64,000 nucleotides of DNA. Origin: Gemmobacter fulvus (GTDB lineage: Bacteria > Pseudomonadota > Alphaproteobacteria > Rhodobacterales > Rhodobacteraceae). Below the pieces are notes generated by a model. The model worked only from the letters and a program-made list of their open reading frames with translations. It was not told where the DNA came from and searched no databases. The position numbers and the translations under genes were made by a program. The number at the start of each line of letters is the position of its first letter. The stretch's first letter is position 1. Positions 1-64,000 of the stretch are shown here, one piece after another. The stretch is from assembly GCF_018798885.1 (NCBI RefSeq), contig NZ_CP076361.1:2199501-2263500 (forward strand), written 5' to 3'.

Positions 1-1245
1 CGGGATCGTGGTGTTGCGGTCGATCAGGCGGGTGAACACGCCGCCCAGCGTCTCGATGCCCAGCGACAGCGGGGTCACGTCGAGCAGAACCACGTCTTTC
101 ACATCGCCTTGCAGCACGCCGGCCTGAATTGCCGCCCCCAGCGCCACGACCTCATCCGGGTTCACACCCTTGTGCGGTTCCTTGCCGAAGAACTTGGTCA
201 CTTCCTCGATCACGCGCGGCATCCGGGTCATACCGCCGACCAGAACCACTTCGTCGATGTCGGCAGTGGTCAGACCGGCATCCTTCAGCGCGGCCTGGCA
301 GGGCTTGATCGAGGCCTTGATCAGATCGCCCACCAGGCTTTCCAGCTTGGCGCGGGTCAGTTTCATCACAAGGTGCAGCGGCGTGCCCGAATTGCGGTCC
401 ATCGAGATGAACGGCTGGTTGATTTCGGTCTGCTGGCTGGACGAAAGCTCGATCTTGGCCTTTTCGGCAGCTTCCTTCAGGCGCTGAAGCGCCATCTTGT
501 CATTGGTCAGATCGACGCCATGCTCTTTCTTGAACTCATCCGCGAGGTAGTTCACGATCCGCATGTCGAAGTCTTCGCCACCCAGGAAGGTGTCGCCGTT
601 GGTCGATTTCACTTCGAACAGGCCATCGTCGATTTCGAGGATGGTGATGTCGAAGGTGCCGCCGCCGAGGTCATAGACCGCGATGGTGCGGGTTTCCTTC
701 TTGTCCAGACCATAGGCCAGTGCGGCGGCGGTCGGCTCGTTGATGATACGCAGCACTTCCAGACCGGCAATCTTGCCTGCGTCCTTGGTGGCCTGACGCT
801 GGGCGTCGTTGAAATAGGCGGGAACCGTGATCACGGCCTGCGTGACGGTTTCGCCCAGATAGGCCTCTGCGGTTTCCTTCATCTTCTGAAGGATCATCGC
901 CGAAACCTGGCTCGGCGAATATTTCTCGCCGCGCACTTCGACCCAAGCGTCGCCATTGCCGCCGTTCACCACGGCGTAAGGCAGGTTTTTCTTGTCTTTG
1001 GCGATATGCGCATCATCGGCGCGACGCCCGATCAGGCGTTTGACGGCAAAGACGGTATTTGCAGGGTTGGTGACAGCCTGCCGCTTGGCGGCTTGGCCCA
1101 CCAGGCGTTCGGTTTCGGTGAAACCGACGATGGACGGGGTGGTACGGGCACCTTCGGAGTTTTCGATGACGCGCGGCTGCGACCCATCCATGATGGCAAC
1201 GCAGGAGTTCGTGGTCCCGAGGTCGATCCCGATGACTTTGGCCAT
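1..1245 (-). CDS. dnaK: Molecular chaperone DnaK (Hsp70), 3' end cut off by window edge
   Basis: This is the N-terminal 415 codons of the ATP-dependent cytosolic Hsp70 chaperone, which works with DnaJ and GrpE. The reverse complement from the ATG at 1245 reads [16 protein letters not shown], the classic Hsp70 phosphate-1 motif. The whole ATPase domain follows, including [15 protein letters not shown] and the LVGGMTRMP segment, and the substrate domain begins with [13 protein letters not shown]. The frame stays open to base 1, so the C-terminal third (rest of the substrate domain and lid) lies outside the window. A purine-rich GAGGTAG precedes the start. An RpoH-type heat-shock promoter lies about 110 bases upstream. 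dnaJ would be expected beyond the window edge. Identification is certain. Confidence 0.98.
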
Positions 1246-1357
1246 GATATGCTACCTCTTCTTACGGCGATGTTTTGGAGCCGGAGCCATTATGGCCTCC
1301 GTCCCCGATCCCAGATGAGCGGGCCGGGGCGGCCTGCCCCGATCCGGCTTCTCGGCG

Positions 1358-1387
1358 TATATAGGCAGGGGGCTTTCGCGCTGCAAG
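1358..1387 (-). promoter_or_regulatory. RpoH (sigma-32) type heat-shock promoter of dnaK
   Basis: Read on the minus strand, CTTG (1387-1384) is followed by 18 bases and then CCTATATA (1365-1358). This fits the alphaproteobacterial RpoH consensus CTTG-N17/18-CYTATNT exactly. The position gives a leader of roughly 105 bases before the dnaK ATG at 1245. Heat-shock control of dnaK by RpoH is established for the group. The match itself is seen directly; its use is inferred. Confidence 0.75.
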
Positions 1388-1455
1388 CGTAACGGCGCTG
1401 TGAAACCCGACAAGTCAGCGCGAAAATGCAGCCATATGCCGCATTGGGGCACGGG

Positions 1456-2058
1456 TCAGGGTTTGAGCGTGCAGCAACCCGTCAGCGCGGCAGGCTCCGC
1501 CGCCCCGTTCAGGCCGGGGCGCAGCGTGCCGGTCATGGAGATTCCGAAGGCGCGGTCGCTCATGCCATCGCTGCAGGCCTGTGCCACCATGGCGATCTCG
1601 CCGCCCTGCGCGTCCGTGCCAAAGCTGGCCTTGCCGTCGCCATGCGCGCCCAAGGCCATGCGCACCTCGTCCATGCCGGGCTGTTCCAGCCGCACATCCG
1701 CCGCGCCCGGGCTGAGGGTCAGCGACCAGAACGGTTCGGTGCCAAAGCAGCGCATGGTGCGCGCAATCTGCGCCCAATCCTCGCCGGGCTGGCGGCTGAG
1801 GTATTTCAGATAGACCCAGCCTGTCGCCTCTCCGGCGTTGATCTGGCCCCAGGTGCCGGATTTGGACAGGGCCACCAACTCCACCGCCTTTTCATCGCGC
1901 GCCAAAGTGCCGATCACCGGGGCTTTGGAACTGGCTTCGGCGCGGATGTTCAGGCTGTCGCCCGCCGAGACGCCGCTGACATCGAACAGGGCAGGCAGGG
2001 TGTCAGCCGTGGCAGGCGCGGCGGCAATGCCGAGGATCAACAGGGCGGCACGGATCAT
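1456..2058 (-). CDS. Secreted SH3-domain protein with a DUF-like C-terminal domain
   Basis: A 200-residue exported protein of unknown function. Residues 1-18 form a signal peptide ending AATADT-like at the ATADTLPA segment. Residues about 22-92 form a bacterial SH3 domain (DSLNIRAEASSKAPVIGTL, then GWVYLKYLS), a fold usually linked to cell-wall or peptide binding in the periplasm. The C-terminal half contains RCFGTEPFWSL, typical of small exported proteins that follow SH3 domains in Rhodobacterales, and ends with a CC pair. The ATG overlaps the stop of the upstream permease gene by four bases (ATGA), so the two are probably translated together. Whether this reflects a shared envelope role is inference. 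Confidence 0.8.
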   Translation of the reverse strand: MIRAALLILGIAAAPATADTLPALFDVSGVSAGDSLNIRAEASSKAPVIGTLARDEKAVELVALSKSGTWGQINAGEATGWVYLKYLSRQPGEDWAQIARTMRCFGTEPFWSLTLSPGAADVRLEQPGMDEVRMALGAHGDGKASFGTDAQGGEIAMVAQACSDGMSDRAFGISMTGTLRPGLNGAAEPAALTGCCTLKP

Positions 2059-2876
2059 CGCTTGGCACTCCAGCTGGCAGAAATATGTTTGCGTGTGTAG
2101 AATTCACCCATCAACCCGATCAGCACGCAGACCGCCGTCACCTTCAGCGGATAACTGATCGAGCTGTAATGCGGATGATAATTCAGGAAGATATAACCGC
2201 GGCCCTGATCAATGGTGTGGAACAGCGGGTTCCAGTCAAACCAGGTCAGGATATAGCCGGGCATCATATTGGCCACGAACATCTTGCCCGAGGCAATCAT
2301 GTTGGCGCGCATGTAGACCTGGCTGACGATGCCGATGAAATCCGGCGCCCAAGGTTTTGCCGCCAGCACGATCATGCCGATGCCCACACCCGACGCCCAG
2401 GACAAGAGCAGCATCCCCAGTGCGCCGACCGGCTGATAGATCGTGATCGGCTCGATCGCGGCGTGATAGACATAAAGCACGACCGTGGCCGACAGGATCT
2501 GCTGATAGAGCGCGGCGAGCGCTGCCGCCGAAATGGAAATCACCGTATTCATCGGCGCGTGCAGCATCATCGGCGATGTCGGCCCGTCCGAGCCGACCAC
2601 CGCGCCCATGGCCTTGGTGTGTGTCATGAACATGAACACACCCGACATGACATAAAGCACGAAATTGCCGCGAATGGCGCTGCCGCGCGCGCCCATGATA
2701 TTCAGCATGAAATAGAACACGCAGATCAGCAGCACGGTCTGCACGATGCTCAGCAACAGGCCGATCAGCGCATTGCCATGGCTTTTGCGGATATTGCGCA
2801 CGGTTGCGTGGTAGATCAGCTCCATCTGGCCGAACATCGTCCGGGCCGGGGTGCGGGATCTGTCAGCCTCGAACAT
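2055..2876 (-). CDS. ABC-2 type polysaccharide export permease (KpsM/RkpT-like)
   Basis: A 273-residue inner-membrane permease of the ABC-2 capsule/O-antigen exporter type, with about six hydrophobic helices. It starts with a cytoplasmic FGQMELIYHATVRNIRKSH segment, the N-terminal layout of KpsM-like proteins, and ends in the typical helix plus short basic tail (YTRKHISAS). I place the start at the ATG at 2876, preceded by AGAGAGG, rather than further upstream, because the longer frame would add a low-complexity leader inside the divergent promoter region. No partner ATPase (KpsT) or periplasmic export protein is visible in the window, so it must pair with one encoded elsewhere. It diverges from the cysQ-kdsB glycan operon and overlaps the SH3-domain gene by four bases. 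Confidence 0.85.
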   Translation of the reverse strand: MFEADRSRTPARTMFGQMELIYHATVRNIRKSHGNALIGLLLSIVQTVLLICVFYFMLNIMGARGSAIRGNFVLYVMSGVFMFMTHTKAMGAVVGSDGPTSPMMLHAPMNTVISISAAALAALYQQILSATVVLYVYHAAIEPITIYQPVGALGMLLLSWASGVGIGMIVLAAKPWAPDFIGIVSQVYMRANMIASGKMFVANMMPGYILTWFDWNPLFHTIDQGRGYIFLNYHPHYSSISYPLKVTAVCVLIGLMGEFYTRKHISASWSAKR

Positions 2877-3009
2877 TCTGCCGGACCTCTCTGGCGGGGA
2901 TGCGCCATTCTGCGCAGGAAATCTTGCCGTTCCCTTAGCAAGCGATGATAAGGAAGATTGGAATTTTTCGCAACTGCGCGGCCTGTGCCGCCCCCCGGAG
3001 CCTGCCCCC

Positions 3010-3804
3010 ATGGATTTTTCGCTTCTCGTGCCGACCATCCGCCGCCTTGCACTGGAGGCGGGGGACCGGATCATGGAGGTCTACAACGCGCCGGATTTCG
3101 AGGTGAAATCCAAAAGCGATGCCAGCCCAGTGACCGAAGCGGATGAGGCGGCGGATGTGCTGATCTCGGCCGGATTGCGCGCGGCCTTCCCCGATGTGAC
3201 GCTGATCACCGAAGAACAGGCCGCCAGCCACGCCCTGCGCGCCGAGACTTTCCTGATCGTCGATCCGCTGGATGGCACCAAGGAATTCGTGCAGCGGCGC
3301 GGCGATTTCACCGTGAACATCGCCTATGTCGAGGCGGGCGTGCCCGTGCGTGGGGTGGTCTATGCCCCGGCGCAGGGGCGGCTGTTCTACACGCAGGCCG
3401 ATGGCACGGCGGTTGAGGAAACCGGCGCGCTGGACAAGGACAAGCCCGGCAATCTGCGCCGCATCGGCGTCAGCACGCCGGACAATGCGGCACTGATGGT
3501 GGTGGCGTCGAAAAGCCATCGCGATGCGGCGACCGATGAATATATCGGCAAATACGCGGTGAAGGACATGCGCTCGGCCGGCAGCAGCCTGAAGTTCTGT
3601 CTGGTGGCCACGGGCGAGGCGGATCTCTATCCGCGTCTCGGACGCACGATGGAATGGGACACGGCGGCCGGTGATGCGGTGCTGCGCGGGGCCGGTGGTC
3701 ATGTGGTGCGCTTTGACGACCATACCCCGCTCGCCTATGGCAAAGAGGGCTGGGACAACCCGTTCTTCATCGCCTATGCGCCCGGCGTGGATCTGAAGAA
3801 ATGA
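3010..3804 (+). CDS. cysQ: 3'(2'),5'-bisphosphate nucleotidase (PAP phosphatase) CysQ
   Basis: A 264-residue member of the inositol-monophosphatase-like superfamily. It converts 3'-phosphoadenosine 5'-phosphate (PAP), the by-product of PAPS-dependent sulfation and sulfate reduction, to AMP. Metal-binding motifs are in order: EE at 68-69, DPLDGT at 85-90 and WDTAAGD at 216-222. The sequence after DPLDGT, KEFVQRRGDFTVNIA, is the CysQ signature that separates it from SuhB-type inositol phosphatases. The ATG at 3010 gives the usual family length. The last four bases overlap kdsB (ATGA), so the two are coupled. Its place at the head of a glycan operon that ends with a sulfotransferase suggests it removes PAP made during glycan sulfation; that link is inference. 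Confidence 0.93.
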   Translation: MDFSLLVPTIRRLALEAGDRIMEVYNAPDFEVKSKSDASPVTEADEAADVLISAGLRAAFPDVTLITEEQAASHALRAETFLIVDPLDGTKEFVQRRGDFTVNIAYVEAGVPVRGVVYAPAQGRLFYTQADGTAVEETGALDKDKPGNLRRIGVSTPDNAALMVVASKSHRDAATDEYIGKYAVKDMRSAGSSLKFCLVATGEADLYPRLGRTMEWDTAAGDAVLRGAGGHVVRFDDHTPLAYGKEGWDNPFFIAYAPGVDLKK

Positions 3805-4598
3805 GTGTGCTGATTGCCATTCCGGCGCGTTATGCCTCGACCCGCTATCCCGGCAAGCCTTTGGTGTCATTGAAGGGCCCGGATGGCGACAAGACCCTGA
3901 TCCGCCGCAGCTGGGAGGCGGCGGTCGCCGTCAAAGGCGTGGACCGGGTGGTGGTGGCCACCGACGACACGCGCATCAAGGATCACGCCGAGGCCTTTGG
4001 TGCCGAGGTGGTGATGACCTCGCCCCAGTGCCAGAACGGCACCGAACGCTGCGCCGAAGTGGCGGCGCATCTGCCGGGCCATGACATCGTGGTGAACCTG
4101 CAAGGCGATGCGCCGCTGACCCCGGCCTGGTTCATCGAGGATCTGGTGGCGGGGCTGTGGGCACAGCCCGAGGCCGAGATTGCAACGCCGGTGCTGCGCT
4201 GCGACGGGCGGGCACTGAACGGCCTGCTGGCGGACCGGCGCGCGGGGCGCGTGGGCGGCACGACGGCGGTGTTTGGCACCGGGGGGCGGGGGCTCTATTT
4301 CTCCAAAGAGGTGATCCCCTATACCGGGAAACCTTATGCCGACACGGACGAAACCCCGGTGTTCCATCACGTCGGCGTCTATGCCTATCGCCCGGCAGCA
4401 CTGGCGGCCTATCCCGGCTGGGCTGTCGGCCCGCTGGAGACGCTGGAAGGGCTGGAGCAGCTGCGCTTTCTGGAGAACGGGCGGCAGGTGCTCTGCGTCG
4501 AGGTGCAGGCGCGCGGACGGCAATTCTGGGAGCTGAACAACCCCGAGGATGCGCCGCGCATCGAGGCGATGATGGCCGAGATGGCCGCACAGGGATGA
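3801..4598 (+). CDS. kdsB: 3-deoxy-manno-octulosonate cytidylyltransferase (CMP-Kdo synthase)
   Basis: A 265-residue cytosolic enzyme that activates Kdo with CTP to CMP-Kdo, the donor for LPS inner core and for Kdo-linked capsules. It starts with IPARYASTRYPGKPL, the KdsB/KpsU nucleotide-binding signature, and carries NGTERCAE, VNLQGDAPL and HHVGVYAYR. The C-terminus reads LENGRQVLCVE followed by LNNPEDAPRIE, where classical LPS KdsB proteins usually have a GVDTPEDL-like ending, so it may be closer to a capsule-type (KpsU-like) or lineage-specific form. It overlaps cysQ upstream and the GT2 gene downstream by four bases each. kdsD, which makes the Kdo precursor arabinose-5-phosphate, lies at 15.5 kb. 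Confidence 0.92.
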   Translation: MSVLIAIPARYASTRYPGKPLVSLKGPDGDKTLIRRSWEAAVAVKGVDRVVVATDDTRIKDHAEAFGAEVVMTSPQCQNGTERCAEVAAHLPGHDIVVNLQGDAPLTPAWFIEDLVAGLWAQPEAEIATPVLRCDGRALNGLLADRRAGRVGGTTAVFGTGGRGLYFSKEVIPYTGKPYADTDETPVFHHVGVYAYRPAALAAYPGWAVGPLETLEGLEQLRFLENGRQVLCVEVQARGRQFWELNNPEDAPRIEAMMAEMAAQG

Positions 4599-5851
4599 CG
4601 GATCTGCCCACGGTCAGCGTGATCGTGGTCAGTTGGCAGCGCCCGATGGCCCTGCGCCGCTGCCTGCTGGCGCTGGGTCAGCAGGACCATCCGCAACTGG
4701 AGCTGATCGTTGTGGCCGATGCCGCGGCGCAGGAGCAGACCCGGCAGGATCTGGCGGCAGCGCGGCGGCTGGCGAAGCTGGCGGTCAATGCCGCCCCCAA
4801 TATTTCGGTGGCGCGCAACATCGGGCTGGCGCTGGCGGCGGGCACGGTTGTTGCCTTCATCGATGATGACGCGGTGCCGGAACCCAGTTGGGCCAGCCGC
4901 CTTTGCGCGCCCTTCGCGGCGGCAGAGGTGGTGGCGGCCACCGGATATACGCGCGGTCGCAACGGGCTGAGCTTTCAATGGACCGCTGCCGAGGTGGATC
5001 AGACCGGGCAGGACCATCCGCTGCCGCTGTCTGCCGGGGTCAGCCTGCATCGTGGCACGGCGCTGCGGGCGGTCAAGCCGGTGGGCACCAATTGCGCCTT
5101 TCGCGGTGCTGTGCTGCGGGCCATTGGCGGGTTTGATCCGGCCTATCGGTTCTATCTGGAGGATGCCGATATTGCGCTGCGGCTGGCCGGGCATGGGCTG
5201 ACCGCCGTGGTGCCCGCCGCGCAGGTGCATCATGGCTTCGCCGCCAGCGCGCGGCGGCGTGCCGACCGGGTGCCGCTGTCCCTGCACGAGATCGGGGCCT
5301 CTTCGATGGTGTTCCTGCGCCGCCATGCGGCACCGGGGCTTTGGCCCGATGCGCTGGCGCGGCTGCGGGCCGAACAGCGGGCACGGGTGCTGCGGCATAT
5401 GGTCGATGGCCGGATCGAGCCGGGCGGCGTGGCGCCGCTGCTGGCCACGCTGGAGGCCGGGCTGTCGGACGGCGCGGGTCGGGTGTTGGACCCTTTGGTC
5501 GCCCTTGATACCGCCCCGCCCGCTTTTCTGGCCTTGCCCGGCACGGGGCCGCGCCCGGGGCGGGTGATTGCGGGCCGGATCTGGCAGCGTGCGCGCCTTA
5601 TCAAAGCCGCGCAGGCGGCGGTGCAGGCCGGGCATCTGACCACGGTCTTTCGCTTCAGCCCGACGATCCTGCGCCATCGACACGGCTTTCATACCGATGG
5701 ATATTGGGAGCAATGGGGCGGCCTGTTCGGCGCGGCAGACCGGGCCGAGCCGGTCTTTCGCCTCTGGTCATTCCCGGCACGTCTCCGCCGGGAAGCAGCG
5801 CGATGGGCGGAGCTACGCCCAATCCCGGCCCCGCCCGATCAGAAAACTTGA
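4595..5851 (+). CDS. Family 2 glycosyltransferase (GT-A fold)
   Basis: A 418-residue cytosolic glycosyltransferase. The N-terminal GT-A domain (about residues 5-240) begins VSVIVVSWQRP and has NISVARNIGLA followed by the metal/nucleotide-binding AFIDDDAVP (DDD at 90-92). NCAFRGAVLRAIGGFDPAYRFYLEDADIALRL is read as the acceptor/catalytic-base ED segment of GT2 enzymes. The C-terminal 180 residues resemble no domain I can name. The start overlaps the kdsB stop by four bases, so this gene is the third of a tightly coupled cysQ-kdsB-GT2 operon. The sugar transferred cannot be deduced from sequence. Confidence 0.85.
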   Translation: MTDLPTVSVIVVSWQRPMALRRCLLALGQQDHPQLELIVVADAAAQEQTRQDLAAARRLAKLAVNAAPNISVARNIGLALAAGTVVAFIDDDAVPEPSWASRLCAPFAAAEVVAATGYTRGRNGLSFQWTAAEVDQTGQDHPLPLSAGVSLHRGTALRAVKPVGTNCAFRGAVLRAIGGFDPAYRFYLEDADIALRLAGHGLTAVVPAAQVHHGFAASARRRADRVPLSLHEIGASSMVFLRRHAAPGLWPDALARLRAEQRARVLRHMVDGRIEPGGVAPLLATLEAGLSDGAGRVLDPLVALDTAPPAFLALPGTGPRPGRVIAGRIWQRARLIKAAQAAVQAGHLTTVFRFSPTILRHRHGFHTDGYWEQWGGLFGAADRAEPVFRLWSFPARLRREAARWAELRPIPAPPDQKT

Positions 5852-6024
5852 GCGGTCTGGGCTGCTGCGCTAAATGCAGGCAGGAATTTGTCCAATCTGC
5901 CCCAATTTAATCCGTTTGATTCGTTTTTTTCGCTGAATGACGGACGATATTGGAGTAGGGTTGTTGGCAAATGCCCGTAATCGGCAGTCGATCGCGCATT
6001 GCAATGAGAGAATCGAGCGAGACC

Positions 6025-6924
6025 ATGAAGACGAAAAAGGTGACCAAGGCGGTTTTCCCCGTAGCTGGCATGGGGACGCGGTTCCTTCCCGCCACGAAAT
6101 CCATCCCGAAAGAAATCATGACGCTGGTGGACCGCCCGTTGATCCAATACGCGATCGACGAAGCGCGTGCGGCTGGCATCAAGGAATTCATCTTTGTCAC
6201 CTCGCGCGGCAAGTCTGCGCTGGAAGATTACTTTGACCATGCGCCCGAGCTGGAAAGCTCGCTCAAGCGTTCGGGCAAGACCGAGCTGCTGGAAATCCTG
6301 AAAGACACCAATATGGATTCCGGGGCCATCGCCTATGTGCGCCAGAACCGCCCGATGGGTCTTGGCCATGCCGTGTGGTGCGCCCGCCGTCTGATCGGCA
6401 ACGAGCCCTTCGCCGTGCTGCTGCCCGATGACGTGATTGCGGCAGAAAAGCCCTGTCTGGCGCAGATGGTGGAAGCCTACGAACAGACCGGCGGCAATAT
6501 GGTTGCGGCCATGGAAGTGCCGCCGTCGAAAGCCTCGGCTTACGGCGTGCTGGATATTGCCGAAGACATGGGCTCCATCGTGCGCGCCAAGGGCATGGTC
6601 GAAAAGCCGAAGGCCGAAGACGCGCCGTCGAACTTGGCTGTGATCGGGCGCTACATCCTGTCGCCGAAGGTTCTGGTGAACCTGAACCGCATGAAGCAGG
6701 GCGCTGGTGGTGAAATCCAGCTGACTGATGCCATTGCCGAAGAGATTGGCGAAGAAGGCACCGGCGTTTACGGCTATCGCTTCCGTGGCCAGCGCTACGA
6801 CTGCGGTTCCAAGGCAGGTTTCCTGCAGGCCACGGTGGCCTTTGGCATGGCGCGCCCGGATCTGTGCGAAGAGTTCAGCCAATACCTGCACGATACCATC
6901 GCGCAGCAAAAGGCCGCGCAATAA
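6025..6924 (+). CDS. galU: UTP--glucose-1-phosphate uridylyltransferase GalU
   Basis: A 299-residue cytosolic enzyme forming UDP-glucose, a precursor for exopolysaccharide and LPS sugars. The protein starts KKVTKAVFPVAGMGTRFLP, the nucleotidyltransferase signature, and carries the family blocks KSIPKEIM, QNRPMGLGHAVWCAR, LPDDVI and GMVEKP. I place the start at the ATG at 6025, giving the normal GalU length. ATGs at 6004 and 5971 would add 7 to 18 residues that do not look conserved. About 170 bases separate it from the GT2 gene, so it may have its own promoter, though I see no convincing -35/-10 pair there. The next gene starts three bases after its stop. Confidence 0.95.
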   Translation: MKTKKVTKAVFPVAGMGTRFLPATKSIPKEIMTLVDRPLIQYAIDEARAAGIKEFIFVTSRGKSALEDYFDHAPELESSLKRSGKTELLEILKDTNMDSGAIAYVRQNRPMGLGHAVWCARRLIGNEPFAVLLPDDVIAAEKPCLAQMVEAYEQTGGNMVAAMEVPPSKASAYGVLDIAEDMGSIVRAKGMVEKPKAEDAPSNLAVIGRYILSPKVLVNLNRMKQGAGGEIQLTDAIAEEIGEEGTGVYGYRFRGQRYDCGSKAGFLQATVAFGMARPDLCEEFSQYLHDTIAQQKAAQ

Positions 6925-6927
6925 GCT

Positions 6928-8163
6928 GTGCCTGCGCCACGGCTGCTGGATCTGACGCGACTGGTGTCGCGGCTGGGGCGGGGGCCACTGACGGGCGTTG
7001 ATCGGGTCGAATTGGCCTATCTGGATCGTTTCATCGAGGGGGATGCCCAGGAGGGCGTTCCCCTTTATGCATTGGTGCGCACGGCGCTGGGCTTTGTTCT
7101 GCTGGATGCGCGCGGGGCCATGGCAATCGCGGCGCGGGCGCGCGGCACGGTGGCCTTGGGCCGCGCGGATTGGCTGGGGCGGCTGAGCCGCCGCAAGGAT
7201 CCGGCGCGGGCGCGGGCCGAGGCGGATCTGCGCCGTCTGGCATTGGCCCGGAGTTCCGGCCTTGGTCTGGCGCGGATGCTGATGCGGCACCTGCCGCCGG
7301 GGCCGGTGTATGTCAACGTCGGCCATGCCAATCTGGCGGCACCTGTGATGCAGGCGGTGCGTCGAGCCGGGGGGCGCATCGTGGTGCTGGTGCATGATGT
7401 GATCCCGCTCGATCACCCGGAGTTCACCCGCCCCGATATTCCCGCCGTGTTTTCTCGCAAGCTGGCCGTGACGGCCCATCATGCCGATCTGGTCATCCAC
7501 ACGGCTGAGGCCACACGCCAGCAGACCGAGGCGCATATGGCCCGGCTTGGCCGCGTGCCTCTCGGATGTGTGGCCGCGCTGGGGGTGCCGGTGGCCAGCC
7601 CCTGCCAGCCCGATCTGCCGGGGCTGGATCTGGCCCGCCCGTGGTTTGTGACCATCGGCACCATCGAGCCACGCAAGAATCATGCGCTGTTGCTGGATGT
7701 CTGGCAGGCGCTGTCACAACGGCTGCCTGCCGCGCAGATGCCGCAACTGGTGATCGCGGGCAGCCGGGGCTGGCGGAACGAGGCGGTGTTCCGGCGTCTG
7801 GATGCACGTCCGGCGGGCGTGATCGAGGCGGCAGGGCTGGATGATGCGGCCCTTTCCGGCCTGCTCATGGGCAGTGCGGGCCTGCTGTTTCCCAGTTTTG
7901 CCGAAGGCTTTGGCCTGCCCCCGCTGGAGGCGGCGGCGCTGGGCGTTCCGGTTTTTGCCCATGGCCTGCCGGTGATCCGTGAACTGCTGGGTGACTATCC
8001 CGTTTACCTTGATGCAACAGACAGTTATTCTTGGATGGAAACAATAGAGAGGGTCGTGGCCGCGCAGGGCAAAGGGGAATATATGTTACCTGTCCGTGGC
8101 TTGGCGCGGCAGGCACCAGAATGGGCCGCGCATTTCAACACGGTCTTAAGTATCGTCTGTTAG
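6928..8163 (+). CDS. GT4-type (GT-B fold) glycosyltransferase
   Basis: A 411-residue glycosyltransferase of the group-1 superfamily. The N-terminal half has the alternating Rossmann pattern with VLVHDVIPLDHPEF and the conserved VIHTAEATR. The C-terminal nucleotide-sugar domain has VTIGTIEPRKNHALLL, the usual TIEPRKN motif of mannosyl/rhamnosyl transferases, then LLFPSFAEGFGLPPLEAAALGVPV with the EGFGLP glutamate and P-LEA block. The start is the GTG at 6928, three bases after galU, which gives MPAPRLLDLTRL. Its 3' end overlaps the next gene. Probably a step in assembly of a surface glycan; the sugar is unknown. Confidence 0.85.
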   Translation: MPAPRLLDLTRLVSRLGRGPLTGVDRVELAYLDRFIEGDAQEGVPLYALVRTALGFVLLDARGAMAIAARARGTVALGRADWLGRLSRRKDPARARAEADLRRLALARSSGLGLARMLMRHLPPGPVYVNVGHANLAAPVMQAVRRAGGRIVVLVHDVIPLDHPEFTRPDIPAVFSRKLAVTAHHADLVIHTAEATRQQTEAHMARLGRVPLGCVAALGVPVASPCQPDLPGLDLARPWFVTIGTIEPRKNHALLLDVWQALSQRLPAAQMPQLVIAGSRGWRNEAVFRRLDARPAGVIEAAGLDDAALSGLLMGSAGLLFPSFAEGFGLPPLEAAALGVPVFAHGLPVIRELLGDYPVYLDATDSYSWMETIERVVAAQGKGEYMLPVRGLARQAPEWAAHFNTVLSIVC

Positions 8164-9209
8164 GCCAGACTGGATGGTCGGGTCGGAGTGAAGCGAGTTT
8201 GGGGATTTTATCGACATATCGGTTGCGACTGGCGCGCAAACGCTGGCGCATCAGGGCCTTCCGCAAGCGGCGGGAATTGCAACCTGTTGTGAGCCGTGTT
8301 GGTGATATCCGCCCCGATGGGCTGCTGCTGTTCTGCACCCTGCGCAACGAGAGGGTGCGCCTGCCGTTTTTCCTGCGCTACTACCGGGATCTGGGCATCA
8401 ACCATTTCCTCTTTGTGGACAATGACAGCGATGACGGCACGCGCGAATATCTGGCGCAGCAGCCGGATGTGTCGCTCTGGACCACGAAACACAGCTACAA
8501 ACGGGCGCGCTTCGGGGTGGATTGGCTGAACTGGCTGCAAATCCGCTATGGCCATGGCCATTGGACGCTGGTGGTCGACCCGGATGAGTTCTTTGTCTAT
8601 CCGTTTTGCGATACGCGGCCGCTGCGCGCGCTGACGGATTGGCTGGATGCCAGCTCGATCAAGTCGTTTTCGGCCATGCTGCTGGATATGTATCCCAAAG
8701 GCCCGATCTCGGCGCAGCCCTACCGCGAAGGGCAGGATCCGTTCGAGATAGCCAACTGGTTCGACAGTGGCAATTATGTGATTTCCAAGAACCGCGCCTA
8801 TGGCAATCTGTGGATCCAGGGCGGGCCGCGCGCGCGCATGTTCTTCGCCGATGTGCCCGAACGCGCACCGGCGATGAACAAGATCCCGCTGGTGAAATGG
8901 CACCGCGATTACGCCTATGTCAGCTCGACCCATATGCTGCTGCCGCGCGGGCTGAACCTCGTCTATGACGAATGGGGCGGCGAAAAGGCCAGTGGCTGTC
9001 TGCTCCATGCCAAATTCCTTGATACATTCGCAGCCAAGGCGAATGAGGAAATGGACCGCAAGCAACACTATGCCAACAGCCACGAATACCGCGCCTACAA
9101 GGAGGGTCTGAATGACAGCCCCGACCTGTGGTGCAAGTGGAGCGAGAAATACATCAACTGGCGACAGCTTGAGATTCTCGGGCTGATGTCGAAGGGCAAC
9201 TGGGCATGA
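8121..9209 (+). CDS. Glycosyltransferase family 2 protein (Glyco_tranf_2_4 type)
   Basis: A 362-residue protein. The core LLFCTLRNERVRLPFFLRYYRDLGINHFLFVDNDSDDGT is the signature of the GT2-like family with a DNDSxDGT donor-binding loop; it is followed by LVVDPDEFFVYPF, a DxDEF metal site. The start is the ATG at 8121, which overlaps the GT4 gene by 43 bases. Upstream in-frame codons add a leader with no family character, and a short basic stretch (RLARKRWRIRAFRKRR) follows the start in related proteins. There is no signal peptide or membrane segment. It sits in the same run as galU and the GT14 gene and is probably part of the same pathway. Exact substrate unknown. Confidence 0.82.
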   Translation: MGRAFQHGLKYRLLGQTGWSGRSEASLGILSTYRLRLARKRWRIRAFRKRRELQPVVSRVGDIRPDGLLLFCTLRNERVRLPFFLRYYRDLGINHFLFVDNDSDDGTREYLAQQPDVSLWTTKHSYKRARFGVDWLNWLQIRYGHGHWTLVVDPDEFFVYPFCDTRPLRALTDWLDASSIKSFSAMLLDMYPKGPISAQPYREGQDPFEIANWFDSGNYVISKNRAYGNLWIQGGPRARMFFADVPERAPAMNKIPLVKWHRDYAYVSSTHMLLPRGLNLVYDEWGGEKASGCLLHAKFLDTFAAKANEEMDRKQHYANSHEYRAYKEGLNDSPDLWCKWSEKYINWRQLEILGLMSKGNWA

Positions 9210-9219
9210 GGGGGCAGGG

Positions 9220-10917
9220 GTGAGCGTCGGCTTTGTCATGCTCTGCCATACGGCACTGGACCGGGCGGCGCAGGTGGCGCGGCACTGGGCAGAGCGGGGC
9301 TGCCCGGTGGTGATCCATGTCGACCGGCGGGTGAAAAAGGGCGCCTATCGCCGGATGGTGCGTGATCTGGCCGGGGTGGCGGATATCAAGTTCTCCCAAC
9401 GCCATGCCTGTGAATGGGGCACCTGGGGGCTGGTATCGGCCACGCAGGCGGCGGCGCTGCTGATGCTCAAGCAGTTTCCAGGGGTGCGGCATGTCTACCT
9501 CGCCTCGGGTTCTTGCCTGCCGCTGCGCCCGGTCGAAGAGCTGGTGGCCTATCTGAACGAACGCCCGCGCACGGATTTTATCGAAAGCGTGACCACCGAA
9601 GATGTCGGCTGGACCATCGGCGGGCTGAACATCGAACGTTTCACGCTGCGCTTTCCGTTTTCGTGGCGCAAGCAGCGCAGGCTGTTCGATGCCTATGTGA
9701 AACTGCAACGCACCCTGCGTTTCAAACGCCGGATTCCGCCGGGCCTTGTGCCGCATCTGGGCAGCCAATGGTGGTGCCTGACCCGGCAAACCCTGTCGGC
9801 CATCCTCGAAGACCCGGAACGCGACAGTTATGACCGCTATTTCCAGCGCGTCTGGATCCCGGACGAGAGTTATTTCCAGACGCTGGTGCGTCAGGTTTCG
9901 GCCAATGTGGAAAGCCGCTCGCTCACGCTGTCGAAGTTCGATTTTCAGGGCAAGCCGCATATCTTCTACGATGACCACCTGCAACTGCTGCGTCGTTCGG
10001 ATTGTTTTGTGGCGCGCAAGATCTGGCCGCAGGCCGAAAAGCTGTATCGCACCTTTCTGGCCGATGATGCCGGGGGCGCGGTTGCGGCAGAGCCGAACCC
10101 CGGCAAAATCGACCGGCTGTTCGCCAAGGCGGTGGAGCGGCGCACCAAGGGGCGGGCCGGGCTTTATATGCAAAGCCGCTTCCCCAACCAGAATTGGGAA
10201 AACGGCATGACCGCCGCCCCCTATTCGGTGTTCGAGGGCTTTGCCGAACTGTTCGATAATTTCGACATCTGGCTGGGCAAGGTGGCCGGAACGCGGGTGC
10301 ATGGCCATCTGTTCGCCCCCGACCGGGTTGCCTTTGCCGGGGGCGAGACGGTCTATAATGGCGCGCTGGGGGACAGTGCGATGCTGCGCGATTACAATCC
10401 GCGCAGTTTTCTGGTCAATCTGGTGTGGAACACACGGGGCGAGCGGCAGTGTTTTCAGTTCGGCCCGAATGATTCCCAGAAGGTCGCGCCCTTCCTTGCC
10501 CGCGATCCGAATGCGCAGATTTCGGTGATCTCGGGCGCATGGGCGGTGCCGCTGTTCCACTCCAACAGCAATTTCAGCGACATCCGCAAAGAGGCCGCCC
10601 GGCTGCAAAAGATCGAGGCGGAACATCTGACGGTGCTGCGGGCGCTGAACGTGAAGGCGCGGGTGCGGATCTGGACGCTGGCGGAATTTGTCGAAAACCC
10701 GATGGAGCCGTTGCAGACCATCATTGATGAAATCAGCCCGCGCTCGTCACGCCGCCTGACCGAAGCGCCGCGCATCGCGGATCTGACCGGCTTTGGCCAG
10801 TTCTTGCAAAATCTGCGCAATCAGGGAATGCAGCCTGTGCTGATGGGCGATTTTCCGGCCGGAGATGATCCGAAGCCCACGACCTCGCGGCGCGGCCGCC
10901 CCTATCTGGTGAAGTGA
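9220..10917 (+). CDS. GT14-like beta-1,6-N-acetylglucosaminyltransferase with C-terminal DUF5928-type region
   Basis: A 565-residue protein. Residues 1-270 resemble the Branch/core-2 GT14 family: VGFVMLCHTALDRAAQVARHW, then VVIHVDRRVKK, CEWGTWGLVSATQAA, YLASGSCLPLRP and WIPDESYFQTL. From about residue 300 the protein continues with a separate conserved-looking domain (NWENGMTAAPYSVFEGF, VHGHLFAPDRVAFAGG, WNTRGERQCFQFGP). I associate this with the DUF5928 region seen in Rhodobacterales relatives; the assignment is from memory. The start is the GTG at 9220 with GGGGCAGGG just upstream. The stop is one base before the start of the sulfotransferase gene. The name follows the family; activity on bacterial acceptors is not shown by sequence. 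Confidence 0.8.
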   Translation: MSVGFVMLCHTALDRAAQVARHWAERGCPVVIHVDRRVKKGAYRRMVRDLAGVADIKFSQRHACEWGTWGLVSATQAAALLMLKQFPGVRHVYLASGSCLPLRPVEELVAYLNERPRTDFIESVTTEDVGWTIGGLNIERFTLRFPFSWRKQRRLFDAYVKLQRTLRFKRRIPPGLVPHLGSQWWCLTRQTLSAILEDPERDSYDRYFQRVWIPDESYFQTLVRQVSANVESRSLTLSKFDFQGKPHIFYDDHLQLLRRSDCFVARKIWPQAEKLYRTFLADDAGGAVAAEPNPGKIDRLFAKAVERRTKGRAGLYMQSRFPNQNWENGMTAAPYSVFEGFAELFDNFDIWLGKVAGTRVHGHLFAPDRVAFAGGETVYNGALGDSAMLRDYNPRSFLVNLVWNTRGERQCFQFGPNDSQKVAPFLARDPNAQISVISGAWAVPLFHSNSNFSDIRKEAARLQKIEAEHLTVLRALNVKARVRIWTLAEFVENPMEPLQTIIDEISPRSSRRLTEAPRIADLTGFGQFLQNLRNQGMQPVLMGDFPAGDDPKPTTSRRGRPYLVK

Positions 10918-10918
10918 T

Positions 10919-12325
10919 TTGGCAGAGCAACGGTTTACCTCTTTCGTCATGTTCGCGGAAATGCGGACGGGCTCCAACTTTCTGGAGGCAAGCCTGAATG
11001 CCCTTCCGGGGGTGATGTGCCATGGCGAGGTGTTCAACCCGCATTTCATCGGCAAGAAAGACAATCTGGCGCTGTTCGGGATCGACCTTGCGCAGCGCGA
11101 TGCCGATCCCATGGCGATGCTGGCGCGGATGCGCGCCGAAACCGATGGGCTGGCCGGGTTTCGCTGTTTCCACGATCACGATGCGCGGGTGATTGCGGCG
11201 GTGCTGGCCGATCCGGCCTGCGCCAAGATCATCCTGACGCGCAATCCGGTGGAAAGCTATGTCAGCCTCAAGATCGCGCAGGACACCGGACAATGGCGGC
11301 TGACCAATGCGGCCAAGCTCAAATCCGCCAAGGTGCATTTCACCCCGGCAGAGTTCGAAGCCCATCTGCGCGCGCTGCAAGAGTTTCAGATCACGCTGCT
11401 GCACGCGCTGCAAACCGGCGGGCAGACCGCCTTCTATATTGATTACGAAGACCTGAACGATACCGAGGTTCTGAACGGTCTGGCGGCCTTTCTGGGGGTG
11501 TCGGGGCGTCTTGAGGCCCCAGATGCCAAGCTGAAGAAACAGAATCCTGACGAGGTTGTCGACAAGGTTCTGAATCCGGCCGAGATGGAGGCTTCGCTGG
11601 CGCGGCTGGATCGGTTCAACCTTGCCCGCACCCCGAACTTCGAACCGCGCCGCAGCCCGGCGATTCCGTCATTTGTGGCGGCGGCAGATGCTGGCCTGCT
11701 GTACATGCCGGTGAAGGGCGGGCCAGAGGCGGCAGTGCGGCAATGGCTGGGCCAGATCGGCAAGGGCGGGCTGATCACTGATTTCGTGCAGAAATCGCTG
11801 CGGCAGTGGAAGCGCGGGGCGGTGCCGCATCGCAGCTTTACCGTGCTGCGCCATCCCTTGGCCCGCGCCCATGCCGGGTTTTGCAGCCATGTTCTGGGGG
11901 ATCAGGGCGCAGACCTGCACCGGCTGCTGAGCAAGACCTACAAGATCGCGCTGCCCAAACCGGGCACCACTGTCACGCCCGAGGAACATCACGCCGCGTT
12001 CCTGGCCTTCCTGCGCTGGCTCAAGCTCTATCTGTCAGGCCAGACCGGGCAGAAGATTGATCCACATTTCGCCAGCCAGACGACGATTCTGCAGGGCTTT
12101 GCACAATTTCAGGGCCCGGATCTGGTGCTGCGCGAAGAGGGGCTGGCCGGGGCGCTGCCCTTCCTCGCCGCCGAAGTGGGCTGCGCTGCGCCTGCCTATG
12201 CCACCGAGGACGTCGCGGCGCCGCATCCGCTGGCGGCGATTTATGATGACGCCTTGGAAGACGCCGCGCGGGACGCCTATCAGCGCGACTATATGGGGTA
12301 TGGGTTCAGCCGCTGGCGCGGCTGA
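10919..12325 (+). CDS. Sulfotransferase-like protein with two sulfotransferase-type halves (NodH-like N-terminus)
   Basis: A 468-residue protein. The N-terminal half carries the two PAPS-binding elements of sulfotransferases: MRTGSNFLEASL at 15-26 (5'-phosphosulfate loop) and ILTRNPVESYVSLK at 105-118 (3'-phosphate loop). The second half starts LLYMPVKGGPEAAVRQWL at about 260 and has TVLRHPLARAHAGF at 308-321, the same pair of elements as in the Sulfotransfer_2 family, so two diverged units appear to be fused. The start is a TTG at 10919, which gives MAEQRFTSFVMFAEMRTG; the ATG at 10949 would cut into the first strand. It ends the plus-strand glycan run. Most likely it sulfates a surface glycan using PAPS. 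The acceptor is unknown. Confidence 0.78.
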   Translation: MAEQRFTSFVMFAEMRTGSNFLEASLNALPGVMCHGEVFNPHFIGKKDNLALFGIDLAQRDADPMAMLARMRAETDGLAGFRCFHDHDARVIAAVLADPACAKIILTRNPVESYVSLKIAQDTGQWRLTNAAKLKSAKVHFTPAEFEAHLRALQEFQITLLHALQTGGQTAFYIDYEDLNDTEVLNGLAAFLGVSGRLEAPDAKLKKQNPDEVVDKVLNPAEMEASLARLDRFNLARTPNFEPRRSPAIPSFVAAADAGLLYMPVKGGPEAAVRQWLGQIGKGGLITDFVQKSLRQWKRGAVPHRSFTVLRHPLARAHAGFCSHVLGDQGADLHRLLSKTYKIALPKPGTTVTPEEHHAAFLAFLRWLKLYLSGQTGQKIDPHFASQTTILQGFAQFQGPDLVLREEGLAGALPFLAAEVGCAAPAYATEDVAAPHPLAAIYDDALEDAARDAYQRDYMGYGFSRWRG

Positions 12326-12330
12326 TCCGA

Positions 12331-12795
12331 TCAGGCCGCTTGCGGCGCGCGGTTTTCCGTGAGGATCGCGTAGAGCTTGCCCGGATCGGTATTGGCGCGC
12401 AGCTTGGCGCAGACCGCCGCATCGCGCATCGTGCGGCTGACCAGCGCAAGCGCCTTCAGGTGATCCACGCCGGAATCCTTCGGCGCGAACAGGCCGAACA
12501 CCAGATCGACCGGCTGGCGATCAACACTGTCATAGTCCAGCGGCTTTTCCAGCCGCAGGAACACGCCCACAATGCTGTTCAGGTCTTCCAGCCGCGCATG
12601 CGGCAGGGCGATGCCATGGCCCACACCCGTGGGGCCAAGGCTCTCGCGTTCCTGCAAACCATCAATGGCGGTTGCGGCATTCAGCTTGTAGGCCGCCGCA
12701 GCCATCTCTCCCAGTTCCTGGAAGAGACGTTTCTTGCTGGTAAGCTGACCGACGACCCTGACGGCCTGAGGGTTAAGAAGTTTGGAAAGTTCCAT
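12331..12795 (-). CDS. ptsN: PTS IIA-like nitrogen regulatory protein PtsN (EIIA-Ntr)
   Basis: A 154-residue soluble phosphoryl-acceptor of the nitrogen-related PTS (PtsP-PtsO-PtsN). The phosphorylated histidine is H66 in VGHGIALPHARLEDLN, the family signature, and the DHLKALALVSRTMRD block follows. Length and domain content are normal. The gene is the last of the lptC-lptA-lptB-hpf-ptsN run and lies about 36 bases after hpf. It ends five bases from the convergent sulfotransferase gene. In many proteobacteria rpoN sits between lptB and hpf; here it does not. Confidence 0.95.
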   Translation of the reverse strand: MELSKLLNPQAVRVVGQLTSKKRLFQELGEMAAAAYKLNAATAIDGLQERESLGPTGVGHGIALPHARLEDLNSIVGVFLRLEKPLDYDSVDRQPVDLVFGLFAPKDSGVDHLKALALVSRTMRDAAVCAKLRANTDPGKLYAILTENRAPQAA

Positions 12796-12831
12796 CAGGA
12801 TCGCCGCCCGTCATGCACCGAAACTGGTGCT

Positions 12832-13407
12832 TCATTTGCTGTTGCGCGGGTCGATCCAGCCGATATTGCCATCATCACGGCGATATACGACGTTCACCCC
12901 GCCATGGCCTTCGTTGCGGAATACCAACATGCGTTGACTGCCCAGCTCCAGCTGCATCACGGCCTCACCCACGGTGATCGACGGAATCTTCGTTTCCATC
13001 TCGGCAATGACAATCGGCTGGAGCGTCGCGCTCTCGGCATCCTCGGTATCCTCGGATGCGGCGAGGATATAGGAGGAACTGGCGCCGAATTCAACCGGTG
13101 CAATGCGTTCATGGTGGTGTTCGCGCAGACGGCGTTTGTAGCGCCGCAGCTGTTTGTCCATTTTTTCGCGGCACGCTTCAAAAGCGGCATAGATTTCAGT
13201 GGCGTGACCCTTGGCCGCCGCGTTCAGCCCGGTCGAGAGGTGGATGGTCGCCTCGCAATGAAACTCATGCGCGCTGCGCGAAAACACCACGACGGCATCG
13301 GTCGGGCGTTGGGCGTATTTCTCCACCACCTCGCCCAGCTCGGCCTTCACATGCGTTTGAAGCGCCTCACCGATGTCAATCTGTTTCCCGCTGATCTGGT
13401 AACGCAT
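12832..13407 (-). CDS. hpf: Ribosome hibernation promoting factor, long form (HPF)
   Basis: A 191-residue ribosome-associated factor. The N-terminal RaiA/HPF domain (MRYQISGKQIDIGEALQTHVKAELGEVVEKYA) binds the 30S decoding region in stationary phase. The C-terminal domain (about residues 135-191, SITVGEAVMQLELGSQRMLVFRNEGHGGVNVVYRRDDGNIGWID) is the long-form dimerisation module that supports 100S ribosome formation. I place the start at the ATG at 13407, which has a GGAGGAG Shine-Dalgarno six bases upstream; the longer frame begins in a non-conserved leader. A 230-base gap to lptB probably holds its own promoter, with a TTGACA on the minus strand at 13600-13595 but no clear -10. Confidence 0.94.
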   Translation of the reverse strand: MRYQISGKQIDIGEALQTHVKAELGEVVEKYAQRPTDAVVVFSRSAHEFHCEATIHLSTGLNAAAKGHATEIYAAFEACREKMDKQLRRYKRRLREHHHERIAPVEFGASSSYILAASEDTEDAESATLQPIVIAEMETKIPSITVGEAVMQLELGSQRMLVFRNEGHGGVNVVYRRDDGNIGWIDPRNSK

Positions 13408-13640
13408 GGCTCCTCCTTCACGATTGCAGCACGACAGTCCCCGCAACATGCAGGGGTGCCCGCTGATGGATTTTTGTGGGACCGCCAATGACTTGGCACC
13501 AAAACCGATGGGGCAGAAAACTGCCAGCGGGGCCGTGGTGTCAGGGGCGGGTATCGCACGCATCCAGAGCATTTGGTGGCAGGTCGGGCAGGTTTGTCAA
13601 CAGCTACGTCGCAAACCGCGCGAAAGGCGCGAAGCCCCGC

Positions 13641-14396
13641 TCAGGTCATCCTGAAATTCTGGCCGAGATAGACACGGCGCACCGTCTCATCGCGCACGAT
13701 TTCGTCGGTTGTGCCGCTCATCAGCACTTTTCCGTCATGCAGGATATAGGCGCGGTCGACGATCTCCAGTGTTTCACGGACGTTGTGATCGGTGATCAGC
13801 ACACCCAGACCGCGCGATTTCAGATCCTGCACAAGATGGCGAATCTCGCCCACGGCAATCGGGTCCACCCCGGCGAAGGGTTCATCCAGCAGCAGGTATT
13901 TCGGATCGGCGGCAAGGCAGCGCGCAATCTCCACCCGGCGCCGCTCGCCGCCCGACAGGGCCAGCGCGGGCGCGCGCCGCAGATGGGTGATCGAAAAATC
14001 CGATAGCAGCTCTTCCAGACGCTCGCGGCGCTTGTGGCTGTCCTGCACGGCGATTTCCAGCACGGCGAGGATATTGTCCTCGACCGACAGCCCGCGGAAG
14101 ATCGAGACTTCCTGCGGCAGATAGCCGACGCCCAGCCGCGCGCGGCGATACATCGGCAGGGTGGTGACATCCTTGCCATCCAGCAGCACCTGCCCGCCTT
14201 CCGGCGTCACCAGACCGGCGATGGAATAAAAGCAGGTGGTCTTGCCCGATCCGTTCGGACCCAGCAGCGCCACGACCTCGCCGCGTTGCAGGCTCATGGT
14301 CACATCGCGGATAACGGGGCGTTTTTTATAGCTTTTGCGCAGGCCGCGCACATGCAGCCCGGCGGATCCCTGCGTGACGGTCAGATCTGGGCCCAT
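13641..14396 (-). CDS. lptB: LPS export ABC transporter ATP-binding protein LptB
   Basis: A 251-residue ATPase of the Lpt machine that drives lipopolysaccharide from the inner membrane to the outer membrane through LptFG, LptC, LptA and LptDE. Walker A is GPNGSGKT at 46-53, the signature LSGGERRR begins at 147, and Walker B is YLLLDEPFAG at 167-176. LGVGYLPQEVSIFRGLSVEDNI is the LptB-specific Q-loop region. The start overlaps the lptA stop by one base. LptF and LptG are not in the window. Confidence 0.95.
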   Translation of the reverse strand: MGPDLTVTQGSAGLHVRGLRKSYKKRPVIRDVTMSLQRGEVVALLGPNGSGKTTCFYSIAGLVTPEGGQVLLDGKDVTTLPMYRRARLGVGYLPQEVSIFRGLSVEDNILAVLEIAVQDSHKRRERLEELLSDFSITHLRRAPALALSGGERRRVEIARCLAADPKYLLLDEPFAGVDPIAVGEIRHLVQDLKSRGLGVLITDHNVRETLEIVDRAYILHDGKVLMSGTTDEIVRDETVRRVYLGQNFRMT

Positions 14397-14887
14397 CAGT
14401 TGCCGCCCGGCACAAAAACGGTCGACACGCGCCCCTCCATCACCCCGGTGCCGGCCTTGAGGTCAATCACCAGCTTCTGCCCGGAAATCGCACTTTTGCC
14501 CTGGGTCAGCAGCACATCGCCCTGCATCTCCACCTTGCCCGACGCGATGGTGTAAATCGCCTCGCGCGCTTCGGCGGCATCGGTGGCGCTGGCCAGTGTC
14601 ACGCCGCCTGTGGCGTGCAGCCGTTCGATTGCGGTGCCATTGGCGCCGTATTCCACCCGCACGCTGCCCGCAGTCAGCCGCATGTCGCCCTGACCCACCA
14701 GCACATTGCCGGTAAACACCGCCGTGCCATCCGCCTGATTGACGGCCAGCGTATCGGCCTGCACTTCGACCGGCAGCGACGTGTCCTGTTTCAGCCCGCC
14801 AAAAGCCACCGTCGCCTGTTGCGCAGCAGCGCCAAGCGGGGCAGCAAGGGCGCAGGCAAGCGCGAAAGCGCGGATCGGGGTCAGCAT
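14396..14887 (-). CDS. lptA: LPS transport periplasmic protein LptA
   Basis: A 163-residue periplasmic protein that forms the beta-jellyroll bridge carrying LPS between LptC and LptD. Residues 1-22 are a signal peptide (IRAFALACALAAPLGAAAQQ). The mature part holds the OstA/LptA pattern: LPVEVQADTLAVNQADGTAVFTGNVLVGQGDMRLTAGSVRVEY. It lies between lptC (20 bases upstream) and lptB (one-base overlap), the conserved order. Annotated from fold pattern and context. Confidence 0.92.
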   Translation of the reverse strand: MLTPIRAFALACALAAPLGAAAQQATVAFGGLKQDTSLPVEVQADTLAVNQADGTAVFTGNVLVGQGDMRLTAGSVRVEYGANGTAIERLHATGGVTLASATDAAEAREAIYTIASGKVEMQGDVLLTQGKSAISGQKLVIDLKAGTGVMEGRVSTVFVPGGN

Positions 14888-14906
14888 TCTGTGCCTCGGG
14901 ACATGA

Positions 14907-15494
14907 TCAATGGGGTTGGTATATCAGGGTGACGCGGTTGTTGAATACCAGAACGTAGGTGCCGGGGCTTTCCGGCGCCTGTCGGATCTGCATCGCTCCG
15001 GCGCGGATCTGCCCGGGCGGGCCAAAGCCTTCGACCGGGCCCGCGCTTTCAGCGCCGCTGCGGTCGAGCCCCAGGGTCAGCGTGTCGGTGCGCAGCTCGT
15101 AGCCGGTCGAGGTGGCGACAAGAACGCCGCCCTCCAGCAGCAGCTTGCTGTCGCGGCTCATCACGCGGGCGGTGCCCGCCGTGAGCGCGGTGCGCGCGCC
15201 ATCCGGCGTGGCAAGCTGGGCATGAACCTTGACGGCAGAGCCATCGCCCTCCGCCTCGGGGCGGGCCTCGTCGGCGGTCAGGGTCAGGGTCGCGCCATCC
15301 TTGGTCACACCGGCATAGGCCGGGTCGGTCATGCGCGGCTCACGGATCCGCTCGGCGATATCCACTTCGGCATAGGGGATTGCCGCCTCGGGGTCGATCG
15401 TGCGGGCAACCAGAAACAGGGTGGACAAGATGGCGAGGGCCAGCAGCGGCAGCGCCACCTTGAGCCAGCCCACCAGCCGCGAATGTCCATCCAT
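14907..15494 (-). CDS. lptC: LPS export system protein LptC
   Basis: A 195-residue bitopic inner-membrane protein. An N-terminal anchor (residues 10-30, VALPLLALAILSTLFLVA) is followed by a periplasmic beta-jellyroll domain with the DEARPEAEGDGSAVKVHAQ pattern, as in LptC. It takes LPS from LptFG and hands it to LptA. Position between kdsD and lptA matches the standard Lpt cluster. Sequence identity in this family is low, so context carries much of the weight. Confidence 0.88.
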   Translation of the reverse strand: MDGHSRLVGWLKVALPLLALAILSTLFLVARTIDPEAAIPYAEVDIAERIREPRMTDPAYAGVTKDGATLTLTADEARPEAEGDGSAVKVHAQLATPDGARTALTAGTARVMSRDSKLLLEGGVLVATSTGYELRTDTLTLGLDRSGAESAGPVEGFGPPGQIRAGAMQIRQAPESPGTYVLVFNNRVTLIYQPH

Positions 15495-15503
15495 TGCCGC
15501 CCC

Positions 15504-16484
15504 CTATGCCACGCCTGCGCGCAGGCAATCATGAATATGGATCAGGCCGACCACCTGCCGCGATCCTTCGGGGTCCACCACGAACAGCGAGGTGATCTTT
15601 TTGTCGTTCATCACCGCCACGGCCTTTTCGGCCAGCGATTCGGGGCCGATGGTGCGCGGGTGGCGCGTCATCACCTGAGCCGCCGTCAGCGACAGCAGCC
15701 CGTCCATATGCCTGCGCAAGTCACCATCGGTAATCACGCCTTCAAGATAGCCAACCGCATCGGTCACGCCAACCACACCGAAACCCTTCTGGCTCATGCT
15801 GAGCAGGGCTTCGCTCATCGGCGTGTCTTCGGGCACCAGCGGCAGGTCGCTGTGCATCAGGTGCCGCACCAGCGCCAGTTTTGCGCCCAGTTTGCCGCCG
15901 GGATGAAAGACCCGGAACTGATCGGGGGTGAATTGGCGATGTTCCATCAGGGCAATTGCCAGTGCGTCGCCCAGGGCCAGCGTCATCGTGGTCGAGGTGG
16001 TGGGCACGATGCCGGTATCGCAGGCTTCCTGCGCCGGGGGCAGCAGAATGGCCACATCCGATTGCCGCAGCAGGGTCGAGCCGTCGCGGCTGGCCACGCC
16101 GATCAAAGGAATCGCGAAACGCCGCGTATGGGCGATGATATCCGCCAGTTCCGGCGTCTCGCCAGAATTGGACAGCACCAGCGCCACATCATTCTGCGTG
16201 ACCATGCCCAGATCGCCATGGCTGGCCTCGCCTGGATGCACGAATTGCGCGGGCGTGCCGGTCGAGGCGAAGGTGGCAGTGATCTTGCGGGCGATATGGC
16301 CGGATTTACCCATGCCGCAGACGATCACCCGTCCACGCGCGCCCAGAATCGTACGCACGGCGGCGTTGAAGCTGTCGCCCAGATGATCGGCCAGCAGATC
16401 CAGCGCCTCTGATTCGCGGCGGATGACGCGGCGGCCCGTGGCCAGAAAATCGTCGTCAGTGATGGAAGATGTCATTCGGTTCAT
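15504..16484 (-). CDS. kdsD: Arabinose-5-phosphate isomerase KdsD/KpsF
   Basis: A 326-residue enzyme converting ribulose-5-phosphate to arabinose-5-phosphate, the first step of Kdo synthesis. An N-terminal SIS sugar-isomerase domain (VCGMGKSGHIARKITATFASTGTPAQFVHPGEASHGDLG, then SNSGETPEL) is followed by two CBS domains from about residue 210 (MHSDLPLVPEDTPMSEAL and VMTRHPRTIGPESLAEKAV). The ATG at 16484 overlaps the rnd stop by 29 bases; an in-frame ATG at 16475 is a possible alternative. It supplies the substrate chain for kdsB at 3.8 kb, so Kdo genes flank this part of the window. Confidence 0.93.
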   Translation of the reverse strand: MNRMTSSITDDDFLATGRRVIRRESEALDLLADHLGDSFNAAVRTILGARGRVIVCGMGKSGHIARKITATFASTGTPAQFVHPGEASHGDLGMVTQNDVALVLSNSGETPELADIIAHTRRFAIPLIGVASRDGSTLLRQSDVAILLPPAQEACDTGIVPTTSTTMTLALGDALAIALMEHRQFTPDQFRVFHPGGKLGAKLALVRHLMHSDLPLVPEDTPMSEALLSMSQKGFGVVGVTDAVGYLEGVITDGDLRRHMDGLLSLTAAQVMTRHPRTIGPESLAEKAVAVMNDKKITSLFVVDPEGSRQVVGLIHIHDCLRAGVA

Positions 16485-17070
16485 CCCAGCCCATCAGATC
16501 CAGCTCTGCCCGCGTGGGCAGAAAATCGAAACAGCGCTGCGCCAGCTCCATCCGCCCTTCGCGGATCAGCCGCGCCTCCAGAGCGGATTTGAGCGCGTGC
16601 AGATACAGAACGTCAGAGGCCGCATATTCCTTCTGCGCCTCGGTCAGCTCTGCCGCGCCCCAATCCGAGGTTTGCTGCTGTTTGCTGACATCCACGCCCA
16701 CCAGCTCTTGCAGCAGGTATTTCAGCCCGTGCCGGTCGGTGAAGGTGCGGATCATGCGCGAGGCGATCTTGGTGCACCAGACCGGGGCGGTGGTGACGCC
16801 GAACGCCTTTTTCATCGCGGCAATGTCGAAGCGGCCAAAGTGGAAGAGCTTGATCACCGCCGGATCGGCCAGAAGCCGTTCCAGATTCGGGGCCGAGGTC
16901 TGGCCGCGCGCGATCTGCACCAGATGCGCATTGCCGTCGCCCGCCGACAGCTGCACCACGCACAGCCGGTCGCGGCGCGGATCAAGCCCCATGGTTTCGG
17001 TGTCGATGGCCACCACGCGGCCAAAGGTCACCCCGTCGGGAAGGTCGTTCTGATGAAGGAAAATCGCCAC
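16456..17070 (-). CDS. rnd: Short ribonuclease D-type 3'-5' exonuclease
   Basis: A 204-residue DEDDy-family exonuclease. Catalytic residues are visible: D23 and E25 in VAIDTETMGL, D82 in FHFGRFDIAAM, and Y149/D153 in KEYAASDVLYLH. It lacks the C-terminal HRDC domains of full-length E. coli RNase D and is the single-domain alphaproteobacterial form, likely acting in tRNA or small-RNA 3' processing. I place the start at the GTG at 17070, preceded by GGAGACA. The longer frame would run back through the tRNA-Leu gene and is not believable. The 3' end overlaps kdsD by 29 bases. Confidence 0.88.
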   Translation of the reverse strand: MAIFLHQNDLPDGVTFGRVVAIDTETMGLDPRRDRLCVVQLSAGDGNAHLVQIARGQTSAPNLERLLADPAVIKLFHFGRFDIAAMKKAFGVTTAPVWCTKIASRMIRTFTDRHGLKYLLQELVGVDVSKQQQTSDWGAAELTEAQKEYAASDVLYLHALKSALEARLIREGRMELAQRCFDFLPTRAELDLMGWDEPNDIFHH

Positions 17071-17134
17071 TGCTGTCTCCGCGCTGCGCTGCGCCGGGAT
17101 AGACCTGTGATGGCTTCGGGTCAACCGCCGGGCC

Positions 17135-17174
17135 TTAAAACCCAAAGGCGCGGCACCTTGCGGAGCCGCGCCTT
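17135..17174 (-). terminator. Rho-independent terminator after tRNA-Leu
   Basis: On the minus strand, just past tRNA-Leu, a perfect 10-base-pair stem (AAGGCGCGGC and GCCGCGCCTT at 17174-17165 and 17054+ region 17154-17145) with a 10-base loop is followed by TTTGGGTTTT. It separates the tRNA transcript from rnd. Confidence 0.7.
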
Positions 17175-17180
17175 GGTAAT

Positions 17181-17265
17181 TGGTGCCCAGAAGAGGACTC
17201 GAACCTCCACGTCTTGCAACACTGGTACCTGAAACCAGCGCGTCTACCAATTCCGCCATCTGGGC
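17181..17265 (-). tRNA. tRNA-Leu (anticodon CAG)
   Basis: The minus strand reads GCCCAGATGGCGGAATTGG at the 5' end and finishes in TCTGGGC plus A plus an encoded CCA (17183-17181). The 7-base-pair acceptor stem GCCCAGA/TCTGGGC is perfect. The anticodon stem CTGGT/ACCAG encloses the loop TTCAGGT, so the anticodon is CAG. A T-arm GGAGGTTCGAGTCCTC and a long variable region typical of leucine tRNAs are present. It has its own promoter upstream and terminator downstream. Confidence 0.97.
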
Positions 17266-17280
17266 GATGTCGTGGGGCGG

Positions 17281-17309
17281 GGTTTACGGCGTGGTGCGGG
17301 GGCTGTCAA
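17281..17309 (-). promoter_or_regulatory. Sigma-70 type promoter of tRNA-Leu
   Basis: On the minus strand TTGACA (17309-17304) is followed by 17 bases and TAAACC (17286-17281). This is a perfect -35 with a fair -10 at ideal spacing. The -10 lies 15 bases before the mature tRNA 5' end, so the precursor would have a short leader. Confidence 0.65.
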
Positions 17310-17413
17310 CAGGGTCTGGTGAAAAAAGTGAAAGGGAAATGCAGCTTGTTTGCGAAAGCCCTTAAAGTTATGGAGTCAGACAACTTTGCAGCATTTCCGG
17401 GAAGGGCTCGCAG

Positions 17414-18400
17414 ATGAGCAAGCTTGTCACGATCTATGGCGGTTCGGGCTTTGTGGGGCGTTATGTGGCGCGTCGGATGGCGAAAGAAGGCTGGCGTGTG
17501 CGCGTCGCCGTGCGCCGCCCGAACGAGGCGATCTTTGTGCGCCCCTATGGTGTGGTGGGGCAGGTCGAGCCCGTGCTGTGCAATGTGCGCGATGATGCGT
17601 CGGTGCGCGCGGCCATGATCGGTGCGGATGCCGTGGTGAATTGCGTGGGCATCCTGAACGCCGTCGGCAAGAACAAGTTCGATGCCGTGCAGGCCGAAGG
17701 AGCAGGGCGCATTGCCCGTCTGGCAGCCGAACAGGGCGTGGCCCATCTGGTGCATGTGTCGGCCATCGGCGCGGATGCGGCCTCGGCCAGCGATTACGCG
17801 CGCAGCAAGGCCGAAGGCGAGGCTGCGGTTCTGGCGGCGTTTCCCTCGGCGGTGATCCTGCGGCCTTCGGTGATTTTTGGCAACGAGGATCAGTTCTTCA
17901 ACCGCTTTGCCTCCATGGCGCGCATGGGGCCGATTCTGCCGCTGGTCGGTGCGGCGACGCGGTTCCAGCCGGTGCATGTGGAAGATGTCGCCTCGGCAGC
18001 CGTCAAGGGCGTGCTGGGTCAGGCCGCGCCGGGCGTCTATGAGCTGGGCGGGCCGGACGTGGCCAGCTTCCGCGATCTGATGGGCGAAATGCTCAAGGTG
18101 ATCGGCCGTCGTCGGCTGATTCTGCCGGTGCCGTTCTTTGTGGCCCGGCTGATGGCCTTCGGCTTTGATGCGGTTCAGGCGCTGACGCTGGGTCTGATCG
18201 AAAACAAGGTTCTGACCGGCGATCAGGTGAAGAACCTGCGCCATGACAATGTGGTGGCCCCCGGCGCCAAGGGCTTTGCCGACCTGGGCATCAAACCCTC
18301 GGCCATCGTGGCTGTTCTGCCCGATTACCTCTGGCCGTTCCGCCCCTCGGGGCAATATGCGGCGATCAAGGCTTCGGCAAAGAACCTGCGCAAAGCCTGA
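17414..18400 (+). CDS. Complex I NDUFA9-like NAD(P)-binding protein
   Basis: A 328-residue atypical short-chain dehydrogenase of the complex I NDUFA9 subunit family. The Rossmann fold begins [18 protein letters not shown] with the GGxGxxG pattern. [12 protein letters not shown] and [23 protein letters not shown] follow; the usual catalytic YxxxK appears as YARSK. In mitochondria NDUFA9 is a non-catalytic accessory subunit, and alphaproteobacterial homologues are thought to accompany NADH dehydrogenase. None of the nuo genes is here. The ATG at 17414 follows a GGGAAGGG region. The gene ends four bases before uppP. Confidence 0.85.
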
Positions 18401-18403
18401 TCC

Positions 18404-19210
18404 GTGGCAGATCCGACAACAGTGACGGCGGCCTTTCTGGGACTTCTGGAGGGGCTGACCGAATTCATTCCGGTGTCTTCGACCGGGCATATCCTGCTCG
18501 CCGGGCATTTTCTCGGTTTTGAAAGCAAGGGCAAGACCTTCGAGGTGGTGATCCAGCTTGGCGCGGTGCTGGCGGTTCTGTCGGTCTATGCGGCAAAGCT
18601 GTGGGCGGTGTTTTCCACCGCGCATCGCGATCCGCAGGCGCTGCGCTTTATCGTGGCGGTGGCGCTGGCCTTCTTTCCTGCCGTGGTGATCGGCGTTCTG
18701 GCGCATGACTTCATCAAGACGGTGCTGTTTGAAACGCCGATGCTGATTGCGGTCATGCTGATCCTGGGCGGCATCGTGCTGTTGCTGGTGGACCGCATGG
18801 CGCTGACCCCACGCTATGCCGAAGCGCAGGACGTGCCCTTGGGCGTCGCCCTGAAGATCGGCTTCATCCAGTGCCTCGCGATGATTCCCGGCGTGTCCCG
18901 CTCCGGCTCGACCATTGTCGGGGCGCTGTTGCTGGGCGTGAGCAAGCGGGGTGCGGCAGAGTTTTCATTCTTCCTGTCGATGCCGACCATGGCCGGGGCC
19001 TTCGCCTATGATCTGTGGAAAAACCGCGATGTGCTGGATGCCGGTGCGCTGACAGAAATCGCCGTTGGCTTCGTTGTGGCCTTTGTCGCGGCGGTTTTTG
19101 TGGTGCGCGTGCTGCTCGATTACGTGTCGCGCCATGGCTATCGGCTGTTCGGTTGGTGGCGAATCATTGTCGGCGTGATCGCTTTGGTGGCGCTTTTGCT
19201 GGGTTTTTAG
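18404..19210 (+). CDS. uppP: Undecaprenyl-diphosphatase UppP (BacA)
   Basis: A 268-residue polytopic membrane enzyme that recycles undecaprenyl pyrophosphate to the monophosphate carrier used for peptidoglycan and other glycans. The two active-site loops are clear: [20 protein letters not shown] near the N-terminus and [21 protein letters not shown] in the second half. About eight hydrophobic helices are present. The start is a GTG at 18404, four bases after the NDUFA9-like gene, so they are probably cotranscribed. Its product supports the glycan genes elsewhere in the window through the shared lipid carrier. Confidence 0.95.
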
Positions 19211-19227
19211 GGTGATTGGTAACGCTT

Positions 19228-19298
19228 GCTGACCTAAAATCTGAAAAATACGACAGCAAAACTGATCTATCCGCGAAAAAACCGCAAAATAGGTCAGC
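19228..19298. promoter_or_regulatory. Widely spaced inverted repeat upstream of gltD
   Basis: GCTGACCTA at 19228-19236 and its exact inverse TAGGTCAGC at 19290-19298 lie in the AT-rich 162-base gap before gltD, 62 bases apart centre to centre. This is near six helical turns, as in some looping operators. It is not a standard NtrC site and the regulator is unknown. It could also be a long-range hairpin. Confidence 0.4.
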
Positions 19299-19372
19299 AT
19301 GACTGCCTTTTATTTCTTCCGAGGCCAAAGTATCAAGGCGCACCCACCGATTTGCCGCAGGGAGGCGCCACT

Positions 19373-20809
19373 ATGGCCAAGGAACGGATGCTCCAGTTTG
19401 TGACCCTGAAACGGGAGATGCCGGAGAAAAGGCCCGCCAATCTGCGCGCACAGGATTTCCATGAAATCTACCGGGAATTCGCCGAGCAGAAGGCGACGGA
19501 ACAGGCGAGCCGGTGCAGCCAATGTGGCGTGCCCTATTGCCAGTCGCATTGCCCGTTGCACAACAACATCCCCGACTGGCTTCGCATGACCGCTGAAGGG
19601 CGGCTGCAGGAAGCCTATGAACTGAGCCAGTCGACCAATACCTTCCCCGAGATCTGCGGCCGCATCTGCCCGCAGGACCGGCTGTGCGAAGGCAATTGCG
19701 TGATCGAACAATCCGGCCATGGCACTGTGACCATTGGCTCGGTCGAGAAATACATCACCGATACCGCCTGGGAAAATGGCTGGGTCAAGCCGGTGAAACC
19801 GGCGGTGGAGCGGACGGAAACCGTCGCGATCATCGGCGCAGGGCCGGGCGGTCTTGCAGCGGCGGACATGCTGCGCCGCAAGGGCGTTCAGGTCACGGTC
19901 TATGACCGGTATGACCGCGCCGGTGGCTTGCTGACCTATGGCATCCCCGGCTTCAAACTGGAAAAACCCGTTGTGATGCAGCGGATTGAACAGCTTGAAG
20001 CCTCTGGCGTGCAATTCGTGATGAATTGCAAGGTGGGCGAGGATCTGAGCTTTGATGCGATCCGTGGCCAGCATGACGCGGTGCTGATTGCGACCGGCGT
20101 CTACAAGATGCGCTGCGTCGGCGGACCGGGGTCGGGGGCGCAGGGCATTGTGCAGGCGCTGGATTACCTGACCGCCTCCAACCGCAAAAGCTTTGGCGAT
20201 GAGGTCGAGGCCTATGACAGCGGCGCGCTGAATGCCATGGGCAAGCGCGTTGTGGTGATCGGTGGCGGTGATACGGCGATGGACTGCGTGCGCACCGCGA
20301 TCCGTCAGGGCGCCGTCAGCGTGAAATGCCTCTATCGCCGCGACAAGGCCAATATGCCCGGCTCGCAGCGCGAAACCCAGAACGCCGAAGAAGAAGGCGT
20401 TGAATTCGTGTGGCTTTCGGCCCCCAAGGGCTTCACCGGTGGCGCATCGGTCGAAGGCGTGATGGTGCAGCGGATGCGGCTTGGTGCCCCCGATGCGTCG
20501 GGCCGCCAGACCCCGGAAGTGATCGAAGGCGCGGATTATGTCGAACCCGCCGATCTGGTGGTGACGGCGCTGGGGTTCGAGCCGGAAGAGCTGCCGACGC
20601 TTTGGGGCGTGCCGGAACTGGCTGTCACCCGCTGGGGCACCATCAAGGCCGATTTCCGCAGCCATGCAACCAGCCTTCCGGGCGTGTTCGCGGCGGGCGA
20701 CATCGTGCGCGGTGCGTCTCTGGTGGTCTGGGCGATCCGCGACGGCCGCGAAGCCGCCGATGCGATCATGGACTATCTGGCGCAGCCTGCGAGCGTGGCG
20801 GCCGAATAA
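19373..20809 (+). CDS. gltD: Glutamate synthase (NADPH) small subunit GltD
   Basis: A 478-residue flavoprotein subunit that passes electrons from NADPH through FAD and iron-sulfur clusters to GltB. N-terminal cysteine clusters are CSQCGVPYCQSHCPLHNN (about residues 45-62) and CGRICPQDRLCEGNC. The FAD site is AIIGAGPGGLAAADML and the NADPH site VVVIGGGDTAMDCVRTA. The ATG at 19373 follows GGGAGG eight bases upstream. A TTG seven codons earlier is open but lacks an SD. gltB lies 2 kb downstream rather than adjacent, with three small genes between. Confidence 0.97.
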   Translation: MAKERMLQFVTLKREMPEKRPANLRAQDFHEIYREFAEQKATEQASRCSQCGVPYCQSHCPLHNNIPDWLRMTAEGRLQEAYELSQSTNTFPEICGRICPQDRLCEGNCVIEQSGHGTVTIGSVEKYITDTAWENGWVKPVKPAVERTETVAIIGAGPGGLAAADMLRRKGVQVTVYDRYDRAGGLLTYGIPGFKLEKPVVMQRIEQLEASGVQFVMNCKVGEDLSFDAIRGQHDAVLIATGVYKMRCVGGPGSGAQGIVQALDYLTASNRKSFGDEVEAYDSGALNAMGKRVVVIGGGDTAMDCVRTAIRQGAVSVKCLYRRDKANMPGSQRETQNAEEEGVEFVWLSAPKGFTGGASVEGVMVQRMRLGAPDASGRQTPEVIEGADYVEPADLVVTALGFEPEELPTLWGVPELAVTRWGTIKADFRSHATSLPGVFAAGDIVRGASLVVWAIRDGREAADAIMDYLAQPASVAAE

Positions 20810-20815
20810 ACGTCA

Positions 20816-20845
20816 GGCGGTCTGGCCTTCAGGGGCCGCACCGCC
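20816..20845 (+). terminator. Stable hairpin directly after gltD
   Basis: GGCGGT-CT-GGCC pairs with GGCC-GC-ACCGCC around a 6-base loop, starting seven bases after the gltD stop. There is no T-run, so it may be an attenuating or mRNA-protecting hairpin rather than a full terminator. A second small hairpin, TGCCGG-TTAT-CCGGCA, follows at 20885-20900. Confidence 0.35.
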
Positions 20846-20932
20846 GTCGTGATGGCCGCATGGCGTGACATCATCATTCCCGAGTGCCGGTTATCCGGCA
20901 GTCTTACTGACCGATCTGAAGGGCCAAGGATC

Positions 20933-21745
20933 ATGGACGAGGCGATGCAAGCGGAGCAGCAGGGCGGGGCGCAAGCTCCGGCTGCCGCACAGCCGCCCGC
21001 CCGCCCGCCCGTGGAGATCGAGCTGGTGCGGGATGATGCGCGGATGCGCCTGTGGCGGCATCGCGGCAAAAGTGACCGGCTTGTTGTGTGCTTTTCGGGC
21101 GTGGGCCGGGATCGGCGTCAGCCGCCCCGGCTGGAATTCGCGCGCATCGCGGCGCAATCGGGGCGCGATCATGTGCTGTATTTCGCCGATCCGCAGCGTA
21201 GCTGGCTGAACGCGCCCGGCCTGATCGAAGACATCGCAGCGCTGGTCGAGGCCGAGGAGGCACGGCTGGGCGTGGCGCATGTGGTGGCGATGGGCCATTC
21301 TCTGGGCGGGTTTTCGGCGCTGGTTCTGGGTGGCTTTACCAAGGTGGATGTCGCGCTGGCCCTGTCGCCGCAGCTGTCGATCGACCCGGCGCTGGTGCCG
21401 GACGAGCCGCGCTGGATGATGTTCCGTAAACATATCGAGACGATCCGCATCCGGCAGGCCGCTGATCACATGCAGGAGACGACACTGCATTATGTGATCT
21501 TCGGGCGCGACCGGCGTGAGGCGCCGCAGCGCGCGCTGCTGCGCCCGGCCCCGAATGTGCAATCGTTCGAATTGCCGCGCGTGCGGCACGATTCGGTCAT
21601 GCGGCTTTATCAGGCCGGGATTCTGGAAGATGTGGTGCGGCTGGCCTTTGCCCGGCGCACCCGGAAACTGCGGCAGGTGCTTCAGGCGCAAATGCGCGCC
21701 GTGCATCTGAATACCCCCTTGGCATCAGAGGAGACGGAGACATGA
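20933..21745 (+). CDS. Alpha/beta hydrolase-like protein
   Basis: A 270-residue protein with an alpha/beta-hydrolase fold pattern. The nucleophile elbow is GHSLGGFSA, with S at about residue 123, preceded by VVCFSGVGRDRRQPPRLEF. A candidate acid lies in the YVIFGRDRREA strand and a histidine in VRHDSVMRLYQAG. Residues 1-22 are alanine/proline/glutamine rich and probably disordered. The ATG at 20933 has AAGGA immediately upstream; further upstream codons are not persuasive. It overlaps the next gene by four bases, so they are coupled. Substrate unknown. It lies between gltD and gltB. Confidence 0.7.
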   Translation: MDEAMQAEQQGGAQAPAAAQPPARPPVEIELVRDDARMRLWRHRGKSDRLVVCFSGVGRDRRQPPRLEFARIAAQSGRDHVLYFADPQRSWLNAPGLIEDIAALVEAEEARLGVAHVVAMGHSLGGFSALVLGGFTKVDVALALSPQLSIDPALVPDEPRWMMFRKHIETIRIRQAADHMQETTLHYVIFGRDRREAPQRALLRPAPNVQSFELPRVRHDSVMRLYQAGILEDVVRLAFARRTRKLRQVLQAQMRAVHLNTPLASEETET

Positions 21746-22449
21746 GGTTTGCCCTGTTCATCCTTGCGCTGGTGGCGGCGGGGCCTGCGACGGCAGGCAG
21801 TTTCCGCCCACCGGCAGGCTGCGAAACCTTCATGACCGTGCAATCGCGCGGCTGCCGGGTGTCGAACCATTACCAATGCAGCGCCGATCAGAAGGGCGAT
21901 CAATGGCGGGCGGATTTCGATCAGGAGGGCATGTTCTTCCTGAGCCGGATCGACCGCGAGGCGCAATGGGTCGAAAGTTTCGATCTGAATCCGACGGTGC
22001 GTCAGACACTTGACCCGAACCCGGCGGATGCGGCGAGCTTTACCGATCTTCTGGCCGGGCGCGATGATTTCGATTTCCGGCTCAGCAAGGAAACCGGCGA
22101 AAAAAGCCATGTCACCGGCCATGATGCACTGACCGGCAAAAGCATGACCATGGACGGCGTGACCCTGTTGCAGACCGCCTTCGATTTCACCGAAGTCGAT
22201 GCCGAGGGCAATGAGCTGCGCCGGGCGCGTGGCAATGAATTCGTGCATCCCGAATGGCGGCTGTTCTTTGCCGGCCCGTCGGAATGGCATGATGGCAATG
22301 ACTGGCTGCCGGTGAACGGCAGCCCGGTGCAATTCGTGTTTCCGGGCGAGCCGGGCTTTGAGTCGACGCAGCCGATTTTTGAATGTGGGGCGTTGATGTC
22401 GCGGGCCCCGCTGCACCCGCCGGTGCAGGAGGCGTCGTATGCCCGGTGA
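21742..22449 (+). CDS. Exported protein of unknown function, 235 residues
   Basis: Residues 1-18 are a signal peptide (MRFALFILALVAAGPATA, cleaved before GSF), so the product should be periplasmic. The mature part has four cysteines (in AGCETFM, RGCRVSN, QCSADQ and FECGALM) that could form two disulfides. I see no catalytic motif. Aromatic-rich blocks such as VHPEWRLFFAGPSEWHDGNDWLP look conserved. It overlaps the hydrolase gene upstream by four bases and the GFA gene downstream by 11 bases, so all three belong to one transcription unit. Confidence 0.7.
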   Translation: MRFALFILALVAAGPATAGSFRPPAGCETFMTVQSRGCRVSNHYQCSADQKGDQWRADFDQEGMFFLSRIDREAQWVESFDLNPTVRQTLDPNPADAASFTDLLAGRDDFDFRLSKETGEKSHVTGHDALTGKSMTMDGVTLLQTAFDFTEVDAEGNELRRARGNEFVHPEWRLFFAGPSEWHDGNDWLPVNGSPVQFVFPGEPGFESTQPIFECGALMSRAPLHPPVQEASYAR

Positions 22450-22879
22450 ACGCAGCGGCCAATGCCTGTGCGGCGCAGTGCGGTTCCGGGCGCAGCAAGT
22501 GCCTGCGCATATGCACGCCTGCCATTGCAGCATGTGCCGGCGCAGCTCTGGCTCCGCGACGCTGAGCGTGGTGGTGCCGTTCGAGGCGATGCAGATTGAT
22601 GGCGCCGCGAAGATCTCGACCTATGCGTCCTCGGATTGGGCGGCGCGGTCGTTCTGTGGCCGCTGTGGCGCAGGCCTGTGGTATCGGCTGACCCAGCCCG
22701 ACGCAGACCGCGCCGATTATTACGTGTCGGCGGGGATCTTTGATGATCTGAGCGGGATCACGCTCGATCAGGAACTTTATATCGACAGAAAACCAGAGGG
22801 TTACGCCTTTGCAGGCACCCACAAAAGACTGACCGGAGCCGAGTTCGAGGCTTCGCTGCAAGCCAACCCAGAGGAGTGA
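22439..22879 (+). CDS. GFA/CENP-V family zinc-binding protein
   Basis: A 146-residue protein of the glutathione-dependent formaldehyde-activating enzyme (GFA) superfamily. It has the family's cysteine arrangement: C9 and C11 in GQCLCGAVRF, C28/C30/C33 in HACHCSMCRR, and C73/C76 in SFCGRCGAGL, predicted to bind two zinc ions. An AGGAGG sequence lies seven bases before the ATG at 22439. Family members are mostly of unknown substrate; formaldehyde activity should not be assumed. It is three bases upstream of gltB. Confidence 0.85.
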   Translation: MPGERSGQCLCGAVRFRAQQVPAHMHACHCSMCRRSSGSATLSVVVPFEAMQIDGAAKISTYASSDWAARSFCGRCGAGLWYRLTQPDADRADYYVSAGIFDDLSGITLDQELYIDRKPEGYAFAGTHKRLTGAEFEASLQANPEE

Positions 22880-22882
22880 GCC

Positions 22883-25800
22883 ATGACGATCTATGATGAA
22901 GCCTGGGTGAAGGCCGAAGAAGAAAAGCGCGCCTGGATGGATGCGAACGGCCTTTACAAGGCGGATGATGAACATTCGTCTTGCGGGGTGGGGCTGGTCG
23001 TGGCGATCAGCGGCAAACCGTCGCGCAAGGTGGTGCAGGCGGGCATTGATGCGCTGCGGGCGATCTGGCACCGGGGCGCTGTCGATGCCGACGGCAAGAC
23101 GGGCGATGGCGCGGGCATCCATGTGCAGATCCCGGTCAAGTTCTTTTACGATCAGGTGCGCCGCACCGGGCATGAACCGGATGTGAACAAGCTGATTGCC
23201 GTGGGGCAGGTGTTCCTGCCGCGCACGGATTTCGCCGCGCAGGAACGCTGCCGGACCATCGTGGAAACCGAAGTTCTGCGCATGGGGCACTATATCTATG
23301 GCTGGCGCCATGTGCCGGTCGACACCTCGGTTCTGGGCGAAAAGGCCAATGCGACCCGCCCCGAGATCGAGCAGATCCTGATCCGCTGCGACAAGGACAT
23401 TGATCAGGAACAGTTCGAGCGCGAGCTTTACATCATCCGTCGCCGCATCGAAAAAGCGGCGCTGTCGGCGCAGATCCAGGGGGTTTACCTGTGTTCGTTG
23501 TCCTGCCGCAGCATCATCTACAAGGGCATGATGCTGGCCGAACAGGTCAGCGTGTTCTACCCCGATCTGCAGGATGAGCGGTTCGAATCGACCTTTGCGA
23601 TCTATCACCAGCGCTACTCCACCAACACCTTCCCGCAATGGTGGCTGGCGCAGCCCTTCCGCATGCTGGCCCATAACGGCGAGATCAACACGTTGAAGGG
23701 CAACGTGAACTGGATGAAATCGCACGAGATCCGCATGGCGTCTTCGGCCTTTGGCGAGGCAGCCGAGGATATCAAGCCGATCATCCCCGGCGGCACCTCT
23801 GACAGCGGCGCGCTGGATGCGGTGTTCGAGGTTCTGGTGCGCTCGGGCCGTTCGGCCCCGATGGCGAAAACCATGCTGGTGCCCGAAGCCTGGAGCAAGA
23901 CCACGACCGACATGCCGAAGGCCTGGGCGGATATGTATGCCTATTGCAACGCCGTGATGGAGCCGTGGGACGGCCCCGCCGCGCTGGCGATGACCGATGG
24001 CCGCTGGGTTTGCGGCGGGCTGGACCGCAACGGGCTGCGCCCGATGCGCTATGTCGTCACGGGTGATGGCCTGCTGATCGCCGGGTCCGAGGCGGGCATG
24101 GTGCCGGTGGATGAAACCACGATCCGTGAAAAAGGCGCGCTTGGGCCGGGGCAGATGATTGCCGTCGATACACGCGAGGGCAAGCTCTACCACGACGCCG
24201 AAATGAAAGACCGCCTTGCCGCCAGCCAGCCCTATGGCGAGTGGATCGAAAAGGTGGTGGATCTGAACAGCCTGCTGCGCGATGTGCCGGAAAACGCCAC
24301 CTACCAGGGCGCGGACCTGCGCCGTCGCCAGATTGCGGCGGGTTATTCGGTGGAAGAGCTGGAGCAGGTTCTGGCACCGATGGCCGAAGATGGCAAAGAG
24401 ATGATCGCCTCGATGGGCGATGACACCCCGGCAGCGGTGCTGTCCAAGCAATACCGTCCGCTGTCGCATTTCTTCCGCCAGAACTTCAGCCAGGTCACCA
24501 ACCCGCCGATTGACAGCCTGCGCGAAAGCCGGGTGATGAGCCTGAAAACGCGGTTCGGCAACCTGAAGAACGTGCTGGACGAAAACAGCAGCCAGACGGA
24601 AATTCTGGTGCTGGAAAGCCCGTTCATCGCCAATGCCGAATATGCGGTGATGCTGAAGCAATTCGGCGCGCAGGTGGCGGTGATCGACTGCACCTTCCCC
24701 GCGGGGGCCGATCAGGAGGCCTTGCGCCTTGGGCTGGAGCGTATCCGCGCCGAGGCCGAAGATGCCGTGCGCTCGGGGGCGGCGCATCTGGTGCTGACGG
24801 ATGAACACCAGTCCGAATCCCGTGTGGCCATGCCGATGATCCTTGCCAGCAGCGCAGTGCACAGCTGGCTGACGCGCAAGGGCCTGCGGACCTTCACCTC
24901 GCTGAACGTGCGGTCGGCGGAATGTATCGACCCGCATTATTTTGCGGTGCTGATCGGCTGTGGTGCCACCACGGTCAACGCCTATCTGGCGCAGGACAGC
25001 ATTGCCGACCGGATCGCGCGCGGCCTGTTGGATGGCAGCCTGACCGATGCGATGCGGCGTTACCGCGATGCCATCGACGCTGGTCTGTTGAAGATCATGG
25101 CGAAGATGGGGATTTCGGTGATTTCCTCGTATCGCGGCGGTTTGAACTTCGAGGCGGTGGGGCTGTCCCGCGCCATGGTGGCCGAGTATTTCCCCGGGAT
25201 GCACAGCCGGATTTCCGGCATCGGTCTGCATGGCATTCAGATGAAGGCCAGCGAAGTGCATGAAAAGGGCTGGCTTGGCGGCGCGGATGTGCTGCCGATT
25301 GGCGGCTTCTACAAGGCGCGCCGCTCGGGCGAGAAACACGCTTGGGAAGCGCAGACCATGCACATGCTGCAAGCGGCCTGTGACCGGGCGTCCTATGACA
25401 TCTGGAAGCAGTATTCGGCTGCAATGCGGGCCAATCCGCCGATCCATATCCGCGACCTGCTGGATATCAAGGTGCTGGGCAAGCCGGTGCCGATCGAAGA
25501 GGTGGAAAGCATCACGTCGATCCGCAAGCGCTTTGTCACGCCGGGCATGAGCCTCGGCGCGCTTGGCCCGGAGGCGCACAAGACGCTGAACGTCGCGATG
25601 AACCGCATTGGTGCCAAGTCCGACAGCGGCGAAGGCGGGGAAGATCCGGCGCATTTCCTGCCCGAGGCGAACGGCGACAACCCGTCCGCCAAGATCAAGC
25701 AGGTGGCCTCGGGGCGCTTTGGCGTGACGGCGGAATATCTGAACGCCTGTGAAGAATTGGAGATCAAGGTCGCGCAGGGCGCAAAGCCCGGCGAAGGTGG

Positions 25801-27421
25801 CCAGCTTCCGGGGATGAAAGTCACCGAGCTGATCGCGCGTCTGCGCCACTCCACCAAAGGCGTGACGCTGATTTCGCCACCGCCGCATCACGACATCTAC
25901 TCCATCGAGGATTTGGCGCAGCTGATCTATGACCTGAAGCAGATCAACCCGCGCGCCAAGGTGACGGTGAAGCTGGTGTCGGCGTCCGGCGTGGGCACGA
26001 TTGCGGCGGGGGTGGCGAAGGCCAAGGCGGATATCATCCTGATTTCCGGCCATAACGGCGGCACGGGGGCTTCGCCGGGGACCAGCATCAAATATGCCGG
26101 TCTGCCGTGGGAAATGGGCCTGACCGAAGCGCATCAGGTGCTGTCGATGAACAACCTGCGCGAGCGGGTGACGTTGCGCACCGATGGCGGTCTGCGCACC
26201 GGGCGTGATGTGGTGATGGCGGCGATGCTGGGGGCCGAGGAATACGGCATCGGCACGGCGGCGCTGATCGCCATGGGCTGTATCATGGTGCGGCAGTGCC
26301 AGTCGAACACCTGCCCGGTGGGCGTCTGCACCCAGAACCCGGAACTGCGGGCCAAGTTCACTGGCACGGCTGACAAGGTGGTCAACCTGATCACGTTCTA
26401 TGCCCAGGAAGTGCGCGAGATTCTGGCCAGCATCGGGGCGCGGTCGATGGACGAGATCATCGGGCGGGCGGATCTGCTGTCGCAGGTCAGCCGTGGCTCG
26501 GCGCATCTGGATGACCTTGACCTCAACCCGCTGCTGATCACCGTCGATGGCTCGCAGAAGATCACCTATGATCGCAGCAAGCCGCGCAACCATGTGCCCG
26601 ACACGCTGGATGCGGATATCGTGAAGGATGGCGCGCGGTTCTTTGAGGATGGCGAAAAGATGCAGCTGAGCTATGCGGTGCGCAACACGCTGCGCACCAT
26701 CGGCACCCGCGCATCGAGCCATATCGTGCGGAAATTCGGGATGCGCAACAGCCTGCAACCCGACCATCTGAACGTGAAGCTGACCGGCAACGCCGGCCAG
26801 AGCCTTGGGGCCTTTGCGGTGCGCGGGTTGAAGATCGAGGTGATGGGCGACGCGAACGACTATGTGGGCAAGGGGCTTTCGGGCGGCACCATCGTGGTGC
26901 GGCCGCAGATGTCCAGCCCGCTGGTGGCTAGCGAGAATACCATCATCGGCAACACGGTGCTGTATGGCGCGACGGACGGATATCTGTTCGCGGCAGGCAA
27001 GGCCGGCGAGCGGTTCGGCGTGCGCAACTCGGGCGCGTCGGTGGTGATCGAGGGCTGTGGCTCCAACGGGTGTGAATACATGACCGGCGGTGTCGCGGTG
27101 ATCCTCGGGCGCATCGGGGCCAACTTCGGCGCAGGCATGACGGGCGGCATGGCTTACCTTTACGACCCGGACGGGACGGCAGAGGAGTTCATGAACCTTG
27201 AAAGCCTTGTCACCTGCGCGGTCAGCCACCCGCATTGGGAAGCGCAGCTTTTGGGCCTGATCGAACGCCATGTGGCCGAGACCGGCAGCCAGAAGGCGGC
27301 GCATATCTTGGCGCATTGGCCGGAAGAGCGGGCGAATTTCCTTCAGGTCTGCCCGAAGGAAATGCTGATGCACCTGCCGCAACCGCTCAGCGACGAGCGT
27401 CAGGCCGTGCCTGCCGAATAA
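22883..27421 (+). CDS. gltB: Glutamate synthase (NADPH) large subunit GltB
   Basis: A 1512-residue amidotransferase making two glutamates from glutamine and 2-oxoglutarate. The predicted N-terminal nucleophile after propeptide removal is C34 in EHSSCGVGLVV. The glutaminase domain (residues about 34-440) has HNGEINTLKGN and RYSTNTFPQW. The central domain and FMN domain (about 850-1200) follow, with HNGGTGASP and the 3Fe-4S cysteines in CQSNTCPVGVC. The C-terminal beta-helix repeats with GG-rich turns begin near residue 1290. The gene is close behind the GFA gene and AGAGGAG precedes the ATG. Complete and normal length. Confidence 0.98.
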   Translation: MTIYDEAWVKAEEEKRAWMDANGLYKADDEHSSCGVGLVVAISGKPSRKVVQAGIDALRAIWHRGAVDADGKTGDGAGIHVQIPVKFFYDQVRRTGHEPDVNKLIAVGQVFLPRTDFAAQERCRTIVETEVLRMGHYIYGWRHVPVDTSVLGEKANATRPEIEQILIRCDKDIDQEQFERELYIIRRRIEKAALSAQIQGVYLCSLSCRSIIYKGMMLAEQVSVFYPDLQDERFESTFAIYHQRYSTNTFPQWWLAQPFRMLAHNGEINTLKGNVNWMKSHEIRMASSAFGEAAEDIKPIIPGGTSDSGALDAVFEVLVRSGRSAPMAKTMLVPEAWSKTTTDMPKAWADMYAYCNAVMEPWDGPAALAMTDGRWVCGGLDRNGLRPMRYVVTGDGLLIAGSEAGMVPVDETTIREKGALGPGQMIAVDTREGKLYHDAEMKDRLAASQPYGEWIEKVVDLNSLLRDVPENATYQGADLRRRQIAAGYSVEELEQVLAPMAEDGKEMIASMGDDTPAAVLSKQYRPLSHFFRQNFSQVTNPPIDSLRESRVMSLKTRFGNLKNVLDENSSQTEILVLESPFIANAEYAVMLKQFGAQVAVIDCTFPAGADQEALRLGLERIRAEAEDAVRSGAAHLVLTDEHQSESRVAMPMILASSAVHSWLTRKGLRTFTSLNVRSAECIDPHYFAVLIGCGATTVNAYLAQDSIADRIARGLLDGSLTDAMRRYRDAIDAGLLKIMAKMGISVISSYRGGLNFEAVGLSRAMVAEYFPGMHSRISGIGLHGIQMKASEVHEKGWLGGADVLPIGGFYKARRSGEKHAWEAQTMHMLQAACDRASYDIWKQYSAAMRANPPIHIRDLLDIKVLGKPVPIEEVESITSIRKRFVTPGMSLGALGPEAHKTLNVAMNRIGAKSDSGEGGEDPAHFLPEANGDNPSAKIKQVASGRFGVTAEYLNACEELEIKVAQGAKPGEGGQLPGMKVTELIARLRHSTKGVTLISPPPHHDIYSIEDLAQLIYDLKQINPRAKVTVKLVSASGVGTIAAGVAKAKADIILISGHNGGTGASPGTSIKYAGLPWEMGLTEAHQVLSMNNLRERVTLRTDGGLRTGRDVVMAAMLGAEEYGIGTAALIAMGCIMVRQCQSNTCPVGVCTQNPELRAKFTGTADKVVNLITFYAQEVREILASIGARSMDEIIGRADLLSQVSRGSAHLDDLDLNPLLITVDGSQKITYDRSKPRNHVPDTLDADIVKDGARFFEDGEKMQLSYAVRNTLRTIGTRASSHIVRKFGMRNSLQPDHLNVKLTGNAGQSLGAFAVRGLKIEVMGDANDYVGKGLSGGTIVVRPQMSSPLVASENTIIGNTVLYGATDGYLFAAGKAGERFGVRNSGASVVIEGCGSNGCEYMTGGVAVILGRIGANFGAGMTGGMAYLYDPDGTAEEFMNLESLVTCAVSHPHWEAQLLGLIERHVAETGSQKAAHILAHWPEERANFLQVCPKEMLMHLPQPLSDERQAVPAE

Positions 27422-27442
27422 ACCGGTTGGCGGCACCTTTTG

Positions 27443-27471
27443 CAGGGCCGGGGGCAATGCCTCCGGCCCTG
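27443..27471 (+). terminator. Hairpin between gltB and mtgA
   Basis: CAGGGCCGG pairs perfectly with CCGGCCCTG across an 11-base loop, 21 bases after gltB. No T-run follows, so termination is uncertain. Confidence 0.4.
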
Positions 27472-27526
27472 TGGCATTGCGCGGCGGGCGCTTGACCCCG
27501 GCGCGGGCTTCGTGGTTTTTGGCGGG

Positions 27527-28282
27527 ATGGCAAATACCCCGCGCAAGACAACAAAACCCAAGGCAAAACCGGCCGCCCCGGCACCGGAACTGCTGGAGCC
27601 GGTGGCGCTGGCACTGCGGCACCGCCTGCGGATCTGGGGGGGGCGCGGACTGATGGGGGTGGCGGGGCTGTTTGGGGCGCTGATCCTGATCTATGCGCTG
27701 CTGCCGGTGCCGACCAATATCTATCAGATGCAGGAACGCTGGCGTCTGGGCGCAATCGAAAAGGATTGGGTCGGCTGGGACGATATTGCCCCGGTGATGG
27801 CGCGGTCTGTTGTCGCGGCAGAGGATGCCAATTTCTGCCTGCACTGGGGCTTTGACATGGCGGCAATCCGCGCAGCGCTGGAACAGGGCGGCAATCGGGG
27901 TGCCTCCACGCTCAGCCAGCAGGTCGTGAAGAACGTGTTCCTCTGGCATGGGCGCAACTGGGCGCGCAAGGCGATGGAGGGCGTGCTGACTCCGGTTGTC
28001 GAACTGGTCTGGACCAAGCGGCGCATCCTGCATGTCTATCTGAACGTGGCCGAATTCGGTGAAGGCGTGTTCGGGGTCGAGGCGGCGGCGCAGCATTTCT
28101 ACGGGGTGTCTGCCGCGCAGCTGACGGCGCAACAGGCCGCGCGTCTGGCCGCCGTGCTGCCGGACCCGAAAACCCGCAATGCCGGCAAGCCCGGCCCGGT
28201 GACACGCAAGCGCGCCGCCCAGATCGCCTCGGGCGCCGAGACGATCCGCGTCGATGGCCGCGCCGCATGTTTCGAGGACTAG
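27527..28282 (+). CDS. mtgA: Monofunctional biosynthetic peptidoglycan transglycosylase
   Basis: A 251-residue membrane-anchored GT51 enzyme polymerising lipid II into glycan strands. A basic proline/alanine-rich start (MANTPRKTTKPKAKP) precedes a transmembrane helix at about 45-68. The GT51 motifs follow: VVAAEDANFCLHWGFD with the catalytic glutamate, RGASTLSQQVVKNVFLW, and KRRILHVYLNVAEFGEGVFGVEAAA. No transpeptidase domain follows, which marks it as MtgA. I place the start at the ATG at 27527 after GGCGGG; the frame is open earlier but includes an implausible leader. Confidence 0.94.
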   Translation: MANTPRKTTKPKAKPAAPAPELLEPVALALRHRLRIWGGRGLMGVAGLFGALILIYALLPVPTNIYQMQERWRLGAIEKDWVGWDDIAPVMARSVVAAEDANFCLHWGFDMAAIRAALEQGGNRGASTLSQQVVKNVFLWHGRNWARKAMEGVLTPVVELVWTKRRILHVYLNVAEFGEGVFGVEAAAQHFYGVSAAQLTAQQAARLAAVLPDPKTRNAGKPGPVTRKRAAQIASGAETIRVDGRAACFED

Positions 28283-28365
28283 CGGGGCGTCCGGCCCTTA
28301 CGGGTTGAATTTATGTCCGCTTCACGGCAATGAAGACCATCCCTTCTGTGAAAGTCCTGCCCGCT

Positions 28366-29031
28366 ATGAACCGCCTGTATCACGTTCCGCTCTCGCCCTT
28401 CTGCCGCAAGGTGCGCCTGACGCTGGCCGAAAAGCGCATCGAGGTGGAACTGGTCGAGGAACGCTACTGGGATCCGTCGCCCGATTTCCTGCGGCGCAAC
28501 CCGGCCGGAAAGGTGCCGGTGCTGCGCATGGAGGGCCGGGTAATGAGCGAAAGCCAGGCGATCTGCGAATATCTGGAAGAAGCGTTTCCCACCCCGGTGC
28601 TGATGCCGCGCGATGTGGATGGCCGCTATGAGGTGCGCCGGATCTGCGCCTGGTTCGATGACAAGTTCCATGACGAAGTGACCTCGAAGCTGCTGTATGA
28701 GCGGGTCAACAAGAAGGTGATGGCGCAGGGCTATCCCGACAGCAAGAATGTGAAATTCGGGGCCAGTCGGATCAAGTATCATCTCGATTACATGGCTTGG
28801 TTGCTGGATCAGCGGCGCTGGCTGGCAGGCGATGCGATGACGCTGGCCGACTTTACGGCAGCGGCGCATCTGAGCTGTCTGGATTACATCAGCGACGTGG
28901 ACTGGAACCGCCATGCCGTCGTCAAGGACTGGTATGTCAAGATCAAGTCGCGGCCCTGTTTCCGCACCCTGCTGATGGATCAGGTGCCGGGCTTTCCGCC
29001 GCCCGCCCATTATGCCGATCTGGATTTCTGA
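28366..29031 (+). CDS. Glutathione S-transferase family protein
   Basis: A 221-residue protein with an N-terminal thioredoxin-like domain (RLYHVPLSPFCRKVRLTLAEK, with S/C near the active-site position; NPAGKVPVL with the cis-proline; and ESQAICEYLEE for glutathione binding). An all-helical C-terminal domain ends RPCFRTLLMDQVPGFPP. I prefer the ATG at 28366, which starts on the first strand. An ATG at 28330 would add 12 residues. The class and substrate are not clear. It is followed by queG with about 30 bases between. Confidence 0.85.
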   Translation: MNRLYHVPLSPFCRKVRLTLAEKRIEVELVEERYWDPSPDFLRRNPAGKVPVLRMEGRVMSESQAICEYLEEAFPTPVLMPRDVDGRYEVRRICAWFDDKFHDEVTSKLLYERVNKKVMAQGYPDSKNVKFGASRIKYHLDYMAWLLDQRRWLAGDAMTLADFTAAAHLSCLDYISDVDWNRHAVVKDWYVKIKSRPCFRTLLMDQVPGFPPPAHYADLDF

Positions 29032-29060
29032 CCGGCCGCCGGGCCTTTGGATCAGGGTGA

Positions 29061-30095
29061 ATGGGCATGGATGCCGCGGTGCTGAAGGAACGGCTGGTGC
29101 TGCGGGCCCTGGAGGAAGGCTTCTCCAAGGTTGGCATCTGTGCACCGGATGCCGTGCCGGAAACGGCGGGGCGGCTGCGCGCCTTTCTTGAGGCGGGCCG
29201 TCACGGCCAGATGGCCTGGATGGCCGAGCGCGAGGCCTGGCGCGGCTCTGCCGCCGCCCTCTGGCCCGAGGCGCGGTCTGTCATCATGCTGGCAGAGGTC
29301 TATACACCCGAGGCCGATCCGCTGGCGGTGCTGGAGCGGCCCGAGCGCGCGGCGATCAGCGTCTATGCCCAGGGCAAGGATTATCACGATCTGGTCAAGC
29401 GGCGGCTGAAGCGGCTGGGCGGTTGGTTCGCCCATCTCAGCGGGGCCGAGATCAAGGTCTTTGTCGATACCGCACCGGTGATGGAAAAGCCGCTGGCACA
29501 GGCGGCAGGGCTGGGCTGGCAGGGCAAACACACCAATCTTCTGGCGCGGGATCTGGGCAGCTGGTTCTTTCTGGGCGCGATCTTCACGACCGAGGATCTG
29601 CCGAAAGACACGGCAGAGACGGGCCATTGCGGGCGCTGCACCGCCTGTCTGGACATTTGCCCGACCAAGGCCTTTCCCGCCCCCTATCAACTCGATGCAC
29701 GGCGCTGCATTTCCTATCTGACGATTGAGCACAAAGGGCCGGTGGACGCAGAGCTGCGCGGGTTGATGGGCAATCGCATCTATGGCTGCGACGATTGTCT
29801 GGCCATCTGCCCGTGGAACAAGTTCGCGCAGGCGGCAAAGGACATCGGCTATCAACCGCGTGTCGGGGCGCCGCTGCTGGCCGATCTGGCGGTGCTGGAT
29901 GATGCGGCGTTTCGGGCGCGCTTTGCCGGATCGCCGATCAAGCGGATCGGGCGCGACAGGTTCGTGCGCAATGTCCTGTATGCCATCGGCAATTCCGGGG
30001 ATCGCGGCTTGTGGCCTGTGGCCGCCGCGCTGCGCGGTGACAGCGACCCGGCGGTTGCCGATGCGGCAGAGTGGGCCTGTGGGCGGCTTGCCTGA
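29061..30095 (+). CDS. queG: Epoxyqueuosine reductase QueG
   Basis: A 344-residue cobalamin- and iron-sulfur-dependent enzyme that performs the last step of queuosine synthesis on tRNA. The cobalamin-binding region includes [27 protein letters not shown], with the conserved D and K. Two 4Fe-4S motifs are seen: [15 protein letters not shown] and [13 protein letters not shown]. The C-terminus has an HEAT-like helical tail ([15 protein letters not shown]). Start at the ATG at 29061; an ATG two codons later is an alternative. Downstream genes are not queuosine-related. Confidence 0.95.
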
Positions 30096-30146
30096 ATTTT
30101 GCCATCGCTTGGCGTCAGACTGCCCGGAGTGATTCAGGGTGAAACG

Positions 30147-30611
30147 ATGTCGACATTTCTTGCGCCGGGCAGCACCGGCCTTTTTTATCTCAGCCTTCTG
30201 GCCCTTGGCCTTCTGGTCAACCTGCTGACGCTGCTGGCTTTCTGGATCGACAAACGCCGGGCCGAGGCTGACGAATGGCGGGTGCCCGAGGCCCTGCTGC
30301 TGCGGCTGGCCTTGCTGGGCGGCTGGCCCGCCGCAAAGCTGGCGCAGATCGGATTGCGCCACAAAACCCGCAAACAGCCGTTCGGGCGCAAGCTGAACCG
30401 GGTGCCGCTGTGGCAGGCGCTGGCACTTGTTCTGGTGCTGGGCATCAGCTTTGGCCGGTCCGACGCGCTGCAACTGCAAGCGCAGGAGATGCTGGGGCAG
30501 GCGTCAAGCCTTTGGGCGTCGGGCGGCAGCAACAGCGCGGAACCCCGCGTGAAACCGGCAGCCGCACCGGCGGAACCCGGCGCAGCGCGATGGATCACGG
30601 TTGGGGAATAG
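30147..30611 (+). CDS. DUF1294 family small membrane protein
   Basis: A 154-residue protein with two or three hydrophobic segments. The central block FWIDKRRAEADEWRVPEALLLRLALLGGWPAAKLAQIGLRHKTRKQPF is the DUF1294 pattern. The C-terminal 45 residues are Ala/Pro/Ser rich and likely periplasmic or disordered. Start at the ATG at 30147 with AGGGTGA upstream; the longer frame adds 16 residues before the SD. Function unknown. Family members are often fused to a cold-shock domain; this one is not. Confidence 0.8.
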   Translation: MSTFLAPGSTGLFYLSLLALGLLVNLLTLLAFWIDKRRAEADEWRVPEALLLRLALLGGWPAAKLAQIGLRHKTRKQPFGRKLNRVPLWQALALVLVLGISFGRSDALQLQAQEMLGQASSLWASGGSNSAEPRVKPAAAPAEPGAARWITVGE

Positions 30612-30658
30612 CCGATTCGGGCGTAGTCTGTTGCCAACTCACACAGGAGGAAGACAGG

Positions 30659-30844
30659 ATGAGCAGACATCTGGCTGACAAACGCGCGCCTTCGAATGGC
30701 GGGCGTGTAAAACAATTTCTGCGCATCGCGCATCAGAATGCACAGGATCTGTGGCAGGATTCGCGCCGCCGCCCGGTTCCGGTGGCCGTGAACAACCGCC
30801 GCATGGTCGAATTCCTGCGCATTGCGCGCGGGCGGCAGGTCTAA
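30659..30844 (+). CDS. Small basic protein of unknown function with an internal repeat (61 residues)
   Basis: A short ORF behind a strong Shine-Dalgarno (AGGAGG, about 9 bases upstream of the ATG at 30659). The product is basic and soluble, with no signal peptide or membrane helix. It contains an internal repeat, VKQFLRIA at 17-24 and MVEFLRIA at 49-56, each preceded by Arg/Asn residues. Between them is QDLWQDSRRRPVPVAVNNRR. I recognise no family. Followed by a perfect hairpin at 30854-30880. The repeat and SD argue that it is translated. Confidence 0.65.
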   Translation: MSRHLADKRAPSNGGRVKQFLRIAHQNAQDLWQDSRRRPVPVAVNNRRMVEFLRIARGRQV

Positions 30845-30853
30845 TGGTTTACG

Positions 30854-30880
30854 CTGACGCGGCATGTCTTGCCGCGTCAG
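30854..30880 (+). terminator. Perfect 10-bp hairpin after the small repeat protein
   Basis: CTGACGCGGC and GCCGCGTCAG enclose the loop ATGTCTT, ten bases after the stop at 30844. No T-run follows, so it may stabilise the transcript or give weak termination before the ohr promoter at 30900. Confidence 0.45.
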
Positions 30881-30899
30881 ACCACCTGACCAAAAGACG

Positions 30900-30937
30900 T
30901 TGACATAACTTCAAACATATATATCGTGCACGATATA
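30900..30937 (+). promoter_or_regulatory. ohr promoter with an overlapping 18-bp perfect palindrome (candidate MarR/OhrR operator)
   Basis: TTGACA at 30900-30905 is followed after 16 bases by TATCGT (30922-30927). The palindrome TATATCGTGCACGATATA at 30920-30937 covers the -10 and the start site. Ohr genes are usually repressed by OhrR, a MarR-family thiol sensor; a palindrome on the promoter fits this. I see no ohrR next to ohr; the only MarR gene nearby is petP at 32.5 kb. Confidence 0.6.
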
Positions 30938-30964
30938 GTCATGAAGGATTTAATGGAGGATCCA

Positions 30965-31393
30965 ATGATCAAGGACGTAGTGTATCGCACGGTGGCAGAG
31001 GCCAAGGGCGGCGGGCGCAATGGCACGTCGGCAACGCTGGACGGCGCGCTGGCCGTGACGCTGAGCGTGCCGAAGGAAATGGGCGGCGAAGGCAAGGGCA
31101 ACAACCCCGAACAGCTGTTCGCGGTCGGCTATGCGGCCTGCTATCTGGGCGCGATCCGCTTTGCGGCGGGCAATGAAAAGATCGGTGATGTGCCCGTGGA
31201 TGCCAGCGTCAAGACGCAGATCGGCATTGGCCCGCGCGCCGAAGGCGGCTTTGGCATCACCGCGACGCTGACCGTCAGCCTGCCGGGGGTCGAGCGCAGC
31301 GTGGCGGAACGCATGGTCGAGCGCGGCCATTTCATTTGCCCCTATTCCAATGCGATCAAGGGCAATGTGCATGTGGTGACCATTCTGGAGTGA
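30965..31393 (+). CDS. ohr: Organic hydroperoxide reductase Ohr (OsmC superfamily)
   Basis: A 142-residue cytosolic thiol peroxidase. The catalytic cysteines are C59 in GYAACYLGAIR and C125 in GHFICPYSNA, the two motifs of the Ohr branch. Domain order and length are typical. The ATG at 30965 has GGAGG six bases upstream. In-frame codons from 30926 lie inside the operator region. Repression by an OhrR-type regulator at the palindrome is expected but not shown. Confidence 0.93.
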   Translation: MIKDVVYRTVAEAKGGGRNGTSATLDGALAVTLSVPKEMGGEGKGNNPEQLFAVGYAACYLGAIRFAAGNEKIGDVPVDASVKTQIGIGPRAEGGFGITATLTVSLPGVERSVAERMVERGHFICPYSNAIKGNVHVVTILE

Positions 31394-31410
31394 CCGCCGC
31401 CGCAATGTAA

Positions 31411-31440
31411 AAAGCCCGGCGCATCTCTGCGCCGGGCTTT
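31411..31440. terminator. Bidirectional rho-independent terminator between ohr and ilvE
   Basis: AAAGCCCGGCGCA and TGCGCCGGGCTTT form a perfect 13-bp stem with the 4-base loop TCTC. The A and T runs serve convergent ohr (+) and ilvE (-). Confidence 0.9.
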
Positions 31441-31461
31441 GTCATTTCCGGGCTGCCGCAC

Positions 31462-32328
31462 TCAGGCGCGGACAAGCGCCTCGTATTCGGTGGCGATGTC
31501 GCGGGTCAGCGCGCCCACCTCGAAATGGTAATCGCCGATCTGGCCCACCGGGGTCACTTCGGCGGCGGTGCCGGTCAGCCAGCACTGTTCAAAGCCTTCC
31601 AGCTCTGCCGCCTCGATATGGCGCTCATGCACCGTGATACCTTTGGCCTTCAGCATTTCGATCACGGTCTGGCGGGTGATCCCATTCAGGATCGCATCCG
31701 GCAGCGGCGTATGCACTTCGCCATTTTTCACAAAGAAGATATTCGCGCCGGTGGCTTCGGCCACATAGCCGCGATAGTCGAACATCATCGCGTCAGAGCA
31801 GCCCTTGGCCTGTGCCGCATGTTTCGACATGGTGCAGATCATGTACAGACCGGCCGCCTTGGCCGCATGCGGGATGGTTTCCGGCGAGGGGCGCTTCCAT
31901 TTGGAAATGTCGAGCTTGGCGCCCTTGAACTTGGCGTCGCCATAATAGGCACCCCAGGTCCAGCAGGCGATGGCAAGGCGCACCGGGTTGGCGAGGCTGG
32001 CCACGCCCATTTCTTCGCCCGCACCCCGGAAGGCCACCGCGCGCACATAGGCATCGGTCAGGCCATTGGCGGCCAGAACCGCATCCTTCGCCGCGTTGAT
32101 CTGCTCCACCGTATAGGGGATCGGCATGTCCAGCAGATCACCCGAAGTCAGCAAGCGCTGCGAATGTTCCGAGGATTTGAAGATCTTGCCATTATAGCAC
32201 CGCTCGCCCTCGAACACCGACGAGGCGTAGTGCAGCGCATGGGTCAGGATGTGGACCTTGGCCTCACGCCACTCCACCATCTCGCCATCCATCCAGATCT
32301 TGCCGTCACGATCATCAAATCCAGCCAT
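31462..32328 (-). CDS. ilvE: Branched-chain amino acid aminotransferase
   Basis: A 288-residue PLP-dependent fold-type IV aminotransferase catalysing the last step of valine, leucine and isoleucine synthesis and the first step of their breakdown. GKIWMDGEMVEW starts the first domain, and LHYASSVFEGERCYNG is the family block. The PLP lysine is in IPHAAKAAGLYM, and EATGANIFFVKNGEVHTPLPDAILNGITR is the cofactor phosphate region. Start at the ATG at 32328 with GAGGAGG seven bases upstream. It is transcribed away from petP-petR, and the shared upstream region carries two TTGCGCAA boxes. Confidence 0.93.
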   Translation of the reverse strand: MAGFDDRDGKIWMDGEMVEWREAKVHILTHALHYASSVFEGERCYNGKIFKSSEHSQRLLTSGDLLDMPIPYTVEQINAAKDAVLAANGLTDAYVRAVAFRGAGEEMGVASLANPVRLAIACWTWGAYYGDAKFKGAKLDISKWKRPSPETIPHAAKAAGLYMICTMSKHAAQAKGCSDAMMFDYRGYVAEATGANIFFVKNGEVHTPLPDAILNGITRQTVIEMLKAKGITVHERHIEAAELEGFEQCWLTGTAAEVTPVGQIGDYHFEVGALTRDIATEYEALVRA

Positions 32329-32354
32329 CGAAACCTCCTCGGCTTTTCGGAATG

Positions 32355-32394
32355 TTGCGCAAGAAAGGTCCATATCGGGCATAAAGTTGCGCAA
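32355..32394. promoter_or_regulatory. Two TTGCGCAA boxes between ilvE and petP
   Basis: The 8-bp palindrome TTGCGCAA occurs at 32355-32362 and again at 32387-32394, 32 bases apart (about three helical turns). A related half-site TTGCG starts at 32415. They lie in the divergent ilvE/petP promoter region. PetP (MarR family) autoregulation or an Lrp-type control of ilvE are both possible. Unproven. Confidence 0.5.
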
Positions 32395-32474
32395 AAACTG
32401 AGATTCGCTAACAGTTGCGTCTTGGAAAGTCAACAAGGCTGACGTAAATTCAACGCAAGTGCAGGGAGGCGGGG

Positions 32475-32975
32475 ATGAGTGAGCCGGGTGCGGGCGGGGA
32501 AAGCCTGCTGTTTCTGACGGATGAGCAATTGCGCAAGGGCATCGAGGCGATGTTCTTTGCCTATCGGGGATTCACCGCCGATCCCGACCGGATTCTGGAC
32601 GGAATGGATTATGGCCGCGCGCATCACCGGGCGATCCACTTCATCCACCGCTCGCCGGGGACAACGGTCAACAATCTGCTGTCGATCCTGGGCGTGACCA
32701 AACAGAGCCTGAACCGGGTGCTGCGCACCCTGATCGACGACGGGCTGGTGGAAAGTCGCGTGGGCCGGGTGGACAAGCGCGAACGGCATCTGTTCCTGAC
32801 CGAAAAGGGATCAGAGCTGGAACGGGCCCTGTCGGATGCCCAGCGGGCGCGGATGCGCGCGGCCTATCGTGCTGCGGGGCCGCAAGCGGTGCAGGGCTTT
32901 CGCACCGTGCTGGAGGCGATGATGGACCCGGATCTGCGCAAACAATACCAAACCATGAAGGAGAGCGGCGCATGA
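32475..32975 (+). CDS. petP: MarR-family regulator PetP
   Basis: A 166-residue winged-helix protein. The HTH lies in TTVNNLLSILGVTKQSLNRVLRTLIDDGLVESRVGRVDKRERHLFLTEKG, a MarR fold with the D-x-R wing motif. Paired with a response regulator (overlap of four bases) it matches the petP-petR operon of Rhodobacter capsulatus, where the pair was found upstream of the cytochrome bc1 operon and linked to respiratory and photosynthetic growth. Here the bc1 genes are 14 kb away on the other strand. The ATG at 32475 follows AGGGAGGCGG. Confidence 0.85.
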   Translation: MSEPGAGGESLLFLTDEQLRKGIEAMFFAYRGFTADPDRILDGMDYGRAHHRAIHFIHRSPGTTVNNLLSILGVTKQSLNRVLRTLIDDGLVESRVGRVDKRERHLFLTEKGSELERALSDAQRARMRAAYRAAGPQAVQGFRTVLEAMMDPDLRKQYQTMKESGA

Positions 32976-33685
32976 GCGATCCGCAAGCGCATCTTCTGGT
33001 GGTGGATGATGATGAACGCATCCGCGGGCTGTTGCAGAAGTTCCTGATCCGCAATGGCTTTCTGGTCACGATTGCCCGCGATGCGGCGCAGGCGCGGCGG
33101 TTGCTGGCGGGGCTGGAGTTCGATCTTCTGGTGCTGGATGTGATGATGCCGGGCGAGGATGGCATCGCGCTGACCCGCGATCTGCGCGCCAAGATGGGCG
33201 TGCCGATCCTGCTGCTGACGGCCAAGGGCGAAACCGTGAACCGGATCGAAGGGCTGGAGGCGGGGGCGGATGATTATCTGGTGAAACCGTTCGAGCCGAA
33301 AGAGCTGTTGCTGCGCATCAATGCCATCCTGCGCCGGGTGCCAATGAACAAACCCGCCGAAACCGGGCCGAAAGTGCTGCATCTGGGCACGGTGCGCTAT
33401 GACATGGAGCGCGGAGAGCTGTGGCGTGGCACCGAACCCGTGCGCCTGACCGCGACCGAGGCGCAGCTGATGCGCATCTTCGCGGCCCAGCCCGGCGAGC
33501 CGGTCAGCCGCGAGCGTCTGGTTGGCGATCTGGGGCCAAGCGAGACCGACAGCGGCGAAAAGGCGCAGGAACGCGCGGTGGATGTGCAGATCACCCGGCT
33601 GCGCCGCAAGATCGAGGCGGACCCGAAACAACCGCGCTATCTGCAAACCGTTCGGGGTGCGGGATATATGCTTCAGCCCGATTGA
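32972..33685 (+). CDS. petR: OmpR-family response regulator PetR
   Basis: A 237-residue two-domain response regulator. The receiver domain has DDDE at 12-15, the phospho-acceptor D56 in LLVLDVMMPGEDG, and the KPF lysine. The OmpR/PhoB winged-helix domain runs from about residue 135 (LTATEAQLMRIFAAQPGEPVSR) to the end, with VDVQITRLRRKIE as the recognition helix. No histidine kinase gene is next to it. Coupled to petP by a four-base overlap. The name rests on the petP-petR pairing and family likeness. Confidence 0.87.
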   Translation: MSDPQAHLLVVDDDERIRGLLQKFLIRNGFLVTIARDAAQARRLLAGLEFDLLVLDVMMPGEDGIALTRDLRAKMGVPILLLTAKGETVNRIEGLEAGADDYLVKPFEPKELLLRINAILRRVPMNKPAETGPKVLHLGTVRYDMERGELWRGTEPVRLTATEAQLMRIFAAQPGEPVSRERLVGDLGPSETDSGEKAQERAVDVQITRLRRKIEADPKQPRYLQTVRGAGYMLQPD

Positions 33686-33748
33686 CGCAAAGGGCAGGCG
33701 CTGTAAGGTCGCGCGGCTGCCCCTCCGGCAGCGTTTGGGAGAGACGAG

Positions 33749-34246
33749 ATGCGACCTGCGAAGTGTTTGGTGACTGGGCTTGCGGCGCTGCTGCTGTCCG
33801 GGGTGATGGTGCAGGCACAGGATTTGCAGGCTTTCGACACGGTCGAAGGGTGGGAAATTCTGGTGGATCCGACGGTGGGCAATGGCTGTCTGATCAATGC
33901 GGAATTCGAAGATGGATCGGATGTGCGCATCGGCTTCGATATGGCGGCGGACAGCGGCTATGTGCTGGCGGCGAACGCGGCTTGGGGCGACATCGAACAG
34001 GGCGCAACCTATCCGCTGACCTTCAGCCTGGATGGCGATGTCTATGAGGCCGAAGGCAAGGGCCTGTATATCGACGACCTGCCGGGCGTGGATATTGCCT
34101 TTGACAGCATGGATTTCCTGATGGGTCTGGCTGAAAAGAACAGCATGGAGCTTTCGACCTCCAATGGTCCGGTGATGACAATCGACCTGAGCGGCAGCGC
34201 TGCCGCCTTGCTGCGGGCGATTGAATGTCAGGAACAGCAGGGCTGA
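33749..34246 (+). CDS. Exported protein of unknown function, 165 residues
   Basis: Residues 1-23 form a signal peptide (GLAALLLSGVMVQAQ). The mature protein is acidic and rich in beta-strand patterns (GWEILVDPTVGNGCLINAEFEDGSDVRIGFD), with a C-terminal cysteine (AIECQEQQ) that may pair with the one in GCLI. No catalytic motif is seen. The ATG at 33749 follows GGGAGAGACG. It is not tightly linked to petR, which ends 63 bases upstream. Function unknown. Confidence 0.65.
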   Translation: MRPAKCLVTGLAALLLSGVMVQAQDLQAFDTVEGWEILVDPTVGNGCLINAEFEDGSDVRIGFDMAADSGYVLAANAAWGDIEQGATYPLTFSLDGDVYEAEGKGLYIDDLPGVDIAFDSMDFLMGLAEKNSMELSTSNGPVMTIDLSGSAAALLRAIECQEQQG

Positions 34247-34318
34247 TCCGGTCTGCGGTTTCGGGGCGCGGTCTGCCCCCGGAACCGCCTGAGGGCTTTG
34301 CACGGAAAGGGCAAGGAT

Positions 34319-35245
34319 ATGACAACGCTGGTCTATTCACACCCCGATTGTCTGGACCATCGCGAACCGCCGGGCCATCCCGAACAGGCCGCGCGGCTGT
34401 TGGCAGTTGAACGGGGGCTGGCCGGGCTGGATCTGGAGCGGCGGGAGGCCCCCTTGGCCGATGTGACGGATGTACTGCGCTGCCATCCGGCGCAATATGT
34501 GGCGCGGGTCGAACGCGCGGTGCCGCAGCAGGGCTGGGCGCAGCTGGATGGCGACACCTATATGGCCCCCGGATCCTGTCAGGCCGCCTTGCGCGCTGTG
34601 GGGGGCGTCTGCGCGGCAGTGGATGCGGTGATAGGCGCGCAGGCGCGCAATGCCTTTGTCGCCTGCCGCCCGCCGGGCCATCATGCCGAACGTGAAACGG
34701 CCATGGGCTTTTGCCTGTTCGGCAGCGTGGCGATCGGGGCGAAACGGGCGCTGGATCATCACGGGCTGGCTCGTGTGGCGGTGGTGGATTTCGATGTGCA
34801 TCACGGCAATGGCACGCAGGATCTGCTGTGGGACGAGCCGCGCTGCCTGTTCGCCTCCAGCCAGCAGATGCCGCTCTATCCGGGCAGCGGTTTCGCGGAT
34901 GAGCGCGGCGCACATGGGCAGATGGTGAATGTGCCGCTGCGTGGGGGCAGTGGCGGTGCCGAGATGCACGCCGCCTATCAGCGCGAGGTGTTTCCGCGCC
35001 TGACTGCCTTTCAGCCGGAGCTGATCCTGATTTCGGCGGGGTTTGATGCCCATGCCGACGATCCGCTGGCCGGGCTGATGTGGCGCACGGCAGATTTTGC
35101 CTGGCTGACGGAACAACTCTGTGATCTGGCCGATGCGCTGTGCGGCGGGCGGGTGGTATCCGCGCTGGAGGGCGGTTATGATCTGGATGCGCTGGCGGCA
35201 TCTGTCGCGGCGCATGTGGGTGTATTGCAGCGGAGGGGCCAATGA
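34319..35245 (+). CDS. Histone deacetylase-family (acetylpolyamine amidohydrolase-like) protein
   Basis: A 308-residue zinc hydrolase of the HDAC superfamily. Active-site elements are RPPGHHAERETAMGFCLF (catalytic histidines at 121-122), VVDFDVHHGNGTQ (zinc ligands D159 and H161) and ISAGFDAHADD (third ligand). In bacteria the substrate is usually an acetylated polyamine or small molecule; histones are not involved. The ATG at 34319 has AAGGGCAAGGA upstream. It overlaps xseB by four bases and leads an operon with xseB, ispA and dxs, an arrangement known from Rhodobacter. Confidence 0.88.
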   Translation: MTTLVYSHPDCLDHREPPGHPEQAARLLAVERGLAGLDLERREAPLADVTDVLRCHPAQYVARVERAVPQQGWAQLDGDTYMAPGSCQAALRAVGGVCAAVDAVIGAQARNAFVACRPPGHHAERETAMGFCLFGSVAIGAKRALDHHGLARVAVVDFDVHHGNGTQDLLWDEPRCLFASSQQMPLYPGSGFADERGAHGQMVNVPLRGGSGGAEMHAAYQREVFPRLTAFQPELILISAGFDAHADDPLAGLMWRTADFAWLTEQLCDLADALCGGRVVSALEGGYDLDALAASVAAHVGVLQRRGQ

Positions 35246-35481
35246 CCGGAAAACCGATTGCCGAGATGACATTTGAAGAGGCGATGGGCGCGCTGGAAGC
35301 CGTGGTGACCCAGCTGGAGCGCGGCGATGTGGCGCTGGAGCAGAGCATTGCCTTTTACGAACGCGGGGCGGCACTGAAAGCGCATTGCGCCGACAAGCTG
35401 AAAGCCGCCGAAGAAAAAGTGGAACTGATCCGCGCGCAGGAAGGCCGTGCCGTCGGCACCACCCCGGCGGAGGGGATGTGA
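35242..35481 (+). CDS. xseB: Exodeoxyribonuclease VII small subunit
   Basis: A 79-residue protein with the whole XseB coiled-coil helix hairpin: MTFEEAMGALEAVVTQLERGDVALEQSIAFYERGAALKAHCADKLKAAEEKVELI. It joins XseA to form exonuclease VII, which degrades single-stranded DNA. It overlaps the deacetylase-like gene and ispA by four bases each, a layout common near ispA in proteobacteria. Confidence 0.95.
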   Translation: MTGKPIAEMTFEEAMGALEAVVTQLERGDVALEQSIAFYERGAALKAHCADKLKAAEEKVELIRAQEGRAVGTTPAEGM

Positions 35482-36347
35482 GCTTTCCGGCCCTGTTGGC
35501 GGCAGATGCCGCATTGGTGCAGGCGCGGCTGGATGCGGCGCTGCGCGCGCGGGCCGAGGTGCCGGTGGTGCAGGCGATGCGCTATGCGGTGCAGGGCGGC
35601 AAGCGGCTGCGGGCCTTCCTCGTGCTGGAATCGGCCCGGCTGCATGGCATCGCGCCCGAGGCGGCGGTGAGTGCGGCAGCCGCGGTCGAGGCTTTGCACG
35701 CCTATAGCCTGATCCATGATGATCTGCCCTGCATGGATGATGACGATCTGCGCCGGGGCCTGCCCACGGTGCATGTGAAATGGGATGAGGCGACGGCGGT
35801 TCTGGCAGGCGATGCCTTGCAGACCCTGGCGTTTGAATTGCTCTGTGATCCGGCGCTGGGCGGGGCAGAGCGGCGGCTGGCGCTGGTGGGCGGATTGGCC
35901 CGGGCCAGCGGGGCCGAAGGCATGGTGCTGGGGCAGGCGCTGGATATTGCCGCCGAAACCGCGCCGGTGCCTTTGACGCTGCCCGAAATCACCCGGCTGC
36001 AAGCGGGCAAGACCGGCGCGCTGATCTGCTTTTCGGCCGAGGCCGGGGCCTTGCTGGCCGGGACCGATCCGGCCCCCTTGCGGGCCTATGCCACAGCGCT
36101 GGGGCTTGCTTTTCAGATTGCCGATGACATCTTGGATGTGGAGGGCGATGCGGCCTCGGTCGGCAAGCGTGTCGGCAAGGATGCCGAAGCGGGCAAAGCG
36201 ACCTTCGTGTCCCTGCTGGGGCTGGAAGGGGCGAAAATCCGCGCAGCGGCGCTGGTGGCCGAGGCGGAAGCGGCCCTCGCGCCCTATGGCACTGCGGCCA
36301 GTGCCTTGATTGACGCGGCGCGCTTCGTTATCTCGCGCCAGAGCTGA
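35478..36347 (+). CDS. ispA: Farnesyl diphosphate synthase (geranyltranstransferase) IspA
   Basis: A 289-residue trans-prenyltransferase that condenses DMAPP/GPP with IPP to farnesyl diphosphate for quinone, carrier-lipid and pigment synthesis. The first Asp-rich motif is DDLPCMDDDD at 81-90 (the CM insertion marks a type II FPP synthase) and the second is DDILD at 216-220. GGKRLRAFLVL is the substrate-binding block. The start is a GTG at 35478, overlapping the xseB stop by four bases (GTGA); an upstream ATG would fall inside xseB. Confidence 0.94.
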   Translation: MSFPALLAADAALVQARLDAALRARAEVPVVQAMRYAVQGGKRLRAFLVLESARLHGIAPEAAVSAAAAVEALHAYSLIHDDLPCMDDDDLRRGLPTVHVKWDEATAVLAGDALQTLAFELLCDPALGGAERRLALVGGLARASGAEGMVLGQALDIAAETAPVPLTLPEITRLQAGKTGALICFSAEAGALLAGTDPAPLRAYATALGLAFQIADDILDVEGDAASVGKRVGKDAEAGKATFVSLLGLEGAKIRAAALVAEAEAALAPYGTAASALIDAARFVISRQS

Positions 36348-36368
36348 ACAACCCCGAGGAGGGGCGCC

Positions 36369-38282
36369 ATGACTGACAGACCCAGGACGCCCGTATTGGA
36401 TCGGGTGCGCGTGCCCGCCGACATGAAGGGCCTGACCGACCGGGAGCTGCGGCATCTGGCGGACGAGCTGCGCGCCGAGACGATCTCGGCGGTGTCGGTC
36501 ACCGGCGGGCATCTGGGCGCGGGTCTGGGTGTGGTCGAGCTGACGGTGGCGCTGCATGCGGTGTTCGATGCGCCGCGCGACAAGATCATCTGGGATGTGG
36601 GCCATCAATGTTACCCGCACAAGATCCTGACCGGGCGGCGCGATCGGATCCGCACCCTGCGCACCGAAGGCGGGCTGTCGGGCTTCACCAAACGGTCGGA
36701 AAGCCCCTACGATCCGTTCGGCGCGGCGCATAGCTCCACTTCCATCTCTGCCGCGCTGGGCTTTGCCTGCGCCGCCGATCTGGGTGGTGATCCGGGCGAT
36801 GCGGTGGCGGTGATCGGCGATGGCTCGATGTCGGCGGGCATGGCCTTCGAGGCGATGAACAACGCGGGCCACCTGAAAAAGCGGCTGTTCGTGATCCTCA
36901 ACGACAATGAAATGAGCATCGCGCCGCCGGTCGGGGCGCTGTCCTCCTATCTGAGCCGCCTTTATGCGGGCGCCCCGTTTCAGGAGCTGAAAGCGGCGGC
37001 CAAGGGCGCGGTCAGCCTGCTGCCCGAACCGTTTCAGGAAGGCGCGCGGCGGGCCAAGGAAATGCTGAAAGGCATGACCGTGGGCGGCACCCTGTTCGAG
37101 GAGCTGGGCTTTTCCTACGTCGGCCCGGTGGATGGGCATGATTTGGACCAATTGCTGCCAGTGCTGCGCACCGCGCGGGCGCGCGCGACCGGGCCGATCC
37201 TGATCCATGTGATCACCAAGAAGGGCAAAGGCTATGCCCCGGCAGAGGCGGCCCGCGACAAGGGCCACGCCACCGCCAAGTTCGATGTGCTGACCGGCGC
37301 GCAGGTCAAGGCCAAAAGCAATGCGCCCAGCTATACCAAGGTCTTTGCGCAAAGCCTGATGGCCGAGGCGGGCCGCGATGACAAGATCGTGGCGGTAACG
37401 GCGGCTATGCCGGATGGCACCGGGCTGAACCTGTTTGCCGAACGCTTTCCGCGCCGCTGCTTTGATGTGGGCATTGCCGAACAACATGCCGTGACCTTTG
37501 CCGCCGGGCTGGCGGCGGGCGGGCTGAAGCCGTTCTGCGCGATCTATTCCACCTTCCTGCAACGCGGCTACGATCAGGTCGTGCATGACGTGGCGATCCA
37601 GCGTCTGCCGGTGCGCTTTGCGATCGACCGGGCCGGGCTGGTCGGCGCGGATGGTGCAACCCATGCCGGATCGTTTGACGTGGCCTTCATGGCCAATCTG
37701 CCGGGCATGGTGGTGATGGCTGCGGCAGACGAGGCGGAACTGGTGCATATGGTCGCCACTGCGGCGGCCTATGACGAAGGGCCAAGCGCCTTCCGCTTTC
37801 CGCGCGGCGATGGGGTCGGGGTGGAACTGCCCGAGCGGGGCGTGCCCCTGACCATCGGCAAGGGCCGGGTGATCCGCGAAGGCAGCCGCGTGGCGCTGCT
37901 GTCCTTTGGCACGCGGCTGGCCGAAGTGACCCGCGCAGCCGAGGCGCTGGCCGCGCGCGGCATCACCGCCACCGTGGCCGATGCGCGGTTTGCCAAGCCG
38001 CTTGACCGCGACCTGATCCTGCAACTGGCGCAGCATCATGAGGCGCTGATCTGTATCGAAGAGGGCGCGGTCGGCGGCTTTGGCAGCCATGTCGCGCAAT
38101 TGCTGGCCGATGCGGCGGTGTTCGACCGGGGGCTGAAGTTCCGCTCGATGGTGCTGCCCGATACGTTCATTGATCAGGCCAGCCCCGAGGCGATGTATGC
38201 CGTGGCTGGCATGAATGCGCCGCAGATCGAGGCGAAGGTTCTGGAGGCCCTGGGCGTGGCGGTGGTGGGCCTGCGGGCCTGA
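36369..38282 (+). CDS. dxs: 1-deoxy-D-xylulose-5-phosphate synthase
   Basis: A 637-residue thiamine-diphosphate enzyme making DXP from pyruvate and glyceraldehyde-3-phosphate, the entry step to the MEP isoprenoid pathway. The TPP-binding motif is [16 protein letters not shown], with the HQCYPHK and [11 protein letters not shown] blocks, and transketolase signature [20 protein letters not shown] in the second half. It is 21 bases after ispA, so DXP and FPP synthesis are co-transcribed. The need for TPP links it to the thiBPQ thiamine uptake genes at 44 kb only in a metabolic sense. Confidence 0.97.
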
Positions 38283-38298
38283 AGCCCGCCTCTGGCCA

Positions 38299-38946
38299 TC
38301 AGCCGAAAGCGTTTATCACCACAAAAATCGCCGATTTCACCAGCGCGTAGGCAATGCTGCCCACCCAGCCAAAGGCCGCGACGGTGCTGATCAGGCCGAC
38401 GATCACCCACAGCCCGTCCCGCTCCAGCAGGGCGAGGGCGATCACGCAGATGGCGGCGGCGGGCAGAAGGTTGCCCAGCGGGATCGGCAGCGACAGCAGC
38501 ACCGCAAGGGCCAGACAAACGCCACCCAGAACCCGCTCCATCACCGGGCTGACCAGCGGCCACCAGCGTTGTTGCAGCATCTTTTCGGCGCGGTTGAGGA
38601 TCGGCGTGGCTTTCGAGACGATGTTGCGGAACGCGTCACGCGTCATCGACCGGTTGGCGATGAAGCCGGGCAGCCAAGGTTGCCGCCCCAGCATCAATTG
38701 CGATGACAGATAGATCAGCGGCAGGCCCAGCACCGCCGCAACGCCGGGCGGGGTGGGCAGGATGTTCGGAAAGGCAAACAGGAACAGCAGGGCGGCAATG
38801 GCCCGCCCCTGCATCGCAGTCAGCAGATCGCCCACCGTCACCCGCTCTGCGGTATGGTCTTCGGCAAAGGCTTGCAGCAGTTCCGAAAACCGTCGGCGGG
38901 CTTTGGCAGGCACGGCAGACGGGTCGGTATTCGTGTCACTCATCAT
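38299..38946 (-). CDS. exoD: Exopolysaccharide synthesis protein ExoD family
   Basis: A 215-residue membrane protein. Basic/acidic residues 1-45 (RRRFSELLQAFAEDHTAERVTVGDLL) precede three or four helices, with FPNILPTPPGVAAVLGLPLIYLSSQLMLGRQPWLP as the ExoD (PF06055) signature and SLPIPLGNLLPAAAICVIALALLERDG near the C-terminus. ExoD affects exopolysaccharide production and alkaline tolerance in rhizobia, but its biochemistry is unknown. The start is one of two adjacent ATGs, 38946 or 38943. It converges with dxs. Confidence 0.87.
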   Translation of the reverse strand: MMSDTNTDPSAVPAKARRRFSELLQAFAEDHTAERVTVGDLLTAMQGRAIAALLFLFAFPNILPTPPGVAAVLGLPLIYLSSQLMLGRQPWLPGFIANRSMTRDAFRNIVSKATPILNRAEKMLQQRWWPLVSPVMERVLGGVCLALAVLLSLPIPLGNLLPAAAICVIALALLERDGLWVIVGLISTVAAFGWVGSIAYALVKSAIFVVINAFG

Positions 38947-39033
38947 CTTCGCTGCTCTTGCCCTTGCTCCGCCTAGAGGTAGGGGCGGGGCCCCGGCTGC
39001 GCAAGGGTGATGATACGCCGCAGGCAAGGGCGG

Positions 39034-39894
39034 TCAGCGCGCGCCCTTTGTCGGGATCTGGGCGTGAAGGGCGGCCAGACCGTCGCGATAGGTCGGATAG
39101 CGCAGGGTCACCCCCAGATCGGTTTTCATCCGGTCATTCCGCACCCGTTTGCTTTCGGCATAAAAGCTGCGGGCCAGCGCGGTCATGTCGGCCTTGTCGA
39201 TCTCAACTTCGGGAGGCAGCGGCACGCCCAGCAATTCGGCGGCATGGCCCAGCACATCTTGCGGCGGCGACGGATCATCGTCGCAGATGTTGTAGATTGC
39301 GCCGGGGGCCGGGCGGTGGATCGAGGCCTCCAGAACCTGCCCGATATCCTCGACATGGATGCGCGAAAAGAACTGGCCGGGTTTCACGATGCGCTGTGCC
39401 GTGCCCTCCAGCACCTTGCGGAACGGGCCACGCCCCGGCCCATAGATCCCCGCCAGCCGGAAAATATGCAGCGGCAGCCCCAGCGCCTGCCATTGCGCCT
39501 CGGCCGCGACCCGGTGATGGCCGCGCGCGGTGCCGGGGGTCAGCGCCGTGGTCTCGTCCACCCAACCGCCCTGATGATCGCCGTAAACGCCGGTGGTGGA
39601 CAGATAGCCGACCCAGCGCGTCGGCGCCTGTGCAAGCTGTGCCGCATGGGCGGCCAGCACCGGATCACCCGCTGCATCCGGCGCGATGGAGCTGAGGATA
39701 TGCGTCGCCTGTGCCAAGGCCGGGGCCAGATCGGCCCCCGGCCAGATCAGCGGCTCCACCCCCTGCGCGGCCAGCCGGGCCGCTTTTTCGGCGCTGCGCG
39801 TGGTGCCGATCACCCGCCAGCCCTGCGGCAACAGCCGCGCCGCCAAAGCCTGCGCCGAATATCCATGGCCAAGCGAAAGAAGAACCTGTGTCAT
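39034..39894 (-). CDS. NAD-dependent epimerase/dehydratase-like protein (YeeZ-type)
   Basis: A 286-residue Rossmann-fold protein of the extended SDR group. It starts TQVLLSLGHGYSAQALA, a GxGYxA-like nucleotide loop, and carries YLSTTGVYGDHQGGWVDE and HIFRLAGIYGPGRGPFRKV. The usual catalytic YxxxK is not evident (the region has HHRVAAEAQW instead), which is the pattern of the YeeZ branch, so the reaction is unknown. Start at the ATG at 39894; an earlier ATG at 39963 would add a non-conserved leader. It lies 87 bases upstream of exoD on the same strand. Confidence 0.78.
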   Translation of the reverse strand: MTQVLLSLGHGYSAQALAARLLPQGWRVIGTTRSAEKAARLAAQGVEPLIWPGADLAPALAQATHILSSIAPDAAGDPVLAAHAAQLAQAPTRWVGYLSTTGVYGDHQGGWVDETTALTPGTARGHHRVAAEAQWQALGLPLHIFRLAGIYGPGRGPFRKVLEGTAQRIVKPGQFFSRIHVEDIGQVLEASIHRPAPGAIYNICDDDPSPPQDVLGHAAELLGVPLPPEVEIDKADMTALARSFYAESKRVRNDRMKTDLGVTLRYPTYRDGLAALHAQIPTKGAR

Positions 39895-40059
39895 GCCGCC
39901 CCTGCGCACTGCCTGTTCGCACCCATTTTCCGCGCTGTGCTGCGCGGATGCAAGCCGCGTCATGCCGCTGTGACGCCGGGCCGCTATCTGCGGCAGGACT
40001 TGATTTGCTCCGCACAGACAGTGCAGAAAGGGCGATCAAAAAATGGATAGACAGACGTG

Positions 40060-41535
40060 ATGCAGATTTCACAGACCATACTGACGCCGCCCGATGCGGC
40101 GCATGAAAGTTTCACCGATCCCGCCGCAGCCGTGGCGCGGCTGGAGGCGCTGTATGACGAGGCGACCGCCTTCCTGTCGGCCCAGTTCAGCACGGTGGTG
40201 ATGGGGCAGCGCCCGACAGCGCGGCTGCGCGCCTATTACCCCGAGATCCGCTTTACCACGACCAGCTTCACCAAGACCGACTCGCGTCTGTCCTTCGGCC
40301 ATGTGGCGCAGCCCGGCAGCTATGCCACCACCGTCACCCGGCCCGATCTGTTCCGCAATTACCTGACGCAGCAGATTGCGCTTCTGATCCACAATCACGG
40401 TGTTCCGGTCAGCATCGGCCCGTCGCAGACACCGATCCCGGTGCATTTTGCGGTGGCGGGCAACCCCGGCGTGGCCGTGCCGCAGGAGGGCGTGCTGGAC
40501 TTCTCGCTGCGTGATGTGTTCGACGTGCCGGATCTGGCCACCACCAATGATGACATCGTGAATGGTGTGCTGACCGAATATGCCGATGGCTCGCGCCCGC
40601 TGGCACCGTTCACTGCGCAGCGGGTGGATTATTCGCTGGCCCGGCTGGCGCATTACACCGCAACCGATCCGCGGCACTTCCAGAACCATGTTCTGTTCAC
40701 CAACTATCAGTTCTATGTCGATGAATTCGAGGCCTATGCCCGCAAGGTGCTGGGCGACCCGGACTCCGGCTATACCGGCTTTGTCGCCCCCGGCAATCAC
40801 GAGATCACGACGCCCGACGCGGTGCTGCCGCTGAACCCGAAAATGCCGCAGATGCCGACCTATCACCTGAAACGGGCGGATGGGCAGGGCATCACGCTGG
40901 TGAATATCGGGGTCGGCCCGTCGAATGCGAAAACCGCCACGGACCACATTGCCGTGCTGCGCCCCCATGCCTGGCTGATGGTCGGCCATTGCGCCGGGCT
41001 GCGCAACAGCCAGAGCCTTGGCGATTTTGTGCTGGCCCATGCCTATCTGCGCGAAGATCACGTGCTGGATGCCGATCTGCCGATCTGGGTGCCGATCCCG
41101 GCACTGGCCGAGATCCAGATTGCGCTGGAAGATGCGGTGGAACATGTGACCCAGCTGGAAGGTTACGAGTTGAAACGCATCATGCGCACCGGCACCGTCG
41201 CCACCATCGACAATCGCAATTGGGAGCTGCGCGACCAGTCCGGCCCGGTGCAGCGCCTGTCGCAATCGCGCGCCATTGCGCTGGATATGGAAAGCGCCAC
41301 CATCGCCGCGAATGGCTTTCGCTTCCGGGTGCCCTACGGCACCTTGCTTTGTGTCAGCGACAAACCGCTGCATGGCGAATTGAAACTGCCGGGCATGGCG
41401 TCGGATTTCTACAAGACGCAGGTGTCGCGCCATCTGCTGATCGGGATTCACGCGATGGAGCTGTTGCGCGAAATGCCGGTGGAACGTATCCACAGCCGCA
41501 AGTTGCGCAGCTTCGAGGAAACCGCCTTCCTCTGA
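40060..41535 (+). CDS. amn: AMP nucleosidase
   Basis: A 491-residue enzyme splitting AMP to adenine and ribose-5-phosphate. The N-terminal domain is the AMP-nucleosidase-specific part (ARLRAYYPEIRFTTTSFTKTDSRLSFGHV). The C-terminal nucleoside phosphorylase-like domain runs from about residue 290 (VNIGVGPSNAKTATDHIAVLRPHAWLMVGHCAGL) and contains IALDMESATIAANGFRF, the ribose/base-binding MES motif. A GTG one codon before the ATG at 40060 is also possible. Length is normal. Confidence 0.94.
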   Translation: MQISQTILTPPDAAHESFTDPAAAVARLEALYDEATAFLSAQFSTVVMGQRPTARLRAYYPEIRFTTTSFTKTDSRLSFGHVAQPGSYATTVTRPDLFRNYLTQQIALLIHNHGVPVSIGPSQTPIPVHFAVAGNPGVAVPQEGVLDFSLRDVFDVPDLATTNDDIVNGVLTEYADGSRPLAPFTAQRVDYSLARLAHYTATDPRHFQNHVLFTNYQFYVDEFEAYARKVLGDPDSGYTGFVAPGNHEITTPDAVLPLNPKMPQMPTYHLKRADGQGITLVNIGVGPSNAKTATDHIAVLRPHAWLMVGHCAGLRNSQSLGDFVLAHAYLREDHVLDADLPIWVPIPALAEIQIALEDAVEHVTQLEGYELKRIMRTGTVATIDNRNWELRDQSGPVQRLSQSRAIALDMESATIAANGFRFRVPYGTLLCVSDKPLHGELKLPGMASDFYKTQVSRHLLIGIHAMELLREMPVERIHSRKLRSFEETAFL

Positions 41536-41581
41536 GCCCTGCCAGCTTTGGCAAAACGCCGCGTAAACGGGCGATCGGGGC

Positions 41582-41610
41582 TTGCACTTTGCCGCGAAAA
41601 CCTGTGTAGC
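41582..41610 (+). promoter_or_regulatory. Candidate promoter of the HU-type gene
   Basis: TTGCAC (41582-41587), 17 bases, TGTAGC (41605-41610). A small hairpin CCCCGC/GCGGGG follows in the leader at about 41648-41665. Confidence 0.4.
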
Positions 41611-41686
41611 GGGGCGCATCACGCCCCCGATGGGGCAAAGACAGACCCCGCGAGGCAGCGGGGCCAAAGACGATAAGGAACAGGAC

Positions 41687-41974
41687 ATGTCGAAACCGAT
41701 GACCAAGACGCAGCTGGTGGCCGCTCTGGCCGAAACCATGGGCGCCGACAAGAAAGTCGCCGGCTCTGCTCTGGATGCGATTGCCGAAGTCGTGGCGCGC
41801 GAAGTGGCCGCCGGTGGCGCCGTGACGCTGCCGGGCCTTGGCAAGGTCGTGTGCCGCGAGCGTCCCGAGCGTCAGGTCCGTAACCCGGCCACGGGCGAAA
41901 CCGTGACCAAGGCGGCTGACAAGCAGGTGAAATTCACCATCGCCAAAGCCCTGAAAGACAGCGTGAACGGCTGA
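41687..41974 (+). CDS. HU/IHF-family histone-like DNA-binding protein
   Basis: A 95-residue protein of the bacterial HU superfamily. It has the N-terminal helices (KPMTKTQLVAALAETMGADKKVAGSALDAIAEVVAREV) and the beta-arm with VTLPGLGKVVCRERPERQVRNPATGETVTKAADKQVKFTIAKALKD, including RNPATGE, the HU arm motif. It contains a cysteine in the core, unusual for HU, and its position differs from a typical HupB. It is a second-type HU rather than IHF. A terminator follows. Confidence 0.9.
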   Translation: MSKPMTKTQLVAALAETMGADKKVAGSALDAIAEVVAREVAAGGAVTLPGLGKVVCRERPERQVRNPATGETVTKAADKQVKFTIAKALKDSVNG

Positions 41975-42011
41975 GCCATTCCCGCCTTGCAGCCCCCGGG
42001 CTGCACTCATA

Positions 42012-42040
42012 GGGTCGCCTCGGGCGGCCCTTTTGCTTTT
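42012..42040 (+). terminator. Rho-independent terminator after the HU-type gene
   Basis: GGGTCGCC-TCG-GGCGGCCC (8 pairs, one G-T) followed by TTTTGCTTTT, 38 bases after the stop and 13 before the EamA start. The EamA gene therefore has its own promoter or depends on read-through. Confidence 0.8.
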
Positions 42041-42052
42041 GCGGAGACGGAG

Positions 42053-42946
42053 ATGGATATACGCGCGCTTGCGATGGGTCTGGCCTTCGCGGTGATCTGG
42101 TCTTCGGCCTATGCCACCGCGCGGGTGATCGTGGCGGATGCGGCGCCGCTGCTGTCGCTGGCCATCCGCTTCTCCATCTCGGGGGCGCTGGCCTTGGCTG
42201 TCGGGCTGGCGCTGGGGCAGCGGTTGCGGCTAACGCCTGCGCAATGGCGCGCGACGCTGATCTTCGGCCTGTGCCAGAATGCGATTTACCTCGGGCTGAA
42301 TTTCGTGGCGATGCAATGGATCGAGGCCTCCCTGGCCGCAATCATCGCCTCGACCATGCCGCTGCTGGTGGCGGCTCTGGGCTGGATGCTGTTCGGCGAA
42401 CGCATCCGCCCGCTGGGAATCGTCGGCCTGTTGACCGGCATGGCCGGGGTGGCGCTGATCATGGCGGCGCGGATGCAGGGCGGGGCGGCCCCCTTGGGGC
42501 TTGCGCTGTGCCTGATCGCCGCGCTGGCCTTGGCGCTGGCCACGCTGATGATGCGCGGGGCCAGTTCGGGCGGCAATCTGTGGATCGTGGTGGGTTTGCA
42601 GATGTGGGTCGGCGCAGCACTGCTCTGGGTCGCGGCGCTGGGGTTCGAACCGTGGCGGCTGACCGCCTCGCCCGCCTGGATGCTGGCGATGGCGTATCAG
42701 ATCGTCATGCCGGGCATTGTGGCGACGGTGCTGTGGTTCGGGCTGGTGGCGCGGATCGGGGCGGTGAAAGCCTCGACCTTTCACTTCCTCAACCCGTTCT
42801 TCGGCGTGCTGATCGCCGCCGTGCTGCTGGGCGAGGCGGTGCGTCTGACCGATATGATCGGCGTGGTGATCGTGATGGCGGGGATTCTGGCGGTGCAGAT
42901 TTCCAAACAGGTGCCGTCAGTTCAGGCCCCTGCGCGCGGGGCCTGA
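42053..42946 (+). CDS. EamA/DMT family transporter
   Basis: A 297-residue inner-membrane protein with ten predicted helices in two EamA repeats. The first repeat begins ALAMGLAFAVIWSSAYATARVIV; the second begins LCLIAALALALATLMMRGAS. FLNPFFGVLIAAVLLGEAV is the conserved end-of-repeat block. Family members move amino acids, nucleotide sugars or drugs; substrate is not predictable. The ATG at 42053 has GGAGACGGAG upstream. Confidence 0.85.
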   Translation: MDIRALAMGLAFAVIWSSAYATARVIVADAAPLLSLAIRFSISGALALAVGLALGQRLRLTPAQWRATLIFGLCQNAIYLGLNFVAMQWIEASLAAIIASTMPLLVAALGWMLFGERIRPLGIVGLLTGMAGVALIMAARMQGGAAPLGLALCLIAALALALATLMMRGASSGGNLWIVVGLQMWVGAALLWVAALGFEPWRLTASPAWMLAMAYQIVMPGIVATVLWFGLVARIGAVKASTFHFLNPFFGVLIAAVLLGEAVRLTDMIGVVIVMAGILAVQISKQVPSVQAPARGA

Positions 42947-42956
42947 ACTGGCAGGT

Positions 42957-44057
42957 TCAGCCGATCTTGCCGCGTTGCCCGCCGGTCTGGCCACGATCCA
43001 GCAGCAGGTGATCCAGCAACACTGCCGCCATCATCGCCTCGCCCACCGGCACGGCGCGGATGCCGACACAGGGATCATGCCGCCCCTTGGTGATCAGATC
43101 CACCTCTTCGCCGCCCTGCGTGACCGTCTGGCGCGGTGTGAGGATCGAGGAGGTGGGTTTCACCGCAAATCGCACCACCACATCCTGCCCGGTGGAGATG
43201 CCGCCCAGTATACCGCCTGCGTGGTTTGACAGGAACTCCGGGCCATTTGGCCCCATGCGGATCTCGTCGGCATTCTCGACCCCGGTCAGGCAGGCGGCGG
43301 CCATGCCTTCGCCGATCTCCACCGCCTTCACGGCATTGATGCTCATCATCGCGGTGGCCAGATCGCTGTCGAGCTTGGCATAGATCGGCGCGCCCAGCCC
43401 CGCAGGCACACCCGAGGCGACAACCTCGATCACCGCGCCGACGGAATTGTGGGCCTTGCGCAGGTCATCCAGATAGGCCGCCCAATCGGCCACCGCGACC
43501 GCATCGGGGCACCAGAACGGGTTCTGGTCGATCTGCGCGGCGTCAAACCGGCTGCGGTCAATCTGATGCGGGCCGATCTGCACCATATAGCCGGTAATTT
43601 TCAGCCCCGGCACCAGCGCAGCCAGCGCCGCCCGCGCCACGCCGCCCGCCGCCACCCGCGCCGCGGTTTCGCGCGCGGACGACCGGCCACCGCCGCGATA
43701 ATCGCGCAGGCCGTATTTCTGATGATAGGTGATGTCGGCATGGCCGGGGCGGAAGGCGCGGGCAATCTCGCCATAATCCTTGCTGCGCTGATCGGTGTTG
43801 TCGATCATCAGCTGGATCGGCGTGCCGGTGCTGCGCCCCTCGAACACGCCCGACAGGATCTTCACCTGATCGGGTTCCTGCCGCTGGGTGGTGTATTTGT
43901 TCTGCCCCGGCTTTCTGCGGTCCAGCCAGTGCTGCAAGGCTTCGGCCTCGATCGGCACACCGGGCGGGCAGCCATCCACCGTGGCCCCCAGCGCAGGTCC
44001 ATGGCTTTCGCCCCAGGTGGTGACGCGAAACAGATGTCCGTAGGTGTTGAAGCTCAT
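42957..44057 (-). CDS. aroC: Chorismate synthase
   Basis: A 366-residue FMN-dependent enzyme converting EPSP to chorismate, the end of the shikimate pathway. Motifs are [33 protein letters not shown] and [24 protein letters not shown]. Full length. The start is the ATG at 44057 ([20 protein letters not shown]), with AGGAGTG upstream; the longer frame reaches into the divergent thiB leader. It diverges from the TPP-riboswitch-controlled thiamine operon. Confidence 0.96.
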
Positions 44058-44152
44058 GGCGCGCACTCCTTCTTGCGTTTGTGCATATGCCAAGCCCCGC
44101 TGCGGATAAACCCGAAATTCGTCTGATAGGGCGGGGCGAAGAGGGCTCCCCC

Positions 44153-44180
44153 TTGCGCCTGTCGCGCTTTGGCTTATGGT
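44153..44180 (+). promoter_or_regulatory. Promoter of the thiBPQ operon
   Basis: TTGCGC (44153-44158), 16 bases, TATGGT (44175-44180). The expected start near 44186 coincides with the first base of the TPP riboswitch, which supports the call. Confidence 0.55.
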
Positions 44181-44186
44181 CTGCGC

Positions 44187-44268
44187 CACCTCGGGGTGCC
44201 TTGAGTGGCTGAGATGCGAAAGCGGACCCGTTGAACCTGAACCGGTTAAGACCGGCGGAGGGAAGGTG
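44187..44268 (+). ncRNA. TPP riboswitch (THI box) controlling thiBPQ
   Basis: The leader shows the THI-box core: GGCTGAGATGCGAAAGCGG, then ACCCGTTGAACCTGAACC and GGTTAAGACCGGCGGAGG. P1 is CACCT (44187-44191) with AGGTG (44264-44268). These match TPP-sensor signatures CUGAGA and ACCCUUGAACCUGA closely. It lies 51 bases before thiB, which encodes a thiamine-binding protein, so feedback by thiamine pyrophosphate is expected. Confidence 0.95.
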
Positions 44269-44319
44269 TGACCAACTCTGGCACGCTCCGTCTCCGCCCG
44301 TCGCAGATGGAGGATGACG

Positions 44320-45300
44320 ATGAAATCACCTATGTTTGCTGCGGGTTTTCTGGCTGTCGCGTCGGTCGCGCAGGCAGAAACCCCAGTGCTGAATGTGCTG
44401 ACCTATGACAGTTTTGTCAGCGAATGGGGCCCCGGCCCGGCGATTGAAAAGGCGTTCGAGGCCGAATGTGGCTGTGATGTGGTCTTTACGGCGGCGGGGG
44501 ACGGTGCGGCCCTGCTGGCGCGGGTGCAGCTTGAGGGCGCGAAAACCGATGCGGATGTGGTGCTGGGGCTGGATACCAACCTGACCGCCGCCGCCCGCGC
44601 AACCGGGCTGTTTGCCGCGCATGGCCAGACGCCCGACCTTGCGCTGCCACTGGCCTGGACCGATGCCGATTTCCTGCCCTATGACTGGGGCTGGTTCGCC
44701 TTTGTCCACAACAAGACGCTGACGGCGCCGACCTCCTTCAAGGCGCTGGCCGAGTCGGATCTGAAGATCGTGATTCAGGATCCGCGCTCCTCCACCCCCG
44801 GTCTGGGCCTGCTGATGTGGGTGAAAGCGGCCTATGGGGACGAGGCTCCGGCGATCTGGGCGGCGCTGGCTGACAATATCGTGACCGTGACCCCCGGCTG
44901 GTCCGAGGCGTATGGCCTGTTTCTGGAGGGCGAGGCCGATCTGGTGCTGAGCTATACCACCTCGCCCGCCTATCACCTGATCGCCGAAGAGGATGACAGC
45001 AAGACCGCCGCCGTGTTCGAGGAAGGCAATTACCTGCAGGTGGAGGTGATGGGCAAACTCGCGGCCAGCGATCAGTCCGACCTGGCGGATCGGTTCATGG
45101 CCTTCGTTCTGTCGGATGCGGCGCAAGAGATTCTGCCCACGACCAACTGGATGTATCCGGCCAAACTGCCGACGGCGGGTCTGCCCAAAGGCTTCGAGAC
45201 CTTGGTGCAGCCGGGCAAATCGCTGTTGCTGGGCGCGGACGAGGCCGAAGCGGCCCGCGCGGGCGCGTTGGAAGAATGGCGCGCCGCGCTGTCCCGCTAG
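44320..45300 (+). CDS. thiB: Thiamine ABC transporter substrate-binding protein ThiB
   Basis: A 326-residue periplasmic thiamine/TPP-binding protein. Residues 1-20 are a signal peptide ([15 protein letters not shown]). [34 protein letters not shown] is the ThiB N-terminal block, and GVDTN-like VVLGLDTNL and [13 protein letters not shown] follow. The ATG at 44320 has ATGGAGG seven bases upstream; the ATG two codons earlier overlaps the SD. Transcribed under the TPP riboswitch with thiP and thiQ. Confidence 0.93.
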
Positions 45301-46823
45301 GGGCTTTTGCCACGGCCATCGGTCTGGGGGCGCTGACCCTCGGGCCGCTGGCCGTGGTGATGATGCAGGCGGGCGGCGGCGGGGGTATCACCGCCGCCGA
45401 CCTTGCGGCCCTGCGGTTCACCGTGACACAGGCGGCGCTGTCGGCGCTCGCCTCGGTTGCCTGTGCAGTGCCGGTGGCGCGCGCGCTGGCGCGGCGGCGG
45501 TTTCCGGGGCGCAGGCTGGCGATTGCCGCGCTGGGTGCGCCGTTCCTGTTGCCGGTGATCGTGGCGGTGCTGGGCCTGCTGGCGATTTTCGGGCGGTCGG
45601 GCCTGATCAATCGCGGGCTTGAGGCCCTTGGCCTGCCGGAAGTGTCGATCTATGGCATGGGCGGCGTGGTGCTGGCGCATGTGTTTCTGAACATGCCTCT
45701 GGCCACCCGCATGATCCTGCAAGGCTGGCAGGCGGTGCCGGGCGAGCGGCTGCGGCTGGCCGAAAGCCTTGGCTTCGGGCCGGGCGCGATCTTTCGGCAT
45801 ATCGAAGCGCCCATGCTGCGCGATGTGTTGCCGGGGGCGCTGCTGGCGGTGTTTGCGATCTGCCTGACCAGTTTTGCGGTGGTGCTTGTGCTGGGCGGCG
45901 GGCCGGGCGCGACCACGGTGGAACTGGCGATCTATCAGGCCGTGCGGTTCGAATTCGATCTGCCCAAAGCCGCCACGCTGGCGGTGATGCAGGTGCTGGC
46001 CTGCGGGGCGGCGGTGCTGCTGGCCGGGCTGTTCACCGTGCCCAGCGGCTTTGGCGCGGGCCTGGACCGGGCTGTGGCGCTTCCGCGCCCGGCGGGCTGG
46101 CGGCGTCTGCTCGACGCGGCGGCGATTGCGCTTGCGCTTGGCTTCATCGCTGCGCCCCTGCTGGCGGTGGGCTTTCGCGGGCTGCCGGGGCTGATGGCGC
46201 TGCCTTCGGCGGTCTGGCCTGCACTGGCGGCCTCGTTGACGGTGGCGGTTCTGGCCGCCCCGCTGGCGGTGGGTGCGGCGTTGCTGCTGGCGCTGGCGCT
46301 GGCGGTGGCGCGCGGCTGGCGCGGGCTGGAGCCCGTGGCGATGCTGCCGATGGCGGGATCGTCGCTGGTGCTGGGCACCGGGCTGTTCCTGCTGGTGTTT
46401 CCCTTTGTCTCTCCGGCGCGGGTGGCGCTGCCGGTCACGGTTCTGGTGACGGCGGTGATGGCGCTGCCCTTCGCCTTTCGCATCCTGCTGCCCGAGGTGC
46501 GGGTGCTGATGGCGGATTATGGCCGTCTGGCCGATGCGCTGGCGCTGCGCGGCTGGGCGCGGCTGCGCTGGCTGATCCTGCCCCGGCTGCGCCGCCCGCT
46601 GGGCTTTGCGCTGGGGCTGACGGGTGCGATGGCGGTGGGGGATCTGGGCGTGATCGCTCTGTTCGCGGCGGAAAAGGGGGCCACATTACCTTTGGTCGTG
46701 CAGCGGCTGATGGGGGCGTATCGGACTGAGGCGGCGGCGGGGGCGGCGCTGCTGCTGGTGGCGGCGGCCTTTGCGCTGTTCTGGATCTGCGATTGGTGGG
46801 GGCGGCATGGATCTGACACTTGA
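45276..46823 (+). CDS. thiP: Thiamine ABC transporter permease ThiP
   Basis: A 515-residue permease with about twelve helices and two copies of the binding-protein-dependent transport core. The EAA-like loops are in ERLRLAESLGFGPGAIFRHIEAPML and DALALRGWARLRWLILPRLRRPLG. The overall layout (fused two-domain permease) is ThiP-type. It overlaps thiB by 25 bases and thiQ by 17 bases, consistent with one operon. Confidence 0.92.
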   Translation: MARRAVPLGAFATAIGLGALTLGPLAVVMMQAGGGGGITAADLAALRFTVTQAALSALASVACAVPVARALARRRFPGRRLAIAALGAPFLLPVIVAVLGLLAIFGRSGLINRGLEALGLPEVSIYGMGGVVLAHVFLNMPLATRMILQGWQAVPGERLRLAESLGFGPGAIFRHIEAPMLRDVLPGALLAVFAICLTSFAVVLVLGGGPGATTVELAIYQAVRFEFDLPKAATLAVMQVLACGAAVLLAGLFTVPSGFGAGLDRAVALPRPAGWRRLLDAAAIALALGFIAAPLLAVGFRGLPGLMALPSAVWPALAASLTVAVLAAPLAVGAALLLALALAVARGWRGLEPVAMLPMAGSSLVLGTGLFLLVFPFVSPARVALPVTVLVTAVMALPFAFRILLPEVRVLMADYGRLADALALRGWARLRWLILPRLRRPLGFALGLTGAMAVGDLGVIALFAAEKGATLPLVVQRLMGAYRTEAAAGAALLLVAAAFALFWICDWWGRHGSDT

Positions 46824-47496
46824 GGCGCTGCGGCTGCGGCAGGACGACTGGACGCTGAGCGCCGATTGGGCGGCAGTGGCTGGCCAACGCATCGCGGTGA
46901 TCGGGCCGTCGGGCGCGGGAAAATCAACGCTGCTGAATGCGATTGCCGGGTTTGGCGCGCTGGATCAGGGCATGATCCGCTGGCAGGGCAGGCGCATTGA
47001 TCTGCTGCCGCCCGGTGCGCGGCCGATCTCGATGCTGTTTCAGGATCAGAACCTGTTTCCACATCTGACGGTGGCGCAGAATCTGGGCCTCGGGCTCGAC
47101 CCCGCCTTGCGCCGGGTGGATTGGGCGGCGGTGGATCAGGCGCTGGAGCGTGTGGGGCTGGCCGGGCTGGGGGCGCGCAAGCCTGCGCAGCTGTCGGGCG
47201 GGCAGCAAAGCCGGGCGGCGCTGGCGCGGTCTTTGCTGCGGGCGCGGCCCATCCTGCTGCTGGACGAACCCTTTGCGGCGCTGGGGCCTGCGCTGAAGGC
47301 CGAGATGCTGGCGCTGGTGGCCGAGCTGGCCGGGCAGGCGCTGGTTCTGATGGTGACGCATGACCCCGAAGATGCCCGCGCCTTTGCCAGCCATACCGTG
47401 CTGGTGGCCGAGGGGCGGGCCGATCCGCCGGTGCCCACGAACGCGCTGTTTGCCGATCCGCCTGCGGCGCTTGCGGCCTATCTGGGGCAGGGCTGA
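46807..47496 (+). CDS. thiQ: Thiamine ABC transporter ATP-binding protein ThiQ
   Basis: A 229-residue ABC ATPase, short as usual for ThiQ. Walker A is GPSGAGKSTLLNAIAG, the Q-loop is MLFQDQNLFPHLTVAQN, the signature LSGGQQSRAALARSLL, and Walker B ILLLDEPFAALGP. The ATG at 46807 overlaps thiP. The operon ends at a bidirectional terminator 29 bases downstream. Confidence 0.92.
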   Translation: MDLTLEALRLRQDDWTLSADWAAVAGQRIAVIGPSGAGKSTLLNAIAGFGALDQGMIRWQGRRIDLLPPGARPISMLFQDQNLFPHLTVAQNLGLGLDPALRRVDWAAVDQALERVGLAGLGARKPAQLSGGQQSRAALARSLLRARPILLLDEPFAALGPALKAEMLALVAELAGQALVLMVTHDPEDARAFASHTVLVAEGRADPPVPTNALFADPPAALAAYLGQG

Positions 47497-47525
47497 CGGC
47501 GCAGAACGCCCCCCTGATACAGAAA

Positions 47526-47554
47526 AACCCCGCAGTCGCCTGCGGGGTTCTTTT
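47526..47554. terminator. Bidirectional terminator between thiQ and petC
   Basis: AACCCCGCAG and CTGCGGGGTT form a perfect 10-bp stem with loop TCGC, followed by CTTTT on the plus strand and preceded by AAAA for the minus strand. It serves the convergent thiBPQ and petABC operons. Confidence 0.9.
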
Positions 47555-47571
47555 ATGCCGTGATCCGAAGA

Positions 47572-48360
47572 TCAGGCGTGTTTCTTGCCTTTTACCCCGG
47601 CCCACAGCCGTTTGTTGGTGAGGTAAAGCAGGGTCGACAGCCCGATCAGGAACAGCACGGCGACAAAGCCCATGTGCTTGCGCGCCATCAGCTTCGGTTC
47701 TGCCGTCCACATCAGGAAGGCCGACACGTCTTCTGCCATCGCATCGACCGTGGCCGGGTGGCCATCGGCATAGGTCACGATGTCATCCGACAGCGGCGGT
47801 GCCATCTTGATCCAGCCGCCCGGGAAGGCGTGGTTTTCATAGTAGGTTTCCCCGGCTTCTTCCTTGGTCTCGCCGCTGTAGCCGGCAAGGATCGCATGGA
47901 TGTATTCCGGGCCGCCGATGCCGTTGAACAGCTGGCTCATGCCGGTGCCATAGGGGCCATGAAAGCCCGCCCGCGCCTTGGCCATCAGGCTGAGGTCGGG
48001 GGCACCCGCGCCAGTGTTGGCCGGGAAGTGATCGGTGGCAACCGCTTCACGGTCTTCGCCCGTGTCCTTGTCGACCACGGAGAAGTTCTTGGCATAGGCG
48101 CGCACCTGATCTTCGGGCAGCTGCGGGCCGCCTTCATCTGCAAGCGTGCGGATCGGCACGAATTTCAGGCCGTGGCAGCTGGAGCAGACCTCGGTGTAAA
48201 CCTGAAGCCCGCGCTGAAGCTGGTTCTTGTCAAACTTGCCGAACGGCCCTTCGAACGAGAAGGCCACGTCTTCGATATGGCCTTCGCCACCCGCCGCCAT
48301 GGCCCCGCCCGACATCAGGACGAGGGCAGAGACGGCGCTGATTGCGATTTTGCGAAACAT
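47572..48360 (-). CDS. petC: Cytochrome c1 of the bc1 complex
   Basis: A 262-residue c-type haem protein of the ubiquinol-cytochrome c reductase. Residues 1-22 are a signal peptide. The haem-attachment motif is CSSCH at 59-63 ([13 protein letters not shown]). A methionine axial ligand is likely in the [10 protein letters not shown] region. A C-terminal membrane anchor ([23 protein letters not shown]) ends with a basic tail. Last gene of petABC, separated from petB by 20 bases. Confidence 0.97.
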
Positions 48361-48379
48361 CTCAGTCAGTTCCTTTCTG

Positions 48380-49693
48380 TCACTCGGCCGGAGTGCCGTA
48401 GTGCGATTTGAAGTCTTCCTCGATCGTTGCCGGTTGCGGCAGCGGTTTTTCGATCACACCCAAAAGCGGCAGGATCACGAGGAAATAGGCGAACCAATAG
48501 GCCGAAGCGATCAGCGAGATATAGGGGTAGATCCCGTCGGTCGGCATCGCGCCCACCCACATCAGCACCATGAAGTCGATGGCGAGCAGGGCGAACCACC
48601 ACTTGAACATCGGGCGATAGCGGCCCGACCGCACCGAGGAGGTATCCAGCCAGGGCGCCAGCGCCATCACGGCAATTGCGCCGAACATCGCCAGAACGCC
48701 GAAGAACTTGGCGTCAACGATACCGAAGGTGACGAAGTTGGTGATCTGCACCACCCAGACATCGGCGGTGAAGGCGCGCAGGATGGCGTAGAACGGCAGG
48801 AAGTACCATTCCGGCACGATATGCGCGGGCGTCGCCAGCGGGTTCGCCTCGATGTAGTTGTCGGGGTGGCCGAGGTAGTTCGGCATGAAGCCGACCACGG
48901 CAAAGAACACGGCAAGGATCACGACAAGCGCGAACAGGTCCTTGATCACGTAATAGGGCCAGAAGGGCAGGGTGTCCTTCGCGGCCTCTTCTTTCGAGGT
49001 GCGGCGCACTTCGACACCCGTCGGGTTGTTGTTGCCCGTGGTGTGGAAGGCCCAGATGTGAACGGCCACAAGGGCGGCGATCACGAAGGGCAGCAGATAG
49101 TGCAGCGAGAAGAAGCGGTTCAGGGTGGCATTGTCCACCGCCGGGCCACCCAGCAGCCAGGCCTGGATCGGCTCGCCCAGACCGGGAATCGCGCCGAACA
49201 GGCCGGTGATCACCGTGGCGCCCCAGAAGGACATCTGGCCCCAGGGCAGAACATAGCCCATGAATGCGGTGGCCATCATGGCGAGGTAGATCAGCATGCC
49301 GATGATCCAGGTCACCTCACGCGGAGCCTTGTACGACCCGTAGTAAAGCCCGCGGAAGATGTGCAGATACACAGCGACGAAGAACAGCGACGCGCCATTG
49401 GCGTGCAGATAGCGGATGGCCCAGCCGCCGTTCACGTCGCGCATGATATGTTCGACCGACGAGAAGGCCAGATCGACATGCGGCGTGTAGTGCATCACCA
49501 GCACGATGCCGGTGACGATTTGCAGGGCAAGGCAGAAGGTCAGGACGATGCCCCAGATCCACATCCAGTTGAGGTTCTTGGGGGTGGGAATCATCAGGGT
49601 GTCATACAGCAGCCCGATGATCGGCAGGCGCTTGTGAAGCCATTTCTCGCCGCCCGTCTTGGGCTCGTAATGGTCGTGCGGAATACCGGCCAT
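48380..49693 (-). CDS. petB: Cytochrome b of the bc1 complex
   Basis: A 437-residue polytopic membrane protein carrying both b haems and the quinone Qo/Qi sites. Signatures are [36 protein letters not shown] (Qo region with the haem histidines in helices before and after), the [15 protein letters not shown] motif, and [10 protein letters not shown]. Eight membrane spans are expected. Distance to petA is 12 bases. Confidence 0.97.
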
Positions 49694-49705
49694 GTGGTCT
49701 CTCCC

Positions 49706-50266
49706 TCAGCCCAGCTTGATGGTGGTTGCATCGGTGAATTGCGCCACCGGAACATCGAGATTGCGCGGGGCAGGCCCTTTGCGGATCCGGCCCGAAGTGT
49801 CGTAATGCGACCCGTGGCAGGGGCAGAACCAGCCGCCGAAATCGCCAGCGGCATTGCCGATCGGAACGCAGCCCAGATGGGTGCAGACGCCGATCATCAC
49901 CAGCCACTCGCCTGCTTCGTCAAGGGCGCGGTTGGCGTCCGACGCATCGGCGCCGGGCTTGTTCTGGTTCTCGGCCTGCGCGTCGATCAGCTCGGACAGT
50001 TGCACGCCACGCGCCGCTTCGATTTCTTCCGGGGTGCGGCGGCGGATGAACACCGGCTTGCCGCGCCATTTCACCGTCAGCTGGGTGCCCACCTGCACAC
50101 CCGACACATCGACAAAGATCGAGGCAAGGGCGCGCACGTCGGCGGAGGCATTCATCTGGTTGACAAGCGGCCAGACGGCAGCGCCGGTGGCCACAGCCCC
50201 GGCACCAGCCGTGGCATAATACAGGAAATCCCTGCGGGTGCCTGCGTGATCTTCTGCGTGGGACAC
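49706..50266 (-). CDS. petA: Rieske iron-sulfur protein of the bc1 complex
   Basis: A 186-residue membrane-anchored protein carrying the 2Fe-2S cluster. It starts with [26 protein letters not shown], a Tat-type signal anchor. The cluster ligands are in CTHLGC at 128-133 and CPCHGSHYD at 148-156. It leads the petA-petB-petC operon. A GGGTCGC/GCGACCC hairpin sits in its leader at 50286-50304. Confidence 0.97.
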
Positions 50267-50285
50267 GAGATCTTCTCCCTCTCAA

Positions 50286-50304
50286 GGGTCGCCTCATGCG
50301 ACCC
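50286..50304 (-). promoter_or_regulatory. Hairpin in the petA leader
   Basis: GGGTCGC pairs with GCGACCC around a 5-base loop, about 20 bases before the petA ATG. It could affect translation of petA or be a protein-binding palindrome. The 209-base gap to the GST gene presumably contains the petABC promoter, which I could not define. Confidence 0.35.
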
Positions 50305-50475
50305 ATGCAAAATCTGGGCCACGGTTTCCCGCAGCCTTGACGGGCGGGTTTTAGCCAACGCCCGCCCCCACGTCCAGCGGTCAAAGGCGCGCAGGGGCAG
50401 GGATTTGGCGGTTTTGTCGCAATGTGGCCTTGAAGGCGCGCCATCCCCTCCCTAAGGGGCGCGCCCGCGGCGCTG

Positions 50476-51087
50476 TCAGCCCTCTGGCGGGCGGGTGGCC
50501 TGCATCGACGGGCGGGCGGCGAATGTGGCCTCCCATGCCGCAAGGCGCGGGCGATTGTCGCGCCAGTTGCGGGCATCGTGGCGGAAGTCCACATATCCCA
50601 GCGCACAGCCCAAGGCGATCTGCGCAATGTCCAAGGGGCCTGCCAGATGGTCGATCCAGCGGCTTTCCACCGCATCCAGCGCGCGGTCGATCTTGGCCCA
50701 TTGGCCTTCTACCCAGGGTTCATGGCGGCGCGCCTCGGGGCGGATGCGCGATTCGTAGACCATCAGCAGGGCCGCATCCAGAATTCCGTCGGCCGTCGCC
50801 TCCAGCGTCAGCGAATCCCACAGGCGCGGCGCTGCCGGATAAAGCCCGGCCCCGGCCCGCGCATCCAGATAGCGGCAGATCACCCGGCTGTCATAGAGCG
50901 CAGGCCCGTCGTCCCGCTCCAGCGCCGGTATCTTGCCCAGCGGGTTCTGTTCCAGCGGCATGGAGCCGGGATCCACCGGGGTGCCCGCCGTGGCAATCAG
51001 CGCCACCTGCGACAGCAGGCCGGTTTCGTGCAGCACGACCATACATTTGCGGACATAGGGCGAGGTGGGCGAGTGATAGAGGCGCAT
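50476..51087 (-). CDS. Glutathione S-transferase family protein
   Basis: A 203-residue GST. The N-terminal thioredoxin-like domain starts MRLYHSPTSPYVRKCMVVLHE (S near the active-site serine/tyrosine), NPLGKIPALERDDG holds the cis-proline, and YDSRVICRYLDARAG is the glutathione gamma-glutamyl site. Helical C-terminal domain ends LAAWEATFAARPSMQAT. Divergent from the AhpD-like gene, both possibly part of oxidative or electrophile defence. Substrate unknown. Confidence 0.87.
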   Translation of the reverse strand: MRLYHSPTSPYVRKCMVVLHETGLLSQVALIATAGTPVDPGSMPLEQNPLGKIPALERDDGPALYDSRVICRYLDARAGAGLYPAAPRLWDSLTLEATADGILDAALLMVYESRIRPEARRHEPWVEGQWAKIDRALDAVESRWIDHLAGPLDIAQIALGCALGYVDFRHDARNWRDNRPRLAAWEATFAARPSMQATRPPEG

Positions 51088-51233
51088 GGGCAGGCTCCGG
51101 GCGATTCGCGGGCGAAAGGGGCAGGCGGCGACGGCTTCGCCCGGATGCTAGGCGCGGCATCGGGCAGAGTAAATGCGCAACGCCTTGGCCTTGGCCAGCA
51201 GATCGGGCAGGCTTTGCCAAAAGGGAGGACACC

Positions 51234-51800
51234 ATGACCAACACGGTAACCGCACTGGATCTGGAGCCGGAGCATCCGCTGCCCGAGGATATCGCCAGCT
51301 ATTTCGGCAAATGTCAGGAAAAGCTGGGCATGATTCCCAATGTCTTGCTGGCCTATGCCTTCGACGCTGAAAAACTGCGCGCCTTCAGTGCCATGTATAA
51401 TGATCTGATGCTGGCGCCCTCGGGGCTGACCAAGGCCGAGCGCGAAATGATCGCGGTGGCGGTCTCGGCGCAGAATGCCTGCGTCTATTGCCTGACCGCG
51501 CATGGGGCTGCGCTGCGGCAACTGACCGGCAGCCCGGCCCTGGCGGAAACCATCGCGCAGAACTGGCGTGTGGCCGAGATCACGCCCCGCCAGCGCGCCA
51601 TGCTGGCCTTTGCGGTCAAGCTGACCAATCACCCGGCGGAAATGGGCGAGGAGGACCGCGCCACCCTGCGCCAGACCGGGTTCAGCGATGCCGACATCTG
51701 GGACATTGCCGCGGTCGCCGCATTTTACAACATGTCCAACAGGTTGGCGGCAGCGGTCGAAATGCGGCCCAACCCGGAATATCACGCGATGGCGCGTTGA
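51234..51800 (+). CDS. AhpD-like alkylhydroperoxidase (peroxidase-related enzyme)
   Basis: A 188-residue protein of the carboxymuconolactone decarboxylase/AhpD superfamily. The redox pair and proton relay are in AQNACVYCLTAHG (C83, C86, H90), with ERE at 69-71. Members reduce hydroperoxides or are of unknown reductant. The ATG at 51234 has AAGGGAGGAC upstream. The open frame extends far upstream on the antisense of the GST gene but this is not real. A strong terminator follows. Confidence 0.85.
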   Translation: MTNTVTALDLEPEHPLPEDIASYFGKCQEKLGMIPNVLLAYAFDAEKLRAFSAMYNDLMLAPSGLTKAEREMIAVAVSAQNACVYCLTAHGAALRQLTGSPALAETIAQNWRVAEITPRQRAMLAFAVKLTNHPAEMGEEDRATLRQTGFSDADIWDIAAVAAFYNMSNRLAAAVEMRPNPEYHAMAR

Positions 51801-51814
51801 CCCCGCGCAATGAA

Positions 51815-51845
51815 AAAGACCGCCGGGTTTCCCTCGGCGGTCTTT
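51815..51845. terminator. Bidirectional terminator between the AhpD-like gene and rpmJ
   Basis: AAAGACCGCCG and CGGCGGTCTTT form a perfect 11-bp stem with a 9-base loop; A-rich and T-rich ends serve both converging transcripts. Confidence 0.88.
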
Positions 51846-51866
51846 ATCTGTCTCAGGCAGAAAGCC

Positions 51867-51992
51867 TCAGCCCTGACGGGCCTTGTAGCGCTTCTGGGTC
51901 TTGTTGATCACATAGACCCGGCCTTTACGACGCACAACCTGACAGTCGCGGTGACGCGTCTTCAGCGAGCGCAGCGAGTTCTTGACCTTCAT
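51867..51992 (-). CDS. rpmJ: Large ribosomal subunit protein bL36
   Basis: A 41-residue ribosomal protein, [20 protein letters not shown] then [21 protein letters not shown]. The single C and H near the middle are the reduced zinc pattern of the longer bL36 form, which has fewer zinc-binding cysteines than the 37-residue form. Start at the ATG at 51992, six bases after AAGGAG; an ATG two codons earlier overlaps the SD. A tRNA-Val gene lies just upstream on the same strand. Confidence 0.95.
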
Positions 51993-52057
51993 GGCCATCT
52001 CCTTATCGCGGCGCGCGTGCGCCTTGAATATCGTGCCTTCTTGCGAAAGCGGTGAAA

Positions 52058-52132
52058 TGGTGGGCGGTACTGGGATCGAACCAGTGGCCACTACGATGTC
52101 AACGTAGTGCTCTACCGCTGAGCTAACCGCCC
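52058..52132 (-). tRNA. tRNA-Val (anticodon GAC)
   Basis: The minus strand starts GGGCGGTTAGCTCAGCGG and ends with ACCGCCC, A and an encoded CCA (52060-52058). Acceptor stem GGGCGGT/ACCGCCC is perfect. The anticodon stem CTACG/CGTAG encloses TTGACAT, giving anticodon GAC. T-arm CTGGTTCGATCCCAG is normal. Length 75 with CCA. Confidence 0.97.
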
Positions 52133-52142
52133 ACACCCGTCT

Positions 52143-52172
52143 GGTATAACCTGCGTCCCTGCCGAAAAACAA
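52143..52172 (-). promoter_or_regulatory. Candidate promoter of tRNA-Val
   Basis: On the minus strand TTGTTT (52172-52167), 18 bases, TATACC (52148-52143), ending ten bases before the tRNA 5' end. Weak match but well placed; rpmJ downstream may share it. Confidence 0.45.
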
Positions 52173-52273
52173 AGGACGCGGGCACTACCGCGTCGGTGAG
52201 GGGTCTATAAATAGAGTCGCAGCGGTGTTCAAGGGGTTTTGGCGGAAGAAAAAACCGGGCTATATCTTTTCGC

Positions 52274-53146
52274 ATGAGCCCACGCACCGTGTCAGAAGCC
52301 TATCGCCTGTCGCAGCCGGTTTGCCGCGATACCCCCGTCGTGTTTTCTTCGCCGCACAGCGGACGGCTCTATCCGCCTGCGTTTCTGGACGCAACCGCGC
52401 TGGACGCGCGGCTGATCCGGTCTTCCGAAGATGCCTTTGTCGATGATCTGTTCGCCTCGGCCCCGGCACAGGGCGCGCCGCTGATTGCAGCCCAGCTGCC
52501 GCGCGCCTTTCTGGATCTGAACCGCGCCTGTGACGAGCTGGACCCGGCGCTGATCGAGGGAATCGTGCGCGCGCCGCACAATCCGCGCATCAGCTCCGGT
52601 CTGGGGGTGATTCCCCGCGTGGTGTCGCAGGGGCGGCCGATCTACCGGGGCAAGATCCCGCTGGCCGAGGCGGAAATGCGGCTGCGCCACTATTGGCACC
52701 CCTATCACGACGCGCTGATGCGCCTGCTTCAGGAATCGCATCGGGCCTTCGGGCAGGCGGTGCTGATTGATTGCCACTCCATGCCGCATGAGGCCATCGA
52801 GGGCCATGCCCGCCCCGGCGTGCCGCATCCCGAGGTGGTGCTGGGGGATCGCTTTGGTGCCGCGGCCGGCCGCGAGGTGGTCGAGCGGATCGAGGCGGCC
52901 TTCCGCGCCGCAGGCCTGCGCGTGGTGCGGAATGCGCCCTTCGCCGGGGCCTATATCACACAGGCCTATGGCCGCCCCTCGCGCCGTCAGCATGTGGTGC
53001 AGATCGAAATCGACCGGGCGCTCTACATGGACGAGGCCCGGATCGAGAAAACGGCAGACTTTCCCGCGTTTCAGGCGCTGATGGCGGGGGTCGTGGCCGA
53101 AATCACCTCGGGTCTGCGCGAAAACCGCGCGCTCGCCGCCGAATAG
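52274..53146 (+). CDS. N-formylglutamate amidohydrolase
   Basis: A 290-residue metal-dependent amidohydrolase of the HutG/FGase family. The signature blocks are VVFSSPHSGRLYP, then SSEDAFVDDLFASAPAQGAPLI, PRAFLDLNRACDELDP and LIDCHSMPHEA, which carry the likely metal-binding His/Glu/Asp residues. Family members hydrolyse N-formylglutamate in histidine breakdown, but no hut genes are next to it, so the in vivo substrate is open. The ATG at 52274 is the first good start after the tRNA-Val promoter region. Confidence 0.88.
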   Translation: MSPRTVSEAYRLSQPVCRDTPVVFSSPHSGRLYPPAFLDATALDARLIRSSEDAFVDDLFASAPAQGAPLIAAQLPRAFLDLNRACDELDPALIEGIVRAPHNPRISSGLGVIPRVVSQGRPIYRGKIPLAEAEMRLRHYWHPYHDALMRLLQESHRAFGQAVLIDCHSMPHEAIEGHARPGVPHPEVVLGDRFGAAAGREVVERIEAAFRAAGLRVVRNAPFAGAYITQAYGRPSRRQHVVQIEIDRALYMDEARIEKTADFPAFQALMAGVVAEITSGLRENRALAAE

Positions 53147-53198
53147 CGCCGCGATCCCTATTTGAACTTTGCAAAAATACTCATCTGCCCCGGCAGGG

Positions 53199-54452
53199 CT
53201 AGCGCAACGCCCGGCCCTTGATGATGGCATCCCGCCCGAATCGGGCGCGGATCCGGTCGGTGGCGCGTTCGGCGCGGGATCGGGTGGCGGCCTCGGGGTC
53301 CAGCAGATCGGCGGTCAGATCGGCCTCACCCCCCGGCGCAAGATCGGCAATGCCGACCCCGATCAGGCGATAGGCCACGCCCCTGGGCACGGTGTCGAAC
53401 AGGGCGCGGGCCTCGCGATAGATGCGGTCGGCAATCTGGGTCGGCCCGTCGAGGCTGTGACGGCGGCTGATCTGGCTGAAATTGCTGCGTTTCAGCTTTA
53501 ATGTCACCGTGCGCCCGGCCAGATCCTTGGCCTTGGCACGATCTGCCACCTGTTCGGCCAGCCGCCACAGATGGCCGTCCAGCAGATCGGCATCAGCGGT
53601 GTCTTCGTTGAAGGTGGTCTCTTTCGAGATCGACTTCACCGCCTCGTCCCGGCTGACGCGCCGGTGATCCTCGCCCCGTGCCAGATGCCACAGCCGATCC
53701 CCCATCTGGCCAAAGCGCGCCGTCAGATCGGGCCTGTCCCAGCGCAGCAGATCGGCGATGCTGCGGATGCCCGCCTGCTCCAGCGCGGTCTGCGTGGCGG
53801 TTCCCACGCCCCAGAGAATGCGCACGGGTTTCGGGGTCAGAAAGGCCTGTGTCTCGGCCCGGCCCACCACGGAAAAGCCGCGCGGCTTGTCCAGATCCGA
53901 GGCGATCTTGGCAAGGAACTTGTTGTGCGACAGGCCGATGGAGCCGGTGATGCCCAGCTCCTCCTCCATGCGCTGCACCAGCCGGGCCAGCGTCACCGCA
54001 GGCGGTGCGCCATGCAGCCGCGCCGTGCCGGTCAGATCCAGAAAGGCCTCGTCGAGGGACAGCGGTTCGATGGCCGGGGTCAGCGCCTCCATCATGGCGC
54101 GGATGGCCCGGCTGACCTCGACATAGGCCTGCATCCGCGGTTTGATCACCACTGCCTCGGGGCAGAGCCTGAGCGCCTGAAACATCGGCATGGCCGAGCG
54201 CACACCCGAAATCCGCGCGATATAACAGCAGGTTGACACCACGCCCCTCGTGCCGCCACCAACAATCACCGGCTTGTCGCGCAGGTCGGGATTGTCGCGC
54301 TTTTCAACCGAGGCGTAGAAGGCATCGCAATCCATATGCGCGATGGACAGCTGAAACAGCTCGGGATGCGACAGGATGCGCGGACTGCGGCAGGCCGGAC
54401 AACGGGTGCCGGTCTCGAACTGGGTCAGGCAGGATCGGCACAGCGCGGGCAT
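53199..54452 (-). CDS. dinB: DNA polymerase IV with an N-terminal zinc ribbon
   Basis: A 417-residue Y-family translesion polymerase. Residues 5-21 form a CxxC-x9-CxxC zinc ribbon (CRSCLTQF, then CPACRSPR) not present in E. coli DinB. The polymerase core follows: AHMDCDAFYASVEKRDNPDL with the first metal Asp, and PLSLDEAFLDLTG with the second Asp-Glu pair. GLSHNKFLAKIASDLDKP and the little-finger domain complete it. Start at the ATG at 54452; a GTG five codons earlier is possible. Zinc-ribbon fusions of this type occur in Rhodobacterales. Confidence 0.93.
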   Translation of the reverse strand: MPALCRSCLTQFETGTRCPACRSPRILSHPELFQLSIAHMDCDAFYASVEKRDNPDLRDKPVIVGGGTRGVVSTCCYIARISGVRSAMPMFQALRLCPEAVVIKPRMQAYVEVSRAIRAMMEALTPAIEPLSLDEAFLDLTGTARLHGAPPAVTLARLVQRMEEELGITGSIGLSHNKFLAKIASDLDKPRGFSVVGRAETQAFLTPKPVRILWGVGTATQTALEQAGIRSIADLLRWDRPDLTARFGQMGDRLWHLARGEDHRRVSRDEAVKSISKETTFNEDTADADLLDGHLWRLAEQVADRAKAKDLAGRTVTLKLKRSNFSQISRRHSLDGPTQIADRIYREARALFDTVPRGVAYRLIGVGIADLAPGGEADLTADLLDPEAATRSRAERATDRIRARFGRDAIIKGRALR

Positions 54453-54534
54453 GGCGATTGATACCACGCCGCGCGGGCGTGGTCACGCAATGTTCTCATG
54501 CTCCGCCCGGCAGAAGCGGGCGGGGGAGGCGGGA

Positions 54535-55833
54535 TTATTCCGCTGGAACGGCGCGCAGCGCCGGGGCTGCCGCGCTCCCGCCCTGATAGCGCGCAAAGCC
54601 CAGATCCGAGGCGTCGATCTCTGCCGCCCGGCCAGAGATGACATCGGCCAGCACCCGGCCCGAGCCGCAGGCCATGGTCCAGCCCAGCGTGCCATGCCCG
54701 GTGTTCAGGAACAGGTTGCCAATCGGCGACCGGCCCAGAATCGGCGTGCCATCCGGGGTCATCGGGCGCAGGCCGCTCCAGAACGTGGCGCGCGACTGAT
54801 CACCCGCGCCGCCGAACAGATCCTCAACCGAATGTTCCAGCGTCGCACGGCGTTTCAGCGGCAGCGATTGATCATAACCCGCGATTTCGGCCATGCCGCC
54901 CACGCGGATCCGGTCGCCCAGACGGGTGATGGCGATCTTGTGGGTTTCGTCCATCACGGTTGACACCGGCGCGCGCTCGGCATCGACGATCGGCACGGTG
55001 ATCGAATAACCCTTCACCGGATAGACCGGCAGCTTGATGCCCAGAGGCGCGGCCAGCAGCGGGGAGTAGCTGCCCAGGGCCAGCACAAAGGCATTGGCGT
55101 CGATCCGGCCTGCCGAAGTATCGACTGAGGTGATGCGGTCGCCGCTCTTGTTCAGGCGGTGGATGCTGACGCCATAGCGGAAGGTCACCCCCAGCGCCTC
55201 GGCCCGGGCCGACAGCGCATTGGTGAATTTGAAGCAGTCGCCGGTCTCGTCATTGGGCAAGCGCAGCCCGCCCGCGATCTTGTCAGCCGAACTGGCCAGA
55301 CCCGGCTCTGCCGCGATGCAGCCCGCGCGGTCCAGCACCTCGAACGGCACGCCATCGGCGCGCAGCACGTCAATGTCCTTCGCCGCGCCTTCCACCTGCT
55401 TGGCGGTGCGGAACAATTGCAGCGTGCCCTGCATCCGTTCGTCATAGGCAATTCCGGTTTCGCCACGCAGATCAATCAGGCAATCGCGCGAATATTCGGC
55501 CAGCCGCACCATGCGCGATTTGTTGCGCTTGTAGGCGGGGGTGGTGCAGTTCATCAGCATCTGCGCCACCCAGGAGAGTTTGGCCAGATCGGGCCGGGCC
55601 TGAATGATCAGCGGCGCATGTTTCATGAACAGCCATTTCATCGCCTTGACCGGAATACCGGGGGCGGCCCAGGGCGCGGAATATCCGGGGCTGACCTCGC
55701 CCGCATTGGCAAAACTGGTTTCCAGTGCTGGCGCAGGCTGGCGGTCGATCACCGTCACCTCATGCCCGGCGCGGGCCAGATACCAGGCCGAGGTCACACC
55801 AATGACGCCTGCACCAAGGATGACGATTTTCAT
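54535..55833 (-). CDS. dadA: D-amino acid dehydrogenase (DadA)
   Basis: A 432-residue FAD-dependent membrane-associated dehydrogenase that oxidises D-amino acids, chiefly D-alanine. FAD-binding starts [23 protein letters not shown]. Further DadA blocks are [30 protein letters not shown] and [23 protein letters not shown]. Start at the ATG at 55833; the open frame further upstream enters the AT-rich promoter region. The upstream region has an inverted repeat CGAAGGAA/TTCCTTCG (55925-55968). Confidence 0.92.
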
Positions 55834-55924
55834 GGGCCTGAACTCCGCGCTGAAGGGATGCGGCAAGAATACCGAAGATCGCAGAAATGTTCTGGCGATT
55901 TTGGCGGTAATCCGGGTAGAATGT

Positions 55925-55968
55925 CGAAGGAAAGTTCGGAAATTACTTTTATATCGAAGATTCCTTCG
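55925..55968. promoter_or_regulatory. Inverted repeat in the dadA/SPFH divergent region
   Basis: CGAAGGAA at 55925-55932 and TTCCTTCG at 55961-55968, centres 36 bases apart, sit in the locally AT-rich 278-base gap between dadA and the SPFH gene. An Lrp/AsnC-type regulator would be usual for dadA, but this repeat does not match a consensus I know. Confidence 0.4.
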
Positions 55969-56111
55969 GTCATGTCGGATAATCATGCAAGCATTGCGCG
56001 ATCTGTCCGCGCTTTGCGCGGGAATCGCCCGGCCCTTGCCTCAGGCTCTGGCACAGGCCATGCTTGGTCAAAGCATTTGCGGCCTGTTTCCGGGCCAGGC
56101 TGGAGGTCAGT

Positions 56112-56993
56112 GTGGATATCGAGGCATTTCTGGGCGGCAACGCCGTTTTTCTGGCCATTGCCGCCTTTGTCATCCTGTGCATTTTTCTGGGCGTGCGCAT
56201 CGTGCCGCAAAGCGAAAAGCATGTGGTGGAACGGTTCGGGCGGCTGCGGGCGGTTCTGGGGCCGGGCATCAACTTTGTCGTGCCGTTTCTGGATCGGGTG
56301 CGCCACAAGGTCAGCGTGCTGGAGCGTCAGCTCCCCACCGCGCATCAGGATGCCATCACCACCGATAACGTGCTGGTAAAGGTGGAAACTTCGGTGTTCT
56401 ACCGCATCACCGAACCGGAAAAGACCGTCTACCGGATCCGCGATGTCGATGCGGCGATTGCCACCACCGTCGCCGGGATCGTGCGCAGCGAGATCGGCAA
56501 GATGGAACTGGATCAGGTGCAATCCAACCGCACCGGCCTCACGGCGCAGATCCGCGAACAGGTGCGCGCCATGGTCGATGACTGGGGCATCGAGGTGACG
56601 CGGGCCGAATTGCTCGATGTCAATCTGGACGAGGCGACCCGTGCCGCGATGTTGCAGCAACTGAACGCTGAGCGCGCCCGCCGTGCGCAGGTGACCGAGG
56701 CCGAGGGCAAGAAACGGGCGGTCGAGCTGAATGCCGATGCCGAGCTTTATGCTGCCGAACAAGAGGCCAAGGCCCGCCGGATTCTGGCCGATGCCGAGGC
56801 CTATGCGACCGGCGTGATTGCCGAGGCGATCAAGATGAACGGGCTGGAGGCGGCGCAGTATCAGGTGGCGCTGAAACAGGTGGAGGCGCTGGCCGAGGTT
56901 GCCAAGGGCGAGGGCAAGCAGACGATCCTGCTGCCCGCGCATGCACTGGATGCCTTTACCGATGCGTTCAAACTGTTGAAGGGGCGAGGCTGA
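56112..56993 (+). CDS. SPFH (stomatin/prohibitin) domain membrane protein, QmcA-like
   Basis: A 293-residue protein with an N-terminal membrane helix (residues 9-30, AVFLAIAAFVILCIFLGVRIV), then the SPFH domain (VVERFGRLRAVLGPGINFVVPFLD, AITTDNVLVKVETSVFYRI) and a charged coiled-coil (ATRAAMLQQLNAERARRAQVTEAEGKKRAVELN). Start is the GTG at 56112 with GGAGG upstream. It overlaps nfeD by one base, the standard QmcA-NfeD pairing of membrane microdomain proteins, possibly with quality-control proteases. Confidence 0.9.
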   Translation: MDIEAFLGGNAVFLAIAAFVILCIFLGVRIVPQSEKHVVERFGRLRAVLGPGINFVVPFLDRVRHKVSVLERQLPTAHQDAITTDNVLVKVETSVFYRITEPEKTVYRIRDVDAAIATTVAGIVRSEIGKMELDQVQSNRTGLTAQIREQVRAMVDDWGIEVTRAELLDVNLDEATRAAMLQQLNAERARRAQVTEAEGKKRAVELNADAELYAAEQEAKARRILADAEAYATGVIAEAIKMNGLEAAQYQVALKQVEALAEVAKGEGKQTILLPAHALDAFTDAFKLLKGRG

Positions 56994-57253
56994 TGGTCTG
57001 GTGGCTGTGGCTGGTGGCCGGCTTTGCCATCGGCATCATCGAGGTGCTGGTGCCCGGGTATATCTTCCTCGGCTTTGCCGTGGGGGCCTTGGCGGTGGGT
57101 GTGCTGCTGTGGTCGGGGCTGCTGGCGGTGGGGCTTTCGGCGCAGCTGGCGATATTTGCGCTGGTGTCGCTGGTCGCCTGGTTCGTGTTGCGCGCGGCCT
57201 TTCCAGGCCAGCGCGGCGCGGTCAAGCGGTGGGAGCGTGACATCAACGACTGA
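56993..57253 (+). CDS. NfeD family membrane protein (short form)
   Basis: An 86-residue membrane protein, essentially two or three helices (VAGFAIGIIEVLVPGYIFLGFAVGALAVGVLLW, then AQLAIFALVSLVAWFVLRAAF) without the C-terminal OB-fold of longer NfeD proteins. Coupled to the SPFH gene by a one-base overlap (TGATG). The pair probably acts together in the membrane. Confidence 0.87.
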   Translation: MVWWLWLVAGFAIGIIEVLVPGYIFLGFAVGALAVGVLLWSGLLAVGLSAQLAIFALVSLVAWFVLRAAFPGQRGAVKRWERDIND

Positions 57254-57319
57254 CGGGCAGGGAACCCTTTGCCCGCTGTGACGTTGGTCTGGCAGCAACC
57301 GTAACCTACGGAGACTGAC

Positions 57320-57634
57320 ATGACCGATTATCGTACAGACTATCGTGCCGATGCACCCGCAGGCACGCAAACCACCATCAACACCACCCGCCCCCGCGGC
57401 AATGGTTTTGTGCTGTTCATCCTTGGCGGCGTTGTCGCCGTGCTGGCGATCCTGTTTTTCGCCTTTTATGCCCCGGATGAGGCAGGCCCGGTGGCAGATC
57501 CCGCCCCGGCCGTGCAAAGCGAGGGCGACGTGAATATCACCGTCGATCCCACCCCGCCCGCCGTGACCGACAGCACCACGCCGGAGGCTGCCCCGGCAGC
57601 ACCTGCCCCCGCAGCGCCGGCCACGCAGCCGTAA
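57320..57634 (+). CDS. Small single-pass membrane protein with Pro/Ala-rich tail (unknown function)
   Basis: A 104-residue protein. Residues 1-27 are a polar cytoplasmic start, 28-50 a transmembrane helix (NGFVLFILGGVVAVLAILFFAFYA), and the rest a low-complexity Ala/Pro/Thr segment ending APATQP, probably periplasmic. GGAG lies about eight bases before the ATG at 57320. It follows nfeD by 66 bases. No family recognised. Confidence 0.7.
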   Translation: MTDYRTDYRADAPAGTQTTINTTRPRGNGFVLFILGGVVAVLAILFFAFYAPDEAGPVADPAPAVQSEGDVNITVDPTPPAVTDSTTPEAAPAAPAPAAPATQP

Positions 57635-57677
57635 CGACCCGATACCAGTGACGTGTTTTGTGTAGGGAAAGGCGACC

Positions 57678-58058
57678 TCAGGCCGCCTTTTCTGCGCTGG
57701 CGTCGCGTGCATCATAAGCCGCGCGGGCTTGCCAGACCTGCGGCTGATGTTCGACCGCCCAGTCGCGCAACAGATTGACGCGGGCGATCAGGCTGCCGCC
57801 CAATCCGGTCAGCGCATATTCCACCTGCGGCGGCGACAGCGGCAAGACCTGCCGCGAAATCAGCCCGTCCCGCTCCAGATGCCGCAGGGTGACGGCCAGC
57901 ATCCGCTGCGAAATGCCATCAACCACCCGGCGCAGCGCGTTGAAGCGGCACGGCCCGCGCGACAGTTCCAGCATCACCAGCAAGGACCAGGCATCGCCCA
58001 TGCGGTCCAGCACATCCCGTATCGGGCATTGGTGGTTGATCTGGTCGCGCGGCGGCAT
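57678..58058 (-). CDS. HxlR-family transcriptional regulator
   Basis: A 126-residue winged-helix regulator with the HxlR pattern: CPIRDVLDRMGDAWSLLVMLELSRGPCRFNALRRVVDGISQRMLAVTLRHLERDGLISR. The N-terminal cysteine (C11) is at the position used by redox/electrophile-sensing HxlR proteins. It diverges from an NAD(P)-binding protein gene, and the shared 106-base gap holds GATAC/GTATC repeats that are candidate operators. Confidence 0.9.
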   Translation of the reverse strand: MPPRDQINHQCPIRDVLDRMGDAWSLLVMLELSRGPCRFNALRRVVDGISQRMLAVTLRHLERDGLISRQVLPLSPPQVEYALTGLGGSLIARVNLLRDWAVEHQPQVWQARAAYDARDASAEKAA

Positions 58059-58070
58059 GGCAGTTCCTTT

Positions 58071-58127
58071 GGTGATACTATCTGACGAAAAGATACGTAT
58101 TCCGCACTACGGCACGGCAGCGTATCT
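58071..58127. promoter_or_regulatory. Repeats in the HxlR/SDR divergent promoter region
   Basis: GATACTATC at 58074-58082, AGATACGTAT at 58091-58100 (ATACGTAT is itself a palindrome) and CGTATCT at 58121-58127, which is the inverse of AGATACG. HxlR proteins bind such dyads next to their own and target promoters. Confidence 0.5.
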
Positions 58128-58164
58128 GGTACCTAATAGTAACTTGATGCGGATGGAGACGACA

Positions 58165-58791
58165 ATGAAAATCTTCCTGATGGGCGCCAGCGGCATGATC
58201 GGCGCACGGATTCTGGCCGAAGCCGTGGCACGTGGGCATGAGGTCATCGCAGCGGCCCGCAATCCCGAAAAGATTGCCGCCCTGCCCGGCGTGACGCCGG
58301 TGGCGGTCGATGCCAATGACGCGGCAGCGCTCGCCGCACAGGCGGCGCAGGCGGATGTCTATGTCAGCGCCGTGTCGCCGCGCTCGACCGGTGATGCCGT
58401 GACCGAGGCCGCCGGATACCGCGAGGCGCTGCTGGCCGCGGCCAGAACCGCTGGCAAGCGGGTGATCGTGGTCGGTGGGGCGGGCACGCTGACATTTTCC
58501 GATGGCTCGCCCGTCATGGCGAAACTGCCCGATTTCATCGTGCCCGAAGCAACCGGGATGAAGGCGCTGAAAGACGCGCTGGCGCAATCGGATCTGGATT
58601 GGACTTTCTTTGCCCCTGCGGCCACCATCGCGCCCGGATCGCGCACCGGGCAGTTCCGTCTGGGCGGTGAGGTGCTGCTGGCCGACGCGGGTGGCGACAG
58701 CAGGATCAGTGCCGAAGATTACGCCATGGCGCTGCTGGATGAGGTAGAGACCCCGGCCCATCGCCGCGCCGTGTTTACCATCGCCTATTGA
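58165..58791 (+). CDS. NAD(P)H-binding SDR-like protein (NmrA/YwnB-type)
   Basis: A 208-residue atypical SDR. It starts KIFLMGASGMIGARILAEAVARGHEVIAAARNPEKI, with GASGMIG as the dinucleotide loop. GKRVIVVGGAGTL and DLDWTFFAPAATIAPG follow; no YxxxK catalytic pair is seen. The ATG at 58165 has GGAG upstream. Under likely HxlR control, so a role in redox or electrophile stress is plausible. Reaction unknown. Confidence 0.85.
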   Translation: MKIFLMGASGMIGARILAEAVARGHEVIAAARNPEKIAALPGVTPVAVDANDAAALAAQAAQADVYVSAVSPRSTGDAVTEAAGYREALLAAARTAGKRVIVVGGAGTLTFSDGSPVMAKLPDFIVPEATGMKALKDALAQSDLDWTFFAPAATIAPGSRTGQFRLGGEVLLADAGGDSRISAEDYAMALLDEVETPAHRRAVFTIAY

Positions 58792-58833
58792 TGGATGATG
58801 CCGCCGCGCCGGTGCGGGCGCGGCGGCGCAGGT

Positions 58834-60636
58834 TCAGCGCAGGTGATGCGGCGGCTCCAGCCCCCAGACCGGGGTTTCAAGCCCCTCATACCGGGCCTTG
58901 AGCTGAAGCGAGAGATAGCGGGAATAATGGCGCGACTGGTGCAGGTTGCCGCCGTGGAACCACAGCCCTTCCTGCATCGTCGGTTTCCACATATTGCGCT
59001 GCTCGCCCTCCCACGGGCCGGGATCCTTGGTGGTGTTGGAGCCAAGGCCCCAGCATTTGCCCACCTTGTCAGCCACTTCGGGGCTGATCAAATCCGCCGC
59101 CCAGCCATTCATCGACCCATAGCCGGTGGCATAGACCACCAGATCGGCGGGCAGTTCGGTGCCATCGTCCAACACCACCGACGTTTCCGTCAGATGGCTG
59201 ATGCCCTTGCCGGAATGCAGCTTGATCGACCCGTCAATGATCAGATCACAGGCACCCACGTCGATGTAATAGCCCGAGCCGCGACGCAGGTATTTCATGA
59301 ACAACCCGCTGTCATCATCGCCGAAATCGAGCATGAACCCGGCTTTTTCCAAGGCGGCATAAAACTCCGCATCGCGGCGTTTGATCTCGGCATATTGCGG
59401 CACATGGAAATCGGCCAGAATCCCGTAAGGGATCGAGGCAAAGATCATGTCGGCCTTGTCGGTGGTGATGCCATTGGCCACCGCCTGTTCCGAATAAAGC
59501 CCGCCCAGACAGACCTCCATCAGGCTGTCGGACTTGACGATATGGGTGGAAGAACGCTGCACCATCGTCACATCGACGCCGTTTTCCCAAAGGGCGGCGC
59601 AGATGTCATGGGCCGAGTTGTTCGCGCCGATCACCACGACCTTCTTGCCACGATAGGCATCGGGGCCGGGGTGCTGGCTGGAGTGTTGCTGTTCCCCCTT
59701 GAAGATGTCCTGCCCGTTGAAGGTCGGGACATTCGGTTTGCCCGACATGCCGGTGGCCAGAACAAGCTGTTTTGGGCGCAGCACGATCTCTTGGCCCTCG
59801 CGTTCGATCACCACGGTCCATTCGCCCACCTCGGCGTCATAACTGGCCGATTTGGCGATGGTGGAGGACCAGTAGTTCAGCTCCATCACCTTGGTATACA
59901 TCTCCAGCCAGTCGCCGATCTTGTCCTTGGGCGCAAAGACCGGCCAGTTGTCGGGGAAGGGCAGATAGGGCAGGTGGTCATACCAGACCGGATCATGCAG
60001 GCAGAGCGATTTGTAACGGTTGCGCCACTGATCGCCGGGGCGCGGATTCTTGTCGATCACCAGCGTCGGCACCGACAGCTGACGCAGACGCGCGCCGAGG
60101 GCGATGCCGCCCTGCCCGCCACCGATGACCAGAACATAGGGCTGATCCTCATGGCCCAGCCGCGCGGCCTCTTCCAGACGCTTTTCCTTCCAGGTCTTGC
60201 GCAGCGGATCATGGCCATGTTCGGCCCCCATCGGGCGTCGCATCCCGCGCGGTTCTTCAAAGCCCTTCAATTCGTGCAATGTGGTCAGCAGGGTCCAGAC
60301 CTTGCCGTCCTTCATGCGGATATACCCGATACCGCGCCCGGCTGCGGTTTCCAGCGTCAGCCAGCCTTCGGTGACGCCATCGGCATGGCCGATCGCTTCG
60401 GCGGGGTCGAGCGTCAGGCTTTTCGGGGCAATCCTGGGCAGTTGCGCGGTGGCCATCCGGGCAATATCGGCGCGGCCCTCGCAGGTTTTCAGGTTCCAGG
60501 TGAAGGCGGCCAGATCGCGCCAGAATCCGGTTTCCAGAAACAGCTCCGCAACAGCGGCACCATCCTGTGCCACCATGGCGCGTTCCAGATCGGCAACCAG
60601 CGCGGCCAAGGCGCCGTGGGCTGTGGTATCAAGCAT
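58834..60636 (-). CDS. Flavin-containing monooxygenase-type oxidoreductase with N-terminal extension
   Basis: A 600-residue flavoprotein. Residues 1-130 look like a SnoaL/NTF2-like fold (AVAELFLETGFWRDLAAFTWNLKTCEGRADIARM). From about 167 a flavin monooxygenase follows: FAD loop VLVIGGGQGGIALGARL (172-177), the FMO-identifying motif FKGEQQHSS (312-320, FxGxxxH) and a second dinucleotide loop VVVIGANNSAHDICAALW (337-342). The ending WGLEPPHHLR is unusual. Probably a Baeyer-Villiger or N/S-monooxygenase; the substrate is unknown. Upstream lies a zinc alcohol dehydrogenase gene, 77 bases away on the same strand. Confidence 0.85.
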   Translation of the reverse strand: MLDTTAHGALAALVADLERAMVAQDGAAVAELFLETGFWRDLAAFTWNLKTCEGRADIARMATAQLPRIAPKSLTLDPAEAIGHADGVTEGWLTLETAAGRGIGYIRMKDGKVWTLLTTLHELKGFEEPRGMRRPMGAEHGHDPLRKTWKEKRLEEAARLGHEDQPYVLVIGGGQGGIALGARLRQLSVPTLVIDKNPRPGDQWRNRYKSLCLHDPVWYDHLPYLPFPDNWPVFAPKDKIGDWLEMYTKVMELNYWSSTIAKSASYDAEVGEWTVVIEREGQEIVLRPKQLVLATGMSGKPNVPTFNGQDIFKGEQQHSSQHPGPDAYRGKKVVVIGANNSAHDICAALWENGVDVTMVQRSSTHIVKSDSLMEVCLGGLYSEQAVANGITTDKADMIFASIPYGILADFHVPQYAEIKRRDAEFYAALEKAGFMLDFGDDDSGLFMKYLRRGSGYYIDVGACDLIIDGSIKLHSGKGISHLTETSVVLDDGTELPADLVVYATGYGSMNGWAADLISPEVADKVGKCWGLGSNTTKDPGPWEGEQRNMWKPTMQEGLWFHGGNLHQSRHYSRYLSLQLKARYEGLETPVWGLEPPHHLR

Positions 60637-60713
60637 GGTTTCCTCCCTAATGCTTATGATGTCAGACCGCGCAGAGGCCCTCCCAAGCCTGTGCGCTGCG
60701 CGGCCCGTGTGTG

Positions 60714-61784
60714 TCAGGTCAGGTCGATCAGGATCTTGAGCTGCGTGCCCGCCGGATCCAGCAGCACGTCAAAGCCCTGGGTGATGGCATCCTCCAGTCG
60801 GATCTTCCGGGTCACGACCTTCATCGCGGGAATCGCCCCTGAGGCGATCAGGTCAATCACGCGCGGCCACAGATGGGTCGGATAGGCCCAGGAGCCGCGG
60901 ATATCGACATCCTTGAAGGTCACATTGTGCCAGTTCAGCCCGGAATTGCCCGGATGCAGGCCCACCTGCACGATGGTCCCCTGTTTGCGCACGGCATCAA
61001 GGCAGGCTTGCAGCGCCTTTTCATTGCCCACACATTCCAGCGCCACATCGCAGCCGACGCCGCCTTCGGTTTGCGCCCGGATCACCGCGCCCACATCATC
61101 GCGTTTGGGGTTCAGCGTCACCACCTCGGGCAGGATCTGCCGGGCAAGCTCCAGCCGGGTGTCGTTCAGATCCGACACGAACAGCTTGGTGGCCCCGAAG
61201 GCCTTGGCGGTCAGCAGGGTCAGCATCCCGATAGGCCCGGCCCCCGTCACCAACACGCTGTTGCCGGCGCTGACAGTGCCCCGGTCGCAGGCATAGACGG
61301 CAACAGCGGTGGGTTCGACCAGCGCCGCTTCCTCGTCGGTCATGCCATCGGGGATGCGCACCACGTTGTAATCATTCAGCAAGGCGGCTTCGGCCATGCC
61401 GCCGGAAATCCAGCTCAGCCCAGCCAGCGCCAGATTTTCGCTCAGGTGAAACAGGCCGCGATCCGCGAAATAATCGCCCGAGCGCGGCATGATCAGCGGC
61501 TGCACCGACACCCGGTCGCCGGGGCTGACATGGGTCACGCCCGCGCCCACGGCGGTGACGACGCCGCCAAATTCATGGCCGAGCACCTGCGGCAGCTTGG
61601 CCCCGGTAAAGGGATGCGGCGTGCTGGGCACAAAGATCGGGCCATAGGCATATTCATGCAGATCGGTGCCGCAGATGCCCACAAACCTGTTCCTGATCGC
61701 CACCTGCCCCGGTCCGGGTGGGGTGATGGCCTCGATATCCTCCAGCCGCAAATCCTTTGCCGCGTGGAAACGCAATGCTTTCAT
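60714..61784 (-). CDS. Zinc-type medium-chain dehydrogenase (2,3-butanediol dehydrogenase-like)
   Basis: A 356-residue MDR-family dehydrogenase. Catalytic zinc ligands are C38 in GICGTDLHEYAYGPIF and H70-E71 in VLGHEFGGVV; the NAD loop is VLVTGAGPIGMLTLLTAKAFGA. The overall blocks (SVQPLIMPRSGDYFADRGLFHLSENLALAGLSW) resemble (R,R)-butanediol/threonine dehydrogenase relatives, but the four structural-zinc cysteines usual in this loop are missing. First gene of a unit with the monooxygenase. Divergent from the AcoR-like regulator. Confidence 0.85.
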   Translation of the reverse strand: MKALRFHAAKDLRLEDIEAITPPGPGQVAIRNRFVGICGTDLHEYAYGPIFVPSTPHPFTGAKLPQVLGHEFGGVVTAVGAGVTHVSPGDRVSVQPLIMPRSGDYFADRGLFHLSENLALAGLSWISGGMAEAALLNDYNVVRIPDGMTDEEAALVEPTAVAVYACDRGTVSAGNSVLVTGAGPIGMLTLLTAKAFGATKLFVSDLNDTRLELARQILPEVVTLNPKRDDVGAVIRAQTEGGVGCDVALECVGNEKALQACLDAVRKQGTIVQVGLHPGNSGLNWHNVTFKDVDIRGSWAYPTHLWPRVIDLIASGAIPAMKVVTRKIRLEDAITQGFDVLLDPAGTQLKILIDLT

Positions 61785-61878
61785 GGTCTGTCCTCCTCTT
61801 GGCCCTTACCTTGCGCCCTTGCGGCGGCAGGGCGAAACCAAAACGTCGGGGTGAACGATTTCAACACCTTGCGCGTCC

Positions 61879-61929
61879 GGGCTGTTGCAGCCCCTGCCGC
61901 ATCTGTTGCACCGGGCTGCAACAGATGCG
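61879..61929. promoter_or_regulatory. Strong dyad-symmetric operator region between the dehydrogenase and AcoR-like gene
   Basis: CGCATCTGTTGCA at 61898-61910 and its exact inverse TGCAACAGATGCG at 61917-61929 are separated by six bases. A further TGTTGCA at 61883-61889 lies two helical turns (21 bases) upstream, inside GGGCTG-TTG-CAGCCC. This looks like a two- or three-site operator for the divergent regulator. The perfect 13-base arms make chance unlikely. Confidence 0.7.
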
Positions 61930-62029
61930 CTGCACCGCAGCGCGGATGCTGCGCCATGCAGACAACCCGGTTCTCAAATGCGCATTGTCCGCTAAGATTG
62001 CGGCTGATACCGTCGGGTCAGGATGGGAC

Positions 62030-63916
62030 ATGCAGGCCGATATTGACCATATCCAGGAAATCGAGGCGATGTCGCAACGGGCGGCCTTTCGGGGTGCCCG
62101 CAGCGTGCGTGACCCGATCGTGGTCGAAAGCTGGCTGCGCTGCCTTGAAAAGCACGGGCTTGATCCGGCAGCCCGGTCCGAGGCATATATCGTGCCCGAC
62201 AGCGCCCTGCGCTTTCACCGCCAGCGATCCGAAGATCTGATCTCCATTGCGCGGTCGGGGATTGACGGGCTCTACAAGCTGGTCGCCGGGCAGAACTATG
62301 TCCTGCTGCTGTCGGACAGCGCCGGGGTGACGGTCGAATATCTGGGCGAAGCGGCGCAGAAGGATGCGCTGCGCAAAAGCGGGCTGTATCTTGGGGCCGA
62401 ATGGTCCGAGGCACGGGCGGGCACCTGTGCGCTGGGGGCGTGTATTGAATCGGGCGAGCCGCTGATCATCCATCAAAGCGACCATTTCGATGTGAGCCAT
62501 GGTGCGCTGTCCTGCACCGCCGCGCCGATCTATGACACCAGCGGCGCGCTGACGGCGGTTCTGGATGTCTCGTTGCTGTCATCGCCGATGCCGCGCGCCA
62601 GCCAGTTTCTGGCGCTCAATCTGGTGCGGCAAGCGGCACGGCGGATCGAGATGGCCAATATCATGGCCGAAAGCCGCCGCGACTGGGTGCTGCGCCTTGC
62701 GGGCAGCCCGGACTTTCTGGATGTCGACCCCGAAGCGGCCCTGTCGCTGGACAGTGGCGGGCGGGTGATCGGCATGACCAATGGCGCGGCGCGGCTGATG
62801 GCGCGTTCGCTGGGGCTGGACTGGCGCGAGGGCGCGCGTCTGATCGGGCGCCATGTCTCGGAAGTGTTCGATCTGGGGCTGGAGACGCTGGAGGGCCTGA
62901 CCCGCCAGCGTGATGCCCGCGACCGTTTCATCGAAACCCGCGACGGCTATCGCCTGTTCGCCCATGCCATCGAGCCGCAGCGCAGCTTCGTGCCCCGGAT
63001 TGCGCGGGCGCGGCACATCCCGGCAGAATTGCGCGATCTGGCGGGCGATGATCCGGGGATGACGCAACTGCTGGAACAGGCGGCGGCGCTGGCCAATGGG
63101 CAGATGCCGTTGTTGATCGACGGGGAATCGGGTGCAGGCAAATCGACGCTGGCCCGCGCCATCCATGCCATTGGCCGCCGGGGGCCTTGTATCACCGTGG
63201 CCTGCGAAACCATTGACGAGGATGAGTCCGCGATCCTGTTCGGGCGCGAGGACAAACGCCATTTCGAGCCGGGATGGATTGACGCGGCCGAGGGCGGCAC
63301 GCTGATCCTCGACAATCTGGAAGACCTGCCGCCCCGGCTTCAGGCGCGGTTGGTCTCGCTGCTGACGGAACACAGCTATCGCCCGGTCGGGGCCACGCGC
63401 GAACGGCGCTCCACCGCGCGGATCATCGTCACCACGGCGGCGGATCTGGCCGACCTGGCGGCCCGCAACAGCCTGCGCCGCGATCTGCTGCATCGGGTCT
63501 CGGGCACCCGCCTGAGCCTGCCCGCGCTGCGCCAGCGGCGCGATATTCTGGGCCTTGCCGACAAGCTGTTTGCGCAGGCCTTTGGCACGGCGGTCCGGTT
63601 CGATGCGACGGCGGTGGCGGCGCTGGCCAATCACGACTGGACCGGCAATCTGCATGCCTTGACCAGCCTTGCCACCACGCTCGCCGCGACCATCCGCCAG
63701 ACCGGCGACAGCGCCGAGGCGATCACGCTGACGGACAAGGATTTTCCGCCGCATCTGCGGGCGCAGGGCGGCGATCACACGCCCAATGCGCAGGTCATTC
63801 TGGCCCGGTTGCTGGACGAGGCGGGGTGGAACGTCTCGGCGGTGGCGCGCCAGCTTGGCGTGGACCGCAGCACCATTCACCGGCAGATCCTGCGTTACGG
63901 TTTGTCGCGGGCCTGA
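62030..63916 (+). CDS. AcoR-like transcriptional activator without the sigma-54 GAFTGA motif
   Basis: A 628-residue regulator. Residues about 65-190 form a GAF-like sensor (GLYKLVAGQNYVLLLSDSAGVTVEYLG, then AGTCALGACIESGEPLIIHQSDHF). The AAA+ domain follows with Walker A GESGAGKS at 365-372 and a Walker B-like GGTLILDNL at 422-430, but the loop FGREDKRHFEPGW (404-416) has no GAFTGA, the sigma-54 contact. The C-terminal Fis-type HTH is in WNVSAVARQLGVDRSTIHRQIL. It probably activates sigma-70 transcription or only represses. Start at the ATG at 62030; an earlier one enters the operator. Probably controls the adjacent dehydrogenase/monooxygenase genes. Confidence 0.85.
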   Translation: MQADIDHIQEIEAMSQRAAFRGARSVRDPIVVESWLRCLEKHGLDPAARSEAYIVPDSALRFHRQRSEDLISIARSGIDGLYKLVAGQNYVLLLSDSAGVTVEYLGEAAQKDALRKSGLYLGAEWSEARAGTCALGACIESGEPLIIHQSDHFDVSHGALSCTAAPIYDTSGALTAVLDVSLLSSPMPRASQFLALNLVRQAARRIEMANIMAESRRDWVLRLAGSPDFLDVDPEAALSLDSGGRVIGMTNGAARLMARSLGLDWREGARLIGRHVSEVFDLGLETLEGLTRQRDARDRFIETRDGYRLFAHAIEPQRSFVPRIARARHIPAELRDLAGDDPGMTQLLEQAAALANGQMPLLIDGESGAGKSTLARAIHAIGRRGPCITVACETIDEDESAILFGREDKRHFEPGWIDAAEGGTLILDNLEDLPPRLQARLVSLLTEHSYRPVGATRERRSTARIIVTTAADLADLAARNSLRRDLLHRVSGTRLSLPALRQRRDILGLADKLFAQAFGTAVRFDATAVAALANHDWTGNLHALTSLATTLAATIRQTGDSAEAITLTDKDFPPHLRAQGGDHTPNAQVILARLLDEAGWNVSAVARQLGVDRSTIHRQILRYGLSRA

Positions 63917-63999
63917 TCGGGGAACAGCGCGGCGCTTTGTTCGGCGCTGTAACGGCCCAGCCGCAGATCTTCGGCAATTGCGGCGGGCGCGCGCAGGGC
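63895..63999 (-). CDS. C-terminal end of a minus-strand gene of unknown function (cut by window edge)
   Basis: The minus strand is open from 63999 to a TAA at 63895 and encodes 34 residues ending AEDLRLGRYSAEQSAALFPD then QARDKP. The composition is normal for the region. Convergent with the AcoR-like gene, overlapping its last 22 bases. Too short to identify. Confidence 0.45.
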   Translation of the reverse strand, partial: ALRAPAAIAEDLRLGRYSAEQSAALFPDQARDKP

Positions 64000-64000
64000 A

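Follow-up and report, generated by a model that had tools for sequence, protein, structure and literature searches.

Across a 64,000-nucleotide stretch of Gemmobacter fulvus DNA (hereafter the window), we examined an eight-gene plus-strand run at positions 3010-12325 that, judged by its distribution, looks like a trait of the family and not like a rare capsule. Three of its genes, encoding a PF13704-type GT2 glycosyltransferase, a GT14 glycosyltransferase with a C-terminal DUF5927 domain and a two-domain sulfotransferase, form the conserved family core, and the glycosyltransferases that precede them vary. On balance, the run probably directs synthesis of a Kdo-primed surface polysaccharide that is exported by an ABC transporter of the Kps route and is probably sulfated. 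We infer the polymer, its Kdo linker and its sulfate from the genes.

Results

The run has the order cysQ-kdsB-GT2-galU-GT4-GT2-GT14-sulfotransferase. Upstream, divergent from cysQ on the minus strand, is a gene for a KpsM/VexB-like capsule-export permease of 260 aa (approximately 2055-2837; VexB profile NF011723, E 2.9e-8; KpsM profile NF050053, E 3.2e-7; neither reaches its curated cut-off). The position, strand and order of the eight genes agree with those given in the earlier note. The first two plus-strand genes are cysQ, encoding a 3'(2'),5'-bisphosphate nucleotidase (3010-3804; TIGR01331, E 1.3e-77, over cut-off), and kdsB, encoding CMP-Kdo synthetase (3801-4598; NF003950, E 9.7e-105, over cut-off). 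The variable part of the module consists of a GT2 glycosyltransferase (4595-5851; PF13641, E 3.8e-17, scored on a longer reading frame) and a GT4 glycosyltransferase (6928-8163; PF00534, E 6.8e-13), on either side of galU, which encodes UTP--glucose-1-phosphate uridylyltransferase (6025-6924; TIGR01099, E 8e-100, over cut-off). The conserved part begins with the PF13704-type GT2 (about 8199-9209; E 2.8e-35), whose start codon is uncertain and was set by the commonest length, and continues with GT14-DUF5927 (9220-10917; PF02485, E 4.3e-15; PF19349, E 1.5e-159) and the sulfotransferase (10919-12325), which was assigned through its relatives, fold and motifs. Successive genes overlap by 4 bases or are separated by 1-35 bases; the one wider gap, of 173 bases, lies upstream of galU, after the first GT2. 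Scans for terminators gave no excess over shuffled sequence (8 against 7.4 expected), and those for promoters gave 3 against 1.5. The gene order is far beyond chance, because the same order recurs across the family.

Of the 292 genomes sampled from the order Rhodobacterales, 279 gave a match to the sulfotransferase; on this ground we rejected a rare island, and rarity in this order is not supported. Outside the family, there was no full-length match in 285 sampled genomes of the class. From 72 of the 279 carriers, a sample weighted to closer relatives, we fetched the locus and compared gene order, as had been proposed; the GT2, GT14 and sulfotransferase genes were contiguous in every case (72/72), with cysQ present in 68 and kpsM in 66. 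The PF13704-type GT2 was found in all 72 loci, and all 72 GT14 members match PF02485. The first GT2 relative and the GT4 occurred together in 35 loci, and a second PF13704-type GT2 took the place of this pair in 36. The glycosyltransferase core is nearly constant over about a hundred genera. In an inheritance test with 60 loci, distances for module genes correlated with those for housekeeping genes (r 0.31-0.39), which says little, since the correlations of housekeeping genes with one another were no higher (r 0.20-0.26) and fell inside the range given by permutation. Distances correlated at 0.68 for GT14 and sulfotransferase, and at 0.54 for GT14 and KpsM. We found no paper describing the locus in the open-licence PMC literature.

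A model of GT14 residues 1-289 has a GT-A fold and matches the core-2 GlcNAc-transferase 2gak_A (Z 24.2, rmsd 3.4, 270 aligned) in a fold search that covered residues 1-290. For DUF5927, at about residues 285-545, no solved structure was matched by sequence and no paper was found in the open-licence PMC literature. Its order of helices and strands hinted at a hidden sulfotransferase domain; profile comparison gave no such link (probability at most 0.2).

Natural losses indicate which genes travel together. Thirteen sampled genomes lack a sulfotransferase match, and 10 of these also lack a full-length GT14, so that both genes are absent from 10 sampled genomes. KpsM was detected at E 1.5e-69 or better in 70/70 GT14-positive genomes tested, and a clear orthologue in none of the ten GT14-negative ones (eight without a match, two with weak matches of 4.9e-9 and 2.3e-6); hence, across 80 genomes, the GT14/sulfotransferase genes and KpsM are present together or absent together. 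The KpsC/KpsS family PF05159 had best E-values of 1e-44 to 2e-57 in the 70 GT14 carriers; among the ten GT14-negative genomes it had no match in four, a weak match in three, and a stronger match, apparently of another kind, in three. At the ten loss loci, kpsM, GT2, GT14 and the sulfotransferase gene are gone and cysQ and kdsB are mostly kept; the exceptions are two relic fragments in one locus and a GT4-like gene in two. On the tree, presence and loss make at least six independent contrasts; a Fisher test, which disregards relatedness, was set aside. This joint loss, with retention of cysQ and kdsB, suggests that kpsM and the glycosyltransferase/sulfotransferase genes act as a single unit, and that cysQ and kdsB have wider duties. 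Four further genomes have GT14 and KpsM with no sulfotransferase gene at the locus, suggesting that the glycan can exist without this enzyme.

The same losses bear on a rival reading, in which the run makes or modifies the core of LPS or a chain of the O-antigen type and the sulfotransferase sulfates LPS, like the LPS sulfotransferases of rhizobia. The presence of kdsB within the run would fit this reading, as would ptsN-hpf-lptB-lptA-lptC-kdsD, which lies downstream in most fetched loci, and the name of the nearest solved sequence to the sulfotransferase, 9vki_A (E 5.2e-11), "LPS sulfotransferase NodH", a name for which we found no paper in the open-licence PMC literature. However, the glycosyltransferase and sulfotransferase genes are lost together with kpsM while kdsB stays, and lptBAC is kept in the four loss loci that show that side whole or nearly so. 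We therefore regard a role in LPS as unlikely, though it is the strongest competitor of the exported polysaccharide.

The pairing of cysQ with the sulfotransferase had been put forward as the telling feature of the run. We found cysQ still at the locus in 4/4 genomes with GT14 that lack the local sulfotransferase, and in 8/10 genomes without the whole glycosyltransferase module. Since cysQ remains after sulfotransferase loss, the pairing is weak evidence, and we rejected cysQ as a proof of sulfation; on this pattern of retention, cysQ is not dedicated to the sulfotransferase and is a neighbour with wider duties. Nor do kdsB and galU hold up as dedicated suppliers, since both are mostly kept where the module is missing; kdsB was found in 79/80 genomes tested, and the ten that lack the module all have it. 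At the loci themselves, kdsB and kdsD are both present in 44/62 and both absent in 14/62. We considered their absence as a marker of Kdo loss and discarded it, because nearly all genomes carry kdsB at another place, suggesting that the two genes were moved or replaced at those loci. The placement of kdsB beside lptABC-kdsD fits LPS as well.

A search of the same genome for a KpsT partner, which the earlier note had called for, returned a candidate, a VexC-like ATPase at 283 kb of contig C1 (E 8.5e-31, below the equivalog cut-off). Scanning the DNA for the KpsT signature brought up a single gene, on contig C6, and not this better candidate, which was recovered with the VexC profile. The KpsT-like gene adjoins a KpsE candidate (TIGR01010, E 1.1e-58, below cut-off) and kdsA, in the order kpsT-kpsE-kdsA. 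At another site, KpsS-, KpsD- and KpsC-like genes adjoin in the order kpsS-kpsD-kpsC: two adjacent proteins are candidate KpsC/KpsS Kdo transferases (PF05159, over cut-off), one of them the KpsS candidate (NF050054, E 3e-63, below cut-off), and a third is a candidate KpsD-type outer-membrane export protein (PF02563, over cut-off). The KpsM, KpsT, KpsE, KpsD and KpsS matches are all below NCBIfam equivalog cut-offs. The same genome also encodes an ATP sulfurylase fused to an APS kinase (NF004040, over cut-off), which would supply PAPS. The proposed tie between the run and a capsule-type exporter is thus strengthened by the co-occurrence of KpsM with the module in 80 genomes and by candidate KpsT, KpsE, KpsD, KpsC and KpsS in one genome. 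We infer that KpsM of the window may pair with the distant KpsT, and that the dispersed Kps proteins may be wired as one exporter.

The sulfotransferase has two halves, a Stf0-like one (about residues 5-232) and a degenerate Sulfotransfer_2-like one (about residues 250-468). By itself, the window protein is over no Pfam cut-off (best, Sulfotransfer_3, E 1.3e-3), so its description as a PAPS-type sulfotransferase stands by way of relatives, fold and motifs and not by a family profile, and has to be amended to a two-domain protein. The first half fits a sulfotransferase fold; the structure that it matches best is that of Stf0, a trehalose sulfotransferase (1tex_D, Z 12.9, rmsd 3.7, 191 aligned), with other sulfotransferases within about 2.5 Z, in a search that hardly covered the second half. 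The motifs R16-T17-G18-S19-N20, G36-E37 and R108-N109-P110, and S116, are invariant in 70/70 sequences. These residues fit the 5'-PSB and 3'-PB motifs and the catalytic acid of PAPS-dependent sulfotransferases, with Glu37 as the presumed catalytic residue. Because the Stf0-like half carries PAPS motifs, sulfation is likely, and this half probably sulfates the glycan. For the second half, the Sulfotransfer_2 profile matched 58/70 members at E <=0.1 (best 1.3e-11; window protein 0.12), and three of five members examined individually passed its cut-off. Position 266, in the putative PAPS loop, is Arg in 45, Lys in 12 and another residue in 13 of the 70 sequences, with no conserved Lys, and position 318 of the second motif, usually Ser, is His in 67/70. 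By these residues, the second-half PAPS motifs are not intact and the half is degenerate. The two halves were not linked to each other by profile comparison, and so their tandem arrangement does not mean a duplication. Outside this family, no such fusion was found in the sampled genomes of the order and class.

If the acceptor of this enzyme were small, such as a glycolipid or a protein-bound sugar, its link to an exported polymer would be one of shared timing or position only. The match to a trehalose sulfotransferase and the loss of the sulfotransferase alone in four genomes are consistent with this, but the gene directly follows GT14 in loci from carriers, and the 10 of 13 joint absences of sulfotransferase and GT14 also argue against it; we consider a small acceptor improbable. 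That the protein has ceased to transfer sulfate and persists as a relic of the fold with a structural or regulatory role, as its failure to reach a Pfam cut-off and its degenerate second half might suggest, is very improbable given that the first-half motifs, including Glu37, are unchanged in 70/70 sequences.

Discussion

For the exported polysaccharide that we favour, KpsS and KpsC, encoded elsewhere, would add Kdo to lipid; the local GT2, GT4 and GT14 would extend this Kdo-lipid, drawing their sugars from UDP-glucose and what is made from it; the sulfotransferase would use its Stf0-like half to transfer sulfate from PAPS to the glycan; and KpsM would export it with KpsT, KpsE and KpsD encoded elsewhere.

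Cobetia marina KMM 1449 has a chemically proven sulfated capsule and genes that include kpsETMD, kpsSC, cysQ and a sulfotransferase (PMC11766843). The two systems share Kps-type ABC export, kpsSC, cysQ, PAPS genes, glycosyltransferases and a sulfotransferase, but those of Cobetia lie in one large cluster (PMC11766843), whereas here the parts lie in at least three chromosomal places, with PAPS synthesis elsewhere. Also unlike the Cobetia cluster, the local core here is conserved family-wide. Group 2/3 ABC-dependent capsules are outlined as using KpsMTED and KpsCS (PMC11041684), and relatives of KpsM/T/E/D/C/S, with CMP-Kdo supply, occur here in one genome; unlike those capsules, the system here lacks a kps region whose centre varies. 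Capsules have been described as fast-evolving (PMC7305143), whereas the glycosyltransferase core here is nearly unchanged. The capsule of Rhodobacter capsulatus is likewise a surface polysaccharide from the same bacterial family; its cluster is a different, strain-variable one (rcc01081-01086) with a Wza/Wzb/Wzc export set (wza/wzb/wzc), unlike the run here (PMC10218006). The sulfotransferase resembles Stf0 types (1tex) and 9vki in first-half fold and PAPS-type motifs, and differs from them in its fusion to a Sulfotransfer_2-like second half.

Capsule loci are usually strain-variable. A bolder proposal, to which we give little credence, is that nearly the whole family conserves one ancestral Kdo-anchored sulfated glycan that does not vary by strain, that the two-domain sulfotransferase makes it and uses its degenerate second half to recognise the acceptor or to determine the pattern of sulfation, that a GT14-DUF5927 enzyme with a further activity works beside it, and that the glycan is possibly a common receptor. 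A glycan so constant could serve as a common surface receptor, for example for the tail fibres of gene-transfer agents, which are proposed to bind an unidentified oligosaccharide (PMC10218006). The genetic unit of kpsM and GT2-GT14-sulfotransferase, together with the lineages that have naturally lost it, provides test material, and GT14-DUF5927 and the Stf0-like/Sulfotransfer_2-like fusion are two architectures without a described function. If our reading is true, a sulfated glycan would be a shared trait of the family, including the abundant marine roseobacters, with consequences for attachment, for the binding of phage and gene-transfer agents, and for marine organic sulfur.

Gene run and candidate partner genes in Gemmobacter fulvus

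Eight plus-strand genes, cysQ-kdsB-GT2-galU-GT4-GT2-GT14-sulfotransferase, were confirmed in the window (C1:2199501-2263500) where, and in the order in which, the earlier note had placed them. CysQ, KdsB and GalU passed curated profile cut-offs; the window sulfotransferase, taken singly, reached none, and the divergent VexB/KpsM-like permease (about 2055-2837, minus strand) gave profile matches below cut-off. Downstream, the opposite strand carries ptsN, a gene for a ribosome hibernation factor, lptB, lptA, lptC, kdsD and rnd, assigned by eye or synteny.

A search for a KpsT partner elsewhere in the genome located genes for a VexC-like ATPase and a BexC/CtrB/KpsE-family protein in a row with kdsA, near C1:283-286 kb. 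KpsS-, polysaccharide-export- and KpsC-type genes form a row near C1:3.120-3.125 Mb, and a fused ATP sulfurylase/APS kinase, which makes PAPS, is encoded at C1:1.11 Mb. CysH has CC and CxxC pairs, a hallmark of APS reductases. The model that fits it best is named phosphoadenylyl-sulfate reductase, with the APS model below cut-off; if CysH did act on APS, PAPS might be spared for sulfation. Beside recA, near the kpsT-kpsE-kdsA row, a 212-aa ORF (stretch L205:3492-4130) has a PKTGTT motif and is sulfotransferase-like by eye; no Pfam or NCBIfam model matched it. The 141-kb contig C6 carries a second sulfotransferase (34791-35366, stretch L001; also L206/L207; PF00685, E 3.9e-5) together with a second KpsT-like ATPase (L204); lying amid rml-like sugar genes and an epimerase, these look like another surface-polysaccharide cluster.

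Conservation of the locus

The earlier note had sulfated capsules as described in few Rhodobacterales. Rarity of the locus was not borne out: the sulfotransferase was matched in 279 of 292 sampled Rhodobacterales genomes and 106 of 112 genera, one of the 279 (G198) having a weak match (3.3e-12) and no sulfotransferase gene at its locus. A sample of 289 genomes from the class gave seven matches, four full-length and of the same family and three others covering the first half only. Among 80 of 596 matches, Gemmobacter, Rhodobacter, Pseudorhodobacter and others were named as close relatives. This Rhodobacteraceae protein also occurs in two MAG records (L166, L168) whose titles read Cytophagaceae and Exiguobacterium profundum; both are probably mislabelled.

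We compared gene order at 72 loci, about one per genus, in which divergent carriers are under-represented because matches were taken best first. The order recurs. Using tblastn with window proteins, we found the PF13704-type GT2, GT14 and sulfotransferase genes at 72/72 loci, cysQ at 68, galU at 68 (67 with a stricter filter), kpsM at 66, ptsN at 65 and kdsB at 51, part of the misses being stretches ended by contig ends or the limits of fetched DNA. The GT2+GT4 pair occurs at 35 of 72 cysQ-bearing loci (a count that takes in four without the sulfotransferase), a second PF13704-type GT2 replaces it at 36, and one has neither. About 1 kb of additional DNA lies 3' of galU at 46 of 71 loci; five of seven inspected stretches encode, by eye, a UDP-sugar 4-epimerase. 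Where the block lacks kdsB, the gene sits elsewhere in the genome (about 58-68% identity). The two genes kdsB and kdsD tend to drop out of the block as a pair: both are absent at 14 of 62 loci, both present at 44, and one only is present at 4, in a tally drawing on the 72 loci plus L218-L221. At L094 (G117), the GT14 match is confined to the gene's last part (a 173-aa frame preceded by 750 unmatched bases), suggesting that this copy is broken or mis-assembled; the sulfotransferase next to it is intact.

Joint loss of the module and kpsM

Thirteen of the 292 genomes had no sulfotransferase match. We searched these and G198 for GT14-DUF5927. Four (G059, G198, G221 and G239) carry it at full length, G174 matches at the N-terminus alone, G075 has a fragment, and the other eight of the 14 gave no match. 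In the four full-length cases, 42-98 bases separate the GT14 and ptsN matches, a gap that cannot hold a sulfotransferase-sized gene. All four keep cysQ at the locus, and cysQ adjoins kdsB in eight of the ten GT14-less genomes (not seen at its place in G085; outside the fetched stretch in G060). The proposed pairing of cysQ with the sulfotransferase is thus not upheld.

The 80 genomes searched for KpsM, KpsC/KpsS and KdsB comprised the same 14 and 66 of the 72 carriers whose loci had been compared. KpsM was found in all 70 genomes with GT14 (E 1.5e-69 or better); among the ten without, eight had no match and two weak matches only. PF05159 (KpsC/KpsS) likewise matched in all 70, at 1e-44 to 2e-57. 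It had no match in four of the ten, weak matches (3.6e-5, 1.7e-6, 1.9e-12) in three, and matches at 1e-66 to 1e-68, apparently representing another system, in the remaining three. KdsB was found in 79/80 genomes. The exception, G285, has the Kps genes and the module. At an E limit of 1e-10 KdsB went unmatched there, for which loss of Kdo, divergence of the enzyme or a gap in the assembly may account.

On a tree built from neighbouring housekeeping genes, the module changes state at least seven times. Six supported independent contrasts show KpsM shifting likewise (sign test p 0.031), with KpsM given the same state as GT14 on the tree, in five rows by assumption. G110 and G227 retain a GT4-like gene at the kdsB locus. 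In G075, relic GT14 and GT2 pieces lie between rnd and galU (L226, 7470-7637 and 8466-8687); this is recent decay of the module.

Predicted structures

An AlphaFold2 model of the sulfotransferase from 70 sequences had mean pLDDT 91.4 and pTM 0.60; the domains are therefore good and their mutual arrangement uncertain. The best fold match of the first half is Stf0, and the closest solved chain by sequence is 9vki_A, 'LPS sulfotransferase NodH' (residues 7-153). First-half motifs are invariant in the 70 sequences. Sulfotransfer_2 was detected in the second half of 58/70, with key positions lost or changed, and mean pairwise identity is 0.49 there versus 0.62 in the first half. We infer a single working site, in the first half; the second half would serve in binding or as a structural element.

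In the GT14-DUF5927 model (pLDDT 80.3, pTM 0.56), residues 1-289 resemble human xylosyltransferase 1 (Z about 21) and, more closely, core-2 GlcNAc-transferases (Z 24.2). DUF5927 (PF19349) is present in 72/72 members.

Interpretation

The reading of the run as a glycan operon is supported in part: its capsule-type link is stronger than the window by itself could reveal, and its cysQ link is weaker. The parts are together consistent with an ABC-dependent, Kdo-primed polysaccharide pathway like those described for capsule secretion (PMC11041684) and for sulfated capsules in Cobetia and Vibrio (PMC11766843, PMC11641403). Both the sequence of steps and the sulfate are predicted. The locus itself is a trait of the family Rhodobacteraceae.
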